NCBI RefSeq assembly: GCF_000185505.1
Contig: NZ_GL622359.1
Span: forward strand, 1,891,363 to 1,955,362
Direction of reading: 5' to 3'
DNA length: 64,000 nt
Source of the DNA: Pseudoramibacter alactolyticus ATCC 23263
Lineage (GTDB): Bacteria; Bacillota; Clostridia; Eubacteriales; Eubacteriaceae
Made by a program: the position numbers and the translations under genes. Each line of letters opens with the position of its first letter. Within the stretch, counting starts at the first letter, position 1. Below the pieces are notes generated by a model. That model did not search any database. It was not told where the DNA came from and worked only from the letters and a program-made list of their open reading frames with translations. Below are positions 1 to 64,000 of the stretch, in pieces.

Positions 1-300
1 ATTAATGCAGAAATATGCCCTGATCATGTACACATGCTATTGGAGATCCCTCCAAAATATTCTGTATCCAAGTTTATGGGATATTTAAAGGGGAAGAGCA
101 GCACAATGTTGTACGAACAATTTGGGGAATTAAAATATAAGTACCGGAATAGAGAATTCTGGTGCAAAGGATATTATGTGGATACAGTAGGAAAGAATGA
201 GCAACGGATCAGTGAGTATATAACGAACCAATTGTCAGAAGACAAATTGGGCGAGCAACTGACAATGCCGGGGGCAAGTCCATTCAGAAGTAAAAAGTAA
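1..300 (+). CDS. tnpA: IS200/IS605-family transposase TnpA, C-terminal part
   Basis: This is a single-strand DNA transposase of the HUH/Y1 class, truncated by the window edge. The open frame runs from base 1. Its HVH triad at about residues 11-13 is the HUH metal-binding motif. It is followed by the family-typical stretch PKYSVSKFMGYLKGKSS and, near the end, the segment GYYVDTVGKN, which carries the candidate catalytic tyrosine. About 99 residues are visible; full-length members have about 130-155, so only the N-terminus is missing. The catalytic motifs seen are intact, so the element could still be active. Confidence 0.88.
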   Translation: MNAEICPDHVHMLLEIPPKYSVSKFMGYLKGKSSTMLYEQFGELKYKYRNREFWCKGYYVDTVGKNEQRISEYITNQLSEDKLGEQLTMPGASPFRSKK

Positions 301-400
301 CACAAGGCAAAGCGACTGACAGACTGTTTTACACGTTTACGTGTCCGCTAGGAGCAGAGGGCTTTGCCCGACTAATGACAACTACGCGTTTGACGCGTGG
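1..400 (+). mobile_element. 3' part of an IS200/IS605-type insertion sequence
   Basis: The window opens inside the transposase gene of an IS200-like element, and its right end lies at about position 400. Two short perfect stem-loops follow the transposase stop: ACACG-TTTA-CGTGT at 331-344 and ACGCG-TTTGA-CGCGT at 384-398. Subterminal hairpins of this kind are what IS200/IS605 elements use instead of terminal inverted repeats. The exact end is inferred, because CaiB-like coding sequence begins right after the second hairpin. The left end lies outside the window. Confidence 0.7.
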
Positions 401-803
401 ATGGGCTTTCCAAGGGGTTCAAGCTGATGGGGCTGGGCGCACATACCGGTGATGCCAAACTGCACGAGCGCAGCGCGGTGCAGGCTAACTATCAGGATGT
501 GTGTGCCCTGATTCAAGGCGTCTGGGAACAATTCATCGCCAAGGAATTGCTGGCGATGTTCAATGCCAACGACATCGTCTGTTCCGAGCTTAAAAGCCCC
601 AACGATATGCACGACGACCCCCAGGCCCGGGCCAATGACCTCGCGCATCTGACATTAGAAAACGGGTGGTGTGTTATGTGTCGGCGCAATTTGCCGGGGC
701 CTCGCCGGCGCCGACAGCGATGCGCTCGATTGGCGCCGACAATGTGGCCGTCTTTACGGCCTTGGGTTATGCACCGAAGGCCATTGCCGTACTGACCCGA
801 TAA
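400..803 (+). pseudogene. Remnant of a CaiB/BaiF-family CoA transferase
   Basis: This is the C-terminal end of a type III CoA transferase. From about 400 one frame reads KLHERSAVQANYQDV and later DIVCSELKSPNDMHDDPQA, the region where these enzymes carry the small-domain signature followed by DPQ/AND. At about 675-690 the homology moves to another frame, which reads SIGADNVAVFTALGY and ends at the TAA at 801-803. That segment matches the family C-terminus (GADN..V...LGY). The 5' part is missing and is replaced by the IS200-like element. The gene is therefore both interrupted and frameshifted. The intact CoA transferase at 35.9 kb is a different gene of the same superfamily. Confidence 0.7.
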
Positions 804-822
804 CCCAGTACAAGACATTCAA

Positions 823-852
823 AAAGCGTCTGCCGATCGGCAGACGCTTTTA
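823..852. terminator. Bidirectional rho-independent terminator
   Basis: AAGCGTCTGCCGATCGGCAGACGCTT is a long perfect stem. A T-run follows it on the + strand and an A-run precedes it. It separates the CaiB remnant (+) from the cupin gene (-) and can serve both. Confidence 0.85.
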
Positions 853-863
853 GTTTTTCGGAC

Positions 864-1217
864 TCACGCCCAATCCACCACCACTTCATCCTTGTCTCCC
901 TCTTCAAAGAAAGGTGTGGTGGTAATGGTGTAAAGACAGGGGGCATTGGTGTCGTTTTTAATCACGTGCACCTCGCCGGGATCCATATGGATAAAGTCTC
1001 CGGGTTTGCCGACATGGGTCTTCCCGTCGATAATAAAGGTCGGATGCCCCTCCAGTACATAAAAGTCCTCTTCCATTCGCGGATGCCTGTGGGCGGTGTA
1101 CACCTCGCCGGGCAGCACCCGGGCGATGCCGAAATTGAGCTTTGGCCCGTGGATGAAATACTTCGGACCGGAATCGCCATGGCGAAACGCATGATCTTGT
1201 TCATTGGTAATAAACAT
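864..1217 (-). CDS. Small single-domain cupin protein
   Basis: This 117-aa protein is a conserved beta-barrel of the cupin superfamily. The first cupin motif is visible as TAHRHPRMEEDFYVLEG (His-x-His, then Glu, the metal ligands). The second is GDFIHMDPGEVHVIKN, giving the last His. The start at 1217 is chosen over the longer open frame because GGAGG sits 5-6 nt upstream; the extra 33 upstream residues are hydrophobic filler. A metal-dependent isomerase, dioxygenase or sugar-binding role is possible, but the substrate cannot be told. It stands alone between a terminator and a convergent-side transporter gene. Confidence 0.85.
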   Translation of the reverse strand: MFITNEQDHAFRHGDSGPKYFIHGPKLNFGIARVLPGEVYTAHRHPRMEEDFYVLEGHPTFIIDGKTHVGKPGDFIHMDPGEVHVIKNDTNAPCLYTITTTPFFEEGDKDEVVVDWA

Positions 1218-1338
1218 CGGAACCTCCTTGTCAATGATGGCCGCGCAAATCTTTATGGCCATCATAGCCGATGCGGCGGCAAAAGAAAAGATAGAAAGAA
1301 TTTGCAATAGCAACAAAGCCGAAGATCCGACATCGGTT

Positions 1339-2232
1339 TTATCGCCGCGCGCGCTGTCCGGAGAGAAATTGCAGCTTGGTCTCGGAGAGGATGACGGCGA
1401 GGAAAATGACGGTGAAGCCGATCACTAAACGCAAGGTTAAGTGCTCGCCATAAAAAATCAGGGAGAAAAGGACCCCGAAGACACATTCCAGGCTCAGGAT
1501 GATGGCTGCGGCAGCGGGTTCTTCGTGCTTGAGGCCGAAGTTCTGGCAAAGATAGGCTAAGGCCGAGACGAAAAGCGTCAGGTAAATCAATTCGCCGAGA
1601 ACAGAACCGGGAATCTGAGCGGGAAAGCGCTCAAAAGCGAAGGCGCAGATCCAGCAACAGACGGCGGCCACGGCAAATTGGAAAATCGTCAGCACGATGA
1701 GATCGATCTTTTGGCTGAACTTGGCCACGGCGACGATGTTGCAGGCAAAAAAGAAACCGCAGACGAGAGTTAAAGCGTCGCCCCAGCCCATGGACAGATC
1801 ACCGTCAAGACTCACGAGGCCGATGCCGAGCATGCATAAAAAAGCGGCGGCGATGTTAAAGCGATCCGGGCGTCTCCGGTCGATCAGCCAATACAAAAAA
1901 GGCACGATCACGCAATAGATGGCCGTCAGAAAGGCGTTTTTGCCCGGCGTGGTGCCGGTGAGGCCGATGGTCTGAAAGGCGTAGGCGGTGAACATCGTGC
2001 CGCCGACCGCAAGCCCGGCTAAAAGCGTCTGGCGGCCCGGGCGGTACAGCCGTTTGCGAAAGATTGCGGCCAAAAGCACGGCGGCCACCGTGAAGCGGAT
2101 GGCCAAGAGATAATAGGTGGGAAAGACGGCCACCACACGCTTCATCATGAAGAATGAAGAGCCCCAGATCAATGCGGCGGCGAAGAGCGCGGCCCGCGGC
2201 AGCGCGGGATGTCGGGTCAGTCGGTTGGGCAT
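1339..2232 (-). CDS. EamA/DMT-family permease
   Basis: This 297-aa drug/metabolite transporter has the usual ten hydrophobic segments in two EamA repeats. The N-terminal RAALFAAALIWGSSFFMMK (first helix with W-G-S-S) and the second-repeat glutamate segment AIILSLECVFGVLFSL are characteristic. The start at 2232 has the ribosome site AAAGGAG about 7 nt upstream. It acts in the cytoplasmic membrane as a metabolite or drug exporter/importer. The family is too broad to name a substrate, and no neighbour helps. It is transcribed away from dnaX. Confidence 0.85.
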   Translation of the reverse strand: MPNRLTRHPALPRAALFAAALIWGSSFFMMKRVVAVFPTYYLLAIRFTVAAVLLAAIFRKRLYRPGRQTLLAGLAVGGTMFTAYAFQTIGLTGTTPGKNAFLTAIYCVIVPFLYWLIDRRRPDRFNIAAAFLCMLGIGLVSLDGDLSMGWGDALTLVCGFFFACNIVAVAKFSQKIDLIVLTIFQFAVAAVCCWICAFAFERFPAQIPGSVLGELIYLTLFVSALAYLCQNFGLKHEEPAAAAIILSLECVFGVLFSLIFYGEHLTLRLVIGFTVIFLAVILSETKLQFLSGQRARR

Positions 2233-2423
2233 AAAATCTCCTTTCTGTCAAACGGCGGCGCACATTTTTTGAGCGATCCGCGAAATGTCGATGCCGGTTC
2301 AAAGTGCGAATGTCCTGCGAGGCGGCGTCGATGCTGAGCTTTTATTATAACGAATAGGCATCCTGGCGTAAAGATGACGCGGACCGCCCGGCTTAAAAGA
2401 TCTCGGCCGATGTGCAGGAAGGC

Positions 2424-2452
2424 TATACAATCGAGATGAAAAAGAGTATAAT
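2424..2452 (+). promoter_or_regulatory. Promoter of dnaX
   Basis: A perfect TATAAT (2447-2452) has a weak -35 (TATACA, 2424-2429) at 17-bp spacing, 68 bp upstream of the dnaX start. No SRP RNA gene, which often sits here in Firmicutes, is visible between 2233 and 2519. Confidence 0.6.
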
Positions 2453-2519
2453 GAGGGCGATTTAATCGGTGCGCGAAAGCGCGGCGAAGATCAAGACGAA
2501 GACGAACGGGAGGAAGGCC

Positions 2520-4172
2520 ATGGCCTATATGGCGTTGTATCGCAAATACCGCCCCCAGACCTTTGACGAGGTGGTCGGGCAGGATTTTGTAACCCGCATT
2601 TTAAAAAATCAGATCATCAGCGGCCGCGTCGGCCACGCCTATCTTCTGACGGGGATCCGGGGCACCGGCAAGACGACGATCGCCAAAATTTTCGCGCGTG
2701 CCATCAACTGCACGGACAATCGCGGCGGCAATCCCTGCAATGCCTGTGCGGTGTGCCGCGAAATCGAGAAGCCCGGCGTTATGGATATCATCGAGATCGA
2801 CGCGGCTTCCAACCGCGGGGTCGACGAGATCCGGGATATCCGCGAGAAGGTAAAATACCCGCCGACCCTCGGTGCGTACAAGGTGTATATCATCGACGAA
2901 GTGCACATGCTCACCCGGGAGGCCTTTAACGCCCTGCTCAAGACGCTGGAAGAGCCGCCGGCTCACGTAGTGTTCATTCTGGCGACGACGGAGCCCAACA
3001 AGCTGCCGATGACGATTTTGTCCCGCTGCCAGCGCTTTGATATCCGCCCCATCGATCAGGAGGTGATCGCCGATCGGATGCGGATGATCCTGCAGGATAT
3101 CGGCGTGGCCATGGACGAGGATGCGCTGCAATTCGTCGCGGCCCGGGGGGATCACTCCATGCGCGATGCCCTGAGCATCCTGGATCAGATCATCGACATC
3201 CGGGAAGACGGCGCGGCCATCACCCAGGAGCAGGTGCTGGGATTTTTGGGCATGGCCGACCGGCAGATGATTCTGGCGCTGGCCCGGGCGATGATTGACG
3301 GCGCGGCCGATCAGGCGCTGCTGACGCTGCAGACCCTGCGCGCGGAAGGCAAGGATGCCGCGCTGATTTTGGACCAGCTGATCACCTGCTTTCGGGAATT
3401 GCTGGTGGCGGCGACTACCGGGCCGGCAGCCATGCGCATTCTGGGCATCGGGGAGGCGGCGTTTGAAACCCTTTCGGCCACGGCGAAGGCCGCGGGGAAA
3501 AATCGGCTGTTCACCATGATCGACATCCTTCTGGCCGATCAGGAAAAGCTGCGTTACAACGATATGAGCGCCGTGATTCTGGAAATGAGCGTACTCAAGG
3601 CCTGTTCGGGCTATGTGCCGGCCGCGGAGGCAACCGCGCCGCAGCCTGCCCGCCCGGCGACAGCGCAAGCGGCGCCTGTTCCGCCCGAAACCTCTGTGCA
3701 GCCGAAGGCAGCGGCCGATCGTCCGATGGCTCATTCAGCGGTGAAGGGAAGCGCCCAACAACCGGCACCGGACGGAGCGCCTTCGGCGCCATCCCAACCG
3801 GCGGCCCCCCGAACGGCCAAACCGGAAACGCGATCAGATGGTTCGGCGGAGATTAATGCGGATCGTCTTTTCCGTTTGATGCACGACCAGCTGGCCAAGA
3901 CCAATCCACTGCTGCAGCACTTTTTCAGCGAAGGGCGGCTGGCCCAGGTGTCCGACCATCGTCTGGAGCTGCGTTTTGCCGGTTCCAATGCGGCGATGCA
4001 CGCCGATATGCTGGGGCGGGAAAAGGAAGACCTTGAAAAGATGGCACAGACGCTTTCCAGGAATGCCGATCTCACATTGGACATCCGCGTGGTAAAAAAA
4101 AATGCTGAGACCATGAGCTTTGCCGAAAAAACGGCGGCCATCGTCGGCGACGTGCCCATTGAATCGCAATGA
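2520..4172 (+). CDS. dnaX: DNA polymerase III subunits gamma/tau
   Basis: This is the clamp-loader ATPase of the replicative polymerase, 550 aa. The N-terminal AAA+ module has Walker A GIRGTGKTT, a four-cysteine zinc site (C-x8-C-x2-C-x2-C type, in the segment from NCTDNRGG to AVCREIE), Walker B DEVHM and the sensor LSRCQRFD. A proline/alanine/glutamine-rich linker (about residues 370-450) leads to a tau-type C-terminal domain. I start at ATG 2520 (MAYMALYRKYRP), preceded by GGAGGAAG; the upstream in-frame codons are not conserved-looking. It heads the dnaX-ybaB-recR cluster common in Firmicutes. I did not find a clear programmed-frameshift heptamer. Confidence 0.97.
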   Translation: MAYMALYRKYRPQTFDEVVGQDFVTRILKNQIISGRVGHAYLLTGIRGTGKTTIAKIFARAINCTDNRGGNPCNACAVCREIEKPGVMDIIEIDAASNRGVDEIRDIREKVKYPPTLGAYKVYIIDEVHMLTREAFNALLKTLEEPPAHVVFILATTEPNKLPMTILSRCQRFDIRPIDQEVIADRMRMILQDIGVAMDEDALQFVAARGDHSMRDALSILDQIIDIREDGAAITQEQVLGFLGMADRQMILALARAMIDGAADQALLTLQTLRAEGKDAALILDQLITCFRELLVAATTGPAAMRILGIGEAAFETLSATAKAAGKNRLFTMIDILLADQEKLRYNDMSAVILEMSVLKACSGYVPAAEATAPQPARPATAQAAPVPPETSVQPKAAADRPMAHSAVKGSAQQPAPDGAPSAPSQPAAPRTAKPETRSDGSAEINADRLFRLMHDQLAKTNPLLQHFFSEGRLAQVSDHRLELRFAGSNAAMHADMLGREKEDLEKMAQTLSRNADLTLDIRVVKKNAETMSFAEKTAAIVGDVPIESQ

Positions 4173-4213
4173 GAAAGGGCATTAAGAATTGGGGCATTGA
4201 ACGATTTTAGACT

Positions 4214-4242
4214 TTTAAACACAGGGATAAAAGTGTTATAAT
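4214..4242 (+). promoter_or_regulatory. Promoter of ybaB-recR
   Basis: TTTAAA (4214-4219), a 17-bp spacer and TATAAT (4237-4242), 44 bp before the ybaB start. It suggests ybaB-recR can be transcribed independently of dnaX. Confidence 0.6.
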
Positions 4243-4285
4243 AAAATGAAAAGGAAAACAAAGGATAAGGATAAAGGAGAATCCC

Positions 4286-4645
4286 ATGTCGAGAATGAAA
4301 AGACGGGCACCGCGGGGCGGCGGCAAGGTTAACCAGAAAAATATGATGAAGCAGATCCAGCAGATGCAGGCGCAAATGCAGCGTGCCCAAGAGGATCTGG
4401 AAGAGCAGGAAATCGAGGGCACCGCCGGTGGCGGCGCGGTTAAAGTGGTGATGACGGGGGCGAAAGTCGTTAAATCAGTGAAGATCGATCCGGATGTTAT
4501 CGACGAGGACGACGTGGAGATGCTCGAGGATCTCATCGTGGCCGCCGTCAACGAAGCGAACAGCCGTGTGGACGAACTGACCGGCTCAGAAATGGGAAAA
4601 CTGACCGAGGGCATCAGCATGCCAAATATTCCGGGGTTGTCCTGA
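4286..4645 (+). CDS. ybaB: YbaB/EbfC-family nucleoid-associated protein
   Basis: This small DNA-binding protein (119 aa) forms dimers that coat DNA. It has a basic, glycine-rich N-terminus (KRRAPRGGGK), then the long helix NMMKQIQQMQAQMQRAQEDL. The sheet and C-terminal region contain the family signature DVEMLEDLIVAAVNEA. Ribosome site AAAGGAG lies 6 nt before ATG 4286. It sits between dnaX and recR as in most Firmicutes, and its stop codon is one base from the recR start, so the two are translationally coupled. The basic N-terminal extension is a little longer than usual. Confidence 0.95.
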   Translation: MSRMKRRAPRGGGKVNQKNMMKQIQQMQAQMQRAQEDLEEQEIEGTAGGGAVKVVMTGAKVVKSVKIDPDVIDEDDVEMLEDLIVAAVNEANSRVDELTGSEMGKLTEGISMPNIPGLS

Positions 4646-4646
4646 G

Positions 4647-5249
4647 TTGGGACTGTATCCGAAGGCGGTTGAGCGGCTGGTTGCCGAGCTGTCCAAGTTG
4701 CCGGGCATCGGCGAGAAAACAGCCCAGCGGCTGGCCTTTCACCTGATTGATGCCCCAAAGGAAGATATCGCCGGGCTGTCCAGGGCGCTCCTGGATGTGA
4801 AAGAGAAGATTAAACTTTGTCCCGTCTGTTTTTCGATTACGGACGGGGATCGCTGTGACATCTGCGCCGACGCATCCCGGGATCGCTCAGTGCTGTGTGT
4901 GGTTGAAAACACGCGGGATATTTACGCCATCGAGCGCACGCGGGAATATCACGGACTTTATCATGTGCTTCACGGAGTAATTTCCCCGCTGGAGGGGATT
5001 GGTCCTCAGGACATTAAAGCCAGGGAGCTGATGCTGCGTCTGGCGGACGGTACGGTGACGGAAGTGATCATGGCGACCAATCCAACGCCGGAGGGCGAAG
5101 CGACGGCGGTTTACCTGGGCAATCTGATCACGCCGATGGGCGTGACGGTGACCCGGTTGGCCAAGGGCATTCCGATTGGCGCCGATGTGGAATTTACAGA
5201 CGAGGTCACTTTGATTAAAGCTTTTGAAGGCCGAAAACAAATCAAATAA
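4647..5249 (+). CDS. recR: Recombination mediator RecR
   Basis: This is a DNA-repair protein of the RecFOR pathway, 200 aa, which helps load RecA at gaps. It shows the helix-hairpin-helix KLPGIGEKTAQRLAFHL, the four-cysteine zinc finger (LCPVCFSI...DRCDICAD) and a Toprim domain containing VVENTRDIYAIERT and the terminal ANPTPEGEATAVYL. Length equals that of typical RecR (about 200). The start is TTG at 4647, one base after the ybaB stop; no ATG or GTG fits before the conserved N-terminal helix, so the TTG start relies on coupling with ybaB. Confidence 0.97.
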   Translation: MGLYPKAVERLVAELSKLPGIGEKTAQRLAFHLIDAPKEDIAGLSRALLDVKEKIKLCPVCFSITDGDRCDICADASRDRSVLCVVENTRDIYAIERTREYHGLYHVLHGVISPLEGIGPQDIKARELMLRLADGTVTEVIMATNPTPEGEATAVYLGNLITPMGVTVTRLAKGIPIGADVEFTDEVTLIKAFEGRKQIK

Positions 5250-5295
5250 GCAGCGGCCATCAGATAAAAGAATAAACTTTGGATGGGAGCAGAAT

Positions 5296-7032
5296 ATGAT
5301 TAAAAAAGGGATTAATGCCTCGCCGGGGATTGCCATTGCCAAGGCGATTGTTTATGTCAAAAAAGAACTGGATATCGTGCGCAGGCAAATCGATGATGTG
5401 GCTGCAGAATGTGCCCGCTTCGATGAGGCCGTGGCGCAAAGCCGGGAACAGTTGAGCGCATTGCAGGCAAAAACAGCTCGGGAACTGGGCGAAGAGGAAG
5501 CGGCGATCTTTGAAGCCCATGCCATGTTCTTGGACGATCCGGAATTTGTCGGCGCGATTAAAACGAGCATCGAAAGTGAACAGCGAAATGCGGAGGCCAT
5601 CACTCAGCAGATCGTTGATCAGTTTTATGCCATGTTTGACGCGATGGACGATCCTTATTTCAAGGGGCGTGCAGCCGATATCCGCGATGTGGGAAACCGG
5701 GTACTGCACAACTTGATGGGCATCGACATCATGGATATCTCCAATCTTTCGGAGGATACGATCATCATCGCTGAAGATCTGGCGCCTTCCGATACGGCGA
5801 TCATGGACAAAGCGCATGTGAAAGGGTTTGCCACCGACATCGGCAGCCGCACTTCCCACTCGGCGATCATGGCCCGCGGACTTGAAATCCCAGCGATTCT
5901 CGGCCTGGGGGATATTACAGCCACGGCTCAGGATGGCGATACGGTGATTGTAGACGGCAGTGCTGGCGTGATTGTCGTCAACCCGACGGCAGGCGAGCTT
6001 GCCATGTATCGGGATAAGCAAAGGGCCTACGAAGTTTATATGGCGGAACTTGCCCAGCTCAAGGATCAAAAGGCGGTGACCACCGACGGGCATGAAGTGA
6101 TTTTGAGCGGGAACATCGGCAACCCCAAAGATGTCGAGGGCGTCAACCATAACGGCGGCATGGGTGTCGGCCTTTACCGTAGCGAATTTCTTTATATGGA
6201 TGCAGATACCATGCCCAGTGAAGAAAAACAATTTGCGGCCTATAAAACCGTGGTGGAAGATTTTAGAGATCGCGAAGGGGTGATCATCCGTACCCTGGAT
6301 ATCGGCGGCGACAAAAAACTGCCTTATCTGCCGCTGGAAGAAGAAATGAATCCTTTCCTCGGGCTGCGGGCGGTTCGGCTTTGTTTTGCAAAGGAAGATC
6401 TTTTCCGCACCCAGCTGCGGGCGATTCTCCGGGCTTCGGCCTTCGGAAAAACCCGGGTGATGTTCCCGATGATTGGCAACGTGTCGGAAGTGCGTCAGGC
6501 CAAGGCGCTGGTAAAGGCCTGCATGGCTGAGCTCGACCGCGAAGGCGTGGCCTACGACCGCGATCTCGAAATCGGGATCATGGTGGAAATTCCTTCGGCA
6601 GCGCTGACGGCGGATATCATCGCGAAGGAAGTGGATTTCTTTTCCATCGGCACCAACGATCTCTGCCAGTACACCTTGGCGGTGGACCGGATGAACCAGA
6701 CGGTGTCCTATCTTTACGATCCGCTGCATCCGGCGATTTTGCGCCTGGTGAAGAACGTGATCGAGGCGTCTCATAAGCTGCCGGATAAATTTACGGGAAT
6801 GTGCGGCGAAATGGCCGGAGATCCCAGCGCGACATTGATTCTTCTGGGGTTGGGTCTCGATGAATTCTCGATGAGCGCTTCCTCCATTCCCCAGGTGAAG
6901 AAAATTGTGCGTTCGGTTAGCTTTGAGGAGGCCAAGGCCATTGCCGACGAAGCACTGACCATGGAAACCGGCGACGAAATCCGGGCGATGATCGAAGCCA
7001 AGATGGCGGCATTGGGCATTCAGATTTTATAA
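5296..7032 (+). CDS. ptsI: Phosphoenolpyruvate-protein phosphotransferase (PTS enzyme I)
   Basis: This cytoplasmic first enzyme of the sugar PTS moves phosphate from PEP to HPr. It is 578 aa, close to the family's 570-575. The phosphohistidine segment is GSRTSHSAIMARGLEIPA, the PEP-binding barrel shows IRTLDIGGDKKLPY and EIPSAAL, and the C-terminus has the active-site cysteine motif GMCGEMAG. I start at ATG 5296 (MIKKGINASPGIA), with GGGAGC upstream. The longer open frame overlaps recR and is not family-like. ptsH follows after 32 nt. The usual ptsH-ptsI order is reversed. Partners in this window include the SrlAEB glucitol PTS. Confidence 0.97.
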   Translation: MIKKGINASPGIAIAKAIVYVKKELDIVRRQIDDVAAECARFDEAVAQSREQLSALQAKTARELGEEEAAIFEAHAMFLDDPEFVGAIKTSIESEQRNAEAITQQIVDQFYAMFDAMDDPYFKGRAADIRDVGNRVLHNLMGIDIMDISNLSEDTIIIAEDLAPSDTAIMDKAHVKGFATDIGSRTSHSAIMARGLEIPAILGLGDITATAQDGDTVIVDGSAGVIVVNPTAGELAMYRDKQRAYEVYMAELAQLKDQKAVTTDGHEVILSGNIGNPKDVEGVNHNGGMGVGLYRSEFLYMDADTMPSEEKQFAAYKTVVEDFRDREGVIIRTLDIGGDKKLPYLPLEEEMNPFLGLRAVRLCFAKEDLFRTQLRAILRASAFGKTRVMFPMIGNVSEVRQAKALVKACMAELDREGVAYDRDLEIGIMVEIPSAALTADIIAKEVDFFSIGTNDLCQYTLAVDRMNQTVSYLYDPLHPAILRLVKNVIEASHKLPDKFTGMCGEMAGDPSATLILLGLGLDEFSMSASSIPQVKKIVRSVSFEEAKAIADEALTMETGDEIRAMIEAKMAALGIQIL

Positions 7033-7064
7033 ACGCCTGGCAAAATCAGAGAGGAGTTGTGCCG

Positions 7065-7331
7065 ATGAAACGAAAACAAGTCACGATTATCAACAAAACA
7101 GGATTACATGCGAGAGCTGCGTCTCTTTTCGTCTCGGCGGCCGGCGGATTTTCCTCGGATATTGATGTGATCAGCGGGGACACCCGGATTAATGCCAAAA
7201 GCATCATGGGCATTATGTCCGGGGGCATTGCCCAGGGCGACCAGGTAATTATCGAAGCCGACGGTGACGATGAGGACGAAGCCCTGGCAGCCTTGGTGGC
7301 GATGATAAAAGACGGTTTTGGCGAAGCGTAA
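7065..7331 (+). CDS. ptsH: Phosphocarrier protein HPr
   Basis: This 88-aa PTS phosphocarrier has the active-site His15 in TGLHARAAS and the regulatory Ser46 in INAKSIMGIM, the site HPr kinase phosphorylates in Firmicutes. The residue three after His15, almost always proline (HARPA), is alanine here. I start at ATG 7065, 8 nt after GAGGAG; a GTG at 7059 is too close to it. It lies downstream of ptsI, probably in one operon. With an HPr kinase elsewhere it should act in carbon catabolite control. The acidic C-terminal DGDDEDEA stretch is stronger than usual. Confidence 0.95.
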   Translation: MKRKQVTIINKTGLHARAASLFVSAAGGFSSDIDVISGDTRINAKSIMGIMSGGIAQGDQVIIEADGDDEDEALAALVAMIKDGFGEA

Positions 7332-7367
7332 TGGTTAAAAATGCGATAGATTTAAGAGAGGAATGAC

Positions 7368-7748
7368 ATGGCAAATAAAGAAGGTTATTTTATCGGCGGA
7401 CTTTTCGCCGGGGCAATGATCGGCGCGGCGGCGGCTCTGCTTCTGGCGCCGGCATCGGGAGAAGAAACCAGAAACAGCCTGCGGGAACATATTCGCGGGA
7501 CGTTTGGCGATATGCACGATCAGGCGCTGGAATATACTGAGAGCCTGAAGGGGCAGATTCAGGATGCGGCGGATACCTTGACAGATCGCGTCAACCAATA
7601 CAAGGCTCAGATTGAAGACAAGATCGAAGAGATTCAGGACGATGTTTCAGCCAGCATTGACGAACTCAATGACGAGCTGGAAGCGATCAAAGCTGAAGAC
7701 GAAGAAATGCCGGAAACTGAAGCAGAAGATGACGGGGAACCGGCATGA
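7368..7748 (+). CDS. YtxH-domain protein
   Basis: This 126-aa protein has an N-terminal membrane/glycine zipper segment, YFIGGLFAGAMIGAAAALLL, followed by APASGEETR, the YtxH signature. A long acidic coiled coil follows. Homologues in Bacillus sit in the membrane and belong to the general-stress regulon; no precise biochemical role is known. ATG 7368 is preceded by GAGAGGA. Its stop overlaps the start of the next gene by ATGA, so the two are coupled, and YtxH and DUF948 proteins commonly occur together. Confidence 0.88.
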   Translation: MANKEGYFIGGLFAGAMIGAAAALLLAPASGEETRNSLREHIRGTFGDMHDQALEYTESLKGQIQDAADTLTDRVNQYKAQIEDKIEEIQDDVSASIDELNDELEAIKAEDEEMPETEAEDDGEPA

Positions 7749-8122
7749 TCCACATCAGCATGCATTGGTGGGAGCTGGCGCTGATCATCATCGCCATCGC
7801 GGTGATTTACGGCACGGTTCATCTGGTCAGAGTATTTAAGAATTTGGTCGAAACACTTAAGCGGGTCAACCACTTGTTGGCGGACAACGAAGAGCAGGTG
7901 ACCCATATTGTCACAAATGTGGATTCCGTGATGGAAGATGCCAAGACCTCAGTTGATACGGTTAAAAACGATGTGATTGAACCTTTGTCGGCCAATGTCG
8001 GCAAGTTCATCAGCATTTTCAGACGGCTCAATGCCAGTGGCGAACGCAAGGCCAATAAACGCGAAAAGAAGCTTGAAAAGGCAACTCGCCGTGCAGAACG
8101 CGCGGCGGCGCGGCAAAAATAA
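7745..8122 (+). CDS. DUF948 (YtxG-like) membrane protein
   Basis: This 125-aa protein has one N-terminal transmembrane helix (ELALIIIAIAVIYGTVHLV) and then a long helical region resembling DUF948/methyl-accepting-type coiled coils (NVDSVMEDAKTSVDTVKNDV). The tail is very basic (about residues 100-125). It overlaps the YtxH gene by 4 nt. The pair is thought to be a cell-envelope stress module, but the function is not established. Confidence 0.85.
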   Translation: MIHISMHWWELALIIIAIAVIYGTVHLVRVFKNLVETLKRVNHLLADNEEQVTHIVTNVDSVMEDAKTSVDTVKNDVIEPLSANVGKFISIFRRLNASGERKANKREKKLEKATRRAERAAARQK

Positions 8123-8147
8123 GCTTAATAAAAATAGGATGTATTGA

Positions 8148-8177
8148 AAGGCACCGGCGAACGCCGGTGTCTTTTTT
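8148..8177 (+). terminator. Terminator after the ytxH-DUF948 pair
   Basis: GGCACCGGCG-AAC-GCCGGTGTC followed by TTTTTT, 27 bp after the DUF948 stop. Confidence 0.9.
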
Positions 8178-8277
8178 ATGGGGAGCCGTGCGTATCGGCG
8201 AAAAATGAGAAATTTAATCGGACGGAAAAGGAGCGATCCGAGGGATGATGCCCTTTACATTTTTCAGGAATTACATA

Positions 8278-8306
8278 TTGAAAACAATGACAATATTAGG
8301 TACAAT
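8278..8306 (+). promoter_or_regulatory. Promoter of the EF-G-like gene
   Basis: TTGAAA (8278-8283), 17 bp, TACAAT (8301-8306), 44 bp before the start codon. Confidence 0.75.
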
Positions 8307-8349
8307 GATAACGTAATAATAGAAAGTTGACCAGCAAGGGGGAAATTGC

Positions 8350-10464
8350 ATGAAAACTTATCCGACAAGCAATGTCAGAAACGTTTTGCTTTTAGGCCAT
8401 GGCGGCTCCGGGAAGACCTCACTGATCGAAGCGATGGCATTCAATGCCGGCGCCATCGACCGAATGGGCAGAATCGACGAGGGCAACACTTTATCCGACT
8501 TTGACGAAGAGGAAAAACGCAGAATGTTTTCCATTTCTTCGACGATTATTCCGGTGGAATACGGTGGTCACAAGATCAATCTGATCGACGCACCGGGCTA
8601 TTTTGACTTTGTCGGAGAAGCGGCGGCCGCCCTGCGCGCTGTTGACGCCATCATCGTCGTGGTGGATGCGCTGGCGGGGGTGCAAGTCGGCACCGAGAAA
8701 GCCATTGACATGCTCAAGCAGATTGATGTGCCGGCCTTTTTTGTCGTGAACAAGATGGACCGGGAAAACGCCAAGATCGGCAAGGTGATGGACCAATTAA
8801 AAGAAGCTTTTGGCAATAAGGTAGTGCCTTTCATTCAACCTTGGGGCGAAGGGGAAGAAATGCACGGGATTGTCAACGTGGTCGATATGAACGGCCGCGA
8901 ACGCAAGGACAACCGCTGCTTTGACGCCGAAGTGCCGGAAGATCTGAAAAATACCCTGGCGCCTTACCGTGAAATGATCATGGAAAGTGTGGCTCAGACA
9001 TCCGAAGATTTAATGGAAAAGTATTTCGACGGCGAAGAACTGACCACCGAAGAAATTCACTACGGGCTGCGCATCGGGGTGCTCGCCGGCGATCTGATTC
9101 CGGTGATGTGCACCTCGGCGGTGCAGAACATCGGGGTGGAAACCGTCGAGAACATGATTATCGACTATCTGCCCGCACCGGACGACGGAGAAGGTATGGT
9201 GGGCACGGATCCGCGGGATTCCCGGGAGATTGTCCACAAGTGTGAAGCGTCGGCGCCGTTTTCGGCTCAGATATTTAAAACCGTAGTGGATCCCTTTGTG
9301 GGCAAGCTGTCGATCTTTAAAGTGATGAGCGGCGTCCTCGAAAGCGGCGCTGAGGTGGTCAACGCCAACAAAGACACCCGCGAAAAGACGAACCATATTT
9401 ACGTGCTGCGGGGCAACAAGCAGATTGAAGTAGACAACCTGATTGCGGGGGATATCGGTGCTTTCAGCAAATTGAACGACGTCTCCACCGGGGACACCCT
9501 GTGCGACGCGGCCAATCCCATCGTGTATCCGCCGATTGATTTCCCGAAACCGGTCATTTCCATGGCGATTGAAGCCACGAACAAGAGCAATATCGACAAG
9601 CTCTCCACCGGGCTCCACAAACTCATCGAAGAAGACCCGACGATTGCTGTCACGCGCAATCCTGAAACCAAGCAGACCATTATCTCCGGTCTGGGAGAAA
9701 TGCAGCTGGAAATCGTCAGTCATCGTCTGAAACAAAAATTCGACGTGGACGTCACCCTCGAACCGATGAAGGTGCCTTACCGCGAAACCATCCGCAAATC
9801 GGCCGACGCGGAGGGCAAACACAAAAAACAATCCGGTGGCAGCGGTCAATACGGGCATGTCTTTGTGAAATTTGATCCCCTGCCGGATGTCAATGACGAT
9901 TTCCGCTTTGTGGACAAGGTGGTCGGCGGATCGGTGCCGCGCAACTTTATCCCTGCGGTCGAAAAAGGGCTGGCGGACTGCATGGCCAGCGGCGTGCTCG
10001 CCGGCTACCCGGTGACCGGGGTGCAGGCTACCCTTTACGACGGATCCTATCACGCGGTGGACTCCGACGAAATGTCTTTCAAAATGGCGGCGGCGCTGGC
10101 GTTTAAGAAGGGCCTTAAAGAAGCGGATCCGATTCTGCTCGAGCCGATTTACGGTTTGCGCATCAGCATCCCGGAAGTCTACATGGGCGATGTGATGGGC
10201 GATTTGAATAAAAAACGCGGCCGCATCCTCGGGATGGAACCGGCGGATAACGGCAGACAGATCATTACGGCGGAAGCGCCGCTTTCGGAGCTGGCCAAAT
10301 ACGCCACGGAACTGCGCTCGATGACCCAGGCCCGGGGCTCCTTTGAAATGAGCTTCGCCCGCTATGAAGAAGCGCCGGCGACGGTGGCCGAAAAAGTGAT
10401 CGCGGCGGCAAACGGCGACGATGACAAAGCGTCGAAAGACAAAGATCACAAAAAGAAAAAATAA
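8350..10464 (+). CDS. EF-G-like translation GTPase (second-type elongation factor G)
   Basis: This 704-aa GTPase has all EF-G domains. The G motifs are GHGGSGKTS (G1), DAPGYFDF (G3, where classical EF-G has DTPGHVDF) and NKMDREN (G4). Domain IV contains the GSGQYGHVF loop and the C-terminus is very lysine-rich. The altered G1 and G3 motifs place it in the FusA2-like group, which accompanies rather than replaces canonical EF-G in many Clostridia and Thermotoga. The canonical fusA should lie with rpsL-rpsG elsewhere. AAGGGGG precedes ATG 8350. It is a single-gene unit with its own promoter and terminator. The specific role of this paralogue is not settled. Confidence 0.9.
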   Translation: MKTYPTSNVRNVLLLGHGGSGKTSLIEAMAFNAGAIDRMGRIDEGNTLSDFDEEEKRRMFSISSTIIPVEYGGHKINLIDAPGYFDFVGEAAAALRAVDAIIVVVDALAGVQVGTEKAIDMLKQIDVPAFFVVNKMDRENAKIGKVMDQLKEAFGNKVVPFIQPWGEGEEMHGIVNVVDMNGRERKDNRCFDAEVPEDLKNTLAPYREMIMESVAQTSEDLMEKYFDGEELTTEEIHYGLRIGVLAGDLIPVMCTSAVQNIGVETVENMIIDYLPAPDDGEGMVGTDPRDSREIVHKCEASAPFSAQIFKTVVDPFVGKLSIFKVMSGVLESGAEVVNANKDTREKTNHIYVLRGNKQIEVDNLIAGDIGAFSKLNDVSTGDTLCDAANPIVYPPIDFPKPVISMAIEATNKSNIDKLSTGLHKLIEEDPTIAVTRNPETKQTIISGLGEMQLEIVSHRLKQKFDVDVTLEPMKVPYRETIRKSADAEGKHKKQSGGSGQYGHVFVKFDPLPDVNDDFRFVDKVVGGSVPRNFIPAVEKGLADCMASGVLAGYPVTGVQATLYDGSYHAVDSDEMSFKMAAALAFKKGLKEADPILLEPIYGLRISIPEVYMGDVMGDLNKKRGRILGMEPADNGRQIITAEAPLSELAKYATELRSMTQARGSFEMSFARYEEAPATVAEKVIAAANGDDDKASKDKDHKKKK

Positions 10465-10493
10465 TGGCCGGCGATGACGGCGAAGCGATTTTA

Positions 10494-10527
10494 AACGGCG
10501 GTGCCCGGCGGCACGGCCGTTTTTTTG
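10494..10527 (+). terminator. Terminator of the EF-G-like gene
   Basis: Long GC stem (AACGGC-GGTGCC / GGCAC-GGCCGTT) followed by a run of seven T, just before the trpS promoter. Confidence 0.88.
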
Positions 10528-10547
10528 CGCATGAGCGGCGTTAAACT

Positions 10548-10576
10548 TTGCCAAACGCGGCGCAAACGGGTATAAT
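10548..10576 (+). promoter_or_regulatory. Promoter of trpS
   Basis: TTGCCA (10548-10553), 17 bp, TATAAT (10571-10576). This places the transcript start near 10583 and rules out the longer trpS start at 10548. The leader of about 22 nt is far too short for a T-box. Confidence 0.85.
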
Positions 10577-10604
10577 GGAAAAAATGAAGCATAAGGGGAA
10601 ACAT

Positions 10605-11654
10605 ATGCTAGAAGCATCACAACCAGCCGCAGCGACTGCGGCAGAAAAGAAAAAAATCATTTACTCCGCCATTCAGCCGTCGGGGATGTTTACCATCGGC
10701 AATTATTTCGGCGCCATGAAAAACTGGGTGACCTTGCAGGATCAAAACGACTGTCTGTTCGCCCTGGCCGATCTGCATGCCATGACGGTGTTTCAGGTGC
10801 CGGCAGATCTGCGGCGGCGCACCTATGAATGCCTGGCCCTTTTGATGGCCATCGGCATCGATCCGGCAAAATCCATTCTTTATGTGCAGTCTCAGGTGTC
10901 GGCCCATTCGGAGTTGGCCTGGATCCTCAACTGCAACAGCTATATGGGCGAGCTCTCTCGGATGACCCAATACAAGGCTAAATCCCAGAAGCAGCAGCGT
11001 CAGGGCAGCAATATCCGCGTCGGGCTCTTCGATTATCCGGTGCTGATGGCGGCGGATATTCTGCTTTATCAGACGGATTTCGTGCCAGTGGGCAGCGATC
11101 AGAAGCAGCACGTCGAGCTGGCCCGAGACATTGGCGGCCGCTTCAACCAGACCTACAGCCCCACCTTTAAGCTGCCGGAGCCCTGGTTCGGGACCGCCGG
11201 CGCGCGGGTCATGAGCCTGCAGGATCCGGCATCGAAGATGAGCAAGTCCGACGACAATCCCAACGGCTTTATCTCGATGATCGACGATCCGAAAACCATC
11301 GTGAAAAAATTCAAGCGGGCTGTGACCGACTCGGAAACGGAGGTGCGTTACGACCGGGAAAACAAGCCGGGCATCTCCAATTTGATGGAAATTTACGGCT
11401 GTGCCACCGATCAGGACATGGCCGCCATCGAACGGGAATTTGCCGGCCGGGGCTACGGCGATTTCAAAACGGCGGTCGGCGAGGCCGTGGCCGAAGCCCT
11501 GCGCCCGATTCAGGCGGCATTCGGCCGGCTGATGGGAGACAAGGGCTACCTGGAATCGCTGATGGTCGCCGGGGCCGACCAGGCGGGGCGCATCGCGGGA
11601 AGAACCCTCTCGAAGGTGCGCCGCAAGGTGGGCCTGGTGACGCCGAAGCGCTGA
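10605..11654 (+). CDS. trpS: Tryptophanyl-tRNA synthetase
   Basis: This class I aminoacyl-tRNA synthetase charges tRNA-Trp. It is 349 aa, slightly longer than typical 330. The HIGH-equivalent is in SGMFTIGNYFGAM and the KMSKS loop in ASKMSKSDDNPNG; YPVLMAADILLYQ is a family hallmark. I start at ATG 10605, behind AAGGGG and downstream of the mapped promoter. The first 14 residues (SQPAAATAAEKKK) form an unusual Ala-rich extension. No T-box leader is present. Confidence 0.97.
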   Translation: MLEASQPAAATAAEKKKIIYSAIQPSGMFTIGNYFGAMKNWVTLQDQNDCLFALADLHAMTVFQVPADLRRRTYECLALLMAIGIDPAKSILYVQSQVSAHSELAWILNCNSYMGELSRMTQYKAKSQKQQRQGSNIRVGLFDYPVLMAADILLYQTDFVPVGSDQKQHVELARDIGGRFNQTYSPTFKLPEPWFGTAGARVMSLQDPASKMSKSDDNPNGFISMIDDPKTIVKKFKRAVTDSETEVRYDRENKPGISNLMEIYGCATDQDMAAIEREFAGRGYGDFKTAVGEAVAEALRPIQAAFGRLMGDKGYLESLMVAGADQAGRIAGRTLSKVRRKVGLVTPKR

Positions 11655-11663
11655 GAAAAATAA

Positions 11664-11692
11664 AAAAGCTGAGTTTGACGCTCAGCTTTTTT
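11664..11692. terminator. Bidirectional terminator between trpS and rarA
   Basis: AAAAGCTGAG-TTTGAC-GCTCAGCTTTTTT between two convergent genes; symmetrical A and T tracts. Confidence 0.9.
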
Positions 11693-11700
11693 GTTGCCGG

Positions 11701-13029
11701 TTATTCCTCTTTGCCATCGTGTTCGCGGTGCCACGCCTTGATTTGGGCCAGGCGTTTTTTAAACGGGCCCTCCCGGCCTTCCTCGGTGGGGAAATAATAT
11801 GCGTGGCCTGACAGTTCCTCCGGGAAGGTCTGCATGGTGGTGAGCTTGTCTTCAAAATGGTGGGCGAACTGATAGCCGCGGCCGTAGCCCAGCTCGCGCA
11901 TCAGTTTGGTGGTGCCGTTGCGGATGGCCATGGGCACGGGAGCGTTCATTGTGGATTTCACATCCTGGGCGACGTTCAGCGTCGCCTTGTAGACCGCGTT
12001 GGATTTGGGCGCCAGGGCGAGATAAATCACAGCTTCGGTGAGGTGGACATTGCATTCCGGCATACCGATGAATTGGCAGGCCTGAAAGACGTTGACGGTC
12101 AGGTTGAGGGCGCCGGTATCGGCCAGACCGATGTCTTCGCTTGCAAAGCGGATCAGGCGGCGGGCGATATAAAGCGGGTCTTCACCGCCCTCGAGCATGC
12201 GGGTGAGCCAGTAAATCGCCGCGTCGGCATCGCTGTTGCGCATGGATTTGTGCAGGGCGGAAATCAGATTGTAATGCTCTTCGCCGTCTTTGTCGTAGCG
12301 GAGGGTCTTGCGGTCCAGCAGCTGGGCGAGCAGGGCTTCGTCTGCCGCAAGCCAGCCGCCGGTTACCGGGCTGTTGTCCACAAGCATTTCGAGGGTATTG
12401 AGCGCTGTCCGGGCATCGCCGTCAGCAAAGACGCCGATGGCGCGCAGTATTTGGGCGTCGGCGGTGAGCGGCGCGTCAAAGCCTTCGGCCAGGGCGCGGG
12501 TCAGCAGCGTGGCGATGGCCTCCGGCGTCAGTGGTTTGAGCAGAAAGACCCGGCAGCGGGAGAGCAGCGCCGAATTGATCTCAAAGGAGGGATTTTCCGT
12601 CGTGGCGCCGATGAGCACGATGCTGCCGTCCTCGACATAGGGCAGAAAGGCATCCTGCTGGGCTTTGTTGAAGCGGTGGATTTCGTCGATAAAGACCAGG
12701 GTGCGCCGGCCGAAAGCCGCATGGCTTTTGGCGTCGCCCATGATCTTCTTGATATCTTTGATGCCGCTGTTCACAGCACTGAAGGCGACGAAGGCAGCAG
12801 CGGTCTGTCGGGCGATAACCTGAGCCAGGGTGGTCTTGCCGACGCCGGGCGGCCCCCAGAGAATCATCGAAGGGATGTCGTCGCGGTCGATGAGACGGCG
12901 CAAGGCCCTGCCCTCGCCAAGCAGATGCTCCTGGCCGACAATGGCGTCAATGGTTTGCGGGCGGATGCGGCTGGCCAAAGGCTCGTGGGCTGAATGCGGG
13001 AATAACGATTCTTGATGCGGTTCAAACAT
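11701..13029 (-). CDS. rarA: Replication-associated recombination ATPase RarA (MgsA)
   Basis: This 442-aa AAA+ ATPase, related to clamp loaders, acts at stalled replication forks. Walker A is GPPGVGKTTLAQ, Walker B is FIDEIHRFNKAQQD, and sensor/arginine-finger segments ATTENPSFEI and LLSRCRVF are present. The C-terminal tetramerisation domain shows ARRLIRFASEDIGLAD and the family tail PEELSGHAYYFPTEE. AAAAAGGA lies before ATG 13029. It is monocistronic, and shares the terminator with trpS. Confidence 0.96.
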   Translation of the reverse strand: MFEPHQESLFPHSAHEPLASRIRPQTIDAIVGQEHLLGEGRALRRLIDRDDIPSMILWGPPGVGKTTLAQVIARQTAAAFVAFSAVNSGIKDIKKIMGDAKSHAAFGRRTLVFIDEIHRFNKAQQDAFLPYVEDGSIVLIGATTENPSFEINSALLSRCRVFLLKPLTPEAIATLLTRALAEGFDAPLTADAQILRAIGVFADGDARTALNTLEMLVDNSPVTGGWLAADEALLAQLLDRKTLRYDKDGEEHYNLISALHKSMRNSDADAAIYWLTRMLEGGEDPLYIARRLIRFASEDIGLADTGALNLTVNVFQACQFIGMPECNVHLTEAVIYLALAPKSNAVYKATLNVAQDVKSTMNAPVPMAIRNGTTKLMRELGYGRGYQFAHHFEDKLTTMQTFPEELSGHAYYFPTEEGREGPFKKRLAQIKAWHREHDGKEE

Positions 13030-13187
13030 AATTTTTCCTTTTTTTGAACAAATAAAACAATAAATATCTGTAAAGTGATGACAACTATAGTTTATCCCAA
13101 AAGAAGGAGCGGTTAAATAAAAATTTGAAAAAAATTAGCGGTCGATGGGCTTTCTTTAAATTAAAATAAATCGGTTCGAAAGAACGC

Positions 13188-13217
13188 GAAAAAAATGACC
13201 GCTTAGCGGTCATTTTG
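13188..13217 (-). terminator. Terminator of dxs
   Basis: Read on the minus strand: AAAATGACCGC-TAA-GCGGTCATTTTTTT, about 60 bp after the dxs stop. Confidence 0.88.
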
Positions 13218-13274
13218 GGTTGGTAATTCCGATGCTGCGAAAAGGGAAGCCGGAGGCATGATGCCGGGCGATTT

Positions 13275-15104
13275 TCAGGCCCCACCCAGAAAGGCGGCGA
13301 TTCTTTTTGCAACCGCCGGGGGATCCAGTGCCAGCTCCCGGAGCAGGGATTCCGGGGAGCCATGGGCGACAAAGATATCGTCGATCGCGAGGATCAAGGT
13401 TCTCGTTGCCGGCGCGTGTTCCGAAAGCCAGGCCGCTGTCCGTTCACCGAAGCCACCCGCCCGCACGTTGTCCTCCAGGGTGATCACCGGTCCGGTCTGG
13501 GCGCATGCTGCCAGCGTTTTTTCGTCCAGGGGTTTTAAAAAGCGCGCGTTCACCAGTCCGCAGGCAATGCCGTACGTTTGGGCGAGCAGCCGCACGGCTT
13601 TTGCCCCGATGGCGTTCATGTGGCCGACGGCCAGAAGGGTTGCGTCTTTCCCCGCGAGCAGCGGCTCCGAGCGCTGCCCGGCAAAGGGAAGGCTTCGGTC
13701 GGCAAAGAGCCGGGATGCAGGCCCCCGCCCGTAGCGGATTGCGACGGGGCCGTCGCACGCGTGGATCGCGTAATGCAGCGCCGCTTCGAGCTCCGGGGCG
13801 TTTTTTGGCGCGATCACGGTCATATTGGGCATTCCGGAAAGAAAACCGACGTCAAAAATGCCTTGATGGGTCTCGCCGTCCTGTCCGACGATGCCGGCCC
13901 GGTCGATGGCGAAGACTACGTGAAGTTTCTGAAGGCAGACATCCTCGAGCACTTGATCGTAGGCCCGCTGAAGAAAAGTCGAATAAATTGCGACGACCGG
14001 AATGCGTCCTGCGGCGGCGAGCCCCGCCGCAAAAGTTACTCCGTGTTCTTCTGCAATGCCCACGTCAAAGAAGCGCTCAGGAAACCGGCTTGCGAAGGCC
14101 TTCAGGCCAGTACCGTCCGCCATGGCCGCCGTGATGGCCGTGACCGCCGGGGAGGCGGCAGCCTCTGCCATCAGCGCCGAGGCGAAGACATCGGTCCAGG
14201 AGGGGCCGCTTTTGGTTTGGCGGGGCACCCCGCTGGGGATATCGAAGGGGCCAATGCCGTGAAACCGGTCCGGGTAGCGCTCCGCGGGCGGGTAGCCGCG
14301 TCCCTTTTGGGTCAGGGTATGGATGATCACGCAATGGTCGATGCGCCGGGCGGTCTGCAGCGTCTTCACCAGCTGCGGCACATTGTGGCCGTCTATCGGG
14401 CCGAAATAGGTGATGCCAAAATGCGCGAAGCCTGCGCGGAGGCTGGCGACCGTCGATTCAGCCTCCGTCTGGGCAGCGGCGCGCAGTGAGCTTAAATAAT
14501 GGGCAAGGCCGCTGATGTTCCGTGAGATTGACATCTCATTGTCGTTGAGGATGATGATAAAATTGCGCTTGAGGCGTCCTGCGCAATTCAGCGCCTCGTA
14601 AAACATGCCGCTGGTCGAAGAGCCGTCGCCGATCACGGCCACGACAGCGTCGTCCGACCCTGCCAGTTCGCAGGCGCAGGCCATTCCGAGGCCGGCCGAA
14701 ACGCTGTTGCCTCCGTGGCCCGTGTCGAAGCAATCGGTCGGGCTTTCCTTTTTTTTCGGGAAACCGCTCAGTCCGCCGTACTCTCGCAAGGTGTCGAAAG
14801 CATCCTTCCGGCCGGTCAGGATTTTATGGACATAGGCCTGGTGGCCCACGTCCCAAACGATCCGGTCTTTTGCAAAATCAAAGACAAGGTGCAGCGCCAT
14901 CGTCAGCTCCACCACCCCGAGGTTGGCAGAGAGATGACCGCCGTGGGCGCCGACCTTTTCGATCAGGAAGCGGCGGATTTCGGCCGCCAGATCTCCGAGC
15001 GCTTCCGGCGGGATGTTTCGGATATCGCCGTTTTTACAGATCCGCTTGAGCAGCGGTTTTTCCTGCGAATGTGGCTTCGCAGTATCGGTTAATTTCGTTT
15101 TCAA
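13275..15104 (-). CDS. dxs: 1-deoxy-D-xylulose-5-phosphate synthase
   Basis: First enzyme of the MEP isoprenoid pathway: a thiamine-diphosphate enzyme condensing pyruvate and glyceraldehyde 3-phosphate. It is 609 aa, near the usual 620. The ThDP motif GDGSSTSGMFYEALN, the substrate histidines in GHLSANLGVVELT and DTGHGGNSVSAG, and the transketolase-type segment DVGIAEEHGVTFAAGLA are visible. The start is a TTG at 15104 behind GAGGAAA. It lies inside the last 71 bases of dxr, so the two genes overlap and are surely co-transcribed. The first 18 residues precede the conserved helix, and a slightly later start cannot be excluded. Confidence 0.96.
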   Translation of the reverse strand: MKTKLTDTAKPHSQEKPLLKRICKNGDIRNIPPEALGDLAAEIRRFLIEKVGAHGGHLSANLGVVELTMALHLVFDFAKDRIVWDVGHQAYVHKILTGRKDAFDTLREYGGLSGFPKKKESPTDCFDTGHGGNSVSAGLGMACACELAGSDDAVVAVIGDGSSTSGMFYEALNCAGRLKRNFIIILNDNEMSISRNISGLAHYLSSLRAAAQTEAESTVASLRAGFAHFGITYFGPIDGHNVPQLVKTLQTARRIDHCVIIHTLTQKGRGYPPAERYPDRFHGIGPFDIPSGVPRQTKSGPSWTDVFASALMAEAAASPAVTAITAAMADGTGLKAFASRFPERFFDVGIAEEHGVTFAAGLAAAGRIPVVAIYSTFLQRAYDQVLEDVCLQKLHVVFAIDRAGIVGQDGETHQGIFDVGFLSGMPNMTVIAPKNAPELEAALHYAIHACDGPVAIRYGRGPASRLFADRSLPFAGQRSEPLLAGKDATLLAVGHMNAIGAKAVRLLAQTYGIACGLVNARFLKPLDEKTLAACAQTGPVITLEDNVRAGGFGERTAAWLSEHAPATRTLILAIDDIFVAHGSPESLLRELALDPPAVAKRIAAFLGGA

Positions 15105-16209
15105 TGTTCACTATTTCCTCAACGGTCGGCTCGGGCACGATATGGTGCCGGTCCATGACCTGTTCAATCACGTCATAGATCTCCAGAAAGCGGATCCGGC
15201 CTTTCCGGAAGGCCGCGTTCGCCCATTCGTTGGCAGCATTCAGCGCACAGGGCATGGATCCCCCCGCGCGAATCGCCCGAACGGCAAGGGGGATCCCCCG
15301 GAAGGTGCCGTTGTCCGGAACTGCGAAATCAAGCCTGGTGAGCGTCTCAAAATCAAGGGGCGCTGCGGGCGAAGGGAGATGGTTCGGCCAGGTGAGAGCG
15401 AACTGGATGGGGATGCGCATATCCGAGCTTCCGAGCTGCGCAAGAATCGATCCGTCCTCATAGGCTACCATCGAGTGGATGACGCTTTGGGGCTGAATGA
15501 CCACTTGAATGCGGTCGACATCTACGTCGAACAGCCATTTCGCCTCGATCACCTCGAGTCCTTTGTTGACCATCGTGGCCGAGTCGATGGTGATCTTCGG
15601 TCCCATGGACCAGGTAGGGTGAGCGAGGGCCTCCCTGACGGTCACCCGGGCAAGCTCACGCTGGGTCCGGCCGCGGAAGGGACCGCCCGAGGCCGTCAGG
15701 TAGATTTTATGGATTTTAGAGTCCGCTTTTCCCTGAAGGGCCTGAAAAATCGCAGAATGCTCTGAGTCGACCGGAAGAATTTTCACGCCGTGCTGCTCGG
15801 CGAGGGGCATGATCACGTGCCCTGCCGTTACACAGGTTTCTTTATTGGCGAGGGCAATGTCCTTGCCGGCCTCGATGGCTGCCACCGTCGGCCGAAGACC
15901 GATCATGCCGACGATCGCCGTCACCACAATGTCCGCCTGGGGCAGCTGGGCGAGGGCGATCAGTCCTGCCATGCCGGCGATAACGCGGACGCCGGTATCT
16001 TTCAGACGCGTCTTTAAAATGGCGGCCTGGTCCTTTTGGTACACAGCGACAAGGCGCGGCGTAAATTCACGCGCCTGTTTTTCGATCAGGTCAATATTGG
16101 ATCCGCAGCCGAGCGCCTCCACACGGAAAAGCTCGGGATGTTGACGGACAACATCCAGGGTCTGCGTTCCGATCGAGCCCGTGGATCCGAGCACGGATAG
16201 TCTTCGCAT
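15034..16209 (-). CDS. dxr: 1-deoxy-D-xylulose 5-phosphate reductoisomerase
   Basis: Second enzyme of the MEP pathway: NADPH-dependent rearrangement and reduction of DXP to MEP. It is 391 aa, typical length. The NADPH site is LGSTGSIGTQTLDVV, the metal site is PVDSEHSAIFQ, and GASGGPF-type catalytic loop is TASGGPFRG. I start at ATG 16209 (MRRLSVLGS); AGGAG lies about 14 nt upstream, somewhat far, so the adjoining TTG at 16212 is an alternative. The upstream in-frame stretch to 16416 is unconserved and contains the promoter. It overlaps dxs by 71 nt. dxr is more often next to rseP and ispG, so this pairing with dxs is unusual. Confidence 0.96.
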   Translation of the reverse strand: MRRLSVLGSTGSIGTQTLDVVRQHPELFRVEALGCGSNIDLIEKQAREFTPRLVAVYQKDQAAILKTRLKDTGVRVIAGMAGLIALAQLPQADIVVTAIVGMIGLRPTVAAIEAGKDIALANKETCVTAGHVIMPLAEQHGVKILPVDSEHSAIFQALQGKADSKIHKIYLTASGGPFRGRTQRELARVTVREALAHPTWSMGPKITIDSATMVNKGLEVIEAKWLFDVDVDRIQVVIQPQSVIHSMVAYEDGSILAQLGSSDMRIPIQFALTWPNHLPSPAAPLDFETLTRLDFAVPDNGTFRGIPLAVRAIRAGGSMPCALNAANEWANAAFRKGRIRFLEIYDVIEQVMDRHHIVPEPTVEEIVNIENEINRYCEATFAGKTAAQADL

Positions 16210-16351
16210 CAAACCGTCATCACTCCTTTGTCTTCGATTCGACGGCTTCGGCGATTCGCCGGTTTCTGAGCGCGGCGATCGCCTGGAGCCTCTTTCAGTT
16301 TTTTGCCCCGCGTCGGCATTCAAAGATTTTTCGCGTTCGCGGATTTTAGTC

Positions 16352-16380
16352 ATTATACCATATTCAACCGCTTCTTGAAA
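16352..16380 (-). promoter_or_regulatory. Probable promoter of dxr-dxs
   Basis: On the minus strand a TATAAT lies at 16352-16357, with a weak TTTTCA-like -35 about 18 bp upstream. The leader to dxr would be about 135 nt, and I see no known riboswitch in it. Confidence 0.5.
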
Positions 16381-16430
16381 AATGCGGCCGTGCCGGGGCT
16401 TCGGCGGGAGCCGCAATGCGATGCCTCAAA

Positions 16431-16470
16431 TAAAAAAGCGCCGGCCGGCAAAGAGAATGCCGGCCGGCGC
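16431..16470 (-). terminator. Terminator of exoA
   Basis: Minus strand: GCGCCGGCCGGC-N9-GCCGGCCGGCGC followed by TTTTTTA; a very stable stem just after the exoA stop. Confidence 0.9.
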
Positions 16471-16479
16471 GGCGGGGCA

Positions 16480-17244
16480 TCAGAGGTTCAGCGTCAAGGA
16501 AATCGGGCAGTGATCCGAACCCGTCACATCGGTGTGGATGGCGGCATCTGCCAGCAGATCCTTTGCGTTGTCGGAGGCAAAAAAATAGTCGATGCGCCAG
16601 CCGGCGTTGTTTTTGCGGGCGTTAAAGCGATAGCTCCACCAGGAGTAGGTCACCTGTTCGGGATAAAAATAACGATAGGTGTCGATATAACCGCCTGCGA
16701 AAAAGTGATCCATCCATTCCCGCTCGATGGGAAGGAAGCCCGAGCGCTTGGCGTTGGATTTGGGATTTTTCAAATCGATTTCCCGGTGGGCGGTGTTCAC
16801 GTCGCCGCAGATGATGACTTTTTCACCCCGGGCGACCCGCTCGTCCACATCGTGCCAGAAGCCGTCGTAAAAATCCATTTTGAACTGCAGGCGTTCGTCA
16901 CTCTGGGAGCCGTTGGGAAAATAAATATTGTAAAGGGTGAAGTCCGGATACTCGAGGATGATGGTGCGCCCCTCGTGGTTGAAGCGTTCATCGGAGAGAC
17001 CGGTGAGGATGCGTTTGGGCTCGCGTTTGTAATAGACTGCCGTGCCGCTGTAGCCCTTGCGCTCGGCCGGGTTGAAGAAGACGTGGTAGCCTTCGACGTC
17101 TTTAAGGGCGTCGGAGAGCTGATCCGGCTCGGCTTTCAGCTCCTGAATGCCGAGGACATCCGGCTGCTCGCGTTGCAGCCAGTCGACAAAGCCTTTTTTT
17201 TCGGCGGCACGAATGCCGTTGACGTTCCAAGAATAGAGTTTCAT
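16480..17244 (-). CDS. exoA: Exodeoxyribonuclease III / AP endonuclease
   Basis: Base-excision repair enzyme cutting at abasic sites, 254 aa, the usual length of the ExoA/Xth family. Catalytic motifs in order: YSWNVNGIRA (Asn), IQELKAE (metal Glu), NIYFPNGS (Tyr), CGDVNTAHREID (Asp, Asn), WWSYRFNARKNNAGWRIDY (Trp, Asp) and the terminal GSDHCPI (Asp-His). The start ATG 17244 is the only reasonable one because the conserved KLYSWNVNGIR begins at residue 2. Single gene with its own terminator. Confidence 0.97.
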   Translation of the reverse strand: MKLYSWNVNGIRAAEKKGFVDWLQREQPDVLGIQELKAEPDQLSDALKDVEGYHVFFNPAERKGYSGTAVYYKREPKRILTGLSDERFNHEGRTIILEYPDFTLYNIYFPNGSQSDERLQFKMDFYDGFWHDVDERVARGEKVIICGDVNTAHREIDLKNPKSNAKRSGFLPIEREWMDHFFAGGYIDTYRYFYPEQVTYSWWSYRFNARKNNAGWRIDYFFASDNAKDLLADAAIHTDVTGSDHCPISLTLNL

Positions 17245-17431
17245 TGTGTTACCTTCGCTTTCGTTGTTAGGGCCATTATAAAGGAAGGGCAGAGCCTTGT
17301 AAAGCGGCTGAATCTGTGGATTTTTTTACAGGCTTCTGCTATACTAAAACCCATTAAGGCGCGGCATCGGACAAGGTGGGCGCATCAAAAATGAGGCGAG
17401 GAGGCCGGCGTGACCATCGCCGGGCAGTATC

Positions 17432-18943
17432 ATGAAATATATTATTGCTTTAGACGGGGGAAATACCCAAATCAAGGCTGTCTTGTTCGATCTTCGGGGC
17501 GAGGAGATCAACAAGGTGCTGGTGGAAAATGATGTCATCGTGAAGGGCGAGTGCCGGGAACTTAACATGCTGGCCTTTTGGGAAAAGGCGGCGGCTGCGG
17601 TTTATGCGCTGATGGCGGAGGGCCCGGCCCGGCCGGAGGATATTGTCGGCATTGGTCTGACGGGGTCGCCGGAGGGGCTTTGGGCCGTCGGGCACGATGG
17701 CAAGCCTGTGGGCAATGCCATTTTGGGGATCGATGGCCGTGCCCGGGAGGAAGCAGCTTATGTGCGGGAGAAAACGCCGGGCATGGGCAAGCTCATCCAC
17801 CGCAATCTCGGCTGCCCGGTGAACGCCGGAAGTCCGCTTATGATTCTGCGCTGGCTGCGCAAAAACCGCCTGGATCAATACCGCAGGATTAAAGTGGCGT
17901 TGATGGCCAAGGATTGGCTGCGTTATTGTATGACCGGACGCATGGTGACGGATTTCTCCGATGGGGTGGCGGCGTTTCTGCGTTTCCCAACCGGACGGAT
18001 TCCCAGTCAGATGCTCACGGTGCTCGAGCTGCGGGACGCGGTTGAAAAACTGCCGGGGGTGCTGGATGCCACGGTGATTGCCGGGCGTCTTGGTGAAGAT
18101 GCCGCGGATCAAATGGGCCTTGCGGCGGGGATCCCCGTTGCCGTCGGGGCGATGGATATGGTTTCGGCGGCGCTGGGAGTCGGCGCGATCGATCGTGGCG
18201 ACGTGGCCGTGATTTTGGGAAAGGCGCCGGCGGCCATGACGGTCCACGAACGGGAAATTTGCGATCCCACGCGTTATTGGCAGCATTTTCTCTGCCATGT
18301 GCACGATGACTGCGCCCTTGAGCTGATGGCGACGCTGGATATCGCCGCGAATATCGAGTGGGCTTTGAAAGAACTGACCGGATCGGTGGATTACGCTTTG
18401 GCCGATCAATTGGTGGAACAGGCGGCGCCGGGCAGCGGTGGCGTGGTCTTTTTGCCCTATCTGTCAACACAGCGGGAGCGGGTAGTCCGGGCGCCGAAAA
18501 ACGCGACGGGCTGTTTCTTCGGAATGACAGAAGCTACGACCAAACAGGAAATGCTCCGAGCTGTTTATGAATCGGTGGCGTATGCCCTGCGGGATATCAG
18601 CATGGATGCCCGATCTGTCAAACAGATCCGCCTTTCCGACGGGGCAGCGGCCGGCGGGCTTTTGCCCAGAATTATTGCCGATGTGATGGATGCGACCGTC
18701 GCGGTGGCATCCGGCAGCGCGTTTGCCGCTAAAGGCGCAGCGATGACCTGCGGCATCGGCCTCGGGATCTATCAGAATTGCGAGGACGCGGTGAAGCGCT
18801 GCTGCGGCGCAGCCCATCAGTATCAGCCGCGCCCTAAGCCCATTTATCAAAGCGGCTTTATGCTCTACCGCGATTTAAGGCGGACCTTTGGGGATTTGTG
18901 GCAGGAACGCGAGCGGATGATGCGTCAGATGGAACGCACTTGA
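17432..18943 (+). CDS. FGGY-family carbohydrate kinase
   Basis: This 503-aa ATP-dependent sugar kinase is of the xylulokinase/gluconokinase superfamily. The N-terminal phosphate loop is IIALDGGNTQIKAVLFD. The FGGY ATPase core includes GIGLTGSPEGLWAV, the nucleotide region AVGAMDMVSAALGVGA and the signature segment KQIRLSDGAAAGGLLPRIIADVM. The sugar cannot be assigned from sequence alone; gene neighbours (exoA, pyrG) are unrelated. The N-terminus keeps Asp-Gly-Gly where most members have D-x-G-T. ATG 17432 lacks a strong ribosome site, which lowers confidence in the exact start. Confidence 0.85.
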   Translation: MKYIIALDGGNTQIKAVLFDLRGEEINKVLVENDVIVKGECRELNMLAFWEKAAAAVYALMAEGPARPEDIVGIGLTGSPEGLWAVGHDGKPVGNAILGIDGRAREEAAYVREKTPGMGKLIHRNLGCPVNAGSPLMILRWLRKNRLDQYRRIKVALMAKDWLRYCMTGRMVTDFSDGVAAFLRFPTGRIPSQMLTVLELRDAVEKLPGVLDATVIAGRLGEDAADQMGLAAGIPVAVGAMDMVSAALGVGAIDRGDVAVILGKAPAAMTVHEREICDPTRYWQHFLCHVHDDCALELMATLDIAANIEWALKELTGSVDYALADQLVEQAAPGSGGVVFLPYLSTQRERVVRAPKNATGCFFGMTEATTKQEMLRAVYESVAYALRDISMDARSVKQIRLSDGAAAGGLLPRIIADVMDATVAVASGSAFAAKGAAMTCGIGLGIYQNCEDAVKRCCGAAHQYQPRPKPIYQSGFMLYRDLRRTFGDLWQERERMMRQMERT

Positions 18944-18969
18944 GCCGGCGTGCGGCATAAAAGTTTCGC

Positions 18970-18997
18970 TTGCACTTTTCTGAAAAATCGCTACAAT
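18970..18997 (+). promoter_or_regulatory. Promoter of pyrG
   Basis: TTGCAC (18970-18975), 16 bp, TACAAT (18992-18997). The predicted start near 19004 gives a leader of about 95 nt containing the terminator described next. Confidence 0.8.
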
Positions 18998-19040
18998 AGA
19001 ATTAGGCTTATCAAAAGCGCCGATCATTTGGTTATGAAGT

Positions 19041-20705
<1,665 letters not shown>

Positions 20706-20733
20706 ACGACGATTCACCGGGATCGAAGGCTGG

Positions 20734-20767
20734 CAGGCCGCCGCAAAACGCAGCGGCCTGTTTGCTT
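20734..20767 (+). terminator. Terminator of pyrG
   Basis: CAGGCCGC-N11-GCGGCCTG followed by TTTGCTT, 28 bp after the pyrG stop. Confidence 0.75.
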
Positions 20768-20844
20768 GCGGATGGGGCTTTACTCATTACAAAATCTGAC
20801 AGGCCAATCAGCATTTTGTCACAAGTTTGTTACAAAAAAAGGCT

Positions 20845-21124
20845 TGACACAAGATGTAGATAACCTGTGAAAATGTGGATAACTTTGGCTGCGCGGGCAA
20901 ATATCCCGGCGTAAAATCAGGCCATTTGTGGATAAAGCGTTGGATAACTGTTGAAAATGTGGATAAAATCGGTGAATATCCGAAAAATCGCTGTTTCCAA
21001 CAAAAAAACAGTTGTGCAAAAAAATGAAGGATAACCGTGTCCGAATTTGTGGATAAATGTGTATAAAGTGGAAAGAAATTTAAGTCATTTTTCAAGAAAA
21101 AGAGCTTGACACAAGATGTGGCGT
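20845..21124 (+). promoter_or_regulatory. DnaA-box cluster upstream of nadE
   Basis: The 438 bp between pyrG and nadE hold four perfect DnaA boxes (TGTGGATAA, complement of TTATCCACA) at 20874-20882, 20927-20935, 20958-20966 and 21048-21056. One-mismatch copies lie at 20855-20863 (TGTAGATAA) and 21058-21066 (TGTGTATAA), and a weaker one near 20939-20947. All point the same way. The block is bracketed by two near-identical copies of GCTTGACACAAGATGT at about 20842-20857 and 21104-21119, each carrying a TTGACA -35-like hexamer. It could be a DnaA-titrating or DnaA-responsive site, or less likely an origin. Confidence 0.85.
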
Positions 21125-21143
21125 GGATGAAACGGAGGCATAT

Positions 21144-23069
21144 ATGAAAGCTTATGGCATGGTCAGAACGGCATTGGCAATTCCGGAAATCCGGGTGGCG
21201 GACCCGGCGGCCAACACGGCGGCGATGATGGCATTGGGAGAAGAAGCGGCGGCGGCAGGCGTCGGAATTCTGCTTTTTCCGGAGCTGGCGGTGACCGGCT
21301 ATACCTGCGGAGATCTGTTTGCCCAATCCGCCTTGCTCGCAGGGGCAGAGGCCGGACTGGCGGCATTGGCCGAATGGAGTCAGGCGGCGAAGATGCTCGT
21401 GGTGGTTGGCGCGCCGATTCCCGTGGGGTCAGCGCTTTATAATTGCGGAGTGGCCATTAATCGTGGGCGGATTCTCGGATCGGTGCCCAAAACTTATATC
21501 CCCAATACCCACGAATTTTATGAAAAGCGCTGGTTTGCGGCCTCGCGGCAGCTTCAAGAAGATAGGGTCACCCATGCGGGGCAGACCTTCCCCATCGGGG
21601 CGGATTTGCTCTTTTCGGATTGGGACGATGCGAATGTGACGGTTGGCCTTGAAATCTGTGAGGATCTCTGGGCGCCGGCTCCGCCGTCCGGGGAGCTGGC
21701 CGCGGCGGGGGCGACGCTGGTGCTCAATCCTTCGGCCAGCAATGAGCTGACCGGCAAGAGTGAATATCGGAAGAATCTGGTGGTGCAGCAGTCGGCGCGG
21801 TGCAATGCGGCCTATCTTTATGCTTCTTGCGGGATCGGCGAATCGACGACGGATTTGGTGTTTGGCGGGGAAGGGTTGATCGTTGAAAAAGGGACTGTGT
21901 TGGCACAAACAGAGCGCTTTATGCGGGAGGGCCGGCTGATCGCTGCCGATGTGGACGTCGAGGCGCTGGTGCACGACCGCCGGATGCAGTCGAGTTTTGC
22001 CGATGCAGGTCCGGCGGAGCCCCATCGGCGGGTGGCCTTTTGCTGTCAGGAGGCGAAGGACTGGCGGCGCCCGGTGAATCCGGCGCCTTTTGTGCCGGCG
22101 GATTCGGCCAAACGGACTGCGCGCTGTGAGGAAATTTTCGCTATCCAGTCGGTGGGGCTGATGAGCCGGCTCCATCACATCGGGGATGTGCCCATGGTGC
22201 TGGGGATTTCCGGCGGGCTCGATTCCACCCTGGCCCTTTTGGTCTGTGCGGATGCCTGCGACCGGCTGGGCCTGCCTCACAGTGCGATTCACGCGGTGAC
22301 CATGCCCGGCTTCGGGACCACCGACCGCACCTATGACAACGCCGTCGCGTTGATTCGCGGTCTGGGGGCGACCTTCCACGAAATCGGCATCAGCCGGGCG
22401 GCGGCCGACCACCTGGCGGATATCGGTCACGACTTGGCCGTGCACGATGTGACTTACGAGAATGCCCAGGCCCGGGAGCGCACTCAGATTCTGATGGATC
22501 TGGCCAATCAGGTCGGGGGGATTGTGGTGGGCACCGGCGATTTGTCGGAGCTGGCGCTGGGCTGGGCGACCTATAACGGCGATCACATGTCGATGTACGC
22601 GGTGAACGCCGGTGTCCCCAAAACCCTGGTGCGCTATCTGGTGGCCTATGTGGCCGATCAAGCCCGTTTTGCGGGGATTTGGCAGATCCTGACGGACGTG
22701 CTGGACACGCCGGTGTCGCCTGAGCTTTTGCCGCCGGACGAATCCGGCAAGATCGCTCAGAAAACCGAGGATTTGGTAGGCCCCTATGCGCTGCACGATT
22801 TCTTCCTCTATCACGTGGTGCGCAACGGCTTTTCGCCCAAAAAGGTGGATCGGCTGGCCCGGGCCGCTTTTGCCGGGACCTACGATGCGGTGGTGATTCG
22901 CAAATGGCTGCGCCGTTTTTATCGGCGTTTCTTTGCCCAGCAGTTTAAGCGCTCCTGCCTGCCCGACGGCCCGAAGGTCGGAACGGTGGCGCTTTCGCCC
23001 CGGGGCGATTGGCGCATGCCTTCCGACGCGAAGGCGAGCCTTTGGATAGCGGAAGTGGAATCCCTTTAA
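21144..23069 (+). CDS. nadE: Glutamine-dependent NAD+ synthase
   Basis: Last step of NAD synthesis: amidation of nicotinate adenine dinucleotide with ammonia from glutamine. This is a two-domain protein of 641 aa. The N-terminal nitrilase-type glutaminase has the Glu-Lys-Cys triad in FPELAVTGYTCGD, VPKTYIPNTHEFYE and GLEICEDLWAP. The C-terminal synthetase has the pyrophosphate loop GISGGLDSTLALL and TGDLSELALGWATYNGDH. I start at ATG 21144 behind GGAGG; a GTG at 21123 lies upstream of that site. It is preceded by the DnaA-box cluster, so replication-linked regulation is conceivable. Confidence 0.96.
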   Translation: MKAYGMVRTALAIPEIRVADPAANTAAMMALGEEAAAAGVGILLFPELAVTGYTCGDLFAQSALLAGAEAGLAALAEWSQAAKMLVVVGAPIPVGSALYNCGVAINRGRILGSVPKTYIPNTHEFYEKRWFAASRQLQEDRVTHAGQTFPIGADLLFSDWDDANVTVGLEICEDLWAPAPPSGELAAAGATLVLNPSASNELTGKSEYRKNLVVQQSARCNAAYLYASCGIGESTTDLVFGGEGLIVEKGTVLAQTERFMREGRLIAADVDVEALVHDRRMQSSFADAGPAEPHRRVAFCCQEAKDWRRPVNPAPFVPADSAKRTARCEEIFAIQSVGLMSRLHHIGDVPMVLGISGGLDSTLALLVCADACDRLGLPHSAIHAVTMPGFGTTDRTYDNAVALIRGLGATFHEIGISRAAADHLADIGHDLAVHDVTYENAQARERTQILMDLANQVGGIVVGTGDLSELALGWATYNGDHMSMYAVNAGVPKTLVRYLVAYVADQARFAGIWQILTDVLDTPVSPELLPPDESGKIAQKTEDLVGPYALHDFFLYHVVRNGFSPKKVDRLARAAFAGTYDAVVIRKWLRRFYRRFFAQQFKRSCLPDGPKVGTVALSPRGDWRMPSDAKASLWIAEVESL

Positions 23070-23103
23070 ATGCGGCGGTGAGGAACCGACGCCAAAGACA
23101 ACG

Positions 23104-23127
23104 AGGCCCGGAACTCCGGGCTTTTTT
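23104..23127 (+). terminator. Terminator of nadE
   Basis: GGCCCGGA-ACTCCGGGC followed by TTTTTTA, 35 bp after the nadE stop. Confidence 0.88.
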
Positions 23128-23208
23128 ATTGCCTTGTGAGAGACGGATACAATGGGCCGGGCCTTGATGCAAGAAGAAGGAAGATACGGAAATGACGCTT
23201 TGTCGGAT

Positions 23209-23303
23209 GAAAGTTTCACCGAAAGCTGAAAGTTTCTGCATCGGCGGAAATGTATGAAATTTAATACATATTGATTGCAATTAATTTTGTTTTAAGGTAT
23301 AAT
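23209..23303 (+). promoter_or_regulatory. Promoter and repeat motifs of the OPT gene
   Basis: The core promoter is TTGCAA (23275-23280), 17 bp, TATAAT (23298-23303). Upstream lie two identical symmetric nonamers GAAAGTTTC at 23209-23217 and 23228-23236, spaced 19 bp, which could bind an activator. The remainder of 23128-23398 holds nothing else I recognise. Confidence 0.7.
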
Positions 23304-23398
23304 GTTTTCATATTATATTTTTTTGTGATGACGCGATGGCGGGCAGGGGCCCGCGGGGCGGGTCATCGTGCAATAATCAGAGGAGGATCGTTTGTTTT

Positions 23399-25276
23399 AT
23401 GAGTAAACAAGAGACATTCAAGCCCTTTGTGCCGGCCGATCAAGTCAAACCGGAGATCACCGTGACATCGGTGATCATCGGGATCGCGCTGGCCGTGATC
23501 TTCGGCGCGTCCAATGCGTACCTGGGACTTCGCGTAGGGCTGACCATCTCGGCGTCGATTCCGGCTGCCGTGATCTCCATGGGGATCATCCGCATCATCA
23601 TGCGGCGGGATTCCATTTTGGAAAACAATATGGTGCAGACCATCGGATCGGCCGGGGAGTCGCTGGCAGCCGGGGCTATTTTCACCCTGCCGGCGCTTTT
23701 TATGTGGGCGGAGGAAGGCGCGACGGAGCTGCCGTCGATTGTGACCATTTCCCTCATTGCCCTGCTCGGCGGGATTCTGGGGGTGCTGTTTATGGTGCCG
23801 CTGCGGGACGCGCTGATCGTGCAGGAGCACGGCACCCTGCCCTATCCGGAGGGGATGGCGTGCTCCGAGGTGCTCATTGCCGGGGAAGAGGGCGGCTCCA
23901 AGGCCGGCCTCGTCTTTGTCGGTTTGGGGATTTCCGCAGCGTATAAATTCATCACCGACGGCCTTAAGGTCTTTCCGAGCGAGGTGACCTACGATTTTAA
24001 CAGCTACAAGGGCGCGGGCATCGGCATGGACGTGCTGCCCTCGCTGCTCGGCGTGGGCTATATCTGCGGGCCGAAAATTTCGTCCTACATGATGGCCGGC
24101 GGTGCGGTGTCCTGGTTTGTGCTGATGCCGCTGATCTATATGTTCGGGGTGGCCAATCCCCACGCGCTGTTTCCGGCGTCTCAGGCGATGGCCAAGCTTG
24201 GCACCTCCGACATTTGGGGATCTTACATCAAATACATCGGGGCCGGGGCTGTGGCGGCCGGCGGGATCATGAGCCTGATCAAGTCGCTGCCGCTGATCGT
24301 CAACACCTTTGCCAAGGCTTTCAAGGAATACGGCAAGGGTATGGCGGAAGAAGTGACCCGCACTTCGAAGAATCTGCCGATGAAGGCCGTGCTCATCGGG
24401 GTTGTGATCATCGCGATTGCCCTGTGGCTGCTGCCCGACGTACCGGTAAATCTGCTCGGCGCCATCATGATCATCATTTTCGGCTTTTTCTTCGTGACGG
24501 TTTCGGCCCGGATGGTGGGCATCGTCGGCAGCTCTAACAACCCGGTGTCGGGGATGACCATCGCGACGATGCTCATCGCGACGATCATTCTCCGGGCGAC
24601 GGGCAATATCGGCAACAAGGGGATGGTGGCGGCCATTGCCATCGGATCGGTCATTTGTATCGCGGCGGCCATTGCCGGCGATACCTCCCAGGATCTGAAG
24701 ACGGGCTATATCGTCGGCGCGACGCCCTATAAGCAGCAGATCGGCGAGATCATCGGCGTCTGCGCTTCGGCCGTGGCCATCGGCGGCGTGTTGTATTTGC
24801 TCAACTCCGCGTGGGGCTACGGCACCGAGCAGCTGCCCGCGCCCCAGGCCGGCATGATGAAAATGGTCGTCGAGGGCGTGATGCACGGCAATCTGCCGTG
24901 GTCGCTGGTGTTTGTCGGCGTTTTTCTGGCGGTGGTCGTCGAGATTCTCGGCGTGCCGGTGCTGCCCTTCGCCGTGGGGCTTTATCTGCCGATTTACCTG
25001 AGCACCCCGATCATGGTGGGCGGGTTGATCCGCCTCTTTGTGGACCGGCGCCGCAGGGTTTCCGACGAAGACCGCAAGGAGCAGGTGGAAAACGGCACCC
25101 TCTTTGCCTCGGGGATGATCGCCGGAGAGGGGCTTGTGGGCATCCTGCTCGCCGTATTCGCGGTGGCCAATATCAACCTGCAGGTGCCCTTCAGCATCGG
25201 GCGCATCGGCGGTGTGATTTGTTTCGCGGCGCTGTGTGCCGTGTTCCTGGCCTTTATCAACCGCAAACACGCCTAA
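23399..25276 (+). CDS. Oligopeptide transporter, OPT family
   Basis: This 625-aa polytopic membrane protein of the proton-coupled OPT family has about 15-16 hydrophobic segments. Recognisable family segments are FGASNAYLGLRVGLTISASIP near the N-terminus (repeat motif of bacterial OPTs), EQHGTLPYPEG-type sequence QEHGTLPYPEGMACSEVL, and AGDTSQDLKTGYIVGATP. I start at ATG 23399 (MSKQETFKPFVPADQ); GAGGAGG is 12-13 nt upstream, rather distant. It imports peptides and is followed by a peptidase gene (pepD), so the two likely work together in peptide use. Confidence 0.93.
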   Translation: MSKQETFKPFVPADQVKPEITVTSVIIGIALAVIFGASNAYLGLRVGLTISASIPAAVISMGIIRIIMRRDSILENNMVQTIGSAGESLAAGAIFTLPALFMWAEEGATELPSIVTISLIALLGGILGVLFMVPLRDALIVQEHGTLPYPEGMACSEVLIAGEEGGSKAGLVFVGLGISAAYKFITDGLKVFPSEVTYDFNSYKGAGIGMDVLPSLLGVGYICGPKISSYMMAGGAVSWFVLMPLIYMFGVANPHALFPASQAMAKLGTSDIWGSYIKYIGAGAVAAGGIMSLIKSLPLIVNTFAKAFKEYGKGMAEEVTRTSKNLPMKAVLIGVVIIAIALWLLPDVPVNLLGAIMIIIFGFFFVTVSARMVGIVGSSNNPVSGMTIATMLIATIILRATGNIGNKGMVAAIAIGSVICIAAAIAGDTSQDLKTGYIVGATPYKQQIGEIIGVCASAVAIGGVLYLLNSAWGYGTEQLPAPQAGMMKMVVEGVMHGNLPWSLVFVGVFLAVVVEILGVPVLPFAVGLYLPIYLSTPIMVGGLIRLFVDRRRRVSDEDRKEQVENGTLFASGMIAGEGLVGILLAVFAVANINLQVPFSIGRIGGVICFAALCAVFLAFINRKHA

Positions 25277-25295
25277 TCAGCTGTGTGAACCGAAG

Positions 25296-25321
25296 AGCCT
25301 GCCCCTGCGGCAGGCTTTTTG
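25296..25321 (+). terminator. Terminator of the OPT gene
   Basis: AGCCTGCC-CCTGC-GGCAGGCT followed by TTTTT, 20 bp after the stop. Confidence 0.85.
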
Positions 25322-25345
25322 GCCGAGAACGACAGGGAAAAGCCA

Positions 25346-25705
25346 ATGAGAACCAAAAAAATCAAGGACAATTTCCTCGATTATGTGCCGCGGCCCAATA
25401 CGCTGTTTCCGGCGGCGCCGAACGCGGCCGGCCATATCGAGATCGCCGTGCAGAACAAGGGCTTTTTTAATAAGATCGCCCAGGTGGTGTTTAAGCGGCC
25501 GAAGGTCAGCCATATCGAGCTCGACGATTTCGGCAGCTTTGTGTGGCGCGCGATGGACGGCGAGCGCTCGGTTTATGCCATCGGCCAGTTGGTCCATTCG
25601 GCGTTCGGCGAGGCGGCAGAACCGCTTTACGAACGGCTGTGCCGCTATATTAAAACGCTCCACGACAATCATTACGTGGTCTATGTGAACAAATTAAAGG
25701 CCTGA
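25346..25705 (+). CDS. PqqD-like small protein
   Basis: This 119-aa protein resembles the PqqD fold, the peptide-recognition domain that partners radical-SAM RiPP enzymes. The core is VSHIELDDFGSFVWRAMDGE followed by a helix and the DNHYVVYVN end, a typical PqqD strand-helix layout (D-x-x-G-x-x-x-W). There is no radical SAM gene or precursor peptide nearby, so a PQQ or RiPP role is not supported. Stand-alone PqqD proteins next to peptidases occur in Clostridia without known function. I start at ATG 25346 with AGGGAAAA upstream. It lies 43 nt before pepD and may be co-transcribed with it. Confidence 0.7.
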   Translation: MRTKKIKDNFLDYVPRPNTLFPAAPNAAGHIEIAVQNKGFFNKIAQVVFKRPKVSHIELDDFGSFVWRAMDGERSVYAIGQLVHSAFGEAAEPLYERLCRYIKTLHDNHYVVYVNKLKA

Positions 25706-25748
25706 GGCACCCGCTTTGAGGCGGCAAAAATCAGAAAGAAGGGATTTC

Positions 25749-27203
25749 ATGCGTGTTTTAGAAAATCTTGAACCGAAAAATGTTTTTCGCTTTTTCGAAG
25801 AGCTGACCCAGATTCCCCGGCCATCCCATCAGGAGAAGGCCGTCAGCGATTATCTGGTCCGCTTTGCAAAGGACCGCGGCCTGGAGGTGCACCAGGACGC
25901 GCTTTATAATGTGATTATCATCAAGGAGGCCAGCGAGGGTTATGAAGACGCGGAGCCGATCATCCTTCAGGGCCATATGGACATGGTTTGCGAAACGGCG
26001 CCGGGCTGCACCAAGGACATGAACCGGGAAGGGCTGGATCTTGCGGTGGACGGCGATTATATCTCGGCGGCGGGCACGACCCTCGGCGGGGACGACGGCG
26101 TGGCCGTGGCCTATGCCCTGGCGCTGCTCGACGACGAGACGCTTTCCCATCCCCGGCTGGAATTTGTCTGTACCGTGGCCGAGGAAGTGGGCATGGACGG
26201 CGCCCACGCCATCGACTGCTCCCCGCTCAAGGGACATCTGATGCTCAACATGGATTCAGAGGACGAGGGCGTGGTGCTCGCGGGCTGTGCCGGCGGCGGC
26301 ACGGCAAAAGTGAGCCTTCCGGCCGAGCGGGAGGCCTGCTCCTGGGAGCGGGTGACCCTGCAGGTGACGGGCCTGACCGGGGGGCACTCCGGCACGGAGA
26401 TCGACAAGGGACGGGCCAGCTCGGCAGCGGTGCTGGCCCGGGTGCTGCGGGAAGCGGCGGATCAAACCGGACTGCGGCTTTTGGCGATGATGAACGGCAG
26501 CAAGGACAACGCCATTTCCCGGGAGGGCGCGGCCCTGGCGGCCGTCGAGAACCGGCAGGTTTTTGCCGACGCGGTGAAGGCCTCGGCCTCGGCCATCGCG
26601 GAGGAAGTCCATGTGGTGGATCCGGGACTGACCACTGTCGTGACGGACGGACGGCTCGTCGCCGGGGTATCGCCGGAGGCGGATGTGCTGACCGCTGCGG
26701 CAACGCGGCGCGCGCTCGCCCTGATGGCGGCATTGCCGGCCGGGGTGCAGCGCATGAGCGACAACGTGGCGGACCTGGTGGAGACCTCGCTCAACTGGGG
26801 TGTGGTCACGCTGGACGGCGACGGGCTTTTGATGCGGGCGGCGCTTCGCAGCTCGGTGGGAACGGCCTATCGGGCGCTGGCCGCCAAGGTGCGCTGGGTG
26901 GCGGAATCCCTGGGCGCCGCGGCTGAAATGAGCGGCGAATACCCGGCCTGGGAATGGGTGGAACATTCGGTGCTGCGGGATAAAATGGCGCGGATCTACC
27001 GCGATATGTTCGGCAAAGAGCTCGTGATCGAAGCCATTCACGCCGGCGTGGAATGCGGTCTTTTGGCCGGCAAGATCGCAGACCTGGACGCGATTTCCAT
27101 GGGGCCTGATATTTTGGATATCCACACGCCCCAGGAACGGCTTTCCATCTCGTCGACCAAACGGATGTACGATTTTATCGTCAAAATTATCGAAACCAAA
27201 TAA
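25749..27203 (+). CDS. pepD: Aminoacyl-histidine dipeptidase (Xaa-His dipeptidase)
   Basis: This M20-family metallopeptidase, 484 aa, hydrolyses dipeptides such as carnosine. The metal site is seen as LQGHMDMVCE, GTTLGGDDGVAVAYALA, VCTVAEEVGMDGA (catalytic Glu), NMDSEDEG and, near the end, the His in AIHAGVECG. The dimerisation lid lies between about residues 200 and 390 (VTGLTGGHSGTEIDKGR). I start at ATG 25749 behind AAGAAGGG. It follows the OPT transporter and the PqqD-like gene, and a strong terminator closes the group. Confidence 0.96.
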   Translation: MRVLENLEPKNVFRFFEELTQIPRPSHQEKAVSDYLVRFAKDRGLEVHQDALYNVIIIKEASEGYEDAEPIILQGHMDMVCETAPGCTKDMNREGLDLAVDGDYISAAGTTLGGDDGVAVAYALALLDDETLSHPRLEFVCTVAEEVGMDGAHAIDCSPLKGHLMLNMDSEDEGVVLAGCAGGGTAKVSLPAEREACSWERVTLQVTGLTGGHSGTEIDKGRASSAAVLARVLREAADQTGLRLLAMMNGSKDNAISREGAALAAVENRQVFADAVKASASAIAEEVHVVDPGLTTVVTDGRLVAGVSPEADVLTAAATRRALALMAALPAGVQRMSDNVADLVETSLNWGVVTLDGDGLLMRAALRSSVGTAYRALAAKVRWVAESLGAAAEMSGEYPAWEWVEHSVLRDKMARIYRDMFGKELVIEAIHAGVECGLLAGKIADLDAISMGPDILDIHTPQERLSISSTKRMYDFIVKIIETK

Positions 27204-27218
27204 AAAACGGCAACGAAA

Positions 27219-27254
27219 AGCGCCGGCTGTCTGCAGACAGCCGGCGTTTTTCGT
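27219..27254 (+). terminator. Terminator of pepD
   Basis: CGCCGGCTGTC-TGCA-GACAGCCGGCG followed by TTTTTCGTTTT. Confidence 0.92.
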
Positions 27255-27421
27255 TTTACCCGGTTATTTGTGGTGATAACGGCAGTTGATTTATGATTTT
27301 GGCTAAATATTCAATCATAAAAGCCAAAAGGCGTAAAAGGCATTTTTGATCCATTTGCCGCGTTTATAAAAACAATGGAAGCCTATATTATATGATGATA
27401 ACAACAAAAGGATTCATCAAA

Positions 27422-27470
27422 ACAAAAAACGGATGTTCCTCCTGTAAAGGACAGAGAAGCATCCGTTCGT
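27422..27470 (-). terminator. Terminator of the secreted/small membrane protein pair
   Basis: Minus strand: ACGGATG...CATCCGT stem with an inner TCCT-TTAC-AGGA stem, followed by TTTTTTG. It lies about 50 bp after the small gene. Otherwise 27255-27516 is AT-rich and holds no gene I can see. Confidence 0.75.
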
Positions 27471-27516
27471 TAGCCCTGATTCATATATCATGCGTCCATT
27501 TTTTGAGGACAAATTA

Positions 27517-27672
27517 TTAACACAGGATTTTTATTGCTCGAGCGGAAGTCGCCGGCGATGCGATAGGAACATTTTTGTAACCAATAAAGCCGATAATGAC
27601 AAGGACAAGCATGACGGCAAGCAATGACAGGATGCAAATACCAATTATTTTGAAGAATTTGTTCCAATTCAT
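27517..27672 (-). CDS. 51-residue single-pass membrane protein
   Basis: This open frame starts at ATG 27672, overlaps the stop of the upstream gene by ATGA, and ends at TAA 27517-27519. It encodes a basic start (MNWNKFFKII), one long hydrophobic helix (ICILSLLAVMLVLVIIGFIG) and a short polar tail (YKNVPIASPATSARAIKILC) ending in cysteine. The overlap, the clean helix and a terminator just downstream argue that it is real. I do not recognise a family. It may be a membrane partner of the secreted protein encoded before it. Confidence 0.65.
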   Translation of the reverse strand: MNWNKFFKIIGICILSLLAVMLVLVIIGFIGYKNVPIASPATSARAIKILC

Positions 27673-28337
27673 TTTGCTCTCCAGAAATGAGAAGTCGATT
27701 TTCCATTAGGGTAACTGGTCATTCGGCCGTACATTGTCCCCACCTGAACAGAAAGTCCTTTTATAGGGCCGATTTTATAGAAGTAGGAAGCTCTCGAATA
27801 AACTTTGTTGCCGCTGATGTAACTGGATTTGCTGGTAGGGTTTGTTTGAACGAGCGGATTAAGGTTTTTTACGACATAAGCATTCGTATAAACAACAGAA
27901 CGTATCCTGTTATTTTTCACACGGTAGCCGGTTTCCAAACGGTATTGTAAAGTGGTTATTCCTTTGATTTTCATCGAATGGGTCGCACTCGTTCGACGAA
28001 CGATGGTGCTTGCTTTTGATTTTTTCAGAAGTGAAGGCGCCGATGAAACAGCCTCAGAATAGTCACTAACGACGATATCCGGATTTTGAGATGGCGGATT
28101 TAAATAGGTATCTGGATTTGATAGCAATTGAAGAAATGTTTCTTTATCACTTTGAGAGAGTTTATTGAATTGTGTTAAGTCTTTAGGGGATTCTTTGGCT
28201 AAAAACGCTTGATATTGTGAAATTGTTAATGACGGGTTTGTATTATTTTTTTCTGTTGCCATCACGACGCCGGAAAGAAAAAATAAGACAAGTGCGATTA
28301 ATAGAGTAGTACAGAAATATTTTTTGCGAATTGTCAT
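27669..28337 (-). CDS. Secreted protein of unknown function
   Basis: This 222-aa protein has a signal peptide: a basic start (MTIRKKYF), a hydrophobic core (CTTLLIALVLFFLSGVVM) and a likely cut after the ATE region. The mature part is Ser/Thr/Asn-rich and basic, with a beta-strand-like C-terminal half (LQYRLETGYRVKNNRI... to GTMYGRMTSYPNGKS). I recognise no domain. I start at 28337 because AAAGGAAC lies 7 nt upstream; the other Met at 28355 has no ribosome site. AT content is much higher than in the neighbours, suggesting acquired DNA. It is under a perfect promoter carrying a palindromic operator. Confidence 0.7.
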   Translation of the reverse strand: MTIRKKYFCTTLLIALVLFFLSGVVMATEKNNTNPSLTISQYQAFLAKESPKDLTQFNKLSQSDKETFLQLLSNPDTYLNPPSQNPDIVVSDYSEAVSSAPSLLKKSKASTIVRRTSATHSMKIKGITTLQYRLETGYRVKNNRIRSVVYTNAYVVKNLNPLVQTNPTSKSSYISGNKVYSRASYFYKIGPIKGLSVQVGTMYGRMTSYPNGKSTSHFWRAK

Positions 28338-28364
28338 TTTAAAAGTTCCTTTCATAGCTAATTT

Positions 28365-28412
28365 ATTAGGATATCCTAATTAAATTATACAGCCTTATGA
28401 AATCGAAGTCAA
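28365..28412 (-). promoter_or_regulatory. Promoter with a 16-bp palindromic operator
   Basis: On the minus strand, TTGACT (28407-28412), 17 bp, TATAAT (28384-28389). Just downstream lies the perfect palindrome ATTAGGATATCCTAAT (28365-28380), placed where a repressor would block transcription. The half-site TTAGG/CCTAA resembles those of DtxR/MntR-type metal regulators; that assignment is inference. Confidence 0.8.
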
Positions 28413-28526
28413 TAAAAAAAATAATAAAATATGATCGGCATGGATTAAAAGTTGAATCAAATCGACGCTCAGACTGCCGACAAAATCTGAGATTTTATAT
28501 TTTTAAGCTTTTTTTGCTGGTGCGAA

Positions 28527-29486
28527 TCAGGGCGTAAGTTCGGCCAGCGCTTGGGCCGTGGCCAGATCGGTGATGAGCATATTCACATACCCGCCGCGCA
28601 GGGCGCCGCGGATGGCGCGGGCTTTTTCCGGGCCGCAGCACACGCCGATGGCATAGGGCGTGCGGCGCAGGGTCTCGAGATCGACGCCGATGACCTTTTC
28701 GTTAATGGGAAAGGGGGTGCAGGATCCCCGTTCGTCGAAAAAATGCATGCAGATATCGCCGCAGACTCCGGCAGCCTGCAGCTCGGCGATCATTTCGCCG
28801 GTGAAATAGCCGGTGCGGATGATGGTTGAGCGGCTGTCCGGTAGGCCGATGGACGTCAGGGCGACGTCGAGCCGGGCGGCCTTTTTGAGCACCCGCTGGA
28901 TGCTCTGCTCCTTCATCAGCTCGCATTTGGTCTCGAGTCGTGAGACCATGGCCGGGGCGTGCATGGGCAGGTAATGACCGCCGAAGTTTTCCGCCAGAGC
29001 GGCAGCGATGGTGTTGCCGTGAAGCTCGTTGGCGACGAATCCGCTGCCGCCGTTTAAAGGCACAAATGTCAAATTCTTAAAAGCACGGGCGGGACGGTAG
29101 CGGCTGACGGCGGCCAGGGTGGTGCCCCAGGAGATGCCGACCACCTGCCCGGGAGAAAGAACGCGCTCGAGGGTGGCGCCGGCCACGAGGCCGGCCTGGG
29201 TTTTGAGGTCGCTTTGGGGCGTATCGTCAAAGATGATGGCCTCTTTGAGGCCGAAACGCGCTTCAAGGGCCTCCTCCAGCTGATAATGATCGCGGCCGTC
29301 GGGTTCGGCGATGGTGATGGTGACCATGCCGATCTCCCGGGCGGTTTTGAGCAGCTTGGAGACGGTGGGCCGGGAAAGGCCGAGCTGCTTGGCGATGGTC
29401 TGCTGGCTGAGTCCCTCGTCATAATACAAACGGCTGGCGCGGAGCATGGTGCGGCGATGGTGTCGGGTGGGTTTGGCATGTGACAT
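28527..29486 (-). CDS. SorC/DeoR-type sugar-binding transcription regulator
   Basis: This 319-aa regulator has an N-terminal helix-turn-helix (LSQQTIAKQLGLSRPTVSKLL) followed by the SorC sugar-phosphate-binding domain with GISWGTTLAAVSRY, VPLNGGSGFV and the terminal IGVCCGPEKARAIRGAL. I start at ATG 29486 behind GGAGG. It is divergent from the glucitol PTS operon and very likely controls it, sensing a sugar phosphate. E. coli uses GutR (a DeoR member) and GutM for the same job; here a SorC regulator is combined with GutM. Confidence 0.92.
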   Translation of the reverse strand: MSHAKPTRHHRRTMLRASRLYYDEGLSQQTIAKQLGLSRPTVSKLLKTAREIGMVTITIAEPDGRDHYQLEEALEARFGLKEAIIFDDTPQSDLKTQAGLVAGATLERVLSPGQVVGISWGTTLAAVSRYRPARAFKNLTFVPLNGGSGFVANELHGNTIAAALAENFGGHYLPMHAPAMVSRLETKCELMKEQSIQRVLKKAARLDVALTSIGLPDSRSTIIRTGYFTGEMIAELQAAGVCGDICMHFFDERGSCTPFPINEKVIGVDLETLRRTPYAIGVCCGPEKARAIRGALRGGYVNMLITDLATAQALAELTP

Positions 29487-29531
29487 GAATGGACCTCCGG
29501 AATCGGGTGCATGCAGGAATGAATTAAAATC

Positions 29532-29700
29532 ATTATAGCGCATTTTGGCCGGAAAGCGTTGACAAATGTCAAAAAAAGCGCATTCAGAAAACGGGGCTAA
29601 AAGGGAAAAAACGAAATAATAGGGTTAAAAAAGAAAGAAAATTTTAAGAATTAAGAAATTTTTACGAACATTTGACAGTGCATTTTCCCCTCGCTATAAT
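29532..29700. promoter_or_regulatory. Divergent control region of regulator and srl operon
   Basis: The srl promoter is TTGACA (29672-29677), 17 bp, TATAAT (29695-29700). The regulator's -10 on the minus strand is TATAAT (29532-29537). An inverted repeat TTGACA-AA-TGTCAA at 29559-29572 lies upstream of it. The same ATTTGACA half-site overlaps the srl -35 (29669-29677). These are good candidates for the SorC operator. Confidence 0.75.
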
Positions 29701-29737
29701 AAGGGCATTGTGAAAACCAGCGAGGGAGGTGCGGCCA

Positions 29738-30250
29738 ATGGCCATTTTATGGTTGGCATTGTTTTTGATGATGGCCCTGCAAATCGGACTGGGGGCGATA
29801 CAAACCCGGGCCTGTCGCCGGGATCTCGCGGCGCTGCGCGGCAGCGGCACCGTGGGGGTCGGCCACGTGAAGGCGGGCTGGAGCCGGACCGGGCGCATCG
29901 TGATTTTGTCGTATCAAAAAAGTCTGGGTCGGGTTGTCGCCTGCCGGGAGATGACAGGCATTACGATTTTTGCCCGATTTAAGGATCGGCCGGATTATGT
30001 CGGCCGGGATCTCGCGGCGATGCGCGAGCTGGGGCTGGCGGCGGACGCGAGGGAATTTCGCTTTGCACGCCGGCGCCATCCCTACGACGCGGCGGCGGTC
30101 AGCGCTAAAAAGGGGGCGCTCATCCAGGCGGTGGAGGCCATCGAACGGCGATTGGCCGCGGAGGCGGATGCGGCGGGAACTGCGGGCGCCGATCGCGAGC
30201 CGTCGCTGCACGCCCGGGCCCTGGCCAAGGCGCGGCTGCGCGCCCGATGA
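29738..30250 (+). CDS. srlM: Glucitol operon activator GutM/SrlM
   Basis: This 170-aa protein has the GutM layout: a short N-terminal hydrophobic helix (MAILWLALFLMMALQIGLG), the conserved QTRACRRDLAAL, VGVGHVKAGW and RVVACREMTGITIFARFK. The C-terminal part (from about residue 105) is an Ala/Arg-rich extension not typical of E. coli GutM (119 aa). I start at ATG 29738 behind GGGAGG. It is the first gene of the srlM-srlA-srlE-srlB operon. Confidence 0.85.
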   Translation: MAILWLALFLMMALQIGLGAIQTRACRRDLAALRGSGTVGVGHVKAGWSRTGRIVILSYQKSLGRVVACREMTGITIFARFKDRPDYVGRDLAAMRELGLAADAREFRFARRRHPYDAAAVSAKKGALIQAVEAIERRLAAEADAAGTAGADREPSLHARALAKARLRAR

Positions 30251-30280
30251 GCCGCTTGTTAATGAAAAGAGGAGAACGAA

Positions 30281-30865
30281 GTGGAAGCATTATCGCAGGC
30301 AGCGTCCGGCTTTATCGGCTTGTTTGAGCTGGGCGGGCGCACCTTTATCAGTTATTTTTTTACAATCGGCAAGCACGGAGAGATCACGGTGGGCATCGTG
30401 CCGACTTTAATCTGTCTGATGACGGCCGTCAACGGGGTGATCAACCTCGCGGGCAAGGATCGGGTGGAAGGCTTCGGACGGCGCTGCAGCAAGTATCTGC
30501 TGCTGCGTTACACGGTGCTGCCGGTGATCGGGCTGTTCTTTTTTACCAGCCCCATGTGTTTTACCCTTGGGCGCTTTTTAGAAGAGCGGCACAAGCCTGC
30601 GTTTTACGACGCGACGGTATCCTTCTGTCACCCGATTACCGGATTGTTTCCCCATGCCAATGCCGGCGAGATTTTTGTGTATAACGGGGTGACGGCAGGG
30701 CTTTTGACCCTGGGCTATCGGCAGCTGGGGGATATCGCCATCCGGTATTTTCTGATGGGGCTCGTGGTGATTCTCCTGCGGGGGATCGTGTGCGAACAGC
30801 TGACCAGGCAGTTTTTGAAGAAAGGGGCGCAGGCCAATGGCGGATCGATCCTATCAGGGCGTTAA
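30281..30865 (+). CDS. srlA: Glucitol/sorbitol PTS enzyme IIC (SrlA)
   Basis: This membrane component of the glucitol PTS, 194 aa, has about four hydrophobic segments. Typical SrlA stretches are GIVPTLICLMTAVNGVINL, FTSPMCFTLGRFLEE and FCHPITGLFPHANAGEIFVY. GTG start at 30281 with AGAGGAG upstream. It overlaps the start of srlE by 29 nt. It looks complete, but its partner srlE is broken, so glucitol uptake by this system is probably lost. Confidence 0.93.
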   Translation: MEALSQAASGFIGLFELGGRTFISYFFTIGKHGEITVGIVPTLICLMTAVNGVINLAGKDRVEGFGRRCSKYLLLRYTVLPVIGLFFFTSPMCFTLGRFLEERHKPAFYDATVSFCHPITGLFPHANAGEIFVYNGVTAGLLTLGYRQLGDIAIRYFLMGLVVILLRGIVCEQLTRQFLKKGAQANGGSILSGR

Positions 30866-31309
30866 AATCGTTCAGGGCGAGAAGGGCTGGGGCGGTCCGC
30901 TGGCGGTGATGCCGACGGCCGAAAAAAATAAAATCGTCTCAGTGACCGGCGGCGGAATCCATCCCGTGGCCCAGAAGATCGCCGATCTCACCGGGGCGGA
31001 GGCGGTGGACGGCTTTACCCACGGGGTGCCGGATGCAGAATACGCCTGCGTGGTGATTGACTGCGGCGGGACCGCGCGCTGCGGCGTGTTCCCCCATAAG
31101 CAGATTCTGACGATCAACGTGATGTCGGCGGGGAAAAGCGGCCCGCTGGCGCGCAGGTGGGCTGCGATTTTATTCCGATTGGGCTTTCCCTGGGCGAGGC
31201 GGAGCCGGAAACGGTGGACGCCGGGGTGCCGGCGGTGCTTTTTGAACGCGCCGTGACCGGGCCCATCGCGGTGATCATTGCTTATTTTGCAGGCTTTGGA
31301 ATGTTTTAG
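30837..31309 (+). pseudogene. srlE: srlE (glucitol PTS enzyme IIBC) with internal deletion
   Basis: The N-terminal IIB domain is intact from ATG 30837: VSVTGGGIHPVAQKIADLTG and CVVIDCGGTARCGVFPHK (phosphocysteine region). After AGKSGPLA (about 31150) the frame becomes nonsense. From about 31151 a second frame reads QVGCDFIPIGLSLGEAEPE and DAGVPAVLFERAVTGPIAV, ending at TAG 31307-31309; this is the C-terminal end of SrlE. The middle, including the membrane helices, is missing. Full-length SrlE is about 320 residues, so roughly 150-200 residues are deleted together with a frame change. srlB downstream is intact. Confidence 0.85.
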
Positions 31310-31328
31310 CGAAGGAAAGAGGACGCGC

Positions 31329-31685
31329 ATGTATATCAGTCAGATTACAGCCATCGGCCCGCTGGCGGCTGAAATGGCCGAGCAGCAGATGATGGTCCTG
31401 TTCGGCGACGATGCGCCGGAGGCCGTGGCGGAAATTGCGGTGATGCATTCGGGTCAGACCCTGGAGCGCGACATAGCGCCGGGAGACGAGATGATCGTTG
31501 GGGAGCAGGTGTTCACGGTGACTGCGGTGGGCGGCGAGGCCAACCGCACCTTTCGCGTCATGGGGCATTGCACCCTGGTGTTTACCGGGGCGGCCGAGGT
31601 GGCTCTGCCGGGGCAGATTGCCCTGGGCGGCGGCAAGGCGCCGATCGTTCGGGCCGGGGAAGATCTCATGGTGGTGTTCGCGTAG
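31329..31685 (+). CDS. srlB: Glucitol/sorbitol PTS enzyme IIA (SrlB)
   Basis: This 118-aa soluble IIA component has the family motif MVLFGDDAPEAVAEIAVMH near the N-terminus and VGGEANRTFRVMGHCTLVF. I start at ATG 31329 (MYISQITAIG) behind AGAGGA. It is the last gene of the operon and is followed by a terminator. No sorbitol-6-phosphate dehydrogenase gene follows, unlike the E. coli srl operon. Confidence 0.9.
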   Translation: MYISQITAIGPLAAEMAEQQMMVLFGDDAPEAVAEIAVMHSGQTLERDIAPGDEMIVGEQVFTVTAVGGEANRTFRVMGHCTLVFTGAAEVALPGQIALGGGKAPIVRAGEDLMVVFA

Positions 31686-31697
31686 CGCTGCCGCCGG

Positions 31698-31724
31698 CAG
31701 GCATCGAAAGATGCCTGTTTTTTT
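31698..31724 (+). terminator. Terminator of the srl operon
   Basis: CAGGCATC-GAAA-GATGCCTG followed by TTTTTTT, 13 bp after srlB. Confidence 0.92.
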
Positions 31725-31783
31725 GTGCGCGTAGGCGAAGAAGGTGCGCGGGCATCGTGGGATGGCCGGACAGAAAAATTCAA

Positions 31784-32027
31784 AATGGTCCAGTATTACA
31801 AAGACAAGGGTATGCCCCTTTATGGAGCGCTTCAGTCCCTGTATGAGAAATACGGCTATTTTGAAGAGTACGTGCAGTCCATCGAGCTCGACGGTATCGC
31901 GGGCAAGGCTCAGATCGCAAAGATCATGGATGCTTTTCGCGCCGATTATTTTAACGCTTTTGCCGATGCGAAAGCCAAGCTTGAAGAACTGAGGGCTGCG
32001 GCCAACGAACATTTGCTGGAGTTTTAA
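31784..32027 (+). pseudogene. Remnant of a phosphoglucomutase/phosphomannomutase
   Basis: An isolated stretch of about 80 codons reads VQYYKDKGMPLYGALQSLYE, then KYGYFEEYVQSIELDG and QIAKIMDAFRADY. This matches the segment just before the C-terminal domain of large (about 560-aa) Firmicute phospho-sugar mutases. There is no catalytic serine domain upstream and no C-terminal domain downstream. I see no own ribosome site. It is a fragment left after deletion, right behind the srl terminator. Confidence 0.65.
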
Positions 32028-32725
32028 ATTACCAGTTAATGCAAAACCCGTATTGAGGACGGATGGAAAACTAACTGGACTGCCGAAGAGATCAAGTATG
32101 GAACGACAACTTTGATACAAAATGTATTTTGATACAAGGCTGTCGTCGGGAAAACTATCGATGAGCAGATTATCCAAATTGTGCTTTAATAGCCTTCCGT
32201 GGAAGCTTTTGGACCCCGGATGACTTTGAATGAACTGGAACAAATCGACGCTTGTGTTGCCTGATGGATTATTTAACTGTCCGTATTCAACTTGTTATTG
32301 CCATTTGCATTTACAAACAAAAATCTTGAAGGGATTTTTAGGATCAGTTAAGTTATTAGAGTGTCATTAACTCTGATATATTTATGCTTACGTAACTAAA
32401 ATAATTAGTTCGGCATGGAGATTAAGGAAATGTCTGTTGATCAAAACCGTTTCCCCTATGATAAGCATTTGATTAAGCAGATAGGGAATTACTTTTGTGT
32501 AACTAAATAACCCAGATGGTAATAAGTGGAGTTGAAGAAATTAGCCCCTGTTGAAATTAACAGTATAAAGGGCGTGGACGAATTTAACTACATCATCAGC
32601 AAGTGTGAAAAAAGAGTCCGTGTTTTTATTTTTAGCTTTTCTGTTGACGAATGCATGCAAAGGCATTGCGCTTATGCGTTATGTTCTGCCGCAGTGAATG
32701 ATGACAGAAGATGTACCGGAAGCAA
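32028..32725. other. AT-rich stretch without a recognisable gene
   Basis: This 700-bp stretch has stops in all frames except a short + strand frame (32526-32837) that runs antisense into the PsiE-like gene and has no family features. A direct repeat TTTGATACAA occurs at about 32111-32137. An inverted repeat AACTAA-N5-TTAGTT lies near 32394-32410. It is probably degraded accessory DNA. Confidence 0.5.
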
Positions 32726-33265
32726 TTATTTAGTTTTGCGACTGCCCATTTGGCGAAACAGCGAATTACGCTTTAGGTATAGATCTGTGTTTCGGAGTGG
32801 ATACTTTCGTCGGAATCTTTTTCCTCTTAAACTGTAAAAGTGATAAGCCATGCGTTTGATATATCGGCTGATTCTTTTTTCAGCGTTTAGTTCATAGAGC
32901 AGGTATTTGCGCATAAACATCAAGAGAAAAATAGCCGCGATATAAAAAAGTGTCTGCTTTCCAGTAGGGCGGCCCACGATGACTCCGCGGGCGATGGCAA
33001 AAATCAAGGCTTCAAGGACAGCTTGCATCGTATGTGTATAGACCATGCGGATAAATTCGGTGCAAATAATTAGATTCATACACAACCCTAAATACATTTG
33101 AAGATTTTGGAATGTAACCTTAATGCTTTGATTAAATTCCAAATGTGAAAATAGTTCGAACAGATTGATAACGATGAGTACAATTAAAAATAGCGCAACA
33201 CCCATTTCCAGAATTAGTAAAATGTTTTCATAAAATTTTAATACCGTATATTTAAATTTTTTCAT
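32726..33265 (-). CDS. PsiE-like small membrane protein
   Basis: This 179-aa protein has about four hydrophobic helices: ILLILEMGVALFLIVLIVIN, then a periplasmic-side loop, MYLGLCMNLIICTEFIRMVY, ALIFAIARGVIVG and a final FYIAAIFLLMFM. The arrangement and the segment ending ARGVIVGRP resemble the phosphate-starvation-inducible PsiE family. The tail from about residue 135 is basic. ATG 33265 is preceded by AAAGGAGA. No phosphate-regulation site is evident. The assignment rests on pattern only. Confidence 0.6.
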   Translation of the reverse strand: MKKFKYTVLKFYENILLILEMGVALFLIVLIVINLFELFSHLEFNQSIKVTFQNLQMYLGLCMNLIICTEFIRMVYTHTMQAVLEALIFAIARGVIVGRPTGKQTLFYIAAIFLLMFMRKYLLYELNAEKRISRYIKRMAYHFYSLRGKRFRRKYPLRNTDLYLKRNSLFRQMGSRKTK

Positions 33266-33464
33266 TTCTCCTTTTCTCTCCTTTTTATTCTATGTATAGA
33301 AAATAATCGGCCTGCGATTTTTGTTTGAACATTTGCATAGGTGTGATCCATAAATACATCCTGAGCTTTATCGAAGTGTTCTTTAATGAAGTGAACTCTA
33401 TTTTGACACATTTGGTAATTTCAATCACAAAAATTTGGGCAGACAATCATACAATGGGTTGATT

Positions 33465-34424
33465 TTATAATCCATTGTGTGAAGAAATACCTGTAAAATG
33501 AGCGGATGAATTATCCTTCTTAAGATAGGACAGGATAAAGTGATGGATCTCTGCTTCAATTAGAGTGTTACATTTGATCGTGCTGCGGAATAATTTGATA
33601 TACCAGAAAGGGGAATCGTTGATTTCTTTTGTGATGATTTTTGTTTTGTCAGACGGATTGATCGCGTCGCTGATAAATTTGGGAAGAATGGAAATGACGT
33701 TAGAATCTTTCAATAAACAATTGCGGTGAACCTCCCACGAGATGCTTTCAAGCGCGATAAACGGATTTCGGTTAAAGCGATGGATAGAATCAGCAATGAG
33801 TCGGGCCGTAGGGAACAATCCGCTGGGAACGGCGATTGGATACTGGGAAATTTCTTTCCAGTTGAGGACTAGCCGTTCTTTCAAAGGATGATTTCGCGAG
33901 AGAAAAGCAGTATAGACGGATTTTGTTAAAACATCGCTGAAAAGACAGTTGTCTGCAGTATCGATTAACGGATCATCCAATAAAGCAAAATTATAATGAC
34001 GGTTTGAAAGACGCTGTTTAGCCCGATCAGCGTCGATTTCAATGAATGAAAAAGTGACCGATGGAAAATTATCGCGAAGTTCCTGAATCAAGTCCAACAA
34101 AAAAGAATTAAAAAGCAAGGGGGAGGCCGCGATGGCGTAGTTTTCTTTTTGCTTGGCTTTTAGATTTTCAAGTTGGTTGATCATGCTGTGATAATGACGC
34201 AGGAGGGGGACGGATTCATGATAGAGTTTTTGACCAATATAGGTTAGGCCGCAAATTCGTCCCTTATGCCGGACAAAAAGATTGAAATCCTCATCGTGTT
34301 CTAACGTCGAGATCATTTGCGACAAAGCCGGCTGAGAAATGAAAAGTTTGTTAGCCGCCGTCGTGATATTAAAATTATTTTCGACGATCGCATGCAAGTA
34401 CATCAGTTTTTGAATATCAATCAT
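33465..34424 (-). CDS. LysR-family transcription regulator
   Basis: This 319-aa LysR regulator has an N-terminal winged helix (NITTAANKLFISQPALSQMI) and a substrate-binding domain. ATG 34424 lies behind GGGAGAAGG. It is divergent from the acyl-CoA dehydrogenase/2-hydroxyacyl-CoA dehydratase operon, the classic layout for a pathway-specific activator. An interrupted inverted repeat sits between the two. The inducer is unknown; a 2-hydroxy or 2-oxo acid of the pathway would be expected. Confidence 0.9.
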   Translation of the reverse strand: MIDIQKLMYLHAIVENNFNITTAANKLFISQPALSQMISTLEHDEDFNLFVRHKGRICGLTYIGQKLYHESVPLLRHYHSMINQLENLKAKQKENYAIAASPLLFNSFLLDLIQELRDNFPSVTFSFIEIDADRAKQRLSNRHYNFALLDDPLIDTADNCLFSDVLTKSVYTAFLSRNHPLKERLVLNWKEISQYPIAVPSGLFPTARLIADSIHRFNRNPFIALESISWEVHRNCLLKDSNVISILPKFISDAINPSDKTKIITKEINDSPFWYIKLFRSTIKCNTLIEAEIHHFILSYLKKDNSSAHFTGISSHNGL

Positions 34425-34457
34425 AACCTTCTCCCATAATTAAAAGTTATAGAATCG

Positions 34458-34626
34458 ATAATAAAGTGGAATTTCAGTTCTCCACCTTATTATGATAACC
34501 TTTACTTGGTTCGGGAGGTTATATTTAATTAAATGGATAGTTGTGAATGTGGAAGTTGAAAGGGGGCATACAATACTTTTCAGGAATGAAATTACAAAGT
34601 ATTTATAATATAACTTAAACGTTTAA
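34458..34626. promoter_or_regulatory. Intergenic control region of the LysR/acyl-CoA dehydrogenase pair
   Basis: A 13-bp inverted repeat (ATAATAAAGTGGA / TCCACCTTATTAT, one mismatch, 10-nt spacer) lies at 34458-34493, about 35 bp from the LysR start. A 12-bp palindrome TTAAACGTTTAA lies at 34615-34626, and a TATAAT at 34604-34609. The first is a likely LysR binding site. I find no convincing -35 for the operon, as expected for an activator-dependent promoter. Confidence 0.6.
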
Positions 34627-34716
34627 AAAACACAAGAGGGCAATGCGTTATTTAAATGCAAAAGTGGACATGTTCCGGAATATTTCGTGGATTAAATGTT
34701 GATATGAGGAGGAGTT

Positions 34717-35850
34717 ATGGCATTTATTGTAAGTGATGAAACAAGAGATTTAATTCAAAGCGTGCAAGTGTTTTGTGAACAAAAACTTAAACCGGTGGTT
34801 GCTGATTACGATACTAGCGGCGAATTTCCGATAAAAGTTTACAAAGACGCCATGGAAATGGGACTACATTGTCTGGAAATTCCTGAAGCATTTGGTGGAT
34901 TGGGACTCGATAACCTGTCGGCGGCAGCCATTCTTTCTAAAGTTGGCGAATATGATGCCGGATTTGCTACGGGACTAAGTGCAATCTCCCTTGCACTCAA
35001 GCCGGTATTAATTGCCGGAACGCCTGAACAAAAGCAGCTTTTTGCCGATATTGTAGTTCCCGGCAACTTTGCTGCTTTTGGATTAACGGAACCTAATGCG
35101 GGGTCGGATGCCGGGTCTGTGACGACGACAGCCGAACTGGATGGCGATCATTATGTAATTAACGGGCGTAAAACCTTTATCACCAACGGTGGTGTGGCCG
35201 ATGTGTATGTGGTTTTTGCCAGCGTGGATAAATCCAAAGGCTTGAAGGGTCTCAGCGCTTTTATTGTTGAAAAGAAAACGCCGGGGATTTCCGTCGGAAA
35301 AGAAGAAAACAAGATGGGGATTCGCCTATCGAATACGACCGATGTGGTCTTTGATAATGTGGTGATTCCGAGAGCCAATCTGCTCGGCAAGGAAGGCGAA
35401 GGCTTTAAGATTGCAATGATGACGCTTGATCTGGCCCGCCCGTTTGTGGGGGCGATTGCTTGCGGGATTGCGCAGCGGGCGATTAACGAATGTATCGCTT
35501 ATATGAAAGAGCGTGTGCAATTTGGCAAACCTATTGCGAAACTGGATGTTTTAAGAAATAAACTCGCGGATATGGAAATCAAAAAAGAAGCGGCGGTCGC
35601 AATGGTCGAACATGTGTTTAAGATGATTGACCTGGGTAAGCGCTACTCCAGGGAAGCGGCCATTGCCAAGGCATTCGCCGGAGACACCGCGGTAGAAGTG
35701 GCCATGGAAGCCATTCAAATCCACGGCGGATATGGCTACAGCCGGGAGTATCCAGTCGAAAAGCTTTTAAGAGATGCCAAGATTTTTCAGATTTTTGAAG
35801 GTACTAACGAAGTGCAGCGTGTGGTGATCGCGGGCAGCTTATTGGCATAA
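34717..35850 (+). CDS. Acyl-CoA dehydrogenase
   Basis: This 377-aa flavoprotein is of the short-chain/butyryl-CoA dehydrogenase type. FAD and substrate motifs are GLTEPNAGSDAGS, INGRKTFITNGG and QIHGGYGYSREYPVEKLLRD. The catalytic glutamate is in FEGTNEVQR at the C-terminus. GGAGG precedes ATG 34717. First gene of the operon. In Stickland-type reductive branches the enzyme reduces the 2-enoyl-CoA made by the dehydratase encoded downstream. No EtfAB genes are present in the window, so its electron partner must be encoded elsewhere. Confidence 0.95.
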   Translation: MAFIVSDETRDLIQSVQVFCEQKLKPVVADYDTSGEFPIKVYKDAMEMGLHCLEIPEAFGGLGLDNLSAAAILSKVGEYDAGFATGLSAISLALKPVLIAGTPEQKQLFADIVVPGNFAAFGLTEPNAGSDAGSVTTTAELDGDHYVINGRKTFITNGGVADVYVVFASVDKSKGLKGLSAFIVEKKTPGISVGKEENKMGIRLSNTTDVVFDNVVIPRANLLGKEGEGFKIAMMTLDLARPFVGAIACGIAQRAINECIAYMKERVQFGKPIAKLDVLRNKLADMEIKKEAAVAMVEHVFKMIDLGKRYSREAAIAKAFAGDTAVEVAMEAIQIHGGYGYSREYPVEKLLRDAKIFQIFEGTNEVQRVVIAGSLLA

Positions 35851-35888
35851 TCAGGTTCAGTCGTTTCATGGTTTCAGAGGAGGGTATG

Positions 35889-37097
35889 ATGCAAAAACGG
35901 AAATTGCTCGAAGGAATCAAAGTAATTGAATATGCAAATTTTGTCGCAGCGCCGATCAGCGGCCGTGTGTTGGCTGACTGGGGGGCCGAGGTTATTAAAA
36001 TCGAAGCGGCTTTCGGGGATACAACCCGGGCGGTTGGGATGCAGTGGAATTTCCCGACAGAGGAAGACGAATGTCCGTTGTTTGAAATGGAGAACGCTGG
36101 AAAAAAAGGGATCATCATTGATACCAGACAGCCGGAAGGTGCCCAGGTCATCTATGATTTATTGGAAGATGCCGATATCTTTTTAACGAATACTCGCCAG
36201 AAGGCGCTGGACAAAAGCGGTTTGGATTATAAAACCATTCACGAAAAATATCCGCACATTATTTATGCACATTTGCTGGGTTATGGAGATAAAGGTCCGG
36301 CCAAAGACAATCCCGCTTTTGATTATACGGCTTATTTTGCCAGAGGGGGCGTCGCGGCTAGTCTGATGGAAACCGGCACATCGCCCTGCAATTCGGCAGC
36401 GGCATTGGGTGACCACTATGCGGGAATGAACCTGGTAGCCGGTGTGCTGGCAGCCTTGCATAACAAAACCATCACCGGAGAAGGTGAAAAGGTGACGGTA
36501 TCCCTGTTCCACACAGCTGTCTTTGGTCTTGGTCTTTATGTGAATGCAGCGCAATACGGCTACAATATGCCGATTTCCCGTCGTCAGCCGCCAAATCCGC
36601 TCAATACGACTTATAAATGTGCGGATGATAAATGGCTACAGTTGGCCTTTTTCCAGTATGACAAGTGGTTCCCGGGATTTTGCGATATTGTTATTGAGCG
36701 TTCGGATCTTAAAGGGTCGAAGTACAGCACGATGAAGAGTGTGGTGAATTGCGTTGAAGAATTTGTGGGCATCATGGAGCAGGAATTCGTGAAGCACCCC
36801 ATCGACTATTGGTGCGAACGCCTGCAAAAGGCGGGAATTCCATTTGAAAAGCTCCAGACGCCGGTGGATATTATGAAGGACGAACAATGCTGGGCTAACG
36901 ATTTCCTCATCAATATCAAATATCGTAGCGGCAATGAGCGCGTGATGTTTACGAATCCGGTTCAATTTCCGGACAGAGGTACGCCGGAATATGTGCTCTC
37001 GCCGAAGCTCGGAGAACATACTGAAGAAGTGCTCAAGGAGATCGATTATTCGGACAAAAAACTGGCAGAGCTGAGAGAAAAGAAAGTGATCAATTAA
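35889..37097 (+). CDS. CaiB/BaiF-family CoA transferase (HadA/FldA-like)
   Basis: This type III CoA transferase, 402 aa, moves CoA between the acid product and the 2-hydroxy acid substrate. The N-terminal segment RVLADWGAEVIKIE, the region DECPLFEMENAGKKG and the catalytic aspartate in ALGDHYAGMNLVAG are present. From memory it resembles HadA of the leucine pathway and FldA of the aromatic pathway more than carnitine CaiB, since those also sit with dehydratase activators. I start at ATG 35889, 5 nt after GGAGG; the neighbouring ATG 35886 is too close. It lies between acyl-CoA dehydrogenase and dehydratase activator. Confidence 0.92.
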   Translation: MQKRKLLEGIKVIEYANFVAAPISGRVLADWGAEVIKIEAAFGDTTRAVGMQWNFPTEEDECPLFEMENAGKKGIIIDTRQPEGAQVIYDLLEDADIFLTNTRQKALDKSGLDYKTIHEKYPHIIYAHLLGYGDKGPAKDNPAFDYTAYFARGGVAASLMETGTSPCNSAAALGDHYAGMNLVAGVLAALHNKTITGEGEKVTVSLFHTAVFGLGLYVNAAQYGYNMPISRRQPPNPLNTTYKCADDKWLQLAFFQYDKWFPGFCDIVIERSDLKGSKYSTMKSVVNCVEEFVGIMEQEFVKHPIDYWCERLQKAGIPFEKLQTPVDIMKDEQCWANDFLINIKYRSGNERVMFTNPVQFPDRGTPEYVLSPKLGEHTEEVLKEIDYSDKKLAELREKKVIN

Positions 37098-37153
37098 AAA
37101 AAGGATGATCCGCGCAGTCAGCGCGGGCTGTGTGAATGACATCAAAGGATAAG

Positions 37154-37972
37154 ATGTTTATGACGAAGGTTTATACAATGGGCCTGGACTATGGCTCGAC
37201 AGCCTCGAAGGGCGTGATCTTGTTAAACGGCAGCAAAGTGGTTGAAAGCATTATCTATGCGTCGGGAGCCGGCACATCCGGTCCTCAAAAGGTCATTGAA
37301 GCGCTGGAGGAAAAATCCGGTATGACCATGAGTGATATGGATAAAGTCGTGGTTACGGGGTATGGGCGGATGAGCTTTAAAGCGGCGGATAAGCAGATCA
37401 GCGAGCTGAGCTGTCACGCAAAGGGTGTTCACTTTTTGGTGCCGGATGCGAGAACGGTGATCGATATCGGCGGTCAGGACGCCAAGGCTTTAAGTCTAGA
37501 TGATGACGGCCGGCTGACCAATTTTGTGATGAACGACAAATGCGCGGCTGGAACGGGACGGTTTCTGGATGTGATGTCCGGCGTTTTGGAAACAGAAGTC
37601 TCAGAGCTTGGTGCGTTGTCCGCCCAGGCTTTAAATCCGGTATCCATCAGCAGCACCTGCACGGTCTTTGCGGAATCAGAGGTCATTTCGCATTTATCCA
37701 AGGAAATACCGAAAGAAGACATTATTGCAGGCATTCACGCTTCTGTTGCGGGAAGAGTTTCCGGCCTTGTCAAACGGGTCGGCGTTCGGCAAAAGGTCGT
37801 TATGGTTGGCGGCGTCGCGAGAAATCAAGGCGTTGTGGAGGCGATGGAGGAGGCCCTGGGTGTTGACATCATCGTTCCCGAATTTTGTGCACAACTCAAC
37901 GGGGCATTGGGCGCGGCATTGTTTGCCTATGAAGAAGCAATATCATCAAATCATTATAAGGAGGGAAAGTAA
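37154..37972 (+). CDS. 2-hydroxyacyl-CoA dehydratase activator (archerase ATPase)
   Basis: This 272-aa BadF/BcrA-type ATPase is an oxygen-sensitive [4Fe-4S] homodimer that injects one electron into the dehydratase on ATP hydrolysis. The ATP-binding fold is [15 protein letters not shown] and [15 protein letters not shown]. The two cluster cysteines are in [13 protein letters not shown] and [13 protein letters not shown]-terminal [14 protein letters not shown] closes the fold. I start at ATG 37154 (AAGGA 6 nt upstream); other in-frame Mets lie at 37136 and 37160. Its stop overlaps the next start as TAATG. Confidence 0.94.
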
Positions 37973-39192
37973 TGGGAGAAGAAAAAAAAGTAACCGCTAA
38001 AAAAATGATTAACGGCATTCTTGCACAGTCTTATGCAGAAGCCTGGGAAGCAAAAGAGAAGGGGATTCCGGTCGGCTGGGCGACATCCATCTTCCCTCAG
38101 GAAATCGTCACGGCTTTTGATCTGCCGCTGTTGTATCCGGAAAACCAGGCCGCCGGGGTTGCAGCGAAAAAAGAATCGTTGAAGTTGGAAGAGGCCGCAG
38201 AAGCGAAAGGCTATTCCATTGACTTGTGCGCCTATGCCAGAACCAATTTCGGTGTGCTTATTAATGGCGGTTCGGAGAATTTGAATATGCCCAAACCGGA
38301 TTTTCTCTGCTGTTGCAACAACATCTGCAACGAAGTGGTCAAGTGGTATGAAAATATTGCTCGGGAACTGGATATTCCGTTAATTATGATTGACACGGCG
38401 TTTAACGATGAGGATGATGTCAGCGCGAGCCGGATCAAATACTTTGTCGAACAGTTTAAATATGCGATTACTCAGCTGGAAGAAATTTCTGGCAGAAAAT
38501 TTGATCCGACAAAACTTGAAAAAGTGATGGAAATTTCCTCAGAAAACGGAAAACTGTGGAAAAAATCCATGATGATGTCTACCGATGTTTATCCGGCGCC
38601 GATGAACGGCTTCGACTTGTTTACCTACATGGCTGTGATCGTGTGTTATCGCGGGAAGAAGGAAACAACAGAGGCGTTTAAGCTGTTAATCAGTGAGCTG
38701 GAAGAGCACGTTAAAAACGGTACATCGGATAACCGCGCGGAGGAAAAATACCGCATTATGATGGAAGGGATACCCTGCTGGCCCTATATCGGTTATAAAT
38801 TAAGATCCTTTAGCAAATATAAGGTCAATATGACGGGCAGTGTTTACCCTCATGCCTGGGCGCTGCAGTACGAGATGAACGATCTCGAAGGTTTGGCTAA
38901 AGCGTACTCGACCATTTTTAATAATGTCAATCTGAAAAAGATGACGGAATACCGTGTTAATGCGCTTAAGGATGGTAATTGCGAAGGGGCCTTTTACCAT
39001 ATGAATAGAAGCTGCAAGCTGATGAGTTTTATCCAGTACCAGATGGCGCGGGATGTCTATGAACAAACTGGCATTCCCTACACGGGTTTTGACGGCTGTC
39101 AGGCTGATCCACGAGTCTTTACCGAAGCACAGTTTGAAACGCGCCTTCAGGGGCTTGTTGAAGTAATGGATCAGAAAAGGGAGGGCAAATAG
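37972..39192 (+). CDS. 2-hydroxyacyl-CoA dehydratase, alpha subunit
   Basis: This 406-aa subunit of the radical dehydratase (HgdA/HadB/FldB type) removes water from (R)-2-hydroxyacyl-CoA through a ketyl radical. Cysteines for its [4Fe-4S] cluster are visible in PDFLCCCNNICNEVVKWYE and near GIPCWPYIGYKLR. IPVGWATSIFPQEIVTAFDL is typical of the N-terminal domain. GGAGGG precedes ATG 37972, which overlaps the activator stop. It is adjacent to the beta subunit with a 2-nt gap. The preferred acyl chain cannot be told from sequence here. Confidence 0.93.
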   Translation: MGEEKKVTAKKMINGILAQSYAEAWEAKEKGIPVGWATSIFPQEIVTAFDLPLLYPENQAAGVAAKKESLKLEEAAEAKGYSIDLCAYARTNFGVLINGGSENLNMPKPDFLCCCNNICNEVVKWYENIARELDIPLIMIDTAFNDEDDVSASRIKYFVEQFKYAITQLEEISGRKFDPTKLEKVMEISSENGKLWKKSMMMSTDVYPAPMNGFDLFTYMAVIVCYRGKKETTEAFKLLISELEEHVKNGTSDNRAEEKYRIMMEGIPCWPYIGYKLRSFSKYKVNMTGSVYPHAWALQYEMNDLEGLAKAYSTIFNNVNLKKMTEYRVNALKDGNCEGAFYHMNRSCKLMSFIQYQMARDVYEQTGIPYTGFDGCQADPRVFTEAQFETRLQGLVEVMDQKREGK

Positions 39193-39194
39193 AT

Positions 39195-40313
39195 ATGAAA
39201 GCATTATTAGAACGGGTTCAAACGGTTGCCGATCATCCCATTGATGCTATTAATCAATATGTTGATCAGGGCAAAAAAGCGATGGGGATGGTTTTGCCCA
39301 TCGGACCGATGGAATTAGTTGAAGCAGCCGGCATGATGCCGGTTGGCGTTTGGGGGGATTACGGCGTTACCCTTGATCTATCCAAACAATATTTTCCGGC
39401 CTTTGCAGCTTCTGTGGCAATGGTTACCATGGAATACGCCCTCAATGGTACCTATGACAAGCTCAGCGGAATGATTTGCCCGGGATTGACAGATACCTTG
39501 ATTTGCCTGGGGCAAAACTTGGAAGCTGGCGTTAAGGCTTTTCCGACTTTGTTCCTCGCCTATCCGCAGAATCGATTTTTGGAGTGCGGTCACGAATTTA
39601 TGGCTTCAGAGCTTCAAAAACTCCAGGGGCGTCTGGAAGCAATCAGCGGTCAGAAAGTGACGGAAGAAGCGTTGTCGGCGGCAATTGATTTGTACAATGA
39701 ACATCGAAGCGAAATGAGGGAATTTTCTGATCTTGCGGCAAAACACGCAAACACCATCACGAATATTGACCGTTCGAATGTTTATAAGAGCGTCTGGTAT
39801 ATGCCCAGAGCGGAACATCTTGAAATCGTGAAGGCCATTAACGAAAAACTGCGTGCCATGCCGAAAGAAACCTACGACGGCAAGAAAGTCGTGGTGACCG
39901 GACTCCAGTTTGACGACAACAATGTGCTTGGTTTTATGGAAGAAAATCATCTGCGCATTGTTGGTGATTTAGTAGGACACGACTCGGTTCAGTATAACCA
40001 AGATGTACCGGATGACAAAAGTGGCATTGAACGCCTTGCGAGATACTGGCAAAAACTCGAAGGTTTTTCAGTGGCTTATGATCCGAAGAAATTGCGTGGG
40101 AAACTTGTCGCAAAACTGGCCAAAGAAAGAGGTGCAACCGGCGCGATCTTTGCCGTGATGAAATTCTCGGATGATGAAGAATACGATATGCCGATTTGTA
40201 TGAAGGATATTAAGGCTGGTGGCATTATTGCCGTGTCTTTTGAATTTGACCAACAGGAAAGTGCTTCAGAACAAATTAAAACCAGAATCCAGACTTTTGC
40301 GGAAATCTTATAA
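39195..40313 (+). CDS. 2-hydroxyacyl-CoA dehydratase, beta subunit
   Basis: This 372-aa partner (HgdB/HadC/FldC type) carries the second cluster and helps form the active site. LPIGPMELVEAAGMMPVGVWG and SGMICPGLTDTLICLGQN carry the conserved cysteines. The C-terminal half has KVVVTGLQFDDNNVLGFMEE. Translation is probably coupled to the alpha gene just upstream. The segment MKFSDDEEYDMPICMKD has the late conserved cysteine region. Confidence 0.93.
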   Translation: MKALLERVQTVADHPIDAINQYVDQGKKAMGMVLPIGPMELVEAAGMMPVGVWGDYGVTLDLSKQYFPAFAASVAMVTMEYALNGTYDKLSGMICPGLTDTLICLGQNLEAGVKAFPTLFLAYPQNRFLECGHEFMASELQKLQGRLEAISGQKVTEEALSAAIDLYNEHRSEMREFSDLAAKHANTITNIDRSNVYKSVWYMPRAEHLEIVKAINEKLRAMPKETYDGKKVVVTGLQFDDNNVLGFMEENHLRIVGDLVGHDSVQYNQDVPDDKSGIERLARYWQKLEGFSVAYDPKKLRGKLVAKLAKERGATGAIFAVMKFSDDEEYDMPICMKDIKAGGIIAVSFEFDQQESASEQIKTRIQTFAEIL

Positions 40314-40376
40314 GATGCAAGAAAAGCGAAAGATTTTAATAATTTTTCGCTCCCTATTTACATTGAGGAGAACAGA

Positions 40377-41498
40377 ATGGGTAATAATAAAAATTCTCTC
40401 GCTATTGCTTTTGGTGTTGCAGCGGTCTGGTTTGGAGCTCATGTTGGCGGGGGATTTGCAACAGGGAACCAAACAGTTCAATATTTCGTTAAATTCGGTT
40501 GGACGGCCGCTATCGTTCCGGTGTTTGTGATGGCTCTGCTGGCTTGGATCTATTATCAGGCGGTGCTCATCGCTAAAAATCACGACGTTCATTCTTACGA
40601 TAAAATGGCCGAAAAGCTCTACGAACCTTATGGCAGAATCGGAAAAGTGATCTTTGATATCGGTTATCTCGTATTAACGCTTGTTGGAGTGGGCATTGCC
40701 ATCGCAGGAAGTGGCGAATTGTTTAAAGATGTCTTTGGACTCAATTATTATATTGGGATCATTTTAACGGGTTTTATTTTCTTCCTTTTGACGATTTTTG
40801 GCGCTAAGTTGGTGCGAAATGCTTCCAGCGCGATTACATTGCTGATTCTTATTTGTCTCGTTGTTTTGCTGATTCCAGGAATTCGGTCTGGGAGCGAAAA
40901 TCTGAGTAGAATTTTTGCGGAAAAAACCGTTAACGGCTCTTTCGGGCAGGTGCTCTGGCATGCGCTGCTTTACGCGGGATTCCAGTCGCTTGTTGCAGGC
41001 TCTCTGGTCTCAGCGTCACAGACACTTACTGACAAATCGCTTTGTAAAAAATTTGCGGTTGTTGGATTCGTGCTTAATGCCGTGATGACAGTACTGTGCG
41101 CAATCATGATTTTGGGCTATATGCCGGAAGTCGCGGTTAATAAACTGCCAATTTTAACCATTGCAAAGAGCCAGGGATTAGCTTTACTTACAACGGCTTA
41201 TTCCTGCATTCTCTTCCTTGCTTTTGTATCCACGGGTGTCGGTGTGGTATTTGGATTTGTTGCGCGTTACGAAAATGCAATTTTAAAATCGACGAGTCTT
41301 TCGATTCGCCGTGCAGTTATTTCGGCCATTGCCATCATTCTCTCCACAACTATGGCGGTCACGGGCATTACTAAATTGGTGGCAGTTGGTTATGGTTGGC
41401 TTGGACGGTTTTGTATTTTCGTAGTGATATTACCTTTAGCTATTATTGCGCCGATTAAAAATGCAAAGTTTGCCAAGGAGCATCCAGAAGTTGAATAA
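40377..41498 (+). CDS. YkvI-type amino-acid/organic-acid transporter
   Basis: This 373-aa polytopic protein of the APC superfamily (YkvI-like) has about ten hydrophobic helices. The first helix contains the unwound motif AVWFGAHVGGGFATGNQTVQ, typical of LeuT-fold transporters. GAGGAG precedes ATG 40377, 63 nt after the dehydratase gene, and a terminator follows, so it is the last gene of the operon. By context it imports the amino or hydroxy acid feeding the pathway; the substrate is not known. Confidence 0.85.
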   Translation: MGNNKNSLAIAFGVAAVWFGAHVGGGFATGNQTVQYFVKFGWTAAIVPVFVMALLAWIYYQAVLIAKNHDVHSYDKMAEKLYEPYGRIGKVIFDIGYLVLTLVGVGIAIAGSGELFKDVFGLNYYIGIILTGFIFFLLTIFGAKLVRNASSAITLLILICLVVLLIPGIRSGSENLSRIFAEKTVNGSFGQVLWHALLYAGFQSLVAGSLVSASQTLTDKSLCKKFAVVGFVLNAVMTVLCAIMILGYMPEVAVNKLPILTIAKSQGLALLTTAYSCILFLAFVSTGVGVVFGFVARYENAILKSTSLSIRRAVISAIAIILSTTMAVTGITKLVAVGYGWLGRFCIFVVILPLAIIAPIKNAKFAKEHPEVE

Positions 41499-41559
41499 GA
41501 ACTATCCTTTTCCTTGAAATAAAAATGTAAAAAGAAGAAGTTAAAAAGGGCCATTAAAC

Positions 41560-41592
41560 GCTATCGCAGGTGTATTCTGCGGTAGCTTTTTA
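41560..41592 (+). terminator. Terminator of the dehydratase operon
   Basis: GCTATCGCAG-N7-CTGCGGTAGC followed by TTTTTAT, 62 bp after the transporter stop. It marks the end of intact DNA before the CRISPR remnant. Confidence 0.85.
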
Positions 41593-41595
41593 TAT

Positions 41596-42117
41596 TTGGC
41601 TGGCGCCCGAGAGGTGATCGATTGCGACGGGATTCCGCTGGTGATGCTGCCGGCACCCGAACGCGCCGGAAAATCCGATGCCCTCAAGCCGGGTTTCAGC
41701 CGGGCATCCAAGATACGCAGGGCCAAACGCTTTATGGCGGGCAGCGCACGGCTCCCAGGCCCTATGTGGTGATCGATCTGGAAACGGACGGCCTCGACGC
41801 GGCGAAGAACCGGATCATTGAGATCGGCGCCGTGAAGGTCGATGGGCAAACCGTATCGACCTTTGAACAGTTGATCGTGCATCCGCATAGGTTGCCGAAA
41901 AAAATCACCGATCCCACCGGAATCACGGATACGCTGCTGGCTGATGGCGGCCGGCCGGAAGCCGAAGCGATCAAAGCGTTTCTGGCTTTTATCGGCAGTG
42001 ATGATCTCATCAGATATCATGTCGATTTTGATGTTCAATTTATCAATCAGACTTTGCACCGCATGGATATAGAGCCGCTAATAAGGTGTATGATTTAGTG
42101 AGAGCCGGGGGTGAATA
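41596..42117 (+). pseudogene. cas2: Remnant of a type I-E Cas2-DnaQ fusion gene
   Basis: Three frames together form one eroded protein. The first (about 41601-41650) reads REVIDCDGIPLVMLPAPE, the C-terminal end of a Cas2e domain. A second frame (from about 41755) carries a DEDDh exonuclease: PYVVIDLETDGLDAAKNRII with Asp-x-Glu, then LIRYHVDFDVQFINQTL, where His is the second motif. A third (42084-42117) reads NKVYDLVRA before a stop. The N-terminal most of Cas2 and the C-terminal third of the exonuclease are gone. Cas2-DEDDh fusions occur in type I-E loci of Firmicutes. No other cas gene is seen. Confidence 0.75.
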
Positions 42118-42141
42118 AACACAATACTTGACAAATTGACC

Positions 42142-42840
42142 CTATTTTTTATCGTAGAGGAAATATTCAACCTTCCGCGGATGGATATAGAAATCCACAT
42201 CTTCCACCATTGCTGCTATTTTATCTGAGTACAGTCCCGCCGCGTTAATGACGATCGTCGGTTGAAAGGTTCCAATGGTAGCATCAACACTTTCGATTTT
42301 TCTCTGATCGACATGAATATTGGTGACTTCGGTATTTAAATAGATCTTAACGCCATTCATCACCGCATTTTCTGCTATATGCCATGATCCAGTCAAAGGG
42401 ATTAACCGTGCCGCTATTAGGATCATGCAAGCCGTATTTAACATCTGGATTGATGTTGGGCTCTAGTGCCATCATTTCATCATGACCCACAATCCGAACA
42501 CCCTTTAATCCATTTTTCTCGGCATTTTCGACTTCTGCTTTCATCGTTTTAAGATGTTCGTCGTTAAATCCTGCAAAGACAGGTCCTGTATGGCGAAAAT
42601 CAACATTGAGCTCGCGACAAACTTTATCGTAAACTTGTGTGTTCGCTCTGAGGCATAGTTGTCCCTTTAACTTCGTGCCATCAATATTGTAACCACTATG
42701 AATCATTGAAGAATTTGCTTTGCTTGTTTCCATGCAAACATCATCCTGATTTTCCATCAGCATAATATCGAGATTATAATGCGATAATTTTCTTGCAATC
42801 GCTGACCCGACGACCCCAGTACCGATAATCAGAATATCCG
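42142..42840 (-). pseudogene. Broken FAD-dependent oxidoreductase (GlpA/LhgO-like)
   Basis: Two overlapping minus-strand frames form the N-terminal half of a DAO-fold flavoenzyme. The dinucleotide site reads ILIIGTGVVGSAIARKLSHY near 42830-42770. It is followed by SKANSSMIHSGYN (the K-A-N-S..-H-S-G-Y flavin motif), and after a frameshift near 42370 by ENAVMNGVKIYLNTEVTNI and TIVINAAGLYSDKIA. The sequence stops after about 230 residues where relatives have 400-500, and the expected start codon is CTG. It is AT-rich like the island to its right. The substrate would have been glycerol 3-phosphate or a 2-hydroxy acid. Confidence 0.75.
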
Positions 42841-43032
42841 TTTTCAGAAATTCCTTTCTTAAGATATATAGAACTTCTATGAAATATTTTATAATGCATG
42901 TTTTAAATTTCCAGACTGAAGATATTTTCTAATAACTTGAGTTTAAGTTTTTCAAAAAATCCCCTCATGAATAGTTGTAATTCTCTCACATCTATATACG
43001 AAGGGATTTTCCAAAATGTATACAACCTTAAT

Positions 43033-44028
43033 TTATCCGACAAATGAAGGGGCATACTTTGAAGCAACCTTAATTGTCTCAACCAGACTAACCTCGCTTG
43101 CTATTCCTTTCCCAGCGATATCAAAAGCAGTCCCATGATCTACTGAAGTTCGCAGAATCGGCATCCCACCTGTAATAGATACTGTTCTGTCAAAATCTAA
43201 GGTTTTTGCCGCGACATGCCCTTGATCATGATACAAAGAAAGTACACTGTCAAATCTGCCTTCCAAGGCTTGATGAAAAATAGAATCCGCACCTATCGGA
43301 CCGAAAACATTATATCCTTCTTCTTTCAATTCTTGCACAGCAGGAATAATGTCTGTTTGTTCTTCTGTCCCAAGAATTCCATGTTCACCACAATGGGGAT
43401 TTAATCCGGCCACAGCCATACTTGGATTTTCCAATCCCAACTGTTTTAAAACAGCGATACCCCTTTTAACATAATCTTTTATTCTGGATTTAGTAACCAT
43501 GTCGCATGCCTGTCTTAATGAAACATGTCGGGATAGAAAAAGGATTCGCATTCTCTGAACTTCAAAAAGAGTCAGTGGATCTTCCGTTCCCGTCAAGGCT
43601 CCAAATATTTCTGTATGACCAATATACGGAACACCGGCCAATTTAATAGCTTCTTTATTAATTGTTGTTGTCGTAACAGCATCGACTTCTCTATCCATAG
43701 CCAGTTTGATGGCTTGTTCAATATACTCATAAGCTGCTCGACCACACATTGGATTAACTTTTCCAAATGAAAATTTCTCCATATCAATATTAGAAATATT
43801 TATAACATTTAAAATATTGCCATCATCGACAGCTTCTTTTGGGTTCTCAATAATATGGAGTTTTTGAAAAGAACCGACAATTTTCATTGCATTTTCTATA
43901 ATCTGCTTGTCACCAATCGCAATGCAAATCGCACGTTCATAAACTTGTTTGTTTTTTAAGGCTTTAACACTAATTTCTGGCCCTATTCCAGCTGGGTCCC
44001 CAATAGGTATAGCAATTTTAGGTTTCAT
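43033..44028 (-). CDS. pdxA2: PdxA2-type 4-phospho-acid dehydrogenase
   Basis: This 331-aa protein of the PdxA family starts IAIPIGDPAGIGPEISVKAL. It has metal and substrate motifs GVPYIGHTEIFGALTG, GLNPHCGEHG and LYHDQGHVAAKTL, with DHGTAFDIAGKG at the end. Beside a DUF1537 kinase, PdxA proteins act as D-threonate/erythronate-4-phosphate dehydrogenases (PdxA2) rather than in vitamin B6 synthesis; that reassignment is established for such gene pairs. It would oxidise the 4-phosphorylated acid sugar, with decarboxylation to dihydroxyacetone phosphate. It lies 43 nt downstream of the kinase gene, same operon. Confidence 0.9.
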   Translation of the reverse strand: MKPKIAIPIGDPAGIGPEISVKALKNKQVYERAICIAIGDKQIIENAMKIVGSFQKLHIIENPKEAVDDGNILNVINISNIDMEKFSFGKVNPMCGRAAYEYIEQAIKLAMDREVDAVTTTTINKEAIKLAGVPYIGHTEIFGALTGTEDPLTLFEVQRMRILFLSRHVSLRQACDMVTKSRIKDYVKRGIAVLKQLGLENPSMAVAGLNPHCGEHGILGTEEQTDIIPAVQELKEEGYNVFGPIGADSIFHQALEGRFDSVLSLYHDQGHVAAKTLDFDRTVSITGGMPILRTSVDHGTAFDIAGKGIASEVSLVETIKVASKYAPSFVG

Positions 44029-44071
44029 TATTTACAAAACTCCTTTTTATAAAACAAAATTTCATTTCAAA

Positions 44072-45379
44072 TTACATATTCAACTCGGATATAAGTTTTG
44101 CAATGCATATATTAATTGCGTCCGGGCTTCCAGTCATACCACCCTTTGTAACAATGTATTTTTGAGGAAAATCGCCTCCAATCAACACACCTGCCGCTGC
44201 CAAAGGGACTGGTTCATCAATTAATTTTAAGCCAAGAAGATGCGTCACTTTGCAAAAGGCCGCTGTCATGTCGCCGCCACTTGAATATATCCCCTGTATC
44301 GCCGGGACCTTTTCTAAAATTTTATGCGCGATTGTTGCCATTGAAAAATTAATAATATCGCTTACTTCGTCAACAGTCTTTTTCATTTTTTTGGCAATAA
44401 CAGGTAAATCCAATCGATACTCTGGCTGTATGCCATCTCCCGTCACACTAAAAAGATCATAATTATCAATTTGCGCCAGAACAGTTTGTACCGCCCGATT
44501 AATTTCTGTTTCGCGTTCTTTCTCTGATTTTATTAACTGTTCTGTTTTAACATAAACGTTAAAAACCTGCTGCGCAAGCCAAAAATTTTCCATCTGCGTT
44601 TTAGCAACAGGATTTACGCTCCCTTGGATTAATAAAATTTTATTTTTATATCTTTTTTTTTCAGAAACAATTAGTTTAGAAGCTAAGGTTGCTGTAAAGG
44701 CCCCAGGATCCACGGCAATAAAATGAATGTTACTTGCTATTACTGCCTCACTAATCATATTGATATCTTCTTGAGTTATCGCATCAAAAATTATAATACG
44801 ATTTCCTTCATGTACTAATAATTTTATTTCATTTGAAAGCCATTCTTTTCCTCTATCAATATCCCGGATCATAATTGATGCAACAGGATACTTTGTTTGC
44901 TGTTCAAATAATTTTTTGACTCTTGAATCTTGAACAGGTGTCTTTGGATCTAATGCAGCCTCAGTTTTGTGTAAGATCACACCATCAACCGTTAAATAGC
45001 CACCAATAGACACACGCCCCGACGCTGGTGCACATGGAACAACGATAGCCGTGTAATCTTCCCCCATCGCATCGAGCATTGCATCTGTTTCAGCGCCCAA
45101 ATTTCCTCTTAACGTGCTATCAATTCTCTTATTTAAAAGTGACAAAGATTTATTTTTAAACATCTTTGTGAGACGAAATACTTTTTTATAGGCTTCATCT
45201 TGATTAATACAACGGCTATCCGTTGTAAATGTTACACAATCACTTTCATTAATCTCAGCGCTTTCTTCATCATCAGGGCAATTTAAAATTGTTGATGTCG
45301 AATAGCCTTGCTCTCGTAATAAAACACCAGTGGCATTCGCCCCTGTTAAATCATCTGCTATTACCACACACTTAAGCAT
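44072..45379 (-). CDS. Four-carbon acid-sugar kinase (DUF1537 family)
   Basis: This 435-aa kinase has the N-terminal substrate domain VVIADDLTGANATGVLLREQ, the second motif CVTFTTDSRCIN and the HRIDSTLRGN-type segment NKRIDSTLRGNLGAETDAML. Its nucleotide half has YSSGGDMTAAFCK and VTKGGMTGSPDAIN. Characterised members phosphorylate D-threonate, D-erythronate, 3-oxo-tetronates or 3-oxo-isoapionate at O4. The pairing with PdxA2 points to D-threonate/D-erythronate; the nearby RuBisCO-like gene points to a 3-oxo-acid variant. ATG 45379 has GGGGGG as ribosome site about 9 nt upstream. Confidence 0.9.
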   Translation of the reverse strand: MLKCVVIADDLTGANATGVLLREQGYSTSTILNCPDDEESAEINESDCVTFTTDSRCINQDEAYKKVFRLTKMFKNKSLSLLNKRIDSTLRGNLGAETDAMLDAMGEDYTAIVVPCAPASGRVSIGGYLTVDGVILHKTEAALDPKTPVQDSRVKKLFEQQTKYPVASIMIRDIDRGKEWLSNEIKLLVHEGNRIIIFDAITQEDINMISEAVIASNIHFIAVDPGAFTATLASKLIVSEKKRYKNKILLIQGSVNPVAKTQMENFWLAQQVFNVYVKTEQLIKSEKERETEINRAVQTVLAQIDNYDLFSVTGDGIQPEYRLDLPVIAKKMKKTVDEVSDIINFSMATIAHKILEKVPAIQGIYSSGGDMTAAFCKVTHLLGLKLIDEPVPLAAAGVLIGGDFPQKYIVTKGGMTGSPDAINICIAKLISELNM

Positions 45380-45518
45380 AATTATCCCCCCTTGAATACA
45401 AAAATATTCAAATCAAATTTCCCCTGATTCGAGCAAATTTCTACTCTTATAATGAATGAAAAACGTTTTATTTTCTAGTGTGAAAATATTTTTGCTCTTA
45501 AAATTAAAAAATAATTGT

Positions 45519-45660
45519 TTTACAATATGTTTGTAAACGTAGTTCTTTGCTGAGAAAGGAGGAGGAATTTCATCATGTTTTTCATATTATCACGATTTTA
45601 AAGTTGCAAAGGAGGGAGTGTAGTTTATATTTGTGAAGATTTGATTTTGAGAAAGGAGGA
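45519..45660. promoter_or_regulatory. Divergent control region of the acid-sugar island
   Basis: An inverted repeat TTTACA-N7-TGTAAA lies at 45519-45537 and could be an operator. Three strong ribosome sites follow on the + strand: AAAGGAGGAGG before a seven-codon ORF MFFILSRF-stop (ATG near 45575), AAAGGAGGGAG near 45608 with no long frame, and AAAGGAGGA before the membrane-protein gene. The region suggests translated leaders or vestiges of lost small genes. Confidence 0.5.
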
Positions 45661-45665
45661 AATAT

Positions 45666-46490
45666 GTGAGTGTTTTTATGATTGGCTGCGCATTTTGCGC
45701 AGGCGTCATTGGTGCCCTAGTTGGTGCTTTTGAAGAATGCATGCTTGCCGGATTTTTGGCATTAGTGGTGTGTATGTTTCCAGGAAACAAACTAATGGCA
45801 AATTGTTTATCTTACGGCTTCATTCCATTCGTAGCATTTACTGGTGCCGTTGCGGGAACAGCGTATGCTTCTAAAATTAGGAAACATGATCTTGGAGGTG
45901 CCGAAATTCTTAAAAGTTTAAACACTTTTAATGACATTTCTGCTTTGATCATTTCTGGTTTATTCGCCATTGTTGGGGTCGTGTTAACTTACCTTATTGG
46001 ATTGCTTCAACAACCAATTGATGCGGGAGCACTAAATGTTATTGTTGTTTCCGTGATTGTTCGAATTATTTTTGGAGATGGGAAATTCTGGAATTCTAAA
46101 ATTCACGATATCCCACGCTATACAACCAAAAAATTTGAATGGTTCTATATCGCTTTTGTTGGCGCCGTTATTGGTTTTGCGGCTGCATGGTTAGGAAAAG
46201 CTACGGGAAATGTCTGGTTGCCCTTCTATCTAAGTCTTGCCTCATTGTTGTTCTATTTCATCGAACCAAATTTCCCACCAACCCATCATATTACTTGCAT
46301 TGCAGCATATGCATTAATGGCAACAAACAATACAATTGTGGGAGCTGTATGGGGCGCAATTGCAGCCATTGTAATGACTTTAATTGGCGATGCGATCAAT
46401 ACAGATGTCAGTACACATATTGATCCACCAGCCACGGCCATTGGTGTTTTAAGCGTCGTAATATGGATAATTTATTATATTATCCTCTAA
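45666..46490 (+). CDS. Polytopic membrane protein, probable transporter
   Basis: This 274-aa, very hydrophobic protein has about eight helices. It begins with a GTG start (45666, GGAGG 6 nt upstream) and a Cys/Gly/Ala-rich first helix (MIGCAFCAGVIGALVGAFEE). A charged loop KIRKHDLGGAEILKSLN and the Pro-rich NFPPTHHITCIAAYAL are notable. I do not recognise the family with certainty. Its position at the head of the + strand half of the acid-sugar island makes substrate uptake the natural guess. Transporters of known acid-sugar loci (TRAP, GntP, ABC) look different. Confidence 0.65.
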   Translation: MSVFMIGCAFCAGVIGALVGAFEECMLAGFLALVVCMFPGNKLMANCLSYGFIPFVAFTGAVAGTAYASKIRKHDLGGAEILKSLNTFNDISALIISGLFAIVGVVLTYLIGLLQQPIDAGALNVIVVSVIVRIIFGDGKFWNSKIHDIPRYTTKKFEWFYIAFVGAVIGFAAAWLGKATGNVWLPFYLSLASLLFYFIEPNFPPTHHITCIAAYALMATNNTIVGAVWGAIAAIVMTLIGDAINTDVSTHIDPPATAIGVLSVVIWIIYYIIL

Positions 46491-46538
46491 ATTTAAAATC
46501 TATTTTTAGTATTAATGAACCCTTGAAAGGAAAAAGCC

Positions 46539-47186
46539 ATGAAAATTATTGATATGACACAAGATATTTATCCGGATTGCCCAGGTTGGTATGCCTACGA
46601 AAACGCTGAACTTGGTCACGAAACATTTGTAGGTAAGGAAGGCTACACGTCAGAACGACTCAATATCAACACACACACAGCAACACATTTAGATGCTCCG
46701 TTCCACAATTACGCAGATATGGATACAATTGATGCCATGCCTATTGATCAATTCATTGGTGAAGCCGTCGTAATCGATAAACGAGGAGTTGAAGATAACT
46801 ATGAAGTCACCATCGATGATCTTAAGCCTTACGAAAGCTTAATCAAAAAAGATTCAATTGTTCTAATTAATACTGGTTGGACGAAACATAGAGGTTATGG
46901 CGAAGATTACATGAAAGCATGGCCTTATTTATCAGGAGAAGGTGCAAAATGGTTGCGTGAAAAAGGCGTTAAGGGTGTCGGCATTGATGGGATGAGTATT
47001 GGCTCCTATGAAAACGGCAAACCGGCTCATTCACAATTGTTACCCTATAATATCTTTGTTTTAGAAGAATGTGCATTCCCGGATGAAATAATGCGATATA
47101 AAACATTCAAATTTTACGCGGTTCCTCTGAAACTCCGTGGGGCAGGCGGATCTCCGACCAGAGCTTTTGCTATTGTAGATGATTAA
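46539..47186 (+). CDS. Cyclase-family (kynurenine formamidase-like) hydrolase
   Basis: This 215-aa protein of the Cyclase superfamily has the metal signature H-x-G-T-H-x-D-x-P-x-H, here INTHTATHLDAPFHNYADM (Thr-Ala in place of Gly-Thr before the second His). Further conserved segments are VLINTGWTKH and VKGVGIDGMSIGSYENGK. Family members hydrolyse amides, lactones and similar bonds, using manganese or zinc. In this operon it may open a lactone of the acid sugar or hydrolyse a dehydrated intermediate. AAAGGA precedes ATG 46539. Confidence 0.88.
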   Translation: MKIIDMTQDIYPDCPGWYAYENAELGHETFVGKEGYTSERLNINTHTATHLDAPFHNYADMDTIDAMPIDQFIGEAVVIDKRGVEDNYEVTIDDLKPYESLIKKDSIVLINTGWTKHRGYGEDYMKAWPYLSGEGAKWLREKGVKGVGIDGMSIGSYENGKPAHSQLLPYNIFVLEECAFPDEIMRYKTFKFYAVPLKLRGAGGSPTRAFAIVDD

Positions 47187-47310
47187 TACTTTCTAAGATT
47201 GTAAAAATAATAGGAAAATATTTTCAATCTAGAAAATATATTTTTAACACTCTATAATATTCATATAAACGAAACAGAATTACATCTGTTCCAACAGGGA
47301 GGAAGATAAA

Positions 47311-48657
47311 ATGATTCAGCAAAACAGAATGTATGGAACGTTATTAAATCCACTTTATGAAGGGTGCGACTTAGACGATCTTTGTATCGCGACCTATTTG
47401 ATCGCCTGTCACCGCGATGAAGATGTCGTCGTCAAAATGAACAGCATCGGAATTGAACAAACAACCGGATCTTGGGTTGATGTTCCGGCTGAAACAGATG
47501 AAGTTCGCACAAAATATGCTTCAAAAGTTATTGGAATTTATGAGATCCCCGCTTATGAAAACAGAACCGATCTTGTTAATGCGGTTGGCCCGGACGGTTA
47601 TCGTTGGTTCATTGTTCGCATTGGCTTCCCGGTAGCCAACATTGAAGATAACATCCCGTTGCTCATCGGCAGCATCAGTGGGAACATCATGTCTATGCCG
47701 AATTTGAAGCTTTTAGATATTGACTTTCCCAAAAAATTTGTCGACAAATTCCAAGGACCTAAATTTGGTCTTAACGGTATTCGTAAAATCTTAAATGTTT
47801 ACGATCGCCCCTTACTTAACAACATGATCAAACCTTGCACAGGCTATACCCCTGAAGTCGGTGAAAAACTTTTTTATGAAGCTGCAGCGGGCGGCGTCGA
47901 CATTATCAAAGACGACGAATTGATCGGTGGCGATCGCTCATTCAACAAATTAGCGGATCGCGTTAAATTAAATATGGATGCAGCTCATCGTGCAGAAGAT
48001 ATTAAGCAGGAAAAAACACTTTATGCTTGCAATATCACCGACGAAGTTTCGCGCTTGAAAGCCAATGCTATGACCGTCATTGAAAATGGGGGTAACTGCA
48101 TTATGGTTGATGTCCACGGAGTCGGTTATACTGCTGTTAGAATGTTGGCGGAAGATCCGGATATCACTGTGCCGATTTTGGGTCATAGTTGCTTCAATGG
48201 CGCTTTCACTTCTTCACCTTATCAAGGTATGAGTTCCAAAGTCGTCACGAAACTTTGCCGTATTGCCGGCTGCGATATCTATCTGACTCAGCCGCCTTAC
48301 GGGAAGTTCGACAATACTTTCGATAACTATATCGAAAACATGATCACGGCCAAAGCAAAAATGTATGACCTCAAGCCCATGCTGCCCTTTGTTGGCGGCG
48401 GCGTGGTTCCGGGTCTTATTCCGAAATTTATGTCTGACGCCGGCAACGATATTCTCCTCGGCGCTGGCGCTGGCATCCACGCGCATCCGATGGGCCCCCA
48501 AGCCGGAGCGAGAGCATTCCGTGAAACAATTGATGCGTGCATGAATGATGTGCTTTTGAGAGAAGCGGCTGAAAAAGGCTCCGAAGAATTGAAGGTGGCT
48601 ATTGAAAAATGGGGAATCTACGGCGACGATCATAGTAAAGACTTATACGCTCTGTAA
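47311..48657 (+). CDS. RuBisCO-like protein (form IV-type large chain)
   Basis: This 448-aa protein has the RuBisCO large-chain fold. The carbamylation site is kept as GGVDIIKDDELIG (Lys200, Asp202, Glu203, equivalent to 201/203/204). The catalytic lysine of TIKPKLG appears as MIKPCTGY (Lys174 kept, the second Lys is Cys). A loop-6 lysine may be Lys332 in PPYGKFDN, where carboxylases have GKLEG. The phosphate-binding GG and GHPWG regions are VGGGVVPG and IHAHPMGPQAG. It is therefore not a CO2-fixing enzyme, but likely an active lyase or isomerase. GGGAGGAAG precedes ATG 47311. In its operon it may act on a 3-oxo-acid phosphate. Confidence 0.9.
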   Translation: MIQQNRMYGTLLNPLYEGCDLDDLCIATYLIACHRDEDVVVKMNSIGIEQTTGSWVDVPAETDEVRTKYASKVIGIYEIPAYENRTDLVNAVGPDGYRWFIVRIGFPVANIEDNIPLLIGSISGNIMSMPNLKLLDIDFPKKFVDKFQGPKFGLNGIRKILNVYDRPLLNNMIKPCTGYTPEVGEKLFYEAAAGGVDIIKDDELIGGDRSFNKLADRVKLNMDAAHRAEDIKQEKTLYACNITDEVSRLKANAMTVIENGGNCIMVDVHGVGYTAVRMLAEDPDITVPILGHSCFNGAFTSSPYQGMSSKVVTKLCRIAGCDIYLTQPPYGKFDNTFDNYIENMITAKAKMYDLKPMLPFVGGGVVPGLIPKFMSDAGNDILLGAGAGIHAHPMGPQAGARAFRETIDACMNDVLLREAAEKGSEELKVAIEKWGIYGDDHSKDLYAL

Positions 48658-48708
48658 TTGCAAAAGAATCATTTTCCTTTTTATATGATATAGAGCCCCT
48701 AATCATTG

Positions 48709-48740
48709 CGTGACATCAGCAAATGGTGTCACGTTTTTTC
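48709..48740 (+). terminator. Terminator after the RuBisCO-like gene
   Basis: CGTGACA-N12-TGTCACG stem followed by TTTTTTC. It sits 50 bp after the stop and before the ribosome site of the phosphatase gene, so partial read-through is possible. Confidence 0.75.
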
Positions 48741-48778
48741 TTTTATGATTATATAACTGAAAAAAGGAGACAAATTTA

Positions 48779-49393
48779 ATGGCAAATACCACCCTATACC
48801 TCGTTCGCCACGGTGAAACTTTCGAAAATAAAAATCATATTTTCCAGGGGATTCTAGGCACAAAGCTGACTCCTAAGGGCATTCAGCAGGCTAATGCACT
48901 TGGAAATTTTTTTAAAACAATTCCTTTGCAGGCTGCTTTCACAAGTCCTTTAAGCAGAGCACGCGACACCATGTCCGGCGTATTAAAGCATCATTCCAAT
49001 ATCGTTCCCATTCTTCGGGAGAATCTTCATGAAATTGAAGGCGGCGATATTCAAGGATTACCTTTCAGTGTTTGCAATGAACGATATGACAATATTTTGG
49101 ATACTTTCCGTGATAATCCATCGGCTTTTGCTCCACCGGGAGGTGAAAGCATGCCTGAAGTCTATGCGCGATTCACAAAGGAAATCTCATCATTAATTCA
49201 AATGAATGCTGGGAAAACTTTTGTTGTCGTATCCCACGGAACAGCCATTCAAACCTGGCTTTCTTACACCAAGGGATTGCCGGCTGATCAAATTCAATTT
49301 GATTTTCTTCCTAACGGCTCTGTTTGTTGTTTCGACTGTGCAAACGATAAGATCACACCGAAATACATTGGGCGGCTTCCCGACGACCATTAA
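48779..49393 (+). CDS. Histidine-phosphatase (phosphoglycerate-mutase-like) protein
   Basis: This 204-aa protein of the histidine phosphatase superfamily starts with the catalytic LYLVRHGETFENKNHIFQG. It has the second Arg in SPLSRARDT, the catalytic Glu region NLHEIEGGDIQG and the second His in VVVSHGTAIQTWL. Characterised relatives are broad phosphatases (PhoE, CobC) or mutases. In the acid-sugar island it may dephosphorylate a pathway intermediate, but its own leader terminator suggests separate control. AAAGGAGAC precedes ATG 48779. Confidence 0.9.
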   Translation: MANTTLYLVRHGETFENKNHIFQGILGTKLTPKGIQQANALGNFFKTIPLQAAFTSPLSRARDTMSGVLKHHSNIVPILRENLHEIEGGDIQGLPFSVCNERYDNILDTFRDNPSAFAPPGGESMPEVYARFTKEISSLIQMNAGKTFVVVSHGTAIQTWLSYTKGLPADQIQFDFLPNGSVCCFDCANDKITPKYIGRLPDDH

Positions 49394-49406
49394 CCTCTTC
49401 ACGCAA

Positions 49407-49440
49407 AAATCCCGATACCATTTTTGGGTATCGGGATTTA
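49407..49440 (+). terminator. Terminator at the end of the island
   Basis: AAATCCCGATACC-N7-GGTATCGGGATTT, 13-bp perfect stem after the phosphatase gene. The T-tract is weak (TTTATTCATTT). Confidence 0.7.
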
Positions 49441-49451
49441 TTCATTTGAGA

Positions 49452-49740
49452 TTAAAAAATATTACTGAACACATCCGAAAGGCTATCCGTCAGCTTGTCC
49501 AGCACCATGTCATTATCGGAATCGCTGGAATCCGAAGAAGGGCTGGCGCTTGACGGTGTTTTCTGAACGGTCTTCTCCGTTTGGTTGCGATTGGCCCACC
49601 AAGCGCTGATACTTGCCCGGCTAACGCCGGTATTAACGCCTAAGAATCCCAGTCAAATAAATTAAGAAATAAGTGACAAACAGAACTGTCAGGAGCATAT
49701 ATTTGATTTTGTTGAAATAGGGGGCATGTCCAGAGCAGAT
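49452..49740 (-). pseudogene. Frameshifted membrane protein of unknown family
   Basis: On the minus strand one frame encodes NKIKYMLLTVLFVTYFLIYL (a transmembrane helix) and then runs into a stop. One base out of frame the reading continues FLGVNTGVSRASISAWWANR, a Ser-rich linker, and ends MVLDKLTDSLSDVFSNIF-stop (49452). Together they look like one small membrane protein with a single-base frameshift near 49640. The 5' end runs into the CRISPR-like repeat at 49751. I do not recognise the family. Confidence 0.5.
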
Positions 49741-49750
49741 GAAAAGGCCC

Positions 49751-49891
49751 GTCTTTCCCGCATACGCGGGGGGTGATCCTACGGCTGAAGTTAATCAAAT
49801 AAAAGAAAATCTTTGATAAAGAAAATCCTTATTGAAAAACGTTTTTTAAAGACAGACAATAGAAGTTCTTCCTGCATGCGGGAGATAGTCC
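49751..49891 (+). CRISPR. Remnant of a type I-E-like CRISPR array
   Basis: The 29-nt segment at 49751-49779 (begins GTCTTTCCCGCATACGCGGG, ends GTGATCC) is a near copy of a type I-E repeat class with core CCCGC-N4-GCGGG and end GTGATCC, with an extra G. A second, more decayed copy at 49865-49891 keeps GTTCTTCC-TGCATGCGGGA and ends AGTCC. The 85 nt between are longer than the usual 32-nt spacer and hold no recognisable third repeat. The array is dead. It belongs with the Cas2-DnaQ remnant at 41.6 kb. Confidence 0.65.
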
Positions 49892-49911
49892 TAAAAATAA
49901 ATTAAGGAGCG

Positions 49912-50281
49912 ATGCCTGTGGAGATAAAAGATATTATCCAAACATACAGAGAAAAAATGGGATTAACTATGAAGGAACTATCGCAGAAAGTTGGAGCAAG
50001 TGAGGAGACTATATCAAGATGGAAATCCGAAGAGTATAGAAAATATGCGCCGTGATAAAGCTTCAGCGTTGGCGAATGCGCTAAAAATTGAATCGATGTA
50101 TTTGATGGATTGGTATTCACACGCAGAATTTCATCAAGAGCAAGATAACGGGAATATTTCATATTTTGTCAACGAAGGAGCACGCGCACAAAAATCAATA
50201 ATTATTTGTGACATCAACATGTCCGGAAGCCGGTATCGCCAAAGGGACGTAGCAAATATTTTCACGAGCTTGGATAATTAA
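49912..50281 (+). pseudogene. Frameshifted XRE-family (Cro/CI-type) regulator
   Basis: ATG 49912 with AGGAGC upstream starts a helix-turn-helix protein: IIQTYREKMGLTMKELSQKV and GASEETISRWKS. The reading then shifts by one frame near 50025 and continues SIENMRRDKASALANALKIE, VNEGARAQ and on to the stop at 50279-50281. The original frame would end at TGA after KYAP. The unshifted protein would be about 122 aa. DNA binding and dimerisation parts are thus separated. It directly follows the CRISPR-like repeats. Confidence 0.75.
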
Positions 50282-50441
50282 GGTTAATAGGCGATGAAAA
50301 GTTATCGGAAGTTTTAAAATATTCTGAATTTATTTTGAATGATAAATAAAAAAGGAAGGCTTGCGTCAGAAGACCATCACTGAAGCCGCCGGTTAAGGCA
50401 TATGGGTTTCGCATCCTAAGCGGCGGGCGATCCGTTTGATC

Positions 50442-51065
50442 TCAATCATCTCGGGGAGCGGGGGTTTTGAATAAATAGTTATACAGCATTTCGGCAAATT
50501 CGCTTATGACCTTTTCCTCATCGTGCGCTTCGGCGGGGAAGAACGAAAGCTCGTGAACGATGGCTTCAATGCTCGTGTGAATCATAAACGCGGCGGTAGA
50601 AAGATCCTTTATCTTGAGACTTGACTTATAAAACTCGAGCAAAGACAATATTTTATTTATTGCAAATGTACGGTATGGATTTTCCAATCGGCGAAAATCG
50701 TCGTTTTGATACGATAAAGACGTAACTTCCTTCTGGAACGGAGTTAAATATTTGTGGCTTTCCATGACGGAGAAAATATATTTTTTTATCAGCGCAAGCG
50801 GAGAGAGCCGGGAAATATCCTCCGGGATTATTTTTTCTAAAACATCCGAATATAAATCATCGACCAGCTCGTTGTAGATTTCTTTTTTATTGGGAAAATA
50901 ACGGTATAATGAGCCGATAGAGATGTTGGCCTCTTTTGCAATTTCGTTAGTGCTTACATTTGCATAGCCCTTTTCCGAGAACAGCCCCAGAGCTGTTTTT
51001 TTTATGAGCCTTTTTCTTGCGATGCTTCTTTTTTGCTTTGGTATGCGGGTTTTTTCCGAGTGCAT
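50442..51065 (-). CDS. TetR/AcrR-family regulator
   Basis: This 207-aa regulator has the N-terminal HTH (VSTNEIAKEANISIGSLYRYF) preceded by a basic arm, and an all-helical ligand domain. It is divergent from the ABC exporter genes and most likely represses them. A possible operator, TGAGT-AAAA-ACTCA, lies in the intergenic region at 51243-51256. The ligand is unknown. Confidence 0.9.
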   Translation of the reverse strand: MHSEKTRIPKQKRSIARKRLIKKTALGLFSEKGYANVSTNEIAKEANISIGSLYRYFPNKKEIYNELVDDLYSDVLEKIIPEDISRLSPLALIKKYIFSVMESHKYLTPFQKEVTSLSYQNDDFRRLENPYRTFAINKILSLLEFYKSSLKIKDLSTAAFMIHTSIEAIVHELSFFPAEAHDEEKVISEFAEMLYNYLFKTPAPRDD

Positions 51066-51201
51066 TTATTAAACCTCTGTTATTTCGCGCGGACAGTAAC
51101 AACAATTTCTTTGATTTTATCATAGATTGTCAAATCCCAGTCTGATTATGCCATATAAAAACGCAGCGATCAATATAATGCGAGTAATAGCTCATATTCT
51201 A

Positions 51202-51256
51202 TTGACAAATCGCCGGCAACATGCAACAATAGATAATAAACATGAGTAAAAACTCA
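51202..51256 (+). promoter_or_regulatory. Promoter and putative TetR operator of the ABC genes
   Basis: TTGACA (51202-51207), 17 bp, AACAAT (51225-51230), followed by the inverted repeat TGAGT-AAAA-ACTCA (51243-51256) just downstream of the expected transcript start. The nonamer TTCTATTGA occurs at about 51198 and again at about 51263. Confidence 0.55.
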
Positions 51257-51321
51257 CTTTTGTTCTATTGATTGACATATAAGAGCGCCGAATTCAATAC
51301 AGGCAGGGAAAGGATTGAGAT

Positions 51322-52030
51322 ATGAGCTTTATTCGTTTTAGAAGGGTAACGAGGGAATACCGCACGGGAAATCATATAATAAGGGCGCTTGATCGTGTTG
51401 ACATGGACATTGAGCAGGGGCAGTTCACGGTGATTTTAGGGCCCTCTGGCTCCGGCAAATCGACCTTTCTGAACCTTTTGGGCGGAATGGATTACGTAAC
51501 AAGCGGGGAAATTGATGTGGGCGAGAAAACCGTATCGAGCCTGACCGAAAAGGAAAGAACGCTGTACAGAAGACGGGATATCGGCTTTGTCTTTCAGTTT
51601 TATAATCTTATCCCGACGCTTACGGCTTACGAAAATGTTGATATGGTTTCCAAATTGTCCGAGAATGCGATCGGCGCAGAGAAAGCTTTAGAAGCGGTCG
51701 GGCTGCTGACGCGTGCGGATAATCTGCCGTCGCAGCTTTCGGGCGGCGAGCTTCAGCGGGTATCCATCGCAAGAGCCATTTGCAAAAATCCCAAATTACT
51801 TCTTTGCGACGAGCCCACCGCGGCGCTCGACAGCGAAACCGGCAAAAGCGTACTGACCATGCTTCATGCTTCAGTCCATGGCGGAAAAATACGGGAATGC
51901 GGTTGTCCTGGTGACGCACAATGCCGCCGTAGCGCCGGCCGCGGACAGATTGATCCGGCTGAAGGACGGCAAAATCAATGAGGTCGCCAATCAGCCGAAT
52001 CCGGTTCCGATGGCGGAGGTAGTGTGGTAA
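51322..52030 (+). pseudogene. MacB/LolD-type ABC ATPase with a 7-bp frameshifting duplication
   Basis: The protein is normal up to the D-loop: Walker A LGPSGSGKSTFLNLLGG, Q-loop FVFQFYNLIP, signature LSGGELQRVSIARAI, Walker B LLLCDEPTAALDS. Then CATGCTT is repeated (51858-51864 and 51865-51871), and the frame is lost, ending at 51981. Without one copy the frame continues QSMAEKYGNAVVLVTHNAAV (H-loop) to TAA 52028-52030, overlapping the permease start as TAATG. As written, the ATPase lacks its H-loop and is probably inactive. The short tandem repeat could also revert. Confidence 0.85.
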
Positions 52031-54324
52031 TGGGATACCTAAATAAAAAATTCAGGCGGGATTCCTTTAGGCTATTGCCTCAGTTTATCTCCGTCATCGT
52101 TATGGCCGCTCTGTCGATCGCGGTCTACTGCGGCATGAGCGCCGTGTGGACAGGTATGGAATATGCCTATCATGATTATAAAAAAGAAACAAAATTAGCA
52201 GATGTCTATGTCGCCGGCGCGCATATCGAGGGCAGCGTTACGGACAAAATCAGGAAGCTGCCGTATGTGCGCGAAGCCGAGGGTGCGATGCTGGTTAAAT
52301 ATAACGCCGTCATCAATCACAATCAATCGGATCTTTACGTTCACTCTTTTAAGCAGAGCACCAAAAAGGTGCTCAATCCGCTTATCAGAAGCGGAGAGCG
52401 GTTAAAGGAAGATGCAGAGGGTCTCTGGATTGACGAGGATTATGCAAGGGCAAACGGGCTGAAAGCGGGAGATGAAATTTCAATAGCATACGACGGCGCC
52501 GAGCATCGGGTGAAAATATTGGGAACGGTGCTCGATGCCGAAAATATCTATTTTGTCACGGCTTATTCGGAGACCGTTCCGGACCATGTCCGCCACGGAT
52601 ACGGCTATATGAGCGAAAAATACGCTCAAAAACTGATGGGAGGTGTTTCCTATAATCAGATAAGAATAGCCTTATCCGGCAAAGCCGTATCCAAAGAAAA
52701 GCTTCAACGGGAAGTTAAGGCCATCATGGGCGAGGCTTTTTTGTCCCTTACGATGAAAGAGGACAAGGTGTCTGTAAATCAGGTCGACGACGAAATTGCC
52801 CAAATAAGAAAGATGGCCGTGCTGTTTTCATTCGTTTTTATTCTGTTATCCATTCTGTCGATTTATACGACGATGAGCCGATTGATCAGCAAGCAGATCG
52901 TTCAGATCGGGACGTTAAAATCCCTGGGCTTCTACGATTGGCAGATTTACCTGCATTACGGGCTGTACGGCTTTTTCACGGCCGCACTCGGAAGCATAAT
53001 CGGAATGGCTGCGGGATATTCCGTAGTCGCAGATCTGGTTATGGCGATTAAAAAATCCACTCTGACCCTGCCGGTCTGGGATAAGCGCATCGGCGCCGAC
53101 AGTATTTTATTAATTCTGCTGATGATTTTGATATGCATGGCGGCCACCGTCGTCACGACAAGAAAGGCCGTAAAAAACAATCCGTCATTTACGATACGCG
53201 GTGTGATAGAGAAGAAGTCGGATATAGGCAAGAAACAGAAAAGGACAAAGCATTCCTTTGATATCATATGGACGATTCGGAGCATGAAAATGCATCCGGT
53301 GCGCACCGCGATGAGCATCATCGCCATTATCGGAAGCGTGGTGCTGATGGTTGCCGGCCTCGGTGTTTGGGATTCGCTGTACGGCTCCTACAATCAGGTG
53401 TACAAAGAGGAATTCTGCTATCGGTATGTCGGTCAGGTATCGCGGGCGGCGTATGAGGAAATCAGAAAATCGTTCGAGTCATACAATGCCCAGTTTGCGC
53501 AGACACAGTCCGCGGATTTTTCTCATGGCGGGAAGACTGAAGAAGGCGTTTTATTTGCGCTTGGGCCGGGGAATATGATCCGATTGTTTGACGCAAAAAC
53601 AAGAGAGAAAATCAATTTGGAAAACGAAGAGGCCGTTATCTCTTCTCAGATGGCCAGAAAACTTTCCGTATCTGTCGGAGAGCGCATCGCGTATAAAACC
53701 GCCGAGACGTCTGAAACGCACAGCATCGCCGTCACGGCCATCGCCGATGCAAAAATGCCGCAGGGCATCTTTGTCAACAAGGATAACCTTGAGCGCTTTG
53801 AGCCGAATACGATATATATAGGCGACGAAGCGGCTTATCGTCACGCCGGGGCGGAGAAGCGCATCAGCAATATCATGTCTGTTGACAAGCAAAGGAATAA
53901 CATGAAAGAAATGATGGACAGTGTTCATGCCATCATGTATATCCTGATTCTTGCCGCGTTCATTTTGAGCGCCGTTATTCTTTACAATTTGGGCATATTG
54001 TCATGTATCGAGCGCTATCGCGAATACGCGACCATGAAGGTCATAGGCTTTTATAACCGGGAAATCAACGCTCTGATCATAAAAGAGAGCATTTTTCATC
54101 TTCTCATCGGGCTTGCCGTAGGCATTCCGCTGAGCGGGCAATTCCTGAAACTTTATATCGGTGTTGTCTCTATGGACAGCATGGAGTGGACGCCGACAAT
54201 AACGAGAGGGCATTTTTTGCTGGTTGTCGGCAGCGTTATTTGTTTTTCTATGCTGATCGACTTGATTGTCTTCAGAAAGGTTAAAAGGGTGGATATGGTC
54301 GAATCGTTAAAAACCGTAGAATAA
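52030..54324 (+). CDS. FtsX/MacB-type ABC transporter permease
   Basis: This 764-aa permease has an N-terminal helix, a large extracellular domain, and FtsX helices around 260-380, followed by a second set with a final bundle from about residue 640. Segments FVFILLSILSIYTTMSRLIS and GILSCIERYREYATMKVIGF are typical FtsX cores. I start at ATG 52030, which overlaps the stop of the unshifted ATPase frame. Likely exports a peptide or lipid-like compound, or confers antimicrobial-peptide resistance, with the ATPase upstream and under TetR control. Confidence 0.9.
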   Translation: MGYLNKKFRRDSFRLLPQFISVIVMAALSIAVYCGMSAVWTGMEYAYHDYKKETKLADVYVAGAHIEGSVTDKIRKLPYVREAEGAMLVKYNAVINHNQSDLYVHSFKQSTKKVLNPLIRSGERLKEDAEGLWIDEDYARANGLKAGDEISIAYDGAEHRVKILGTVLDAENIYFVTAYSETVPDHVRHGYGYMSEKYAQKLMGGVSYNQIRIALSGKAVSKEKLQREVKAIMGEAFLSLTMKEDKVSVNQVDDEIAQIRKMAVLFSFVFILLSILSIYTTMSRLISKQIVQIGTLKSLGFYDWQIYLHYGLYGFFTAALGSIIGMAAGYSVVADLVMAIKKSTLTLPVWDKRIGADSILLILLMILICMAATVVTTRKAVKNNPSFTIRGVIEKKSDIGKKQKRTKHSFDIIWTIRSMKMHPVRTAMSIIAIIGSVVLMVAGLGVWDSLYGSYNQVYKEEFCYRYVGQVSRAAYEEIRKSFESYNAQFAQTQSADFSHGGKTEEGVLFALGPGNMIRLFDAKTREKINLENEEAVISSQMARKLSVSVGERIAYKTAETSETHSIAVTAIADAKMPQGIFVNKDNLERFEPNTIYIGDEAAYRHAGAEKRISNIMSVDKQRNNMKEMMDSVHAIMYILILAAFILSAVILYNLGILSCIERYREYATMKVIGFYNREINALIIKESIFHLLIGLAVGIPLSGQFLKLYIGVVSMDSMEWTPTITRGHFLLVVGSVICFSMLIDLIVFRKVKRVDMVESLKTVE

Positions 54325-54381
54325 TCGACGGCCGCCGCGCGCATGCTTGGTGTGATGTTATGGGGAAGGAGTGGTTGCGGT

Positions 54382-55161
54382 ATGGATATCATGGATTATT
54401 TTGCGGTTCGCATCGTTCCGAGGCTGTATCGGGGAAAAGGGGCGTTTCACCCCGAGGAAACGGGTGCGCTCACCGATACGGTGAGCTGTGTCCGGGAAAA
54501 TGATGTCAATCTCTTTTTCATACGCAAGGGTGGCACGCAGATAGCCGTCGATGCGGGATATAAGAACCACGGGGGCTTTCTGGCGGCGTGCGAAGAGATA
54601 GGCGTAAGCCCCGAAAAAACGGAAGCGCTGTTTCTTACCCATGCCGATCCCGACCATGCGGGCGGGCTCGATACTGGACAAAAAAATCATTTTGGCAGCG
54701 CGAGGGTCTATCTCGGGGAAATCGAAGAAAATTATCTGAAAAACACTTATTATCGTAAGAAAGTAGGCCCTTTCGGCTTGAAAAATTCCGTGACGATAAG
54801 GCGCGGATATCGTCTGCTCAAGGATGAAGCGGTCGTTCGGATCGGCGGTATCAAGGTTCATGCCTATTTGGTACCCGGGCACACGCGGGGACATCTTTGC
54901 TATCTCATTGACGACTCGATGCTTTTTACGGGTGATGCCATCGCGCTCAATCAGGCGGGCGGCTGGTGCTTTTTCGACCTCTTTAATGATGACAGCAAGA
55001 TGAATATTCAATCGCTTAAGCGTCTTAAGAGACGGATCGATTTGTCGCAGGTGAAGTATGTCTTTACCGCGCACAACGGGTTTACAGATGGCGCAGACAA
55101 GGCTAAGTACGAACAGGCCGAACTTTTTGGTCTAACCAATTCTTTAAATTTCCTCAAATGA
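54382..55161 (+). CDS. Metallo-beta-lactamase-fold hydrolase
   Basis: This 259-aa MBL-fold protein has a metal motif LFLTHADPDHAGGLD, where the usual H-x-H-x-D-H is H-x-D-x-D-H. The other ligands fit as VPGHTRGHLCY (His), LFTGDAIA (Asp) and FTAHNGFTD (His). The Asp substitution is seen in some MBL subfamilies. I start at ATG 54382 with GGAAGGAG about 11 nt upstream. It follows the permease and may be co-transcribed. No substrate can be inferred. Confidence 0.85.
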   Translation: MDIMDYFAVRIVPRLYRGKGAFHPEETGALTDTVSCVRENDVNLFFIRKGGTQIAVDAGYKNHGGFLAACEEIGVSPEKTEALFLTHADPDHAGGLDTGQKNHFGSARVYLGEIEENYLKNTYYRKKVGPFGLKNSVTIRRGYRLLKDEAVVRIGGIKVHAYLVPGHTRGHLCYLIDDSMLFTGDAIALNQAGGWCFFDLFNDDSKMNIQSLKRLKRRIDLSQVKYVFTAHNGFTDGADKAKYEQAELFGLTNSLNFLK

Positions 55162-55202
55162 AGCGGCTGCATTCGGAAAAATATTGAAAAAATCCATTGA
55201 AC

Positions 55203-55220
55203 ATGTTAATCTATTAACAA
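55203..55220 (+). promoter_or_regulatory. Candidate Rex operator
   Basis: ATGTTAATCTATTAACAA matches the clostridial Rex consensus TTGTTAA-N4-TTAACAA at all but the first fixed position. It lies 60 bp before the alcohol dehydrogenase start codon. Rex is the NADH/NAD-sensing repressor that controls alcohol and butyrate genes in Clostridia. That it is functional is inference. Confidence 0.75.
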
Positions 55221-55280
55221 ACAAAATTAAGCCATTTATTAGTCAGTGAAATGGCGGCGGATGATCAAAGGAGGACAATT

Positions 55281-56492
55281 ATGCAACGATTTACATTGCC
55301 CAGAGATTTATATCACGGCGAGGGCGCACTGGCCGTTTTAAAAGAACTCAAAGGCAGCAAGGCCATGGTGCTGGTGGGCGGCGGCTCGATGAAGCGCGGC
55401 GGCTTCTTGCAGCAGGCCTGTGATTATTTGGTGGAAGCCGGTTTTGCGATCAGCGTTTATGAAGGCATTGAGGCGGACCCATCCATCGAAACGGTGATGC
55501 AGGGCGCGCAGGCCATGCTGGATTTTAAACCGGACTGGATTGTGGCCATGGGGGGCGGTTCTGTCATCGACGCGGCCAAGGCCATGTGGATCAAATACGA
55601 AGTGCCGGATATCACCTTTGAAGACATGCAGAAACCCCTGCCAAAGCTGCGCCAGAAAGCGCATTTTGCGGCGATTCCCTCCACTTCCGGCACGGCGACG
55701 GAGGTCACGGCGTTTTCCATTATCACGGATTACAGCAAAGGCATTAAATATCCCATCGCCGATTATGAAATCACGCCGGACATCGCCATTGTCGATGCGG
55801 CCCTGGTGGCAGCGCTGCCTCAAAAGCAGGTGGCCCACACCGGGATGGACGCCCTGACCCATGCCATCGAGGCCTATGTCTCCACGGCGAACAGCGCTTA
55901 TTCCGACGGGCTGGCGCTTCACGCCATCGAATTGGTTCACAACAATCTGATCGCTTCCTACAATGGGGATCAGCAGGCCCGCGCCGTCATGCACGACGCC
56001 CAGTGTTTGGCCGGCATGGCCTTCTCCAACGCGCTGCTGGGCATCGTCCATTCCATGGCGCACAAAACTGGGGCGGCTTTTGCGGATTACGGCGCCCACA
56101 TTATTCACGGGGCGGCCAACGCTATGTATCTGCCCAAGGTGGTGGCCTTCAATGCGGCGGACCCGGCGGCGAAGGCGCGTTACGGCCGCATTGCGGATAC
56201 GATGGGGCTGGCCGGCAAAGACGACGGCGAAAAGGTGGCGAGCCTGATTGCCGAGCTGCGGGCCATGAGCGACGCGCTGAACATTCCCCACGGGATCGGC
56301 ACTTACGGCGCCGACGCTTATCCGGCGGAACAGGGCTTCGTGCCGGAAGCCGTATTTCTGGAACGCCTGCCGGAAATCGCGAAGAATGCCATTGCGGATG
56401 CCTGCACGCCCTCGAGCCCGCGCCAGCCTTCTCAGGAAGAGATGGAAGCGCTGCTCAAATGCTGCTACTACGACACCGAGGTTGATTTTTAA
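55281..56492 (+). CDS. Iron-containing alcohol dehydrogenase
   Basis: This 403-aa group III alcohol dehydrogenase (butanol dehydrogenase/YqhD-like) reduces aldehydes to alcohols with NAD(P)H. Nucleotide motif is VAMGGGSVIDAAKAMW; metal ligands lie in HTGMDALTHAIEAYVS (Asp...His), IVHSMAHKTGA and the His of AHIIHGAANAM. I start at ATG 55281 behind AAAGGAGG. A Rex-like operator precedes it, which fits redox control of a fermentation enzyme. The Nudix gene starts 2 nt after its stop. Confidence 0.95.
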   Translation: MQRFTLPRDLYHGEGALAVLKELKGSKAMVLVGGGSMKRGGFLQQACDYLVEAGFAISVYEGIEADPSIETVMQGAQAMLDFKPDWIVAMGGGSVIDAAKAMWIKYEVPDITFEDMQKPLPKLRQKAHFAAIPSTSGTATEVTAFSIITDYSKGIKYPIADYEITPDIAIVDAALVAALPQKQVAHTGMDALTHAIEAYVSTANSAYSDGLALHAIELVHNNLIASYNGDQQARAVMHDAQCLAGMAFSNALLGIVHSMAHKTGAAFADYGAHIIHGAANAMYLPKVVAFNAADPAAKARYGRIADTMGLAGKDDGEKVASLIAELRAMSDALNIPHGIGTYGADAYPAEQGFVPEAVFLERLPEIAKNAIADACTPSSPRQPSQEEMEALLKCCYYDTEVDF

Positions 56493-56494
56493 CG

Positions 56495-57016
56495 ATGGCG
56501 AAGCGGCGGGACAGGCAAGGACTGACGGAAGCCGAATTTTTGGCGGCCTACGACCCGGACCGCTACCCTAAGCCGGCGGTCACCGCAGATATCGTGATTT
56601 TAAACGACCGGGACGAGGTGCTTTTGGTGCGGCGGGGCGGCCATCCTTTTTTGGGATGCTGGGCGCTGCCCGGCGGCTTTGCCAATCCGGATGAGCCGCT
56701 GGCGCAGACGGCAGCCCGGGAGCTTGCGGAGGAAACCGGCCTGACCGGTTTGCCGCTCACCCTGATTGGCGTCTTTTCGGAGCCGGGCCGGGATCCCCGG
56801 GGCTGGACCATCTCGGCGGCCTACAGCAGCTGCGTTCGAAAAGCGGTCGTTATTCCCCGCGCCGGAGACGATGCAGCGGCAACCGCTTGGTGGCGGATCG
56901 ACGCGGCGGGGCAAATCCTGCATCGCGGCGATGAGGCGATGACCTTTCAGGATTTGGCCTTTGACCATGCCGCCATATTAACGGCGGCTTTGGCACAGCG
57001 CGCATGGGATGAATGA
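56495..57016 (+). CDS. Nudix hydrolase
   Basis: This 173-aa hydrolase has the Nudix box GGFANPDEPLAQTAARELAE followed by ETGL. The N-terminal segment YPKPAVTADIVILNDRDEVL and LLVRRGGHPFLGCWALPGG are typical of the ADP-ribose pyrophosphatase-like group. Start ATG 56495 lies 2 nt after the dehydrogenase stop, so translation is coupled. With the dehydrogenase under a Rex-like site, recycling or removal of a damaged nicotinamide nucleotide is a reasonable but unproven idea. Confidence 0.92.
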   Translation: MAKRRDRQGLTEAEFLAAYDPDRYPKPAVTADIVILNDRDEVLLVRRGGHPFLGCWALPGGFANPDEPLAQTAARELAEETGLTGLPLTLIGVFSEPGRDPRGWTISAAYSSCVRKAVVIPRAGDDAAATAWWRIDAAGQILHRGDEAMTFQDLAFDHAAILTAALAQRAWDE

Positions 57017-57031
57017 AGCCGTTTTTCACAG

Positions 57032-57063
57032 GACAGCTTGCTTCGGCAGGCTGTCTTTTTTTA
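57032..57063 (+). terminator. Terminator of the dehydrogenase-Nudix operon
   Basis: GACAGCTTGC-TTCG-GCAGGCTGTC with a T-tract of eight. Confidence 0.92.
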
Positions 57064-57155
57064 TGCGATCCGGTGACGGCAAGGAAAATAATCCCATGGC
57101 AAAGCTGACGTGAATAGAAAGCCAAAAAGGCATTAAGAAAAAACTTAATAAAAGC

Positions 57156-57184
57156 TTGACAGGCGCAGCGGAATGCTTTATAGT
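57156..57184 (+). promoter_or_regulatory. Promoter of the MetQ-like gene
   Basis: TTGACA (57156-57161), 17 bp, TATAGT (57179-57184). The leader to the lipoprotein gene is about 155 nt and contains a 25-codon ORF. I see no SAM riboswitch or T-box in it. Confidence 0.88.
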
Positions 57185-57237
57185 TTAAAACATAGTTAAC
57201 AAATGGATAAACCACGGATTCGATGGAGGAGGAAGCC

Positions 57238-57315
57238 ATGCACACGGCGATTTTGGTTGCTACCAATATTAAAAATCAGCGAATGTGCTGTTCATATCAT
57301 GGGATTAAAGGTTAA
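57238..57315 (+). CDS. 25-residue leader ORF with a Cys-Cys pair
   Basis: ATG 57238 follows an excellent ribosome site (GGAGGAGG about 6 nt upstream) and encodes MHTAILVATNIKNQRMCCSY then HGIKG-stop (57313-57315), ending 29 nt before the lipoprotein start codon. Position, size and the adjacent cysteines resemble regulatory leader peptides that sense cysteine or sulfur supply in other bacteria. That it senses cysteine is inference. The following ABC operon belongs to the methionine/sulfur uptake family, which fits. Confidence 0.6.
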   Translation: MHTAILVATNIKNQRMCCSYHGIKG

Positions 57316-57344
57316 AAAATAAAATTTCAAATGGAGGAGCATTG

Positions 57345-58211
57345 ATGAAAAAATTATTTGGCAAAAAGGCATTGGCGGCACTGGCATTGACAGCGGGCAT
57401 CGTATTGGTCGGGCTTGGGCTCACGGCCTGCGGCGGAAGCAAAGAACTGACCATCGCGGTGCCCAACGACACCACCAACGAAGCCCGGGCATTGCTACTT
57501 TTACAGGATAAGGGCTATATCACCCTCAAGAAGGACGCCGGCATCCAGGCCACCGTTAAAGACATCAAGAGCAACCCGAAGCATATCAAATTCAAGGAAG
57601 TGGAGGCGGCTCAGGTGCCCAATGTCCTGAAGGATGTGGACTACGCGGTGATCAACTCGAACTACGCCATCGAAGCGAAGCTTAATCCGAAAAAGGATGC
57701 GCTGACTCAGGAAGGATCGTCCTCGCCCTATGCGAATATCGTTGCCGTGAAGAAGGGCAACGAGAAGACCGCGAAAACCAAGGCCTTGGTCGCGGCCCTC
57801 GAAAGCAAACAGGTTGCGGACTATATTAAGACGAAATACAAAGGTGCCATCGTTTCGACGGTGAAAAACCCAGGCAACGGTTACGACAGTACGGTGGACT
57901 ATGCAGCGCTCAAGGGCCGGACGATTACGGTGGCCGCCTCGCCGACCCCGCATGCCGAAATTCTGGCCCAGGCTAAGAAGATCCTGTCGAAAAAGGGCGT
58001 GACCCTGAGCGTGAAGGAATTCACCGACTACGTGCAGCCCAACAATGTCGTGAACAGCGGCGAAATGGACGCCAATTATTTCCAGCATAAGCCCTATCTC
58101 GACGATTTCAATAAAGAAAACAAGACGGCGATCGTCTCGGCGGGGGCCATTCACGTGGAGCCCATGGGTCTTTATGGAGGCAAGCAGGATTCGCTGAACG
58201 CGCTCAAATAA
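57345..58211 (+). CDS. Circularly permuted MetQ/NlpA-type substrate-binding lipoprotein
   Basis: This 288-aa binding protein of a methionine-type ABC importer has a signal peptide with lipobox LTAC (Cys29). The order of the two halves is reversed relative to MetQ. Residues 34-171 are what is normally the C-terminal half: LTIAVPNDTTNEARALLLL, AVINSNYAIEAKLNPKKDAL, YIKTKYKGAIV. After a linker (172-191), residues 192-288 are what is normally the N-terminal half: ASPTPHAEIL, FTDYVQPNN, MDANYFQHKPYLDDFNKE, HVEPMGLYG. All family motifs are present, so the fold should be preserved with new termini. ATG 57345 is behind GGAGGAG. Confidence 0.9.
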   Translation: MKKLFGKKALAALALTAGIVLVGLGLTACGGSKELTIAVPNDTTNEARALLLLQDKGYITLKKDAGIQATVKDIKSNPKHIKFKEVEAAQVPNVLKDVDYAVINSNYAIEAKLNPKKDALTQEGSSSPYANIVAVKKGNEKTAKTKALVAALESKQVADYIKTKYKGAIVSTVKNPGNGYDSTVDYAALKGRTITVAASPTPHAEILAQAKKILSKKGVTLSVKEFTDYVQPNNVVNSGEMDANYFQHKPYLDDFNKENKTAIVSAGAIHVEPMGLYGGKQDSLNALK

Positions 58212-58235
58212 GCGGGCGGCGCATCCGAAAAAGTT

Positions 58236-58304
58236 TTGAAAAAATCTTCAGGAATCGGTATAATATATGCGTCGGCTGCTCATGGGCAGACCGGCGCATT
58301 TTAT
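58236..58304 (+). promoter_or_regulatory. Promoter and hairpin before metN
   Basis: TTGAAA (58236-58241), 17 bp, TATAAT (58259-58264) make a second promoter. A GC hairpin (about 58267-58300, ATGCG-CGG-TGC stem) with TTTTATT follows immediately. It may be the terminator of the lipoprotein gene rather than an attenuator, since it would begin at the transcript start. Confidence 0.55.
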
Positions 58305-58390
58305 TATCTGTGTTTAACAGCACCGTGCCGAGGACGCGCAGCAAGAGGGCTCGCGTGCATCGCGCGATTGGGTTGATGGGGAGAAAAGCA

Positions 58391-59395
58391 ATGATTGCGA
58401 TCAAAAATCTGTCGAAAACCTTCGAGACGACAGACCGCGAGGTCCACGCCCTGAAGCATATTGACATCACTGTGGACGATGGCGATATTTACGGGATCAT
58501 CGGCATGAGCGGCGCGGGCAAGAGCACCCTTGTTCGCTGCATCAACATGCTCGAGCGGCCCACGGAAGGCAGCGTGACCATCGACGGGACCGATGTCGGC
58601 ACCTTGTCGGAAAAGGATCTACGCCAGGTGCGGCGCGGCGTTACGATGATTTTTCAGAATTTTAACCTGCTGATGCAGCGCACCTGTCTGAAAAACGTTT
58701 GTTTCCCGCTGGAGCTGACGGGCACACCCAAGGCGAAAGCCGAAGCCCGCGCCCGGGAGTTGCTGGAGACGGTCGGCCTGCCGGACAAGGCGGGGGCCTA
58801 TCCGGCACAGCTTTCCGGCGGGCAGCAGCAGCGCATCGCCATCGCCCGCGCGCTGGCTACCAATCCCAGGGTGCTGCTTTGCGACGAAGCGACCAGCGCC
58901 CTCGATCCGAAAACGACCCAGCAGATTCTCGCGCTCATCCGGGAGATCAACCGCAAGCTGGGCATCACCGTCATCATCATCACCCACCAGATGTCGGTGG
59001 TGGAAGCCATCTGCAACAAGGTGGCGATTTTGGACCGGGGAACCGTGGTGGAGAAGGGATCGGTGCGTTCGGTCTTTGCCAATCCCCGGAGCGATGCGGC
59101 TAAACGCCTGGTCAACCCGGACCGGGAGGACGAAAGCTTTGTGATTCCCGAAGGCTCTCGGGCCATGCGCTTATCTTTCGACGATTCGGAGACCACAGAG
59201 ACGCCGCTCATTGCGAAACTGGCCATCGAAAAAGGGATTCAGGCCAATATCCTTTCGGCTTCGACCCGCTCGGTGGAGGGGAAGGCCTTTGGCAAAATGA
59301 TTTTGAGCATTGAAGATAAGGGAACGGATTTTCAGGACGCGATGGTTTATTTAAATCAAAGCGGCGGCGTGCGCGCCGAGGAGGTGACAGAATGA
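58391..59395 (+). CDS. metN: Methionine-type ABC importer ATPase (MetN)
   Basis: This 334-aa ATPase has Walker A GMSGAGKSTLVRCINML, Q-loop IFQNFNLLMQRT, signature LSGGQQQRIAIARAL, Walker B VLLCDEATSALDP and H-loop IIITHQMSVVEAIC. The C-terminal NIL domain (about residues 250-334, where methionine binds to inhibit transport) ends in KMILSIEDKG and YLNQSGGVRAEEV. I start at ATG 58391 with GGGGAG upstream. It overlaps metI by 4 nt. Substrate by family is methionine or a related compound; the permuted binding protein precedes it. Confidence 0.94.
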   Translation: MIAIKNLSKTFETTDREVHALKHIDITVDDGDIYGIIGMSGAGKSTLVRCINMLERPTEGSVTIDGTDVGTLSEKDLRQVRRGVTMIFQNFNLLMQRTCLKNVCFPLELTGTPKAKAEARARELLETVGLPDKAGAYPAQLSGGQQQRIAIARALATNPRVLLCDEATSALDPKTTQQILALIREINRKLGITVIIITHQMSVVEAICNKVAILDRGTVVEKGSVRSVFANPRSDAAKRLVNPDREDESFVIPEGSRAMRLSFDDSETTETPLIAKLAIEKGIQANILSASTRSVEGKAFGKMILSIEDKGTDFQDAMVYLNQSGGVRAEEVTE

Positions 59396-60093
59396 GCGGT
59401 TTGTTTGCATCAGCGGCGTCCCGGGAGGCGCTGAATATCATCCAGACGGAATTTCCCTTGGCGCTGTGGGAAACGGTGTACATCACCTTTGTGGCCACGG
59501 CGCTGGCCATCGTCATCGGTCTGCCGCTGGGCATTTTGCTGGTGGTGGGGGACAAGGACGGCGTGCTGCCCCTGCCCCGCGGCTTGATGCACGGGCTGGG
59601 CATCATCATCAACTTGTTGCGTTCGGTGCCGTTTTTGATTCTGATGATTTTGGTGATCCCGCTGACCCGGGCCATCGTCGGCACCTCCATCGGGACCACG
59701 GCCTCCATCGTGCCGCTGGTGATCGCGTCCTTTCCTTTTGTGGCGCGTCTGGTGGAAAGCAGCCTGCGGGAGGTGGATCCAAATATCGTGGAGGCGGCCC
59801 AGAGCATGGGTGCGTCCCCGTTTCAGATCATCACCAAGGTGATGATCCCGGAAAGTGTGCCCTCGTTGGTGTCCAATGCGACCATCGCCATCACGACCAT
59901 TTTGTCTTACTCGGCGATGAGCGGCATCATCGGCGGCGGCGGCCTCGGGAAAATCGCCATTAACTACGGCTATTACCGCTATAAATATTTGGTGATGGTG
60001 GCGGCGGTGATCCTGCTGATCGTGCTGGTGCAGATTTTCCAGACGGTGGGCGATCACTGGGCGATTGCCAGCGATAAGCGGCTGAAGAAGTAA
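59392..60093 (+). CDS. metI: Methionine-type ABC importer permease (MetI)
   Basis: This 233-aa permease has five to six helices. Its coupling loop is VEAAQSMGASPFQIITKVMI, the EAA motif that contacts the ATPase. GETVYITFVATALAIVIGLP-like start (ETVYITFVATALAIVIG) and LRSVPFLILMILVIPLTR are MetI hallmarks. ATG 59392 overlaps the metN stop (ATGA). The gene order lipoprotein-ATPase-permease differs from the common metN-metI-metQ. Confidence 0.95.
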   Translation: MSGLFASAASREALNIIQTEFPLALWETVYITFVATALAIVIGLPLGILLVVGDKDGVLPLPRGLMHGLGIIINLLRSVPFLILMILVIPLTRAIVGTSIGTTASIVPLVIASFPFVARLVESSLREVDPNIVEAAQSMGASPFQIITKVMIPESVPSLVSNATIAITTILSYSAMSGIIGGGGLGKIAINYGYYRYKYLVMVAAVILLIVLVQIFQTVGDHWAIASDKRLKK

Positions 60094-60155
60094 CCGGCAG
60101 GCGACCGGGGGGATGCGAGCCGGCGGCAAAAAGAATTCATAGGGGAGGTTAACGA

Positions 60156-60884
60156 ATGATTGGTATTGCAGTGAACGTATTGGCGGTGGTGATTGGGGGG
60201 CTGATCGGCTCTGGGTTGGGGTCCAGAATCCCCGAGGCTTTTATGGAGAAGATCAAGCTGGCCTTCAGCGTCTGCGCGGTGGGCATGGGTGTGGCCTCCA
60301 TCGTGATGATGAAGAACATGCCCGCGGTGATTTTGTCCGTGGTGGTGGGCACGGTGCTCGGTTTGATTTTCGGGCTGGATGTGCTGATCCGCCGGGGCGG
60401 CACGGGCTTGCAGCGGCTGGCTGCGCGGGTCATTCCCCGGCCGCAGAAAAAAGACCTCTCGGAAGAGGTCTTTGACATGCAGCTCTTGACGGTGATCGTG
60501 CTGTTCTGCTCCAGCGCGACGGGGATTTACGGCAGTCTGAATGCCGGCATGACGGGAAATGTCGCCATTCTTCTGTCCAAGTCGGTGCTCGATTTCTTCA
60601 CAGCGATGATTTTTGCGACCAAATTGGGGCCGGTGATTTCGGCCGTGGCGATTCCGCAGCTGGCCGTGTTTTCACTGATGTTCGTGCTGGCGCGACTGAT
60701 TCTGCCGGTGACCACGCCGATGATGATCGCAGATTTTAAAGCCTGCGGCGGCATCCTGCTCATCGCGACAGGACTGTGCATTGCCGGCATCAAGGAATTT
60801 CCCATCGCCAACATGCTGCCTGCCATGGTGCTGGTCATTCCATTCAGCTGGGCGTGGACAACCTATCTGATGCCGTTGCTTTAA
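60156..60884 (+). CDS. DUF554 membrane protein
   Basis: This 242-aa protein has about seven hydrophobic helices of the DUF554 family (YdfK-like). The N-terminus is GIAVNVLAVVIGGLIGSGLG, the middle contains VIVLFCSSATGIYGSLNAGM and SKSVLDFFTAMIFATKLG, and it ends in PFSWAWTTYLM. The family has no established function; a transport role is assumed. GGGGAGG precedes ATG 60156. It follows metI after 62 nt and may be read from the same transcript. Confidence 0.9.
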   Translation: MIGIAVNVLAVVIGGLIGSGLGSRIPEAFMEKIKLAFSVCAVGMGVASIVMMKNMPAVILSVVVGTVLGLIFGLDVLIRRGGTGLQRLAARVIPRPQKKDLSEEVFDMQLLTVIVLFCSSATGIYGSLNAGMTGNVAILLSKSVLDFFTAMIFATKLGPVISAVAIPQLAVFSLMFVLARLILPVTTPMMIADFKACGGILLIATGLCIAGIKEFPIANMLPAMVLVIPFSWAWTTYLMPLL

Positions 60885-60910
60885 CGCCTGACGGCTGCGC
60901 GAATCGGCGC

Positions 60911-60945
60911 ACAAAAATAAGGGACCGCGGTCCCTTATTTTTGTG
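60911..60945. terminator. Bidirectional terminator
   Basis: AAAAATAAGGGACC-GC-GGTCCCTTATTTTT, perfect, between the convergent DUF554 and LOG-family genes. Confidence 0.93.
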
Positions 60946-60951
60946 CGTTTA

Positions 60952-61488
60952 TTATTGATGGCCCAAGGCGGCTTCGACGGCTTCAATGCTGTCGGCAATG
61001 ACGATCTTGTCCCGGCCGGGTTGATCGAGAAAGTCCTTGGCGACCATTTCGTCGTAAAGCGTCTTAAACGAGTCGTAAAAGCCTTTTTGATTAAAAACGA
61101 CGCAGGGTTTGTGGTGCCGGTTGAGCTTGGCCAAAGAAATCACCTCGGTGATTTCTTCCATCGTGCCGGGGCCGCCGGGCAGAGCGATAAAGGCGTCGCC
61201 CAGCTTGCGCATAATGGTTTTGCGCTCGGCCATGGTTTCCACGGTGATGGTTTTGTTGATGAGTTCGTGGGGCTTTTCGATGGCCTTGAGAAATTCGGGA
61301 ATAACGCCGATCACCCGGCCGCCGGCATCTAAGGTCGCGTCGGCAACGGTGCCCATCAGGCCGGTCCAGCCGCTGCCGTAAATCAGGCAGTGGCCGTTTT
61401 TGCCAATCCAAGTGCCCAGATCGGCAGCGGCTTGTTTAAAGTCGGGGTCGGTGCCGAAGCGCGATCCGCAGAAAACAGTGATGTTCAT
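60952..61488 (-). CDS. LOG-family protein (TIGR00730 type)
   Basis: This 178-aa Rossmann-fold protein has the LOG motifs: ITVFCGSRFG at the N-terminus, IYGSGWTGLMGTVADATL, and the nucleotide motif FIALPGGPGTMEEITEVI (PGGxGTxxE). Members are cytokinin riboside monophosphate phosphoribohydrolases in plants. In bacteria they are nucleotide 5'-monophosphate nucleosidases, often mislabelled lysine decarboxylases. CAAGGAG precedes ATG 61488. Confidence 0.92.
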   Translation of the reverse strand: MNITVFCGSRFGTDPDFKQAAADLGTWIGKNGHCLIYGSGWTGLMGTVADATLDAGGRVIGVIPEFLKAIEKPHELINKTITVETMAERKTIMRKLGDAFIALPGGPGTMEEITEVISLAKLNRHHKPCVVFNQKGFYDSFKTLYDEMVAKDFLDQPGRDKIVIADSIEAVEAALGHQ

Positions 61489-61580
61489 GATTTGCTCCTT
61501 GTTAGTCGATGAAATTGCGTACTATTAAAATAGCAGGTGTGGCTGAACGCTGGCTTAATTGCCCGGCGGCAGCCGGCACA

Positions 61581-61610
61581 TTGACAGGCCGCAAACGCCA
61601 AAGGTATAAT
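61581..61610 (+). promoter_or_regulatory. Promoter of the 70-aa membrane protein
   Basis: TTGACA (61581-61586), 18 bp, TATAAT (61605-61610), 26 bp before the start codon. Confidence 0.85.
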
Positions 61611-61636
61611 GGGCGAAAAAGGGAGGAGGATCTTCT

Positions 61637-61849
61637 TTGTTCAATCGGAATAAAAACTATTCGAAACAGCAGGCGATGAGCAGCATGCTGGCGAATCTGG
61701 CTTTTGGCCTTTTGCTGCTGCTTTATGGCGGGGGCAAAGCGGCAGCGGGCACCGAACGCGGTGTGGCCGTCTTTTGCTGTGCGGCCGGGGGCGTTTTTGT
61801 GCTCCTCGGCGTGGTGTGGCTCATCCGCTGGCTGAGGGCTGCGGATTAA
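61637..61849 (+). CDS. 70-residue two-helix membrane protein
   Basis: This TTG-started (61637; GGGAGGAGGA 6 nt upstream) small protein has a basic N-terminus (MFNRNKNYSKQQAM) and two hydrophobic helices (LANLAFGLLLLLYGGG and VAVFCCAAGGVFVLLGVVWL), then an RWLRAAD tail. It has its own consensus promoter and terminator, so it is likely expressed. I do not recognise a family. Confidence 0.75.
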   Translation: MFNRNKNYSKQQAMSSMLANLAFGLLLLLYGGGKAAAGTERGVAVFCCAAGGVFVLLGVVWLIRWLRAAD

Positions 61850-61855
61850 AACAGG

Positions 61856-61903
61856 CGCCGTTTCCGAATCATCGAAGGGTGAAAAAGGAAGCGGCGTTTT
61901 TTT
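61856..61903 (+). terminator. Terminator of the 70-aa protein gene
   Basis: CGCCGTTTCC...GGAAGCGGCG (one G-U) followed by TTTTTTTA. Confidence 0.75.
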
Positions 61904-61915
61904 ATTGGGGAGAAA

Positions 61916-62788
61916 TCATTTTAAACTCAGAAATGCGCAGCAGTTGCCCCGGCGTTCGCCGGCGGCGCGGTGGGAGAAGAGCAACTCGGGGTTGCAGCGG
62001 GTGCAGATATCGGTGACGGCGATGGCGGCGGACGGCACACCGGCATCCTCGAGGATCAGGCGGCCTGCCGCCCAAAGATTGAGCAGGCAGTGGCCTGGAC
62101 GCGTGGGCGTGAGCAGACTCTTCGCTGCCGGGCCAAAGGCTTTGCGAAAGGCATCGGCCACATCCTCGGAGATTTCATAACAATCCCGGCAGATGGATGG
62201 GCCGATGGCGCAGATGCAGTCCGCGGCGTTTGTGCCGTAGGCGGCGTGCATGGCGGCTAAGGTTTTGGCCGTGATTTTGGCGACGGTGCCCCGCCAGCCG
62301 GAATGGGCCAGGCCGATGGCCCGATGCGCCGGGTCCACCAGATATACGGGCACGCAGTCGGCGGTGTAGACGGTGAGAATAATGCCGGGCACATTGGTGA
62401 TCAAGGCGTCGACGGCATGGTAGTTCGCCGGCCGGGTAACGCCCTGCCCCCGGTCGGCCGCGGTCACGCGCCGGACGTGGTCGCCGTGTGTTTGCCGGGT
62501 GATGACAAAGTCAGAGATGGTGCGCCCGCCGCCCAGAATGGCAGCGGCCCGGCGATAGTTGGCGGCGACAGCCCGGGCGTCGGCCTCGCGGTGAAAGTTA
62601 AAGTTCATTTCAGCGAAGTCGCCGGTGCTGCGGCCGCCGACGCGGGTGGAGAAAAAATGATCGACGATGCCGGTGGCGTCGAGGCTGGGGAAGGTCAGGA
62701 ATTCGGTGGCGATGCCCTCGGCTTCGTAAACCTGCTGGCGCATCACCGGGCGGGGACCTTTGCGGCGAATGGGATGAAAGCAGTGCAT
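61916..62788 (-). CDS. pgeF: Peptidoglycan editing factor PgeF (laccase-domain protein)
   Basis: This 290-aa Cu-oxidase_4/YfiH-family protein clears wrong amino acids from peptidoglycan precursors. Metal ligands show in FVITRQTHGDHV (His), VYTADCVPVYLVD (Cys) and GLAHSGWRGTVAKI (His). CAIGPSICRDCYEI and the terminal CTRCNPELLFSHRA are conserved. I start at ATG 62788 behind TGAGG; codons upstream lie in the promoter region. Confidence 0.93.
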   Translation of the reverse strand: MHCFHPIRRKGPRPVMRQQVYEAEGIATEFLTFPSLDATGIVDHFFSTRVGGRSTGDFAEMNFNFHREADARAVAANYRRAAAILGGGRTISDFVITRQTHGDHVRRVTAADRGQGVTRPANYHAVDALITNVPGIILTVYTADCVPVYLVDPAHRAIGLAHSGWRGTVAKITAKTLAAMHAAYGTNAADCICAIGPSICRDCYEISEDVADAFRKAFGPAAKSLLTPTRPGHCLLNLWAAGRLILEDAGVPSAAIAVTDICTRCNPELLFSHRAAGERRGNCCAFLSLK

Positions 62789-62840
62789 GATAACCTCACA
62801 TGTGCTCGAATGAAATTTTAAATCCGGATGGGATGGCCTT

Positions 62841-62869
62841 ATTGTATGCAAGACGGGCCTGTTTTGCAA
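62841..62869 (-). promoter_or_regulatory. Promoter of pgeF
   Basis: Minus strand: TTGCAA (62864-62869), 17 bp, TACAAT (62841-62846), about 53 bp before the start. Confidence 0.75.
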
Positions 62870-62871
62870 AT

Positions 62872-62895
62872 AAAAAAAGACACGCAGCGCGTGTC
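62872..62895 (-). terminator. Terminator of thiM
   Basis: GACACGC-GCT-GCGTGTC followed by TTTTTTTA on the minus strand. The stem overlaps the thiM stop codon and abuts the pgeF promoter. Confidence 0.88.
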
Positions 62896-63685
62896 AGATG
62901 AAGGATAAAAGGCCGCGCCCCGCCATGGCCGCTGCGAGTTCGCGATCGTCGAGGATATAGACGTTGTCGATCAAAGCGGCGCGAAAACGGCCGGGAGCCG
63001 GAGCGGTTGCCGCCGCGCGCTCGGCGCAAAGCTTCCAGAAGGCGGATGCGGTGACGGCCGCCGTGAAGGCATCGGCTACCGTGGCGAAGGCGCCGCAAAG
63101 GCAGGAGAGCATATCGCCGCTGCCGGTGATTCGGCTCATCAGCGGGTTGCCGCCGGCAATGCAGCAGGTTTTTTGGCCGTCGCTGACGGCGTCCAGCGCG
63201 CCAGTGAGTAAAACCACGCAGTGCCGGAGCCGGGCGAGGCGCTGCGCCAGAGCCGTTGCCTGATCGCAGGGGAGCCCCTTGGGGCAGTCGACGCCCTGGC
63301 TGCGGCTGTCCATACCCAGAAGGGTCTGCGCTTCGCCGGCGTTGACCCGCAAAATATCGGGGTGGCGAAGGCTGAGCAGCGCACGGACTTTTTCAGCGCG
63401 CCAGGGGCTCACGCCGACGCCGACCGGATCGAGAACGACGGGATGATCGGCGGCGCGAAGACAGGTGTGGCAGGCGCTCCATCTGACAGCATCCGGGGTG
63501 CCGGCATTGAGCACGGTGGCCTGGGCTGCGGCGGTGACAGCGGCCATTTCCTCCGGGGCCTGCGCCATGATGGGGCTCGCCCCGAGGGCCAGCAGCAGAT
63601 TGGCACAGCTCTCGGAAGAGACCGTATTGGCGACACAGTGCACCAGCGGCCGGGCCGCGCGCAAAGCTTTTAGACGGTCGCTCAT
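62894..63685 (-). CDS. thiM: Hydroxyethylthiazole kinase
   Basis: This 263-aa thiazole-salvage kinase phosphorylates 4-methyl-5-(2-hydroxyethyl)thiazole for thiamine synthesis. Substrate region RPLVHCVANTVSSESCANLL, VLDPVGVGVSPWRAEKV, and the ATP/anion site MSRITGSGDMLSCLCGAFAT are visible. Catalytic Cys is in TGSGDMLSCL. Its start overlaps the thiW stop by 4 nt (ATGA), so it is translated from the thiW-thiM transcript. A TPP riboswitch, if any, would be beyond the window edge. Confidence 0.95.
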   Translation of the reverse strand: MSDRLKALRAARPLVHCVANTVSSESCANLLLALGASPIMAQAPEEMAAVTAAAQATVLNAGTPDAVRWSACHTCLRAADHPVVLDPVGVGVSPWRAEKVRALLSLRHPDILRVNAGEAQTLLGMDSRSQGVDCPKGLPCDQATALAQRLARLRHCVVLLTGALDAVSDGQKTCCIAGGNPLMSRITGSGDMLSCLCGAFATVADAFTAAVTASAFWKLCAERAAATAPAPGRFRAALIDNVYILDDRELAAAMAGRGLLSFI

Positions 63686-64000
63686 GTGCGGGGACGAAGG
63701 ATTAACTGCATCCTGCCCAGGGCGCCGTTCTTCTGCAGGGCAGCAACCAGAATACCGGCGAGAATGGCGCCGCCGATCGTGGAAATCAGGAAAGGCATCA
63801 CAAAGGCGTAAAACGCAACGGAACCGGCGGCAATCCCCATGAAGGTCACAGCGACGGGATAAGACAACAGCCCGCCGACGATGCCGGTGCCGAAAATTTC
63901 TGCAGCCAGGGTGGCAAAAAGATTTTTAAAACGCCAGTACACCAAGCCGCAAAGCAAGGCGCCGCACATGCTGCCGGGGAAGGCCAGCACCGTACCGAGG
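63682..64000 (-). CDS. thiW: ThiW, thiazole-specific ECF transporter S component (C-terminal part)
   Basis: The partial gene runs off the window. About 106 residues are seen, with several helices: FPGSMCGALLCGLVYWRF, EIFGTGIVGGLLSYPVAV and FVMPFLISTIGGAILAGIL. ThiW is the membrane S component that brings thiazole to thiM; thiW-thiM pairs are typical of Firmicutes. N-terminus, promoter and any TPP riboswitch are outside. Confidence 0.9.
   Translation of the reverse strand, partial: LGTVLAFPGSMCGALLCGLVYWRFKNLFATLAAEIFGTGIVGGLLSYPVAVTFMGIAAGSVAFYAFVMPFLISTIGGAILAGILVAALQKNGALGRMQLILRPRT

Follow-up and report, generated by a model that had tools for sequence, protein, structure and literature searches.

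This study focused on an array of DnaA boxes lying between pyrG and nadE, a new locus of a known type, the off-origin DnaA-box cluster. From its sequence features, and by analogy with B. subtilis, we lean towards reading it as a chromosomal, off-origin DnaA-binding array that would act as a reservoir like the clusters of that species, and that may also affect the nadE promoter. In broader terms, its sequence suggests that the array probably holds spare DnaA, couples the NAD gene to the replication cycle, or does both.

Composition of the array

The window, the whole 64-kb stretch of DNA that was analysed (C1:1891363-1955362), is part of contig C1, which was read in stretches (2.33 Mb with 1.5% N, of an assembly of 2.36 Mb). 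The AT-rich (62%) intergenic region between pyrG and nadE holds six DnaA boxes within 212 bp, four of them perfect and two with one mismatch, each on the + strand. The original prediction had described four perfect and at least two one-mismatch boxes in about 210 bp, in one orientation and flanked by two copies of a repeat, and this description was confirmed. It had also pointed out that neither dnaA nor dnaN is nearby, which is true for the window, the dnaA of this genome being 151 kb off. The features of the locus are as follows.

19101..20705, + strand: pyrG (CTP synthase), upstream neighbour of the array
20740..20757, + strand: terminator-like hairpin 3' of pyrG, a weak consensus match at about shuffle level
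20842..20857, + strand: upstream flanking repeat GCTTGACACAAGATGT, with a consensus of roughly ACACAAGATATAG in the family, kept at the upstream edge of the array
20855..21066, + strand: DnaA-box array, all six boxes in the same orientation, positions kept in relatives
20855-20863, + strand: box TGTAGATAA, one mismatch
20874-20882, + strand: box TGTGGATAA, perfect
20927-20935, + strand: box TGTGGATAA, perfect
20958-20966, + strand: box TGTGGATAA, perfect
21048-21056, + strand: box TGTGGATAA, perfect
21058-21066, + strand: box TGTGTATAA, one mismatch
21104..21119, + strand: downstream flanking repeat GCTTGACACAAGATGT, second copy
21134-21138, + strand: nadE Shine-Dalgarno sequence, GGAGG
21144 (ATG)..23069 (stop), + strand: nadE, glutamine-dependent NAD+ synthase, the gene downstream of the array

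Sites with at most one mismatch number 26 in the window (shuffle mean 11.3, maximum 20), and six of these belong to the array. Contig C1 carries 37 perfect sites and 617 with at most one mismatch. When boxes were counted per 300 bp across the contig, six or more were found at only three places in the genome: oriC, the nadE array, and a second array at a trmN6-like gene. Random placement of the 617 sites, repeated 2000 times, reached six in 300 bp 0 times.

Several other features of the sequence were recorded. A fifth perfect box occurs in the window at 19796-19804, within pyrG, and has counterparts at the matching position in G028 and G029, a recurrence that probably stems from conserved codons. 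Perfect TGTGGATAA sites are biased to the leading strand (25:12 in the genome of the window, with the bias visible in G025 too), and the motif is commoner than a reversed control pattern in the genomes searched. Elsewhere in the window, positions 34717-40313 specify an acyl-CoA dehydrogenase (acryloyl-CoA reductase-like), a CoA-transferase, a dehydratase activase and two 2-hydroxyacyl-CoA dehydratase subunits, and represent an amino-acid-type reductive fermentation cluster. An AT-rich region at 43033-48657, with a PdxA-like dehydrogenase, a two-domain sugar-acid kinase-like protein and a RuBisCO-large-chain-like protein, is possibly a four-carbon acid sugar pathway.

Conservation of the boxes and flanking repeats

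A search of 40 family genomes for nadE yielded 30 loci with an upstream region; in every one of these pyrG lies upstream and the spacer holds three boxes or more. With five further genomes (G011, G039, G030, G021 and G022) the readable set comes to 35, and the array is present in 33 of them, spanning seven genera and including G011, G039 and G030. It is absent in G021 and G022, both of the reduced genus g3. Every family locus with the array has pyrG upstream. Among the genera, g2 is most likely Acetobacterium, while g4 is probably Eubacterium and g1 probably Pseudoramibacter. The suggestion that the same cluster be sought before nadE in relatives was thus borne out across the family. Outside it, neither the 37 nadE loci of other bacteria nor those examined in other families of the same order showed an array, and in both sets pyrG does not adjoin nadE.

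In an alignment of the spacers, pairwise identity was 85% in box columns vs 46% in other columns, and the box-column value exceeded those of all 394 circular shifts of the columns. Such conservation indicates that selection has maintained the closely packed, one-orientation boxes at the pyrG-nadE junction throughout the family. An insertion in G024 moves the array about 300 bp further away from nadE. This insertion is ~300 bp long, consists of two direct repeats that are 88% identical, and lies 3' of the promoter within the nadE leader (L253, about 8763-9035). Helical phasing near 10.5 bp was seen in several arrays of relatives but was set aside as support, since these arrays are homologous rather than independent and that of the window has no such phasing.

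The flanks are a constant part of the locus. The repeat TTGACACAAGATGT is nearly unique to it, conserved in the family and NrdR-box-like. The flank motif ACACAAGATRT is present at three positions of contig C1, two of them at the nadE array, and of 24 exact matches to ACACAARATRTAG in the family, 12 are located at pyrG-nadE. In other genera a related or inverted form is found near the nadE promoter. An NrdR operator, located at ribonucleotide reductase genes, consists of a pair of 16-bp boxes with a spacer of 14-17 or 24-27 bp (PMC12051234), and the two flanking copies lie at a distance of 262 bp. The genome of the window has one similar site before nrdD, but none of the other occurrences examined in the family is at an nrd gene. 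Given the wrong spacing and the want of a consistent nrd link, an NrdR operator was rejected despite the core-like similarity.

Genomic position and a second array

The cumulative GC skew of contig C1 has its minimum at 1,763,582 and its maximum at 560,112. The minimum adjoins a standard rpmH-dnaA-dnaN origin, with dnaA, dnaN and a bipartite oriC all located away from the pyrG-nadE array, which lies on the right arm, 151 kb from dnaA, and has neither the skew minimum nor linkage to dnaA and dnaN. The array is therefore not oriC. The original prediction had argued against a bidirectional origin here and proposed the skew of the whole chromosome as a check; the outcome agrees with it. In a look for an AT-rich unwinding element beside the boxes, the most AT-rich 50-bp stretch reached 0.78 at the nadE array vs 0.88 in the dnaA-dnaN spacer. 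Across eight genomes the array lies 151-677 kb from dnaA, on either arm, at 13-34% of the half-chromosome, an origin-proximal location like that of the B. subtilis type, although a constant distance from oriC is also expected from symmetric inversions.

The second off-origin array (C1:1636564-1636764; L100:16564-16764) is on the left arm, 125 kb from oriC on the other side. Its boxes are of mixed orientation and lie upstream of a methyltransferase gene that can be called trmN6-like, the NCBIfam TrmN match being below the curated cut-off. Most family genomes have this array, and a box often overlaps the start codon of trmN6. It is absent in G036, G030 and G039, which represent three genera and retain the nadE array, and G037 has just one box of it. 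A strict rule of symmetry, with the two arrays on opposite arms, was considered and dropped: they are opposite in seven of eight genomes and on the same arm in G024, and inversions explain the pattern. A fourth, weaker group of four boxes was seen at C1:2069966-2070082 (L187:9966-10082), after a ROK-type sugar kinase-like ORF and 308 kb from dnaA.

Possible functions of the array

Off-origin DnaA-box clusters in B. subtilis are said to have been described by Ishikawa in 2007 and Okumura in 2012. Like them, the nadE array is an intergenic group of boxes outside oriC, beside a promoter; several of the B. subtilis clusters lie in the origin half of the chromosome, and several double as DnaA-regulated promoters. 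Unlike them, its boxes all share one orientation and are flanked by two repeats. Affinities have been determined for the B. subtilis clusters, several of which also regulate transcription (PMC4447404). None of those listed there (ywcI/vpr, gcp/ydiF, trmE/jag, ywlC, yqeG/sda and yydA) is at pyrG, nadE or trmN6, so with no shared position the nadE array is a functional analogue and not an orthologue. Literature titles and abstracts gave no relevant link of DnaA boxes to nadE, none for DnaA boxes with Eubacterium limosum, and for Acetobacterium with DnaA boxes a single paper, which deals with another genus.

As a reservoir, the array would be loaded cooperatively by DnaA, the encoded protein being a standard DnaA (NCBIfam TIGR00362, E 2e-166). 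Replicated soon after initiation, it would double early, and the doubled array could take up free DnaA and so keep oriC from refiring immediately, in the way proposed for the B. subtilis clusters. DnaA bound beside the nadE promoter may also alter nadE transcription. This model draws on the B. subtilis precedent and on the conservation of two arrays that adjoin unrelated genes and, in most genomes, both lie near the origin. It is consistent with boxes being packed most densely, in the genome of the window, at oriC and these two arrays, and a conserved array at an unrelated gene fits a gene-independent role. Deletion of six off-origin clusters in B. subtilis leads to early initiation (PMC5295017, PMC13220808), but the clusters were also judged to have no major role in initiation control (PMC5295017). 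One reduced genus also lives without the array. Since the array is always close to nadE, and the trmN6 array is missing in three genera that retain the nadE array, there is room for a nadE-specific role.

Such a role is a credible though tentative alternative: the array would be the control region of nadE, with DnaA turning NAD synthesis up or down in step with the replication cycle and any effect on initiation being secondary. In Acetobacterium- and Eubacterium-like genera the last box is closely followed by a conserved TTGnnn-N17-TATAAT promoter, and a box adjoins its -35 element in genus g4. The spacing to nadE is kept in most genomes, the G024 insertion left the array-promoter unit intact, and in the loci read the array never occurs without an adjoining nadE, although intergenic elements are inherited with their neighbours anyway. 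The spacer of the window itself, scanned for a sigma-70 promoter, gave no good match; ~200 bp with six or seven boxes exceeds what a promoter needs; and the equally dense second array is at a gene of unrelated function. In E. coli, DnaA binds upstream of nucleotide-synthesis genes, and regulation of nrdA, nrdD and purH depends on two boxes separated by 2-3 bp (PMC11317965). The nadE array resembles these promoters in having DnaA sites upstream of a nucleotide-metabolism gene, but it is long, and its target would be NAD synthetase. By analogy with the B. subtilis clusters, which can do both, the reservoir and promoter models are compatible. The original prediction had favoured a titration site or a DnaA-controlled nadE promoter over an origin; its rejection of an origin stands, and there is evidence for each of the other two. 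A more elaborate version, in which DnaA on the array and a second factor at the NrdR-box-like flanks gate nadE, with NAD supply following initiation, seems unlikely.

The E. coli loci datA, DARS1 and DARS2 are likewise off-origin DnaA-box sites that influence initiation. The nadE array has different neighbours and belongs to a different phylum. datA has five boxes, and datA and DARS work by switching the nucleotide state of DnaA in an IHF- or Fis-dependent manner. That the array switches DnaA activity in this way is improbable: the boxes are clustered with conserved spacing, and the phasing in several relatives suggests an ordered complex, but no partner site for IHF or Fis was identified at the array, and B. 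subtilis is not known to have a regulator that acts on the nucleotide state of its DnaA (PMC5295017). Dense boxes in an AT-rich intergenic region might also mark a second or ancestral origin, which we regard as highly improbable, since the skew turns at dnaA and near 560 kb with no change at the array, oriC is elsewhere, and all boxes share one orientation. A chance cluster or low-complexity artefact of an AT-rich region can be dismissed in view of the shuffles, the random placements and the family-wide conservation of the boxes.

To our knowledge, few bacteria have been found to tune initiation through DnaA sites outside the origin. The two arrays described here can be traced through a family of anaerobes that includes Acetobacterium, and the natural losses of each make their role directly testable. 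Should nadE also be driven by its array, NAD supply would be tied to the replication initiator, and gating of nadE by DnaA and a second factor at the flanks, if true, would be a previously undescribed control circuit shared across the family.
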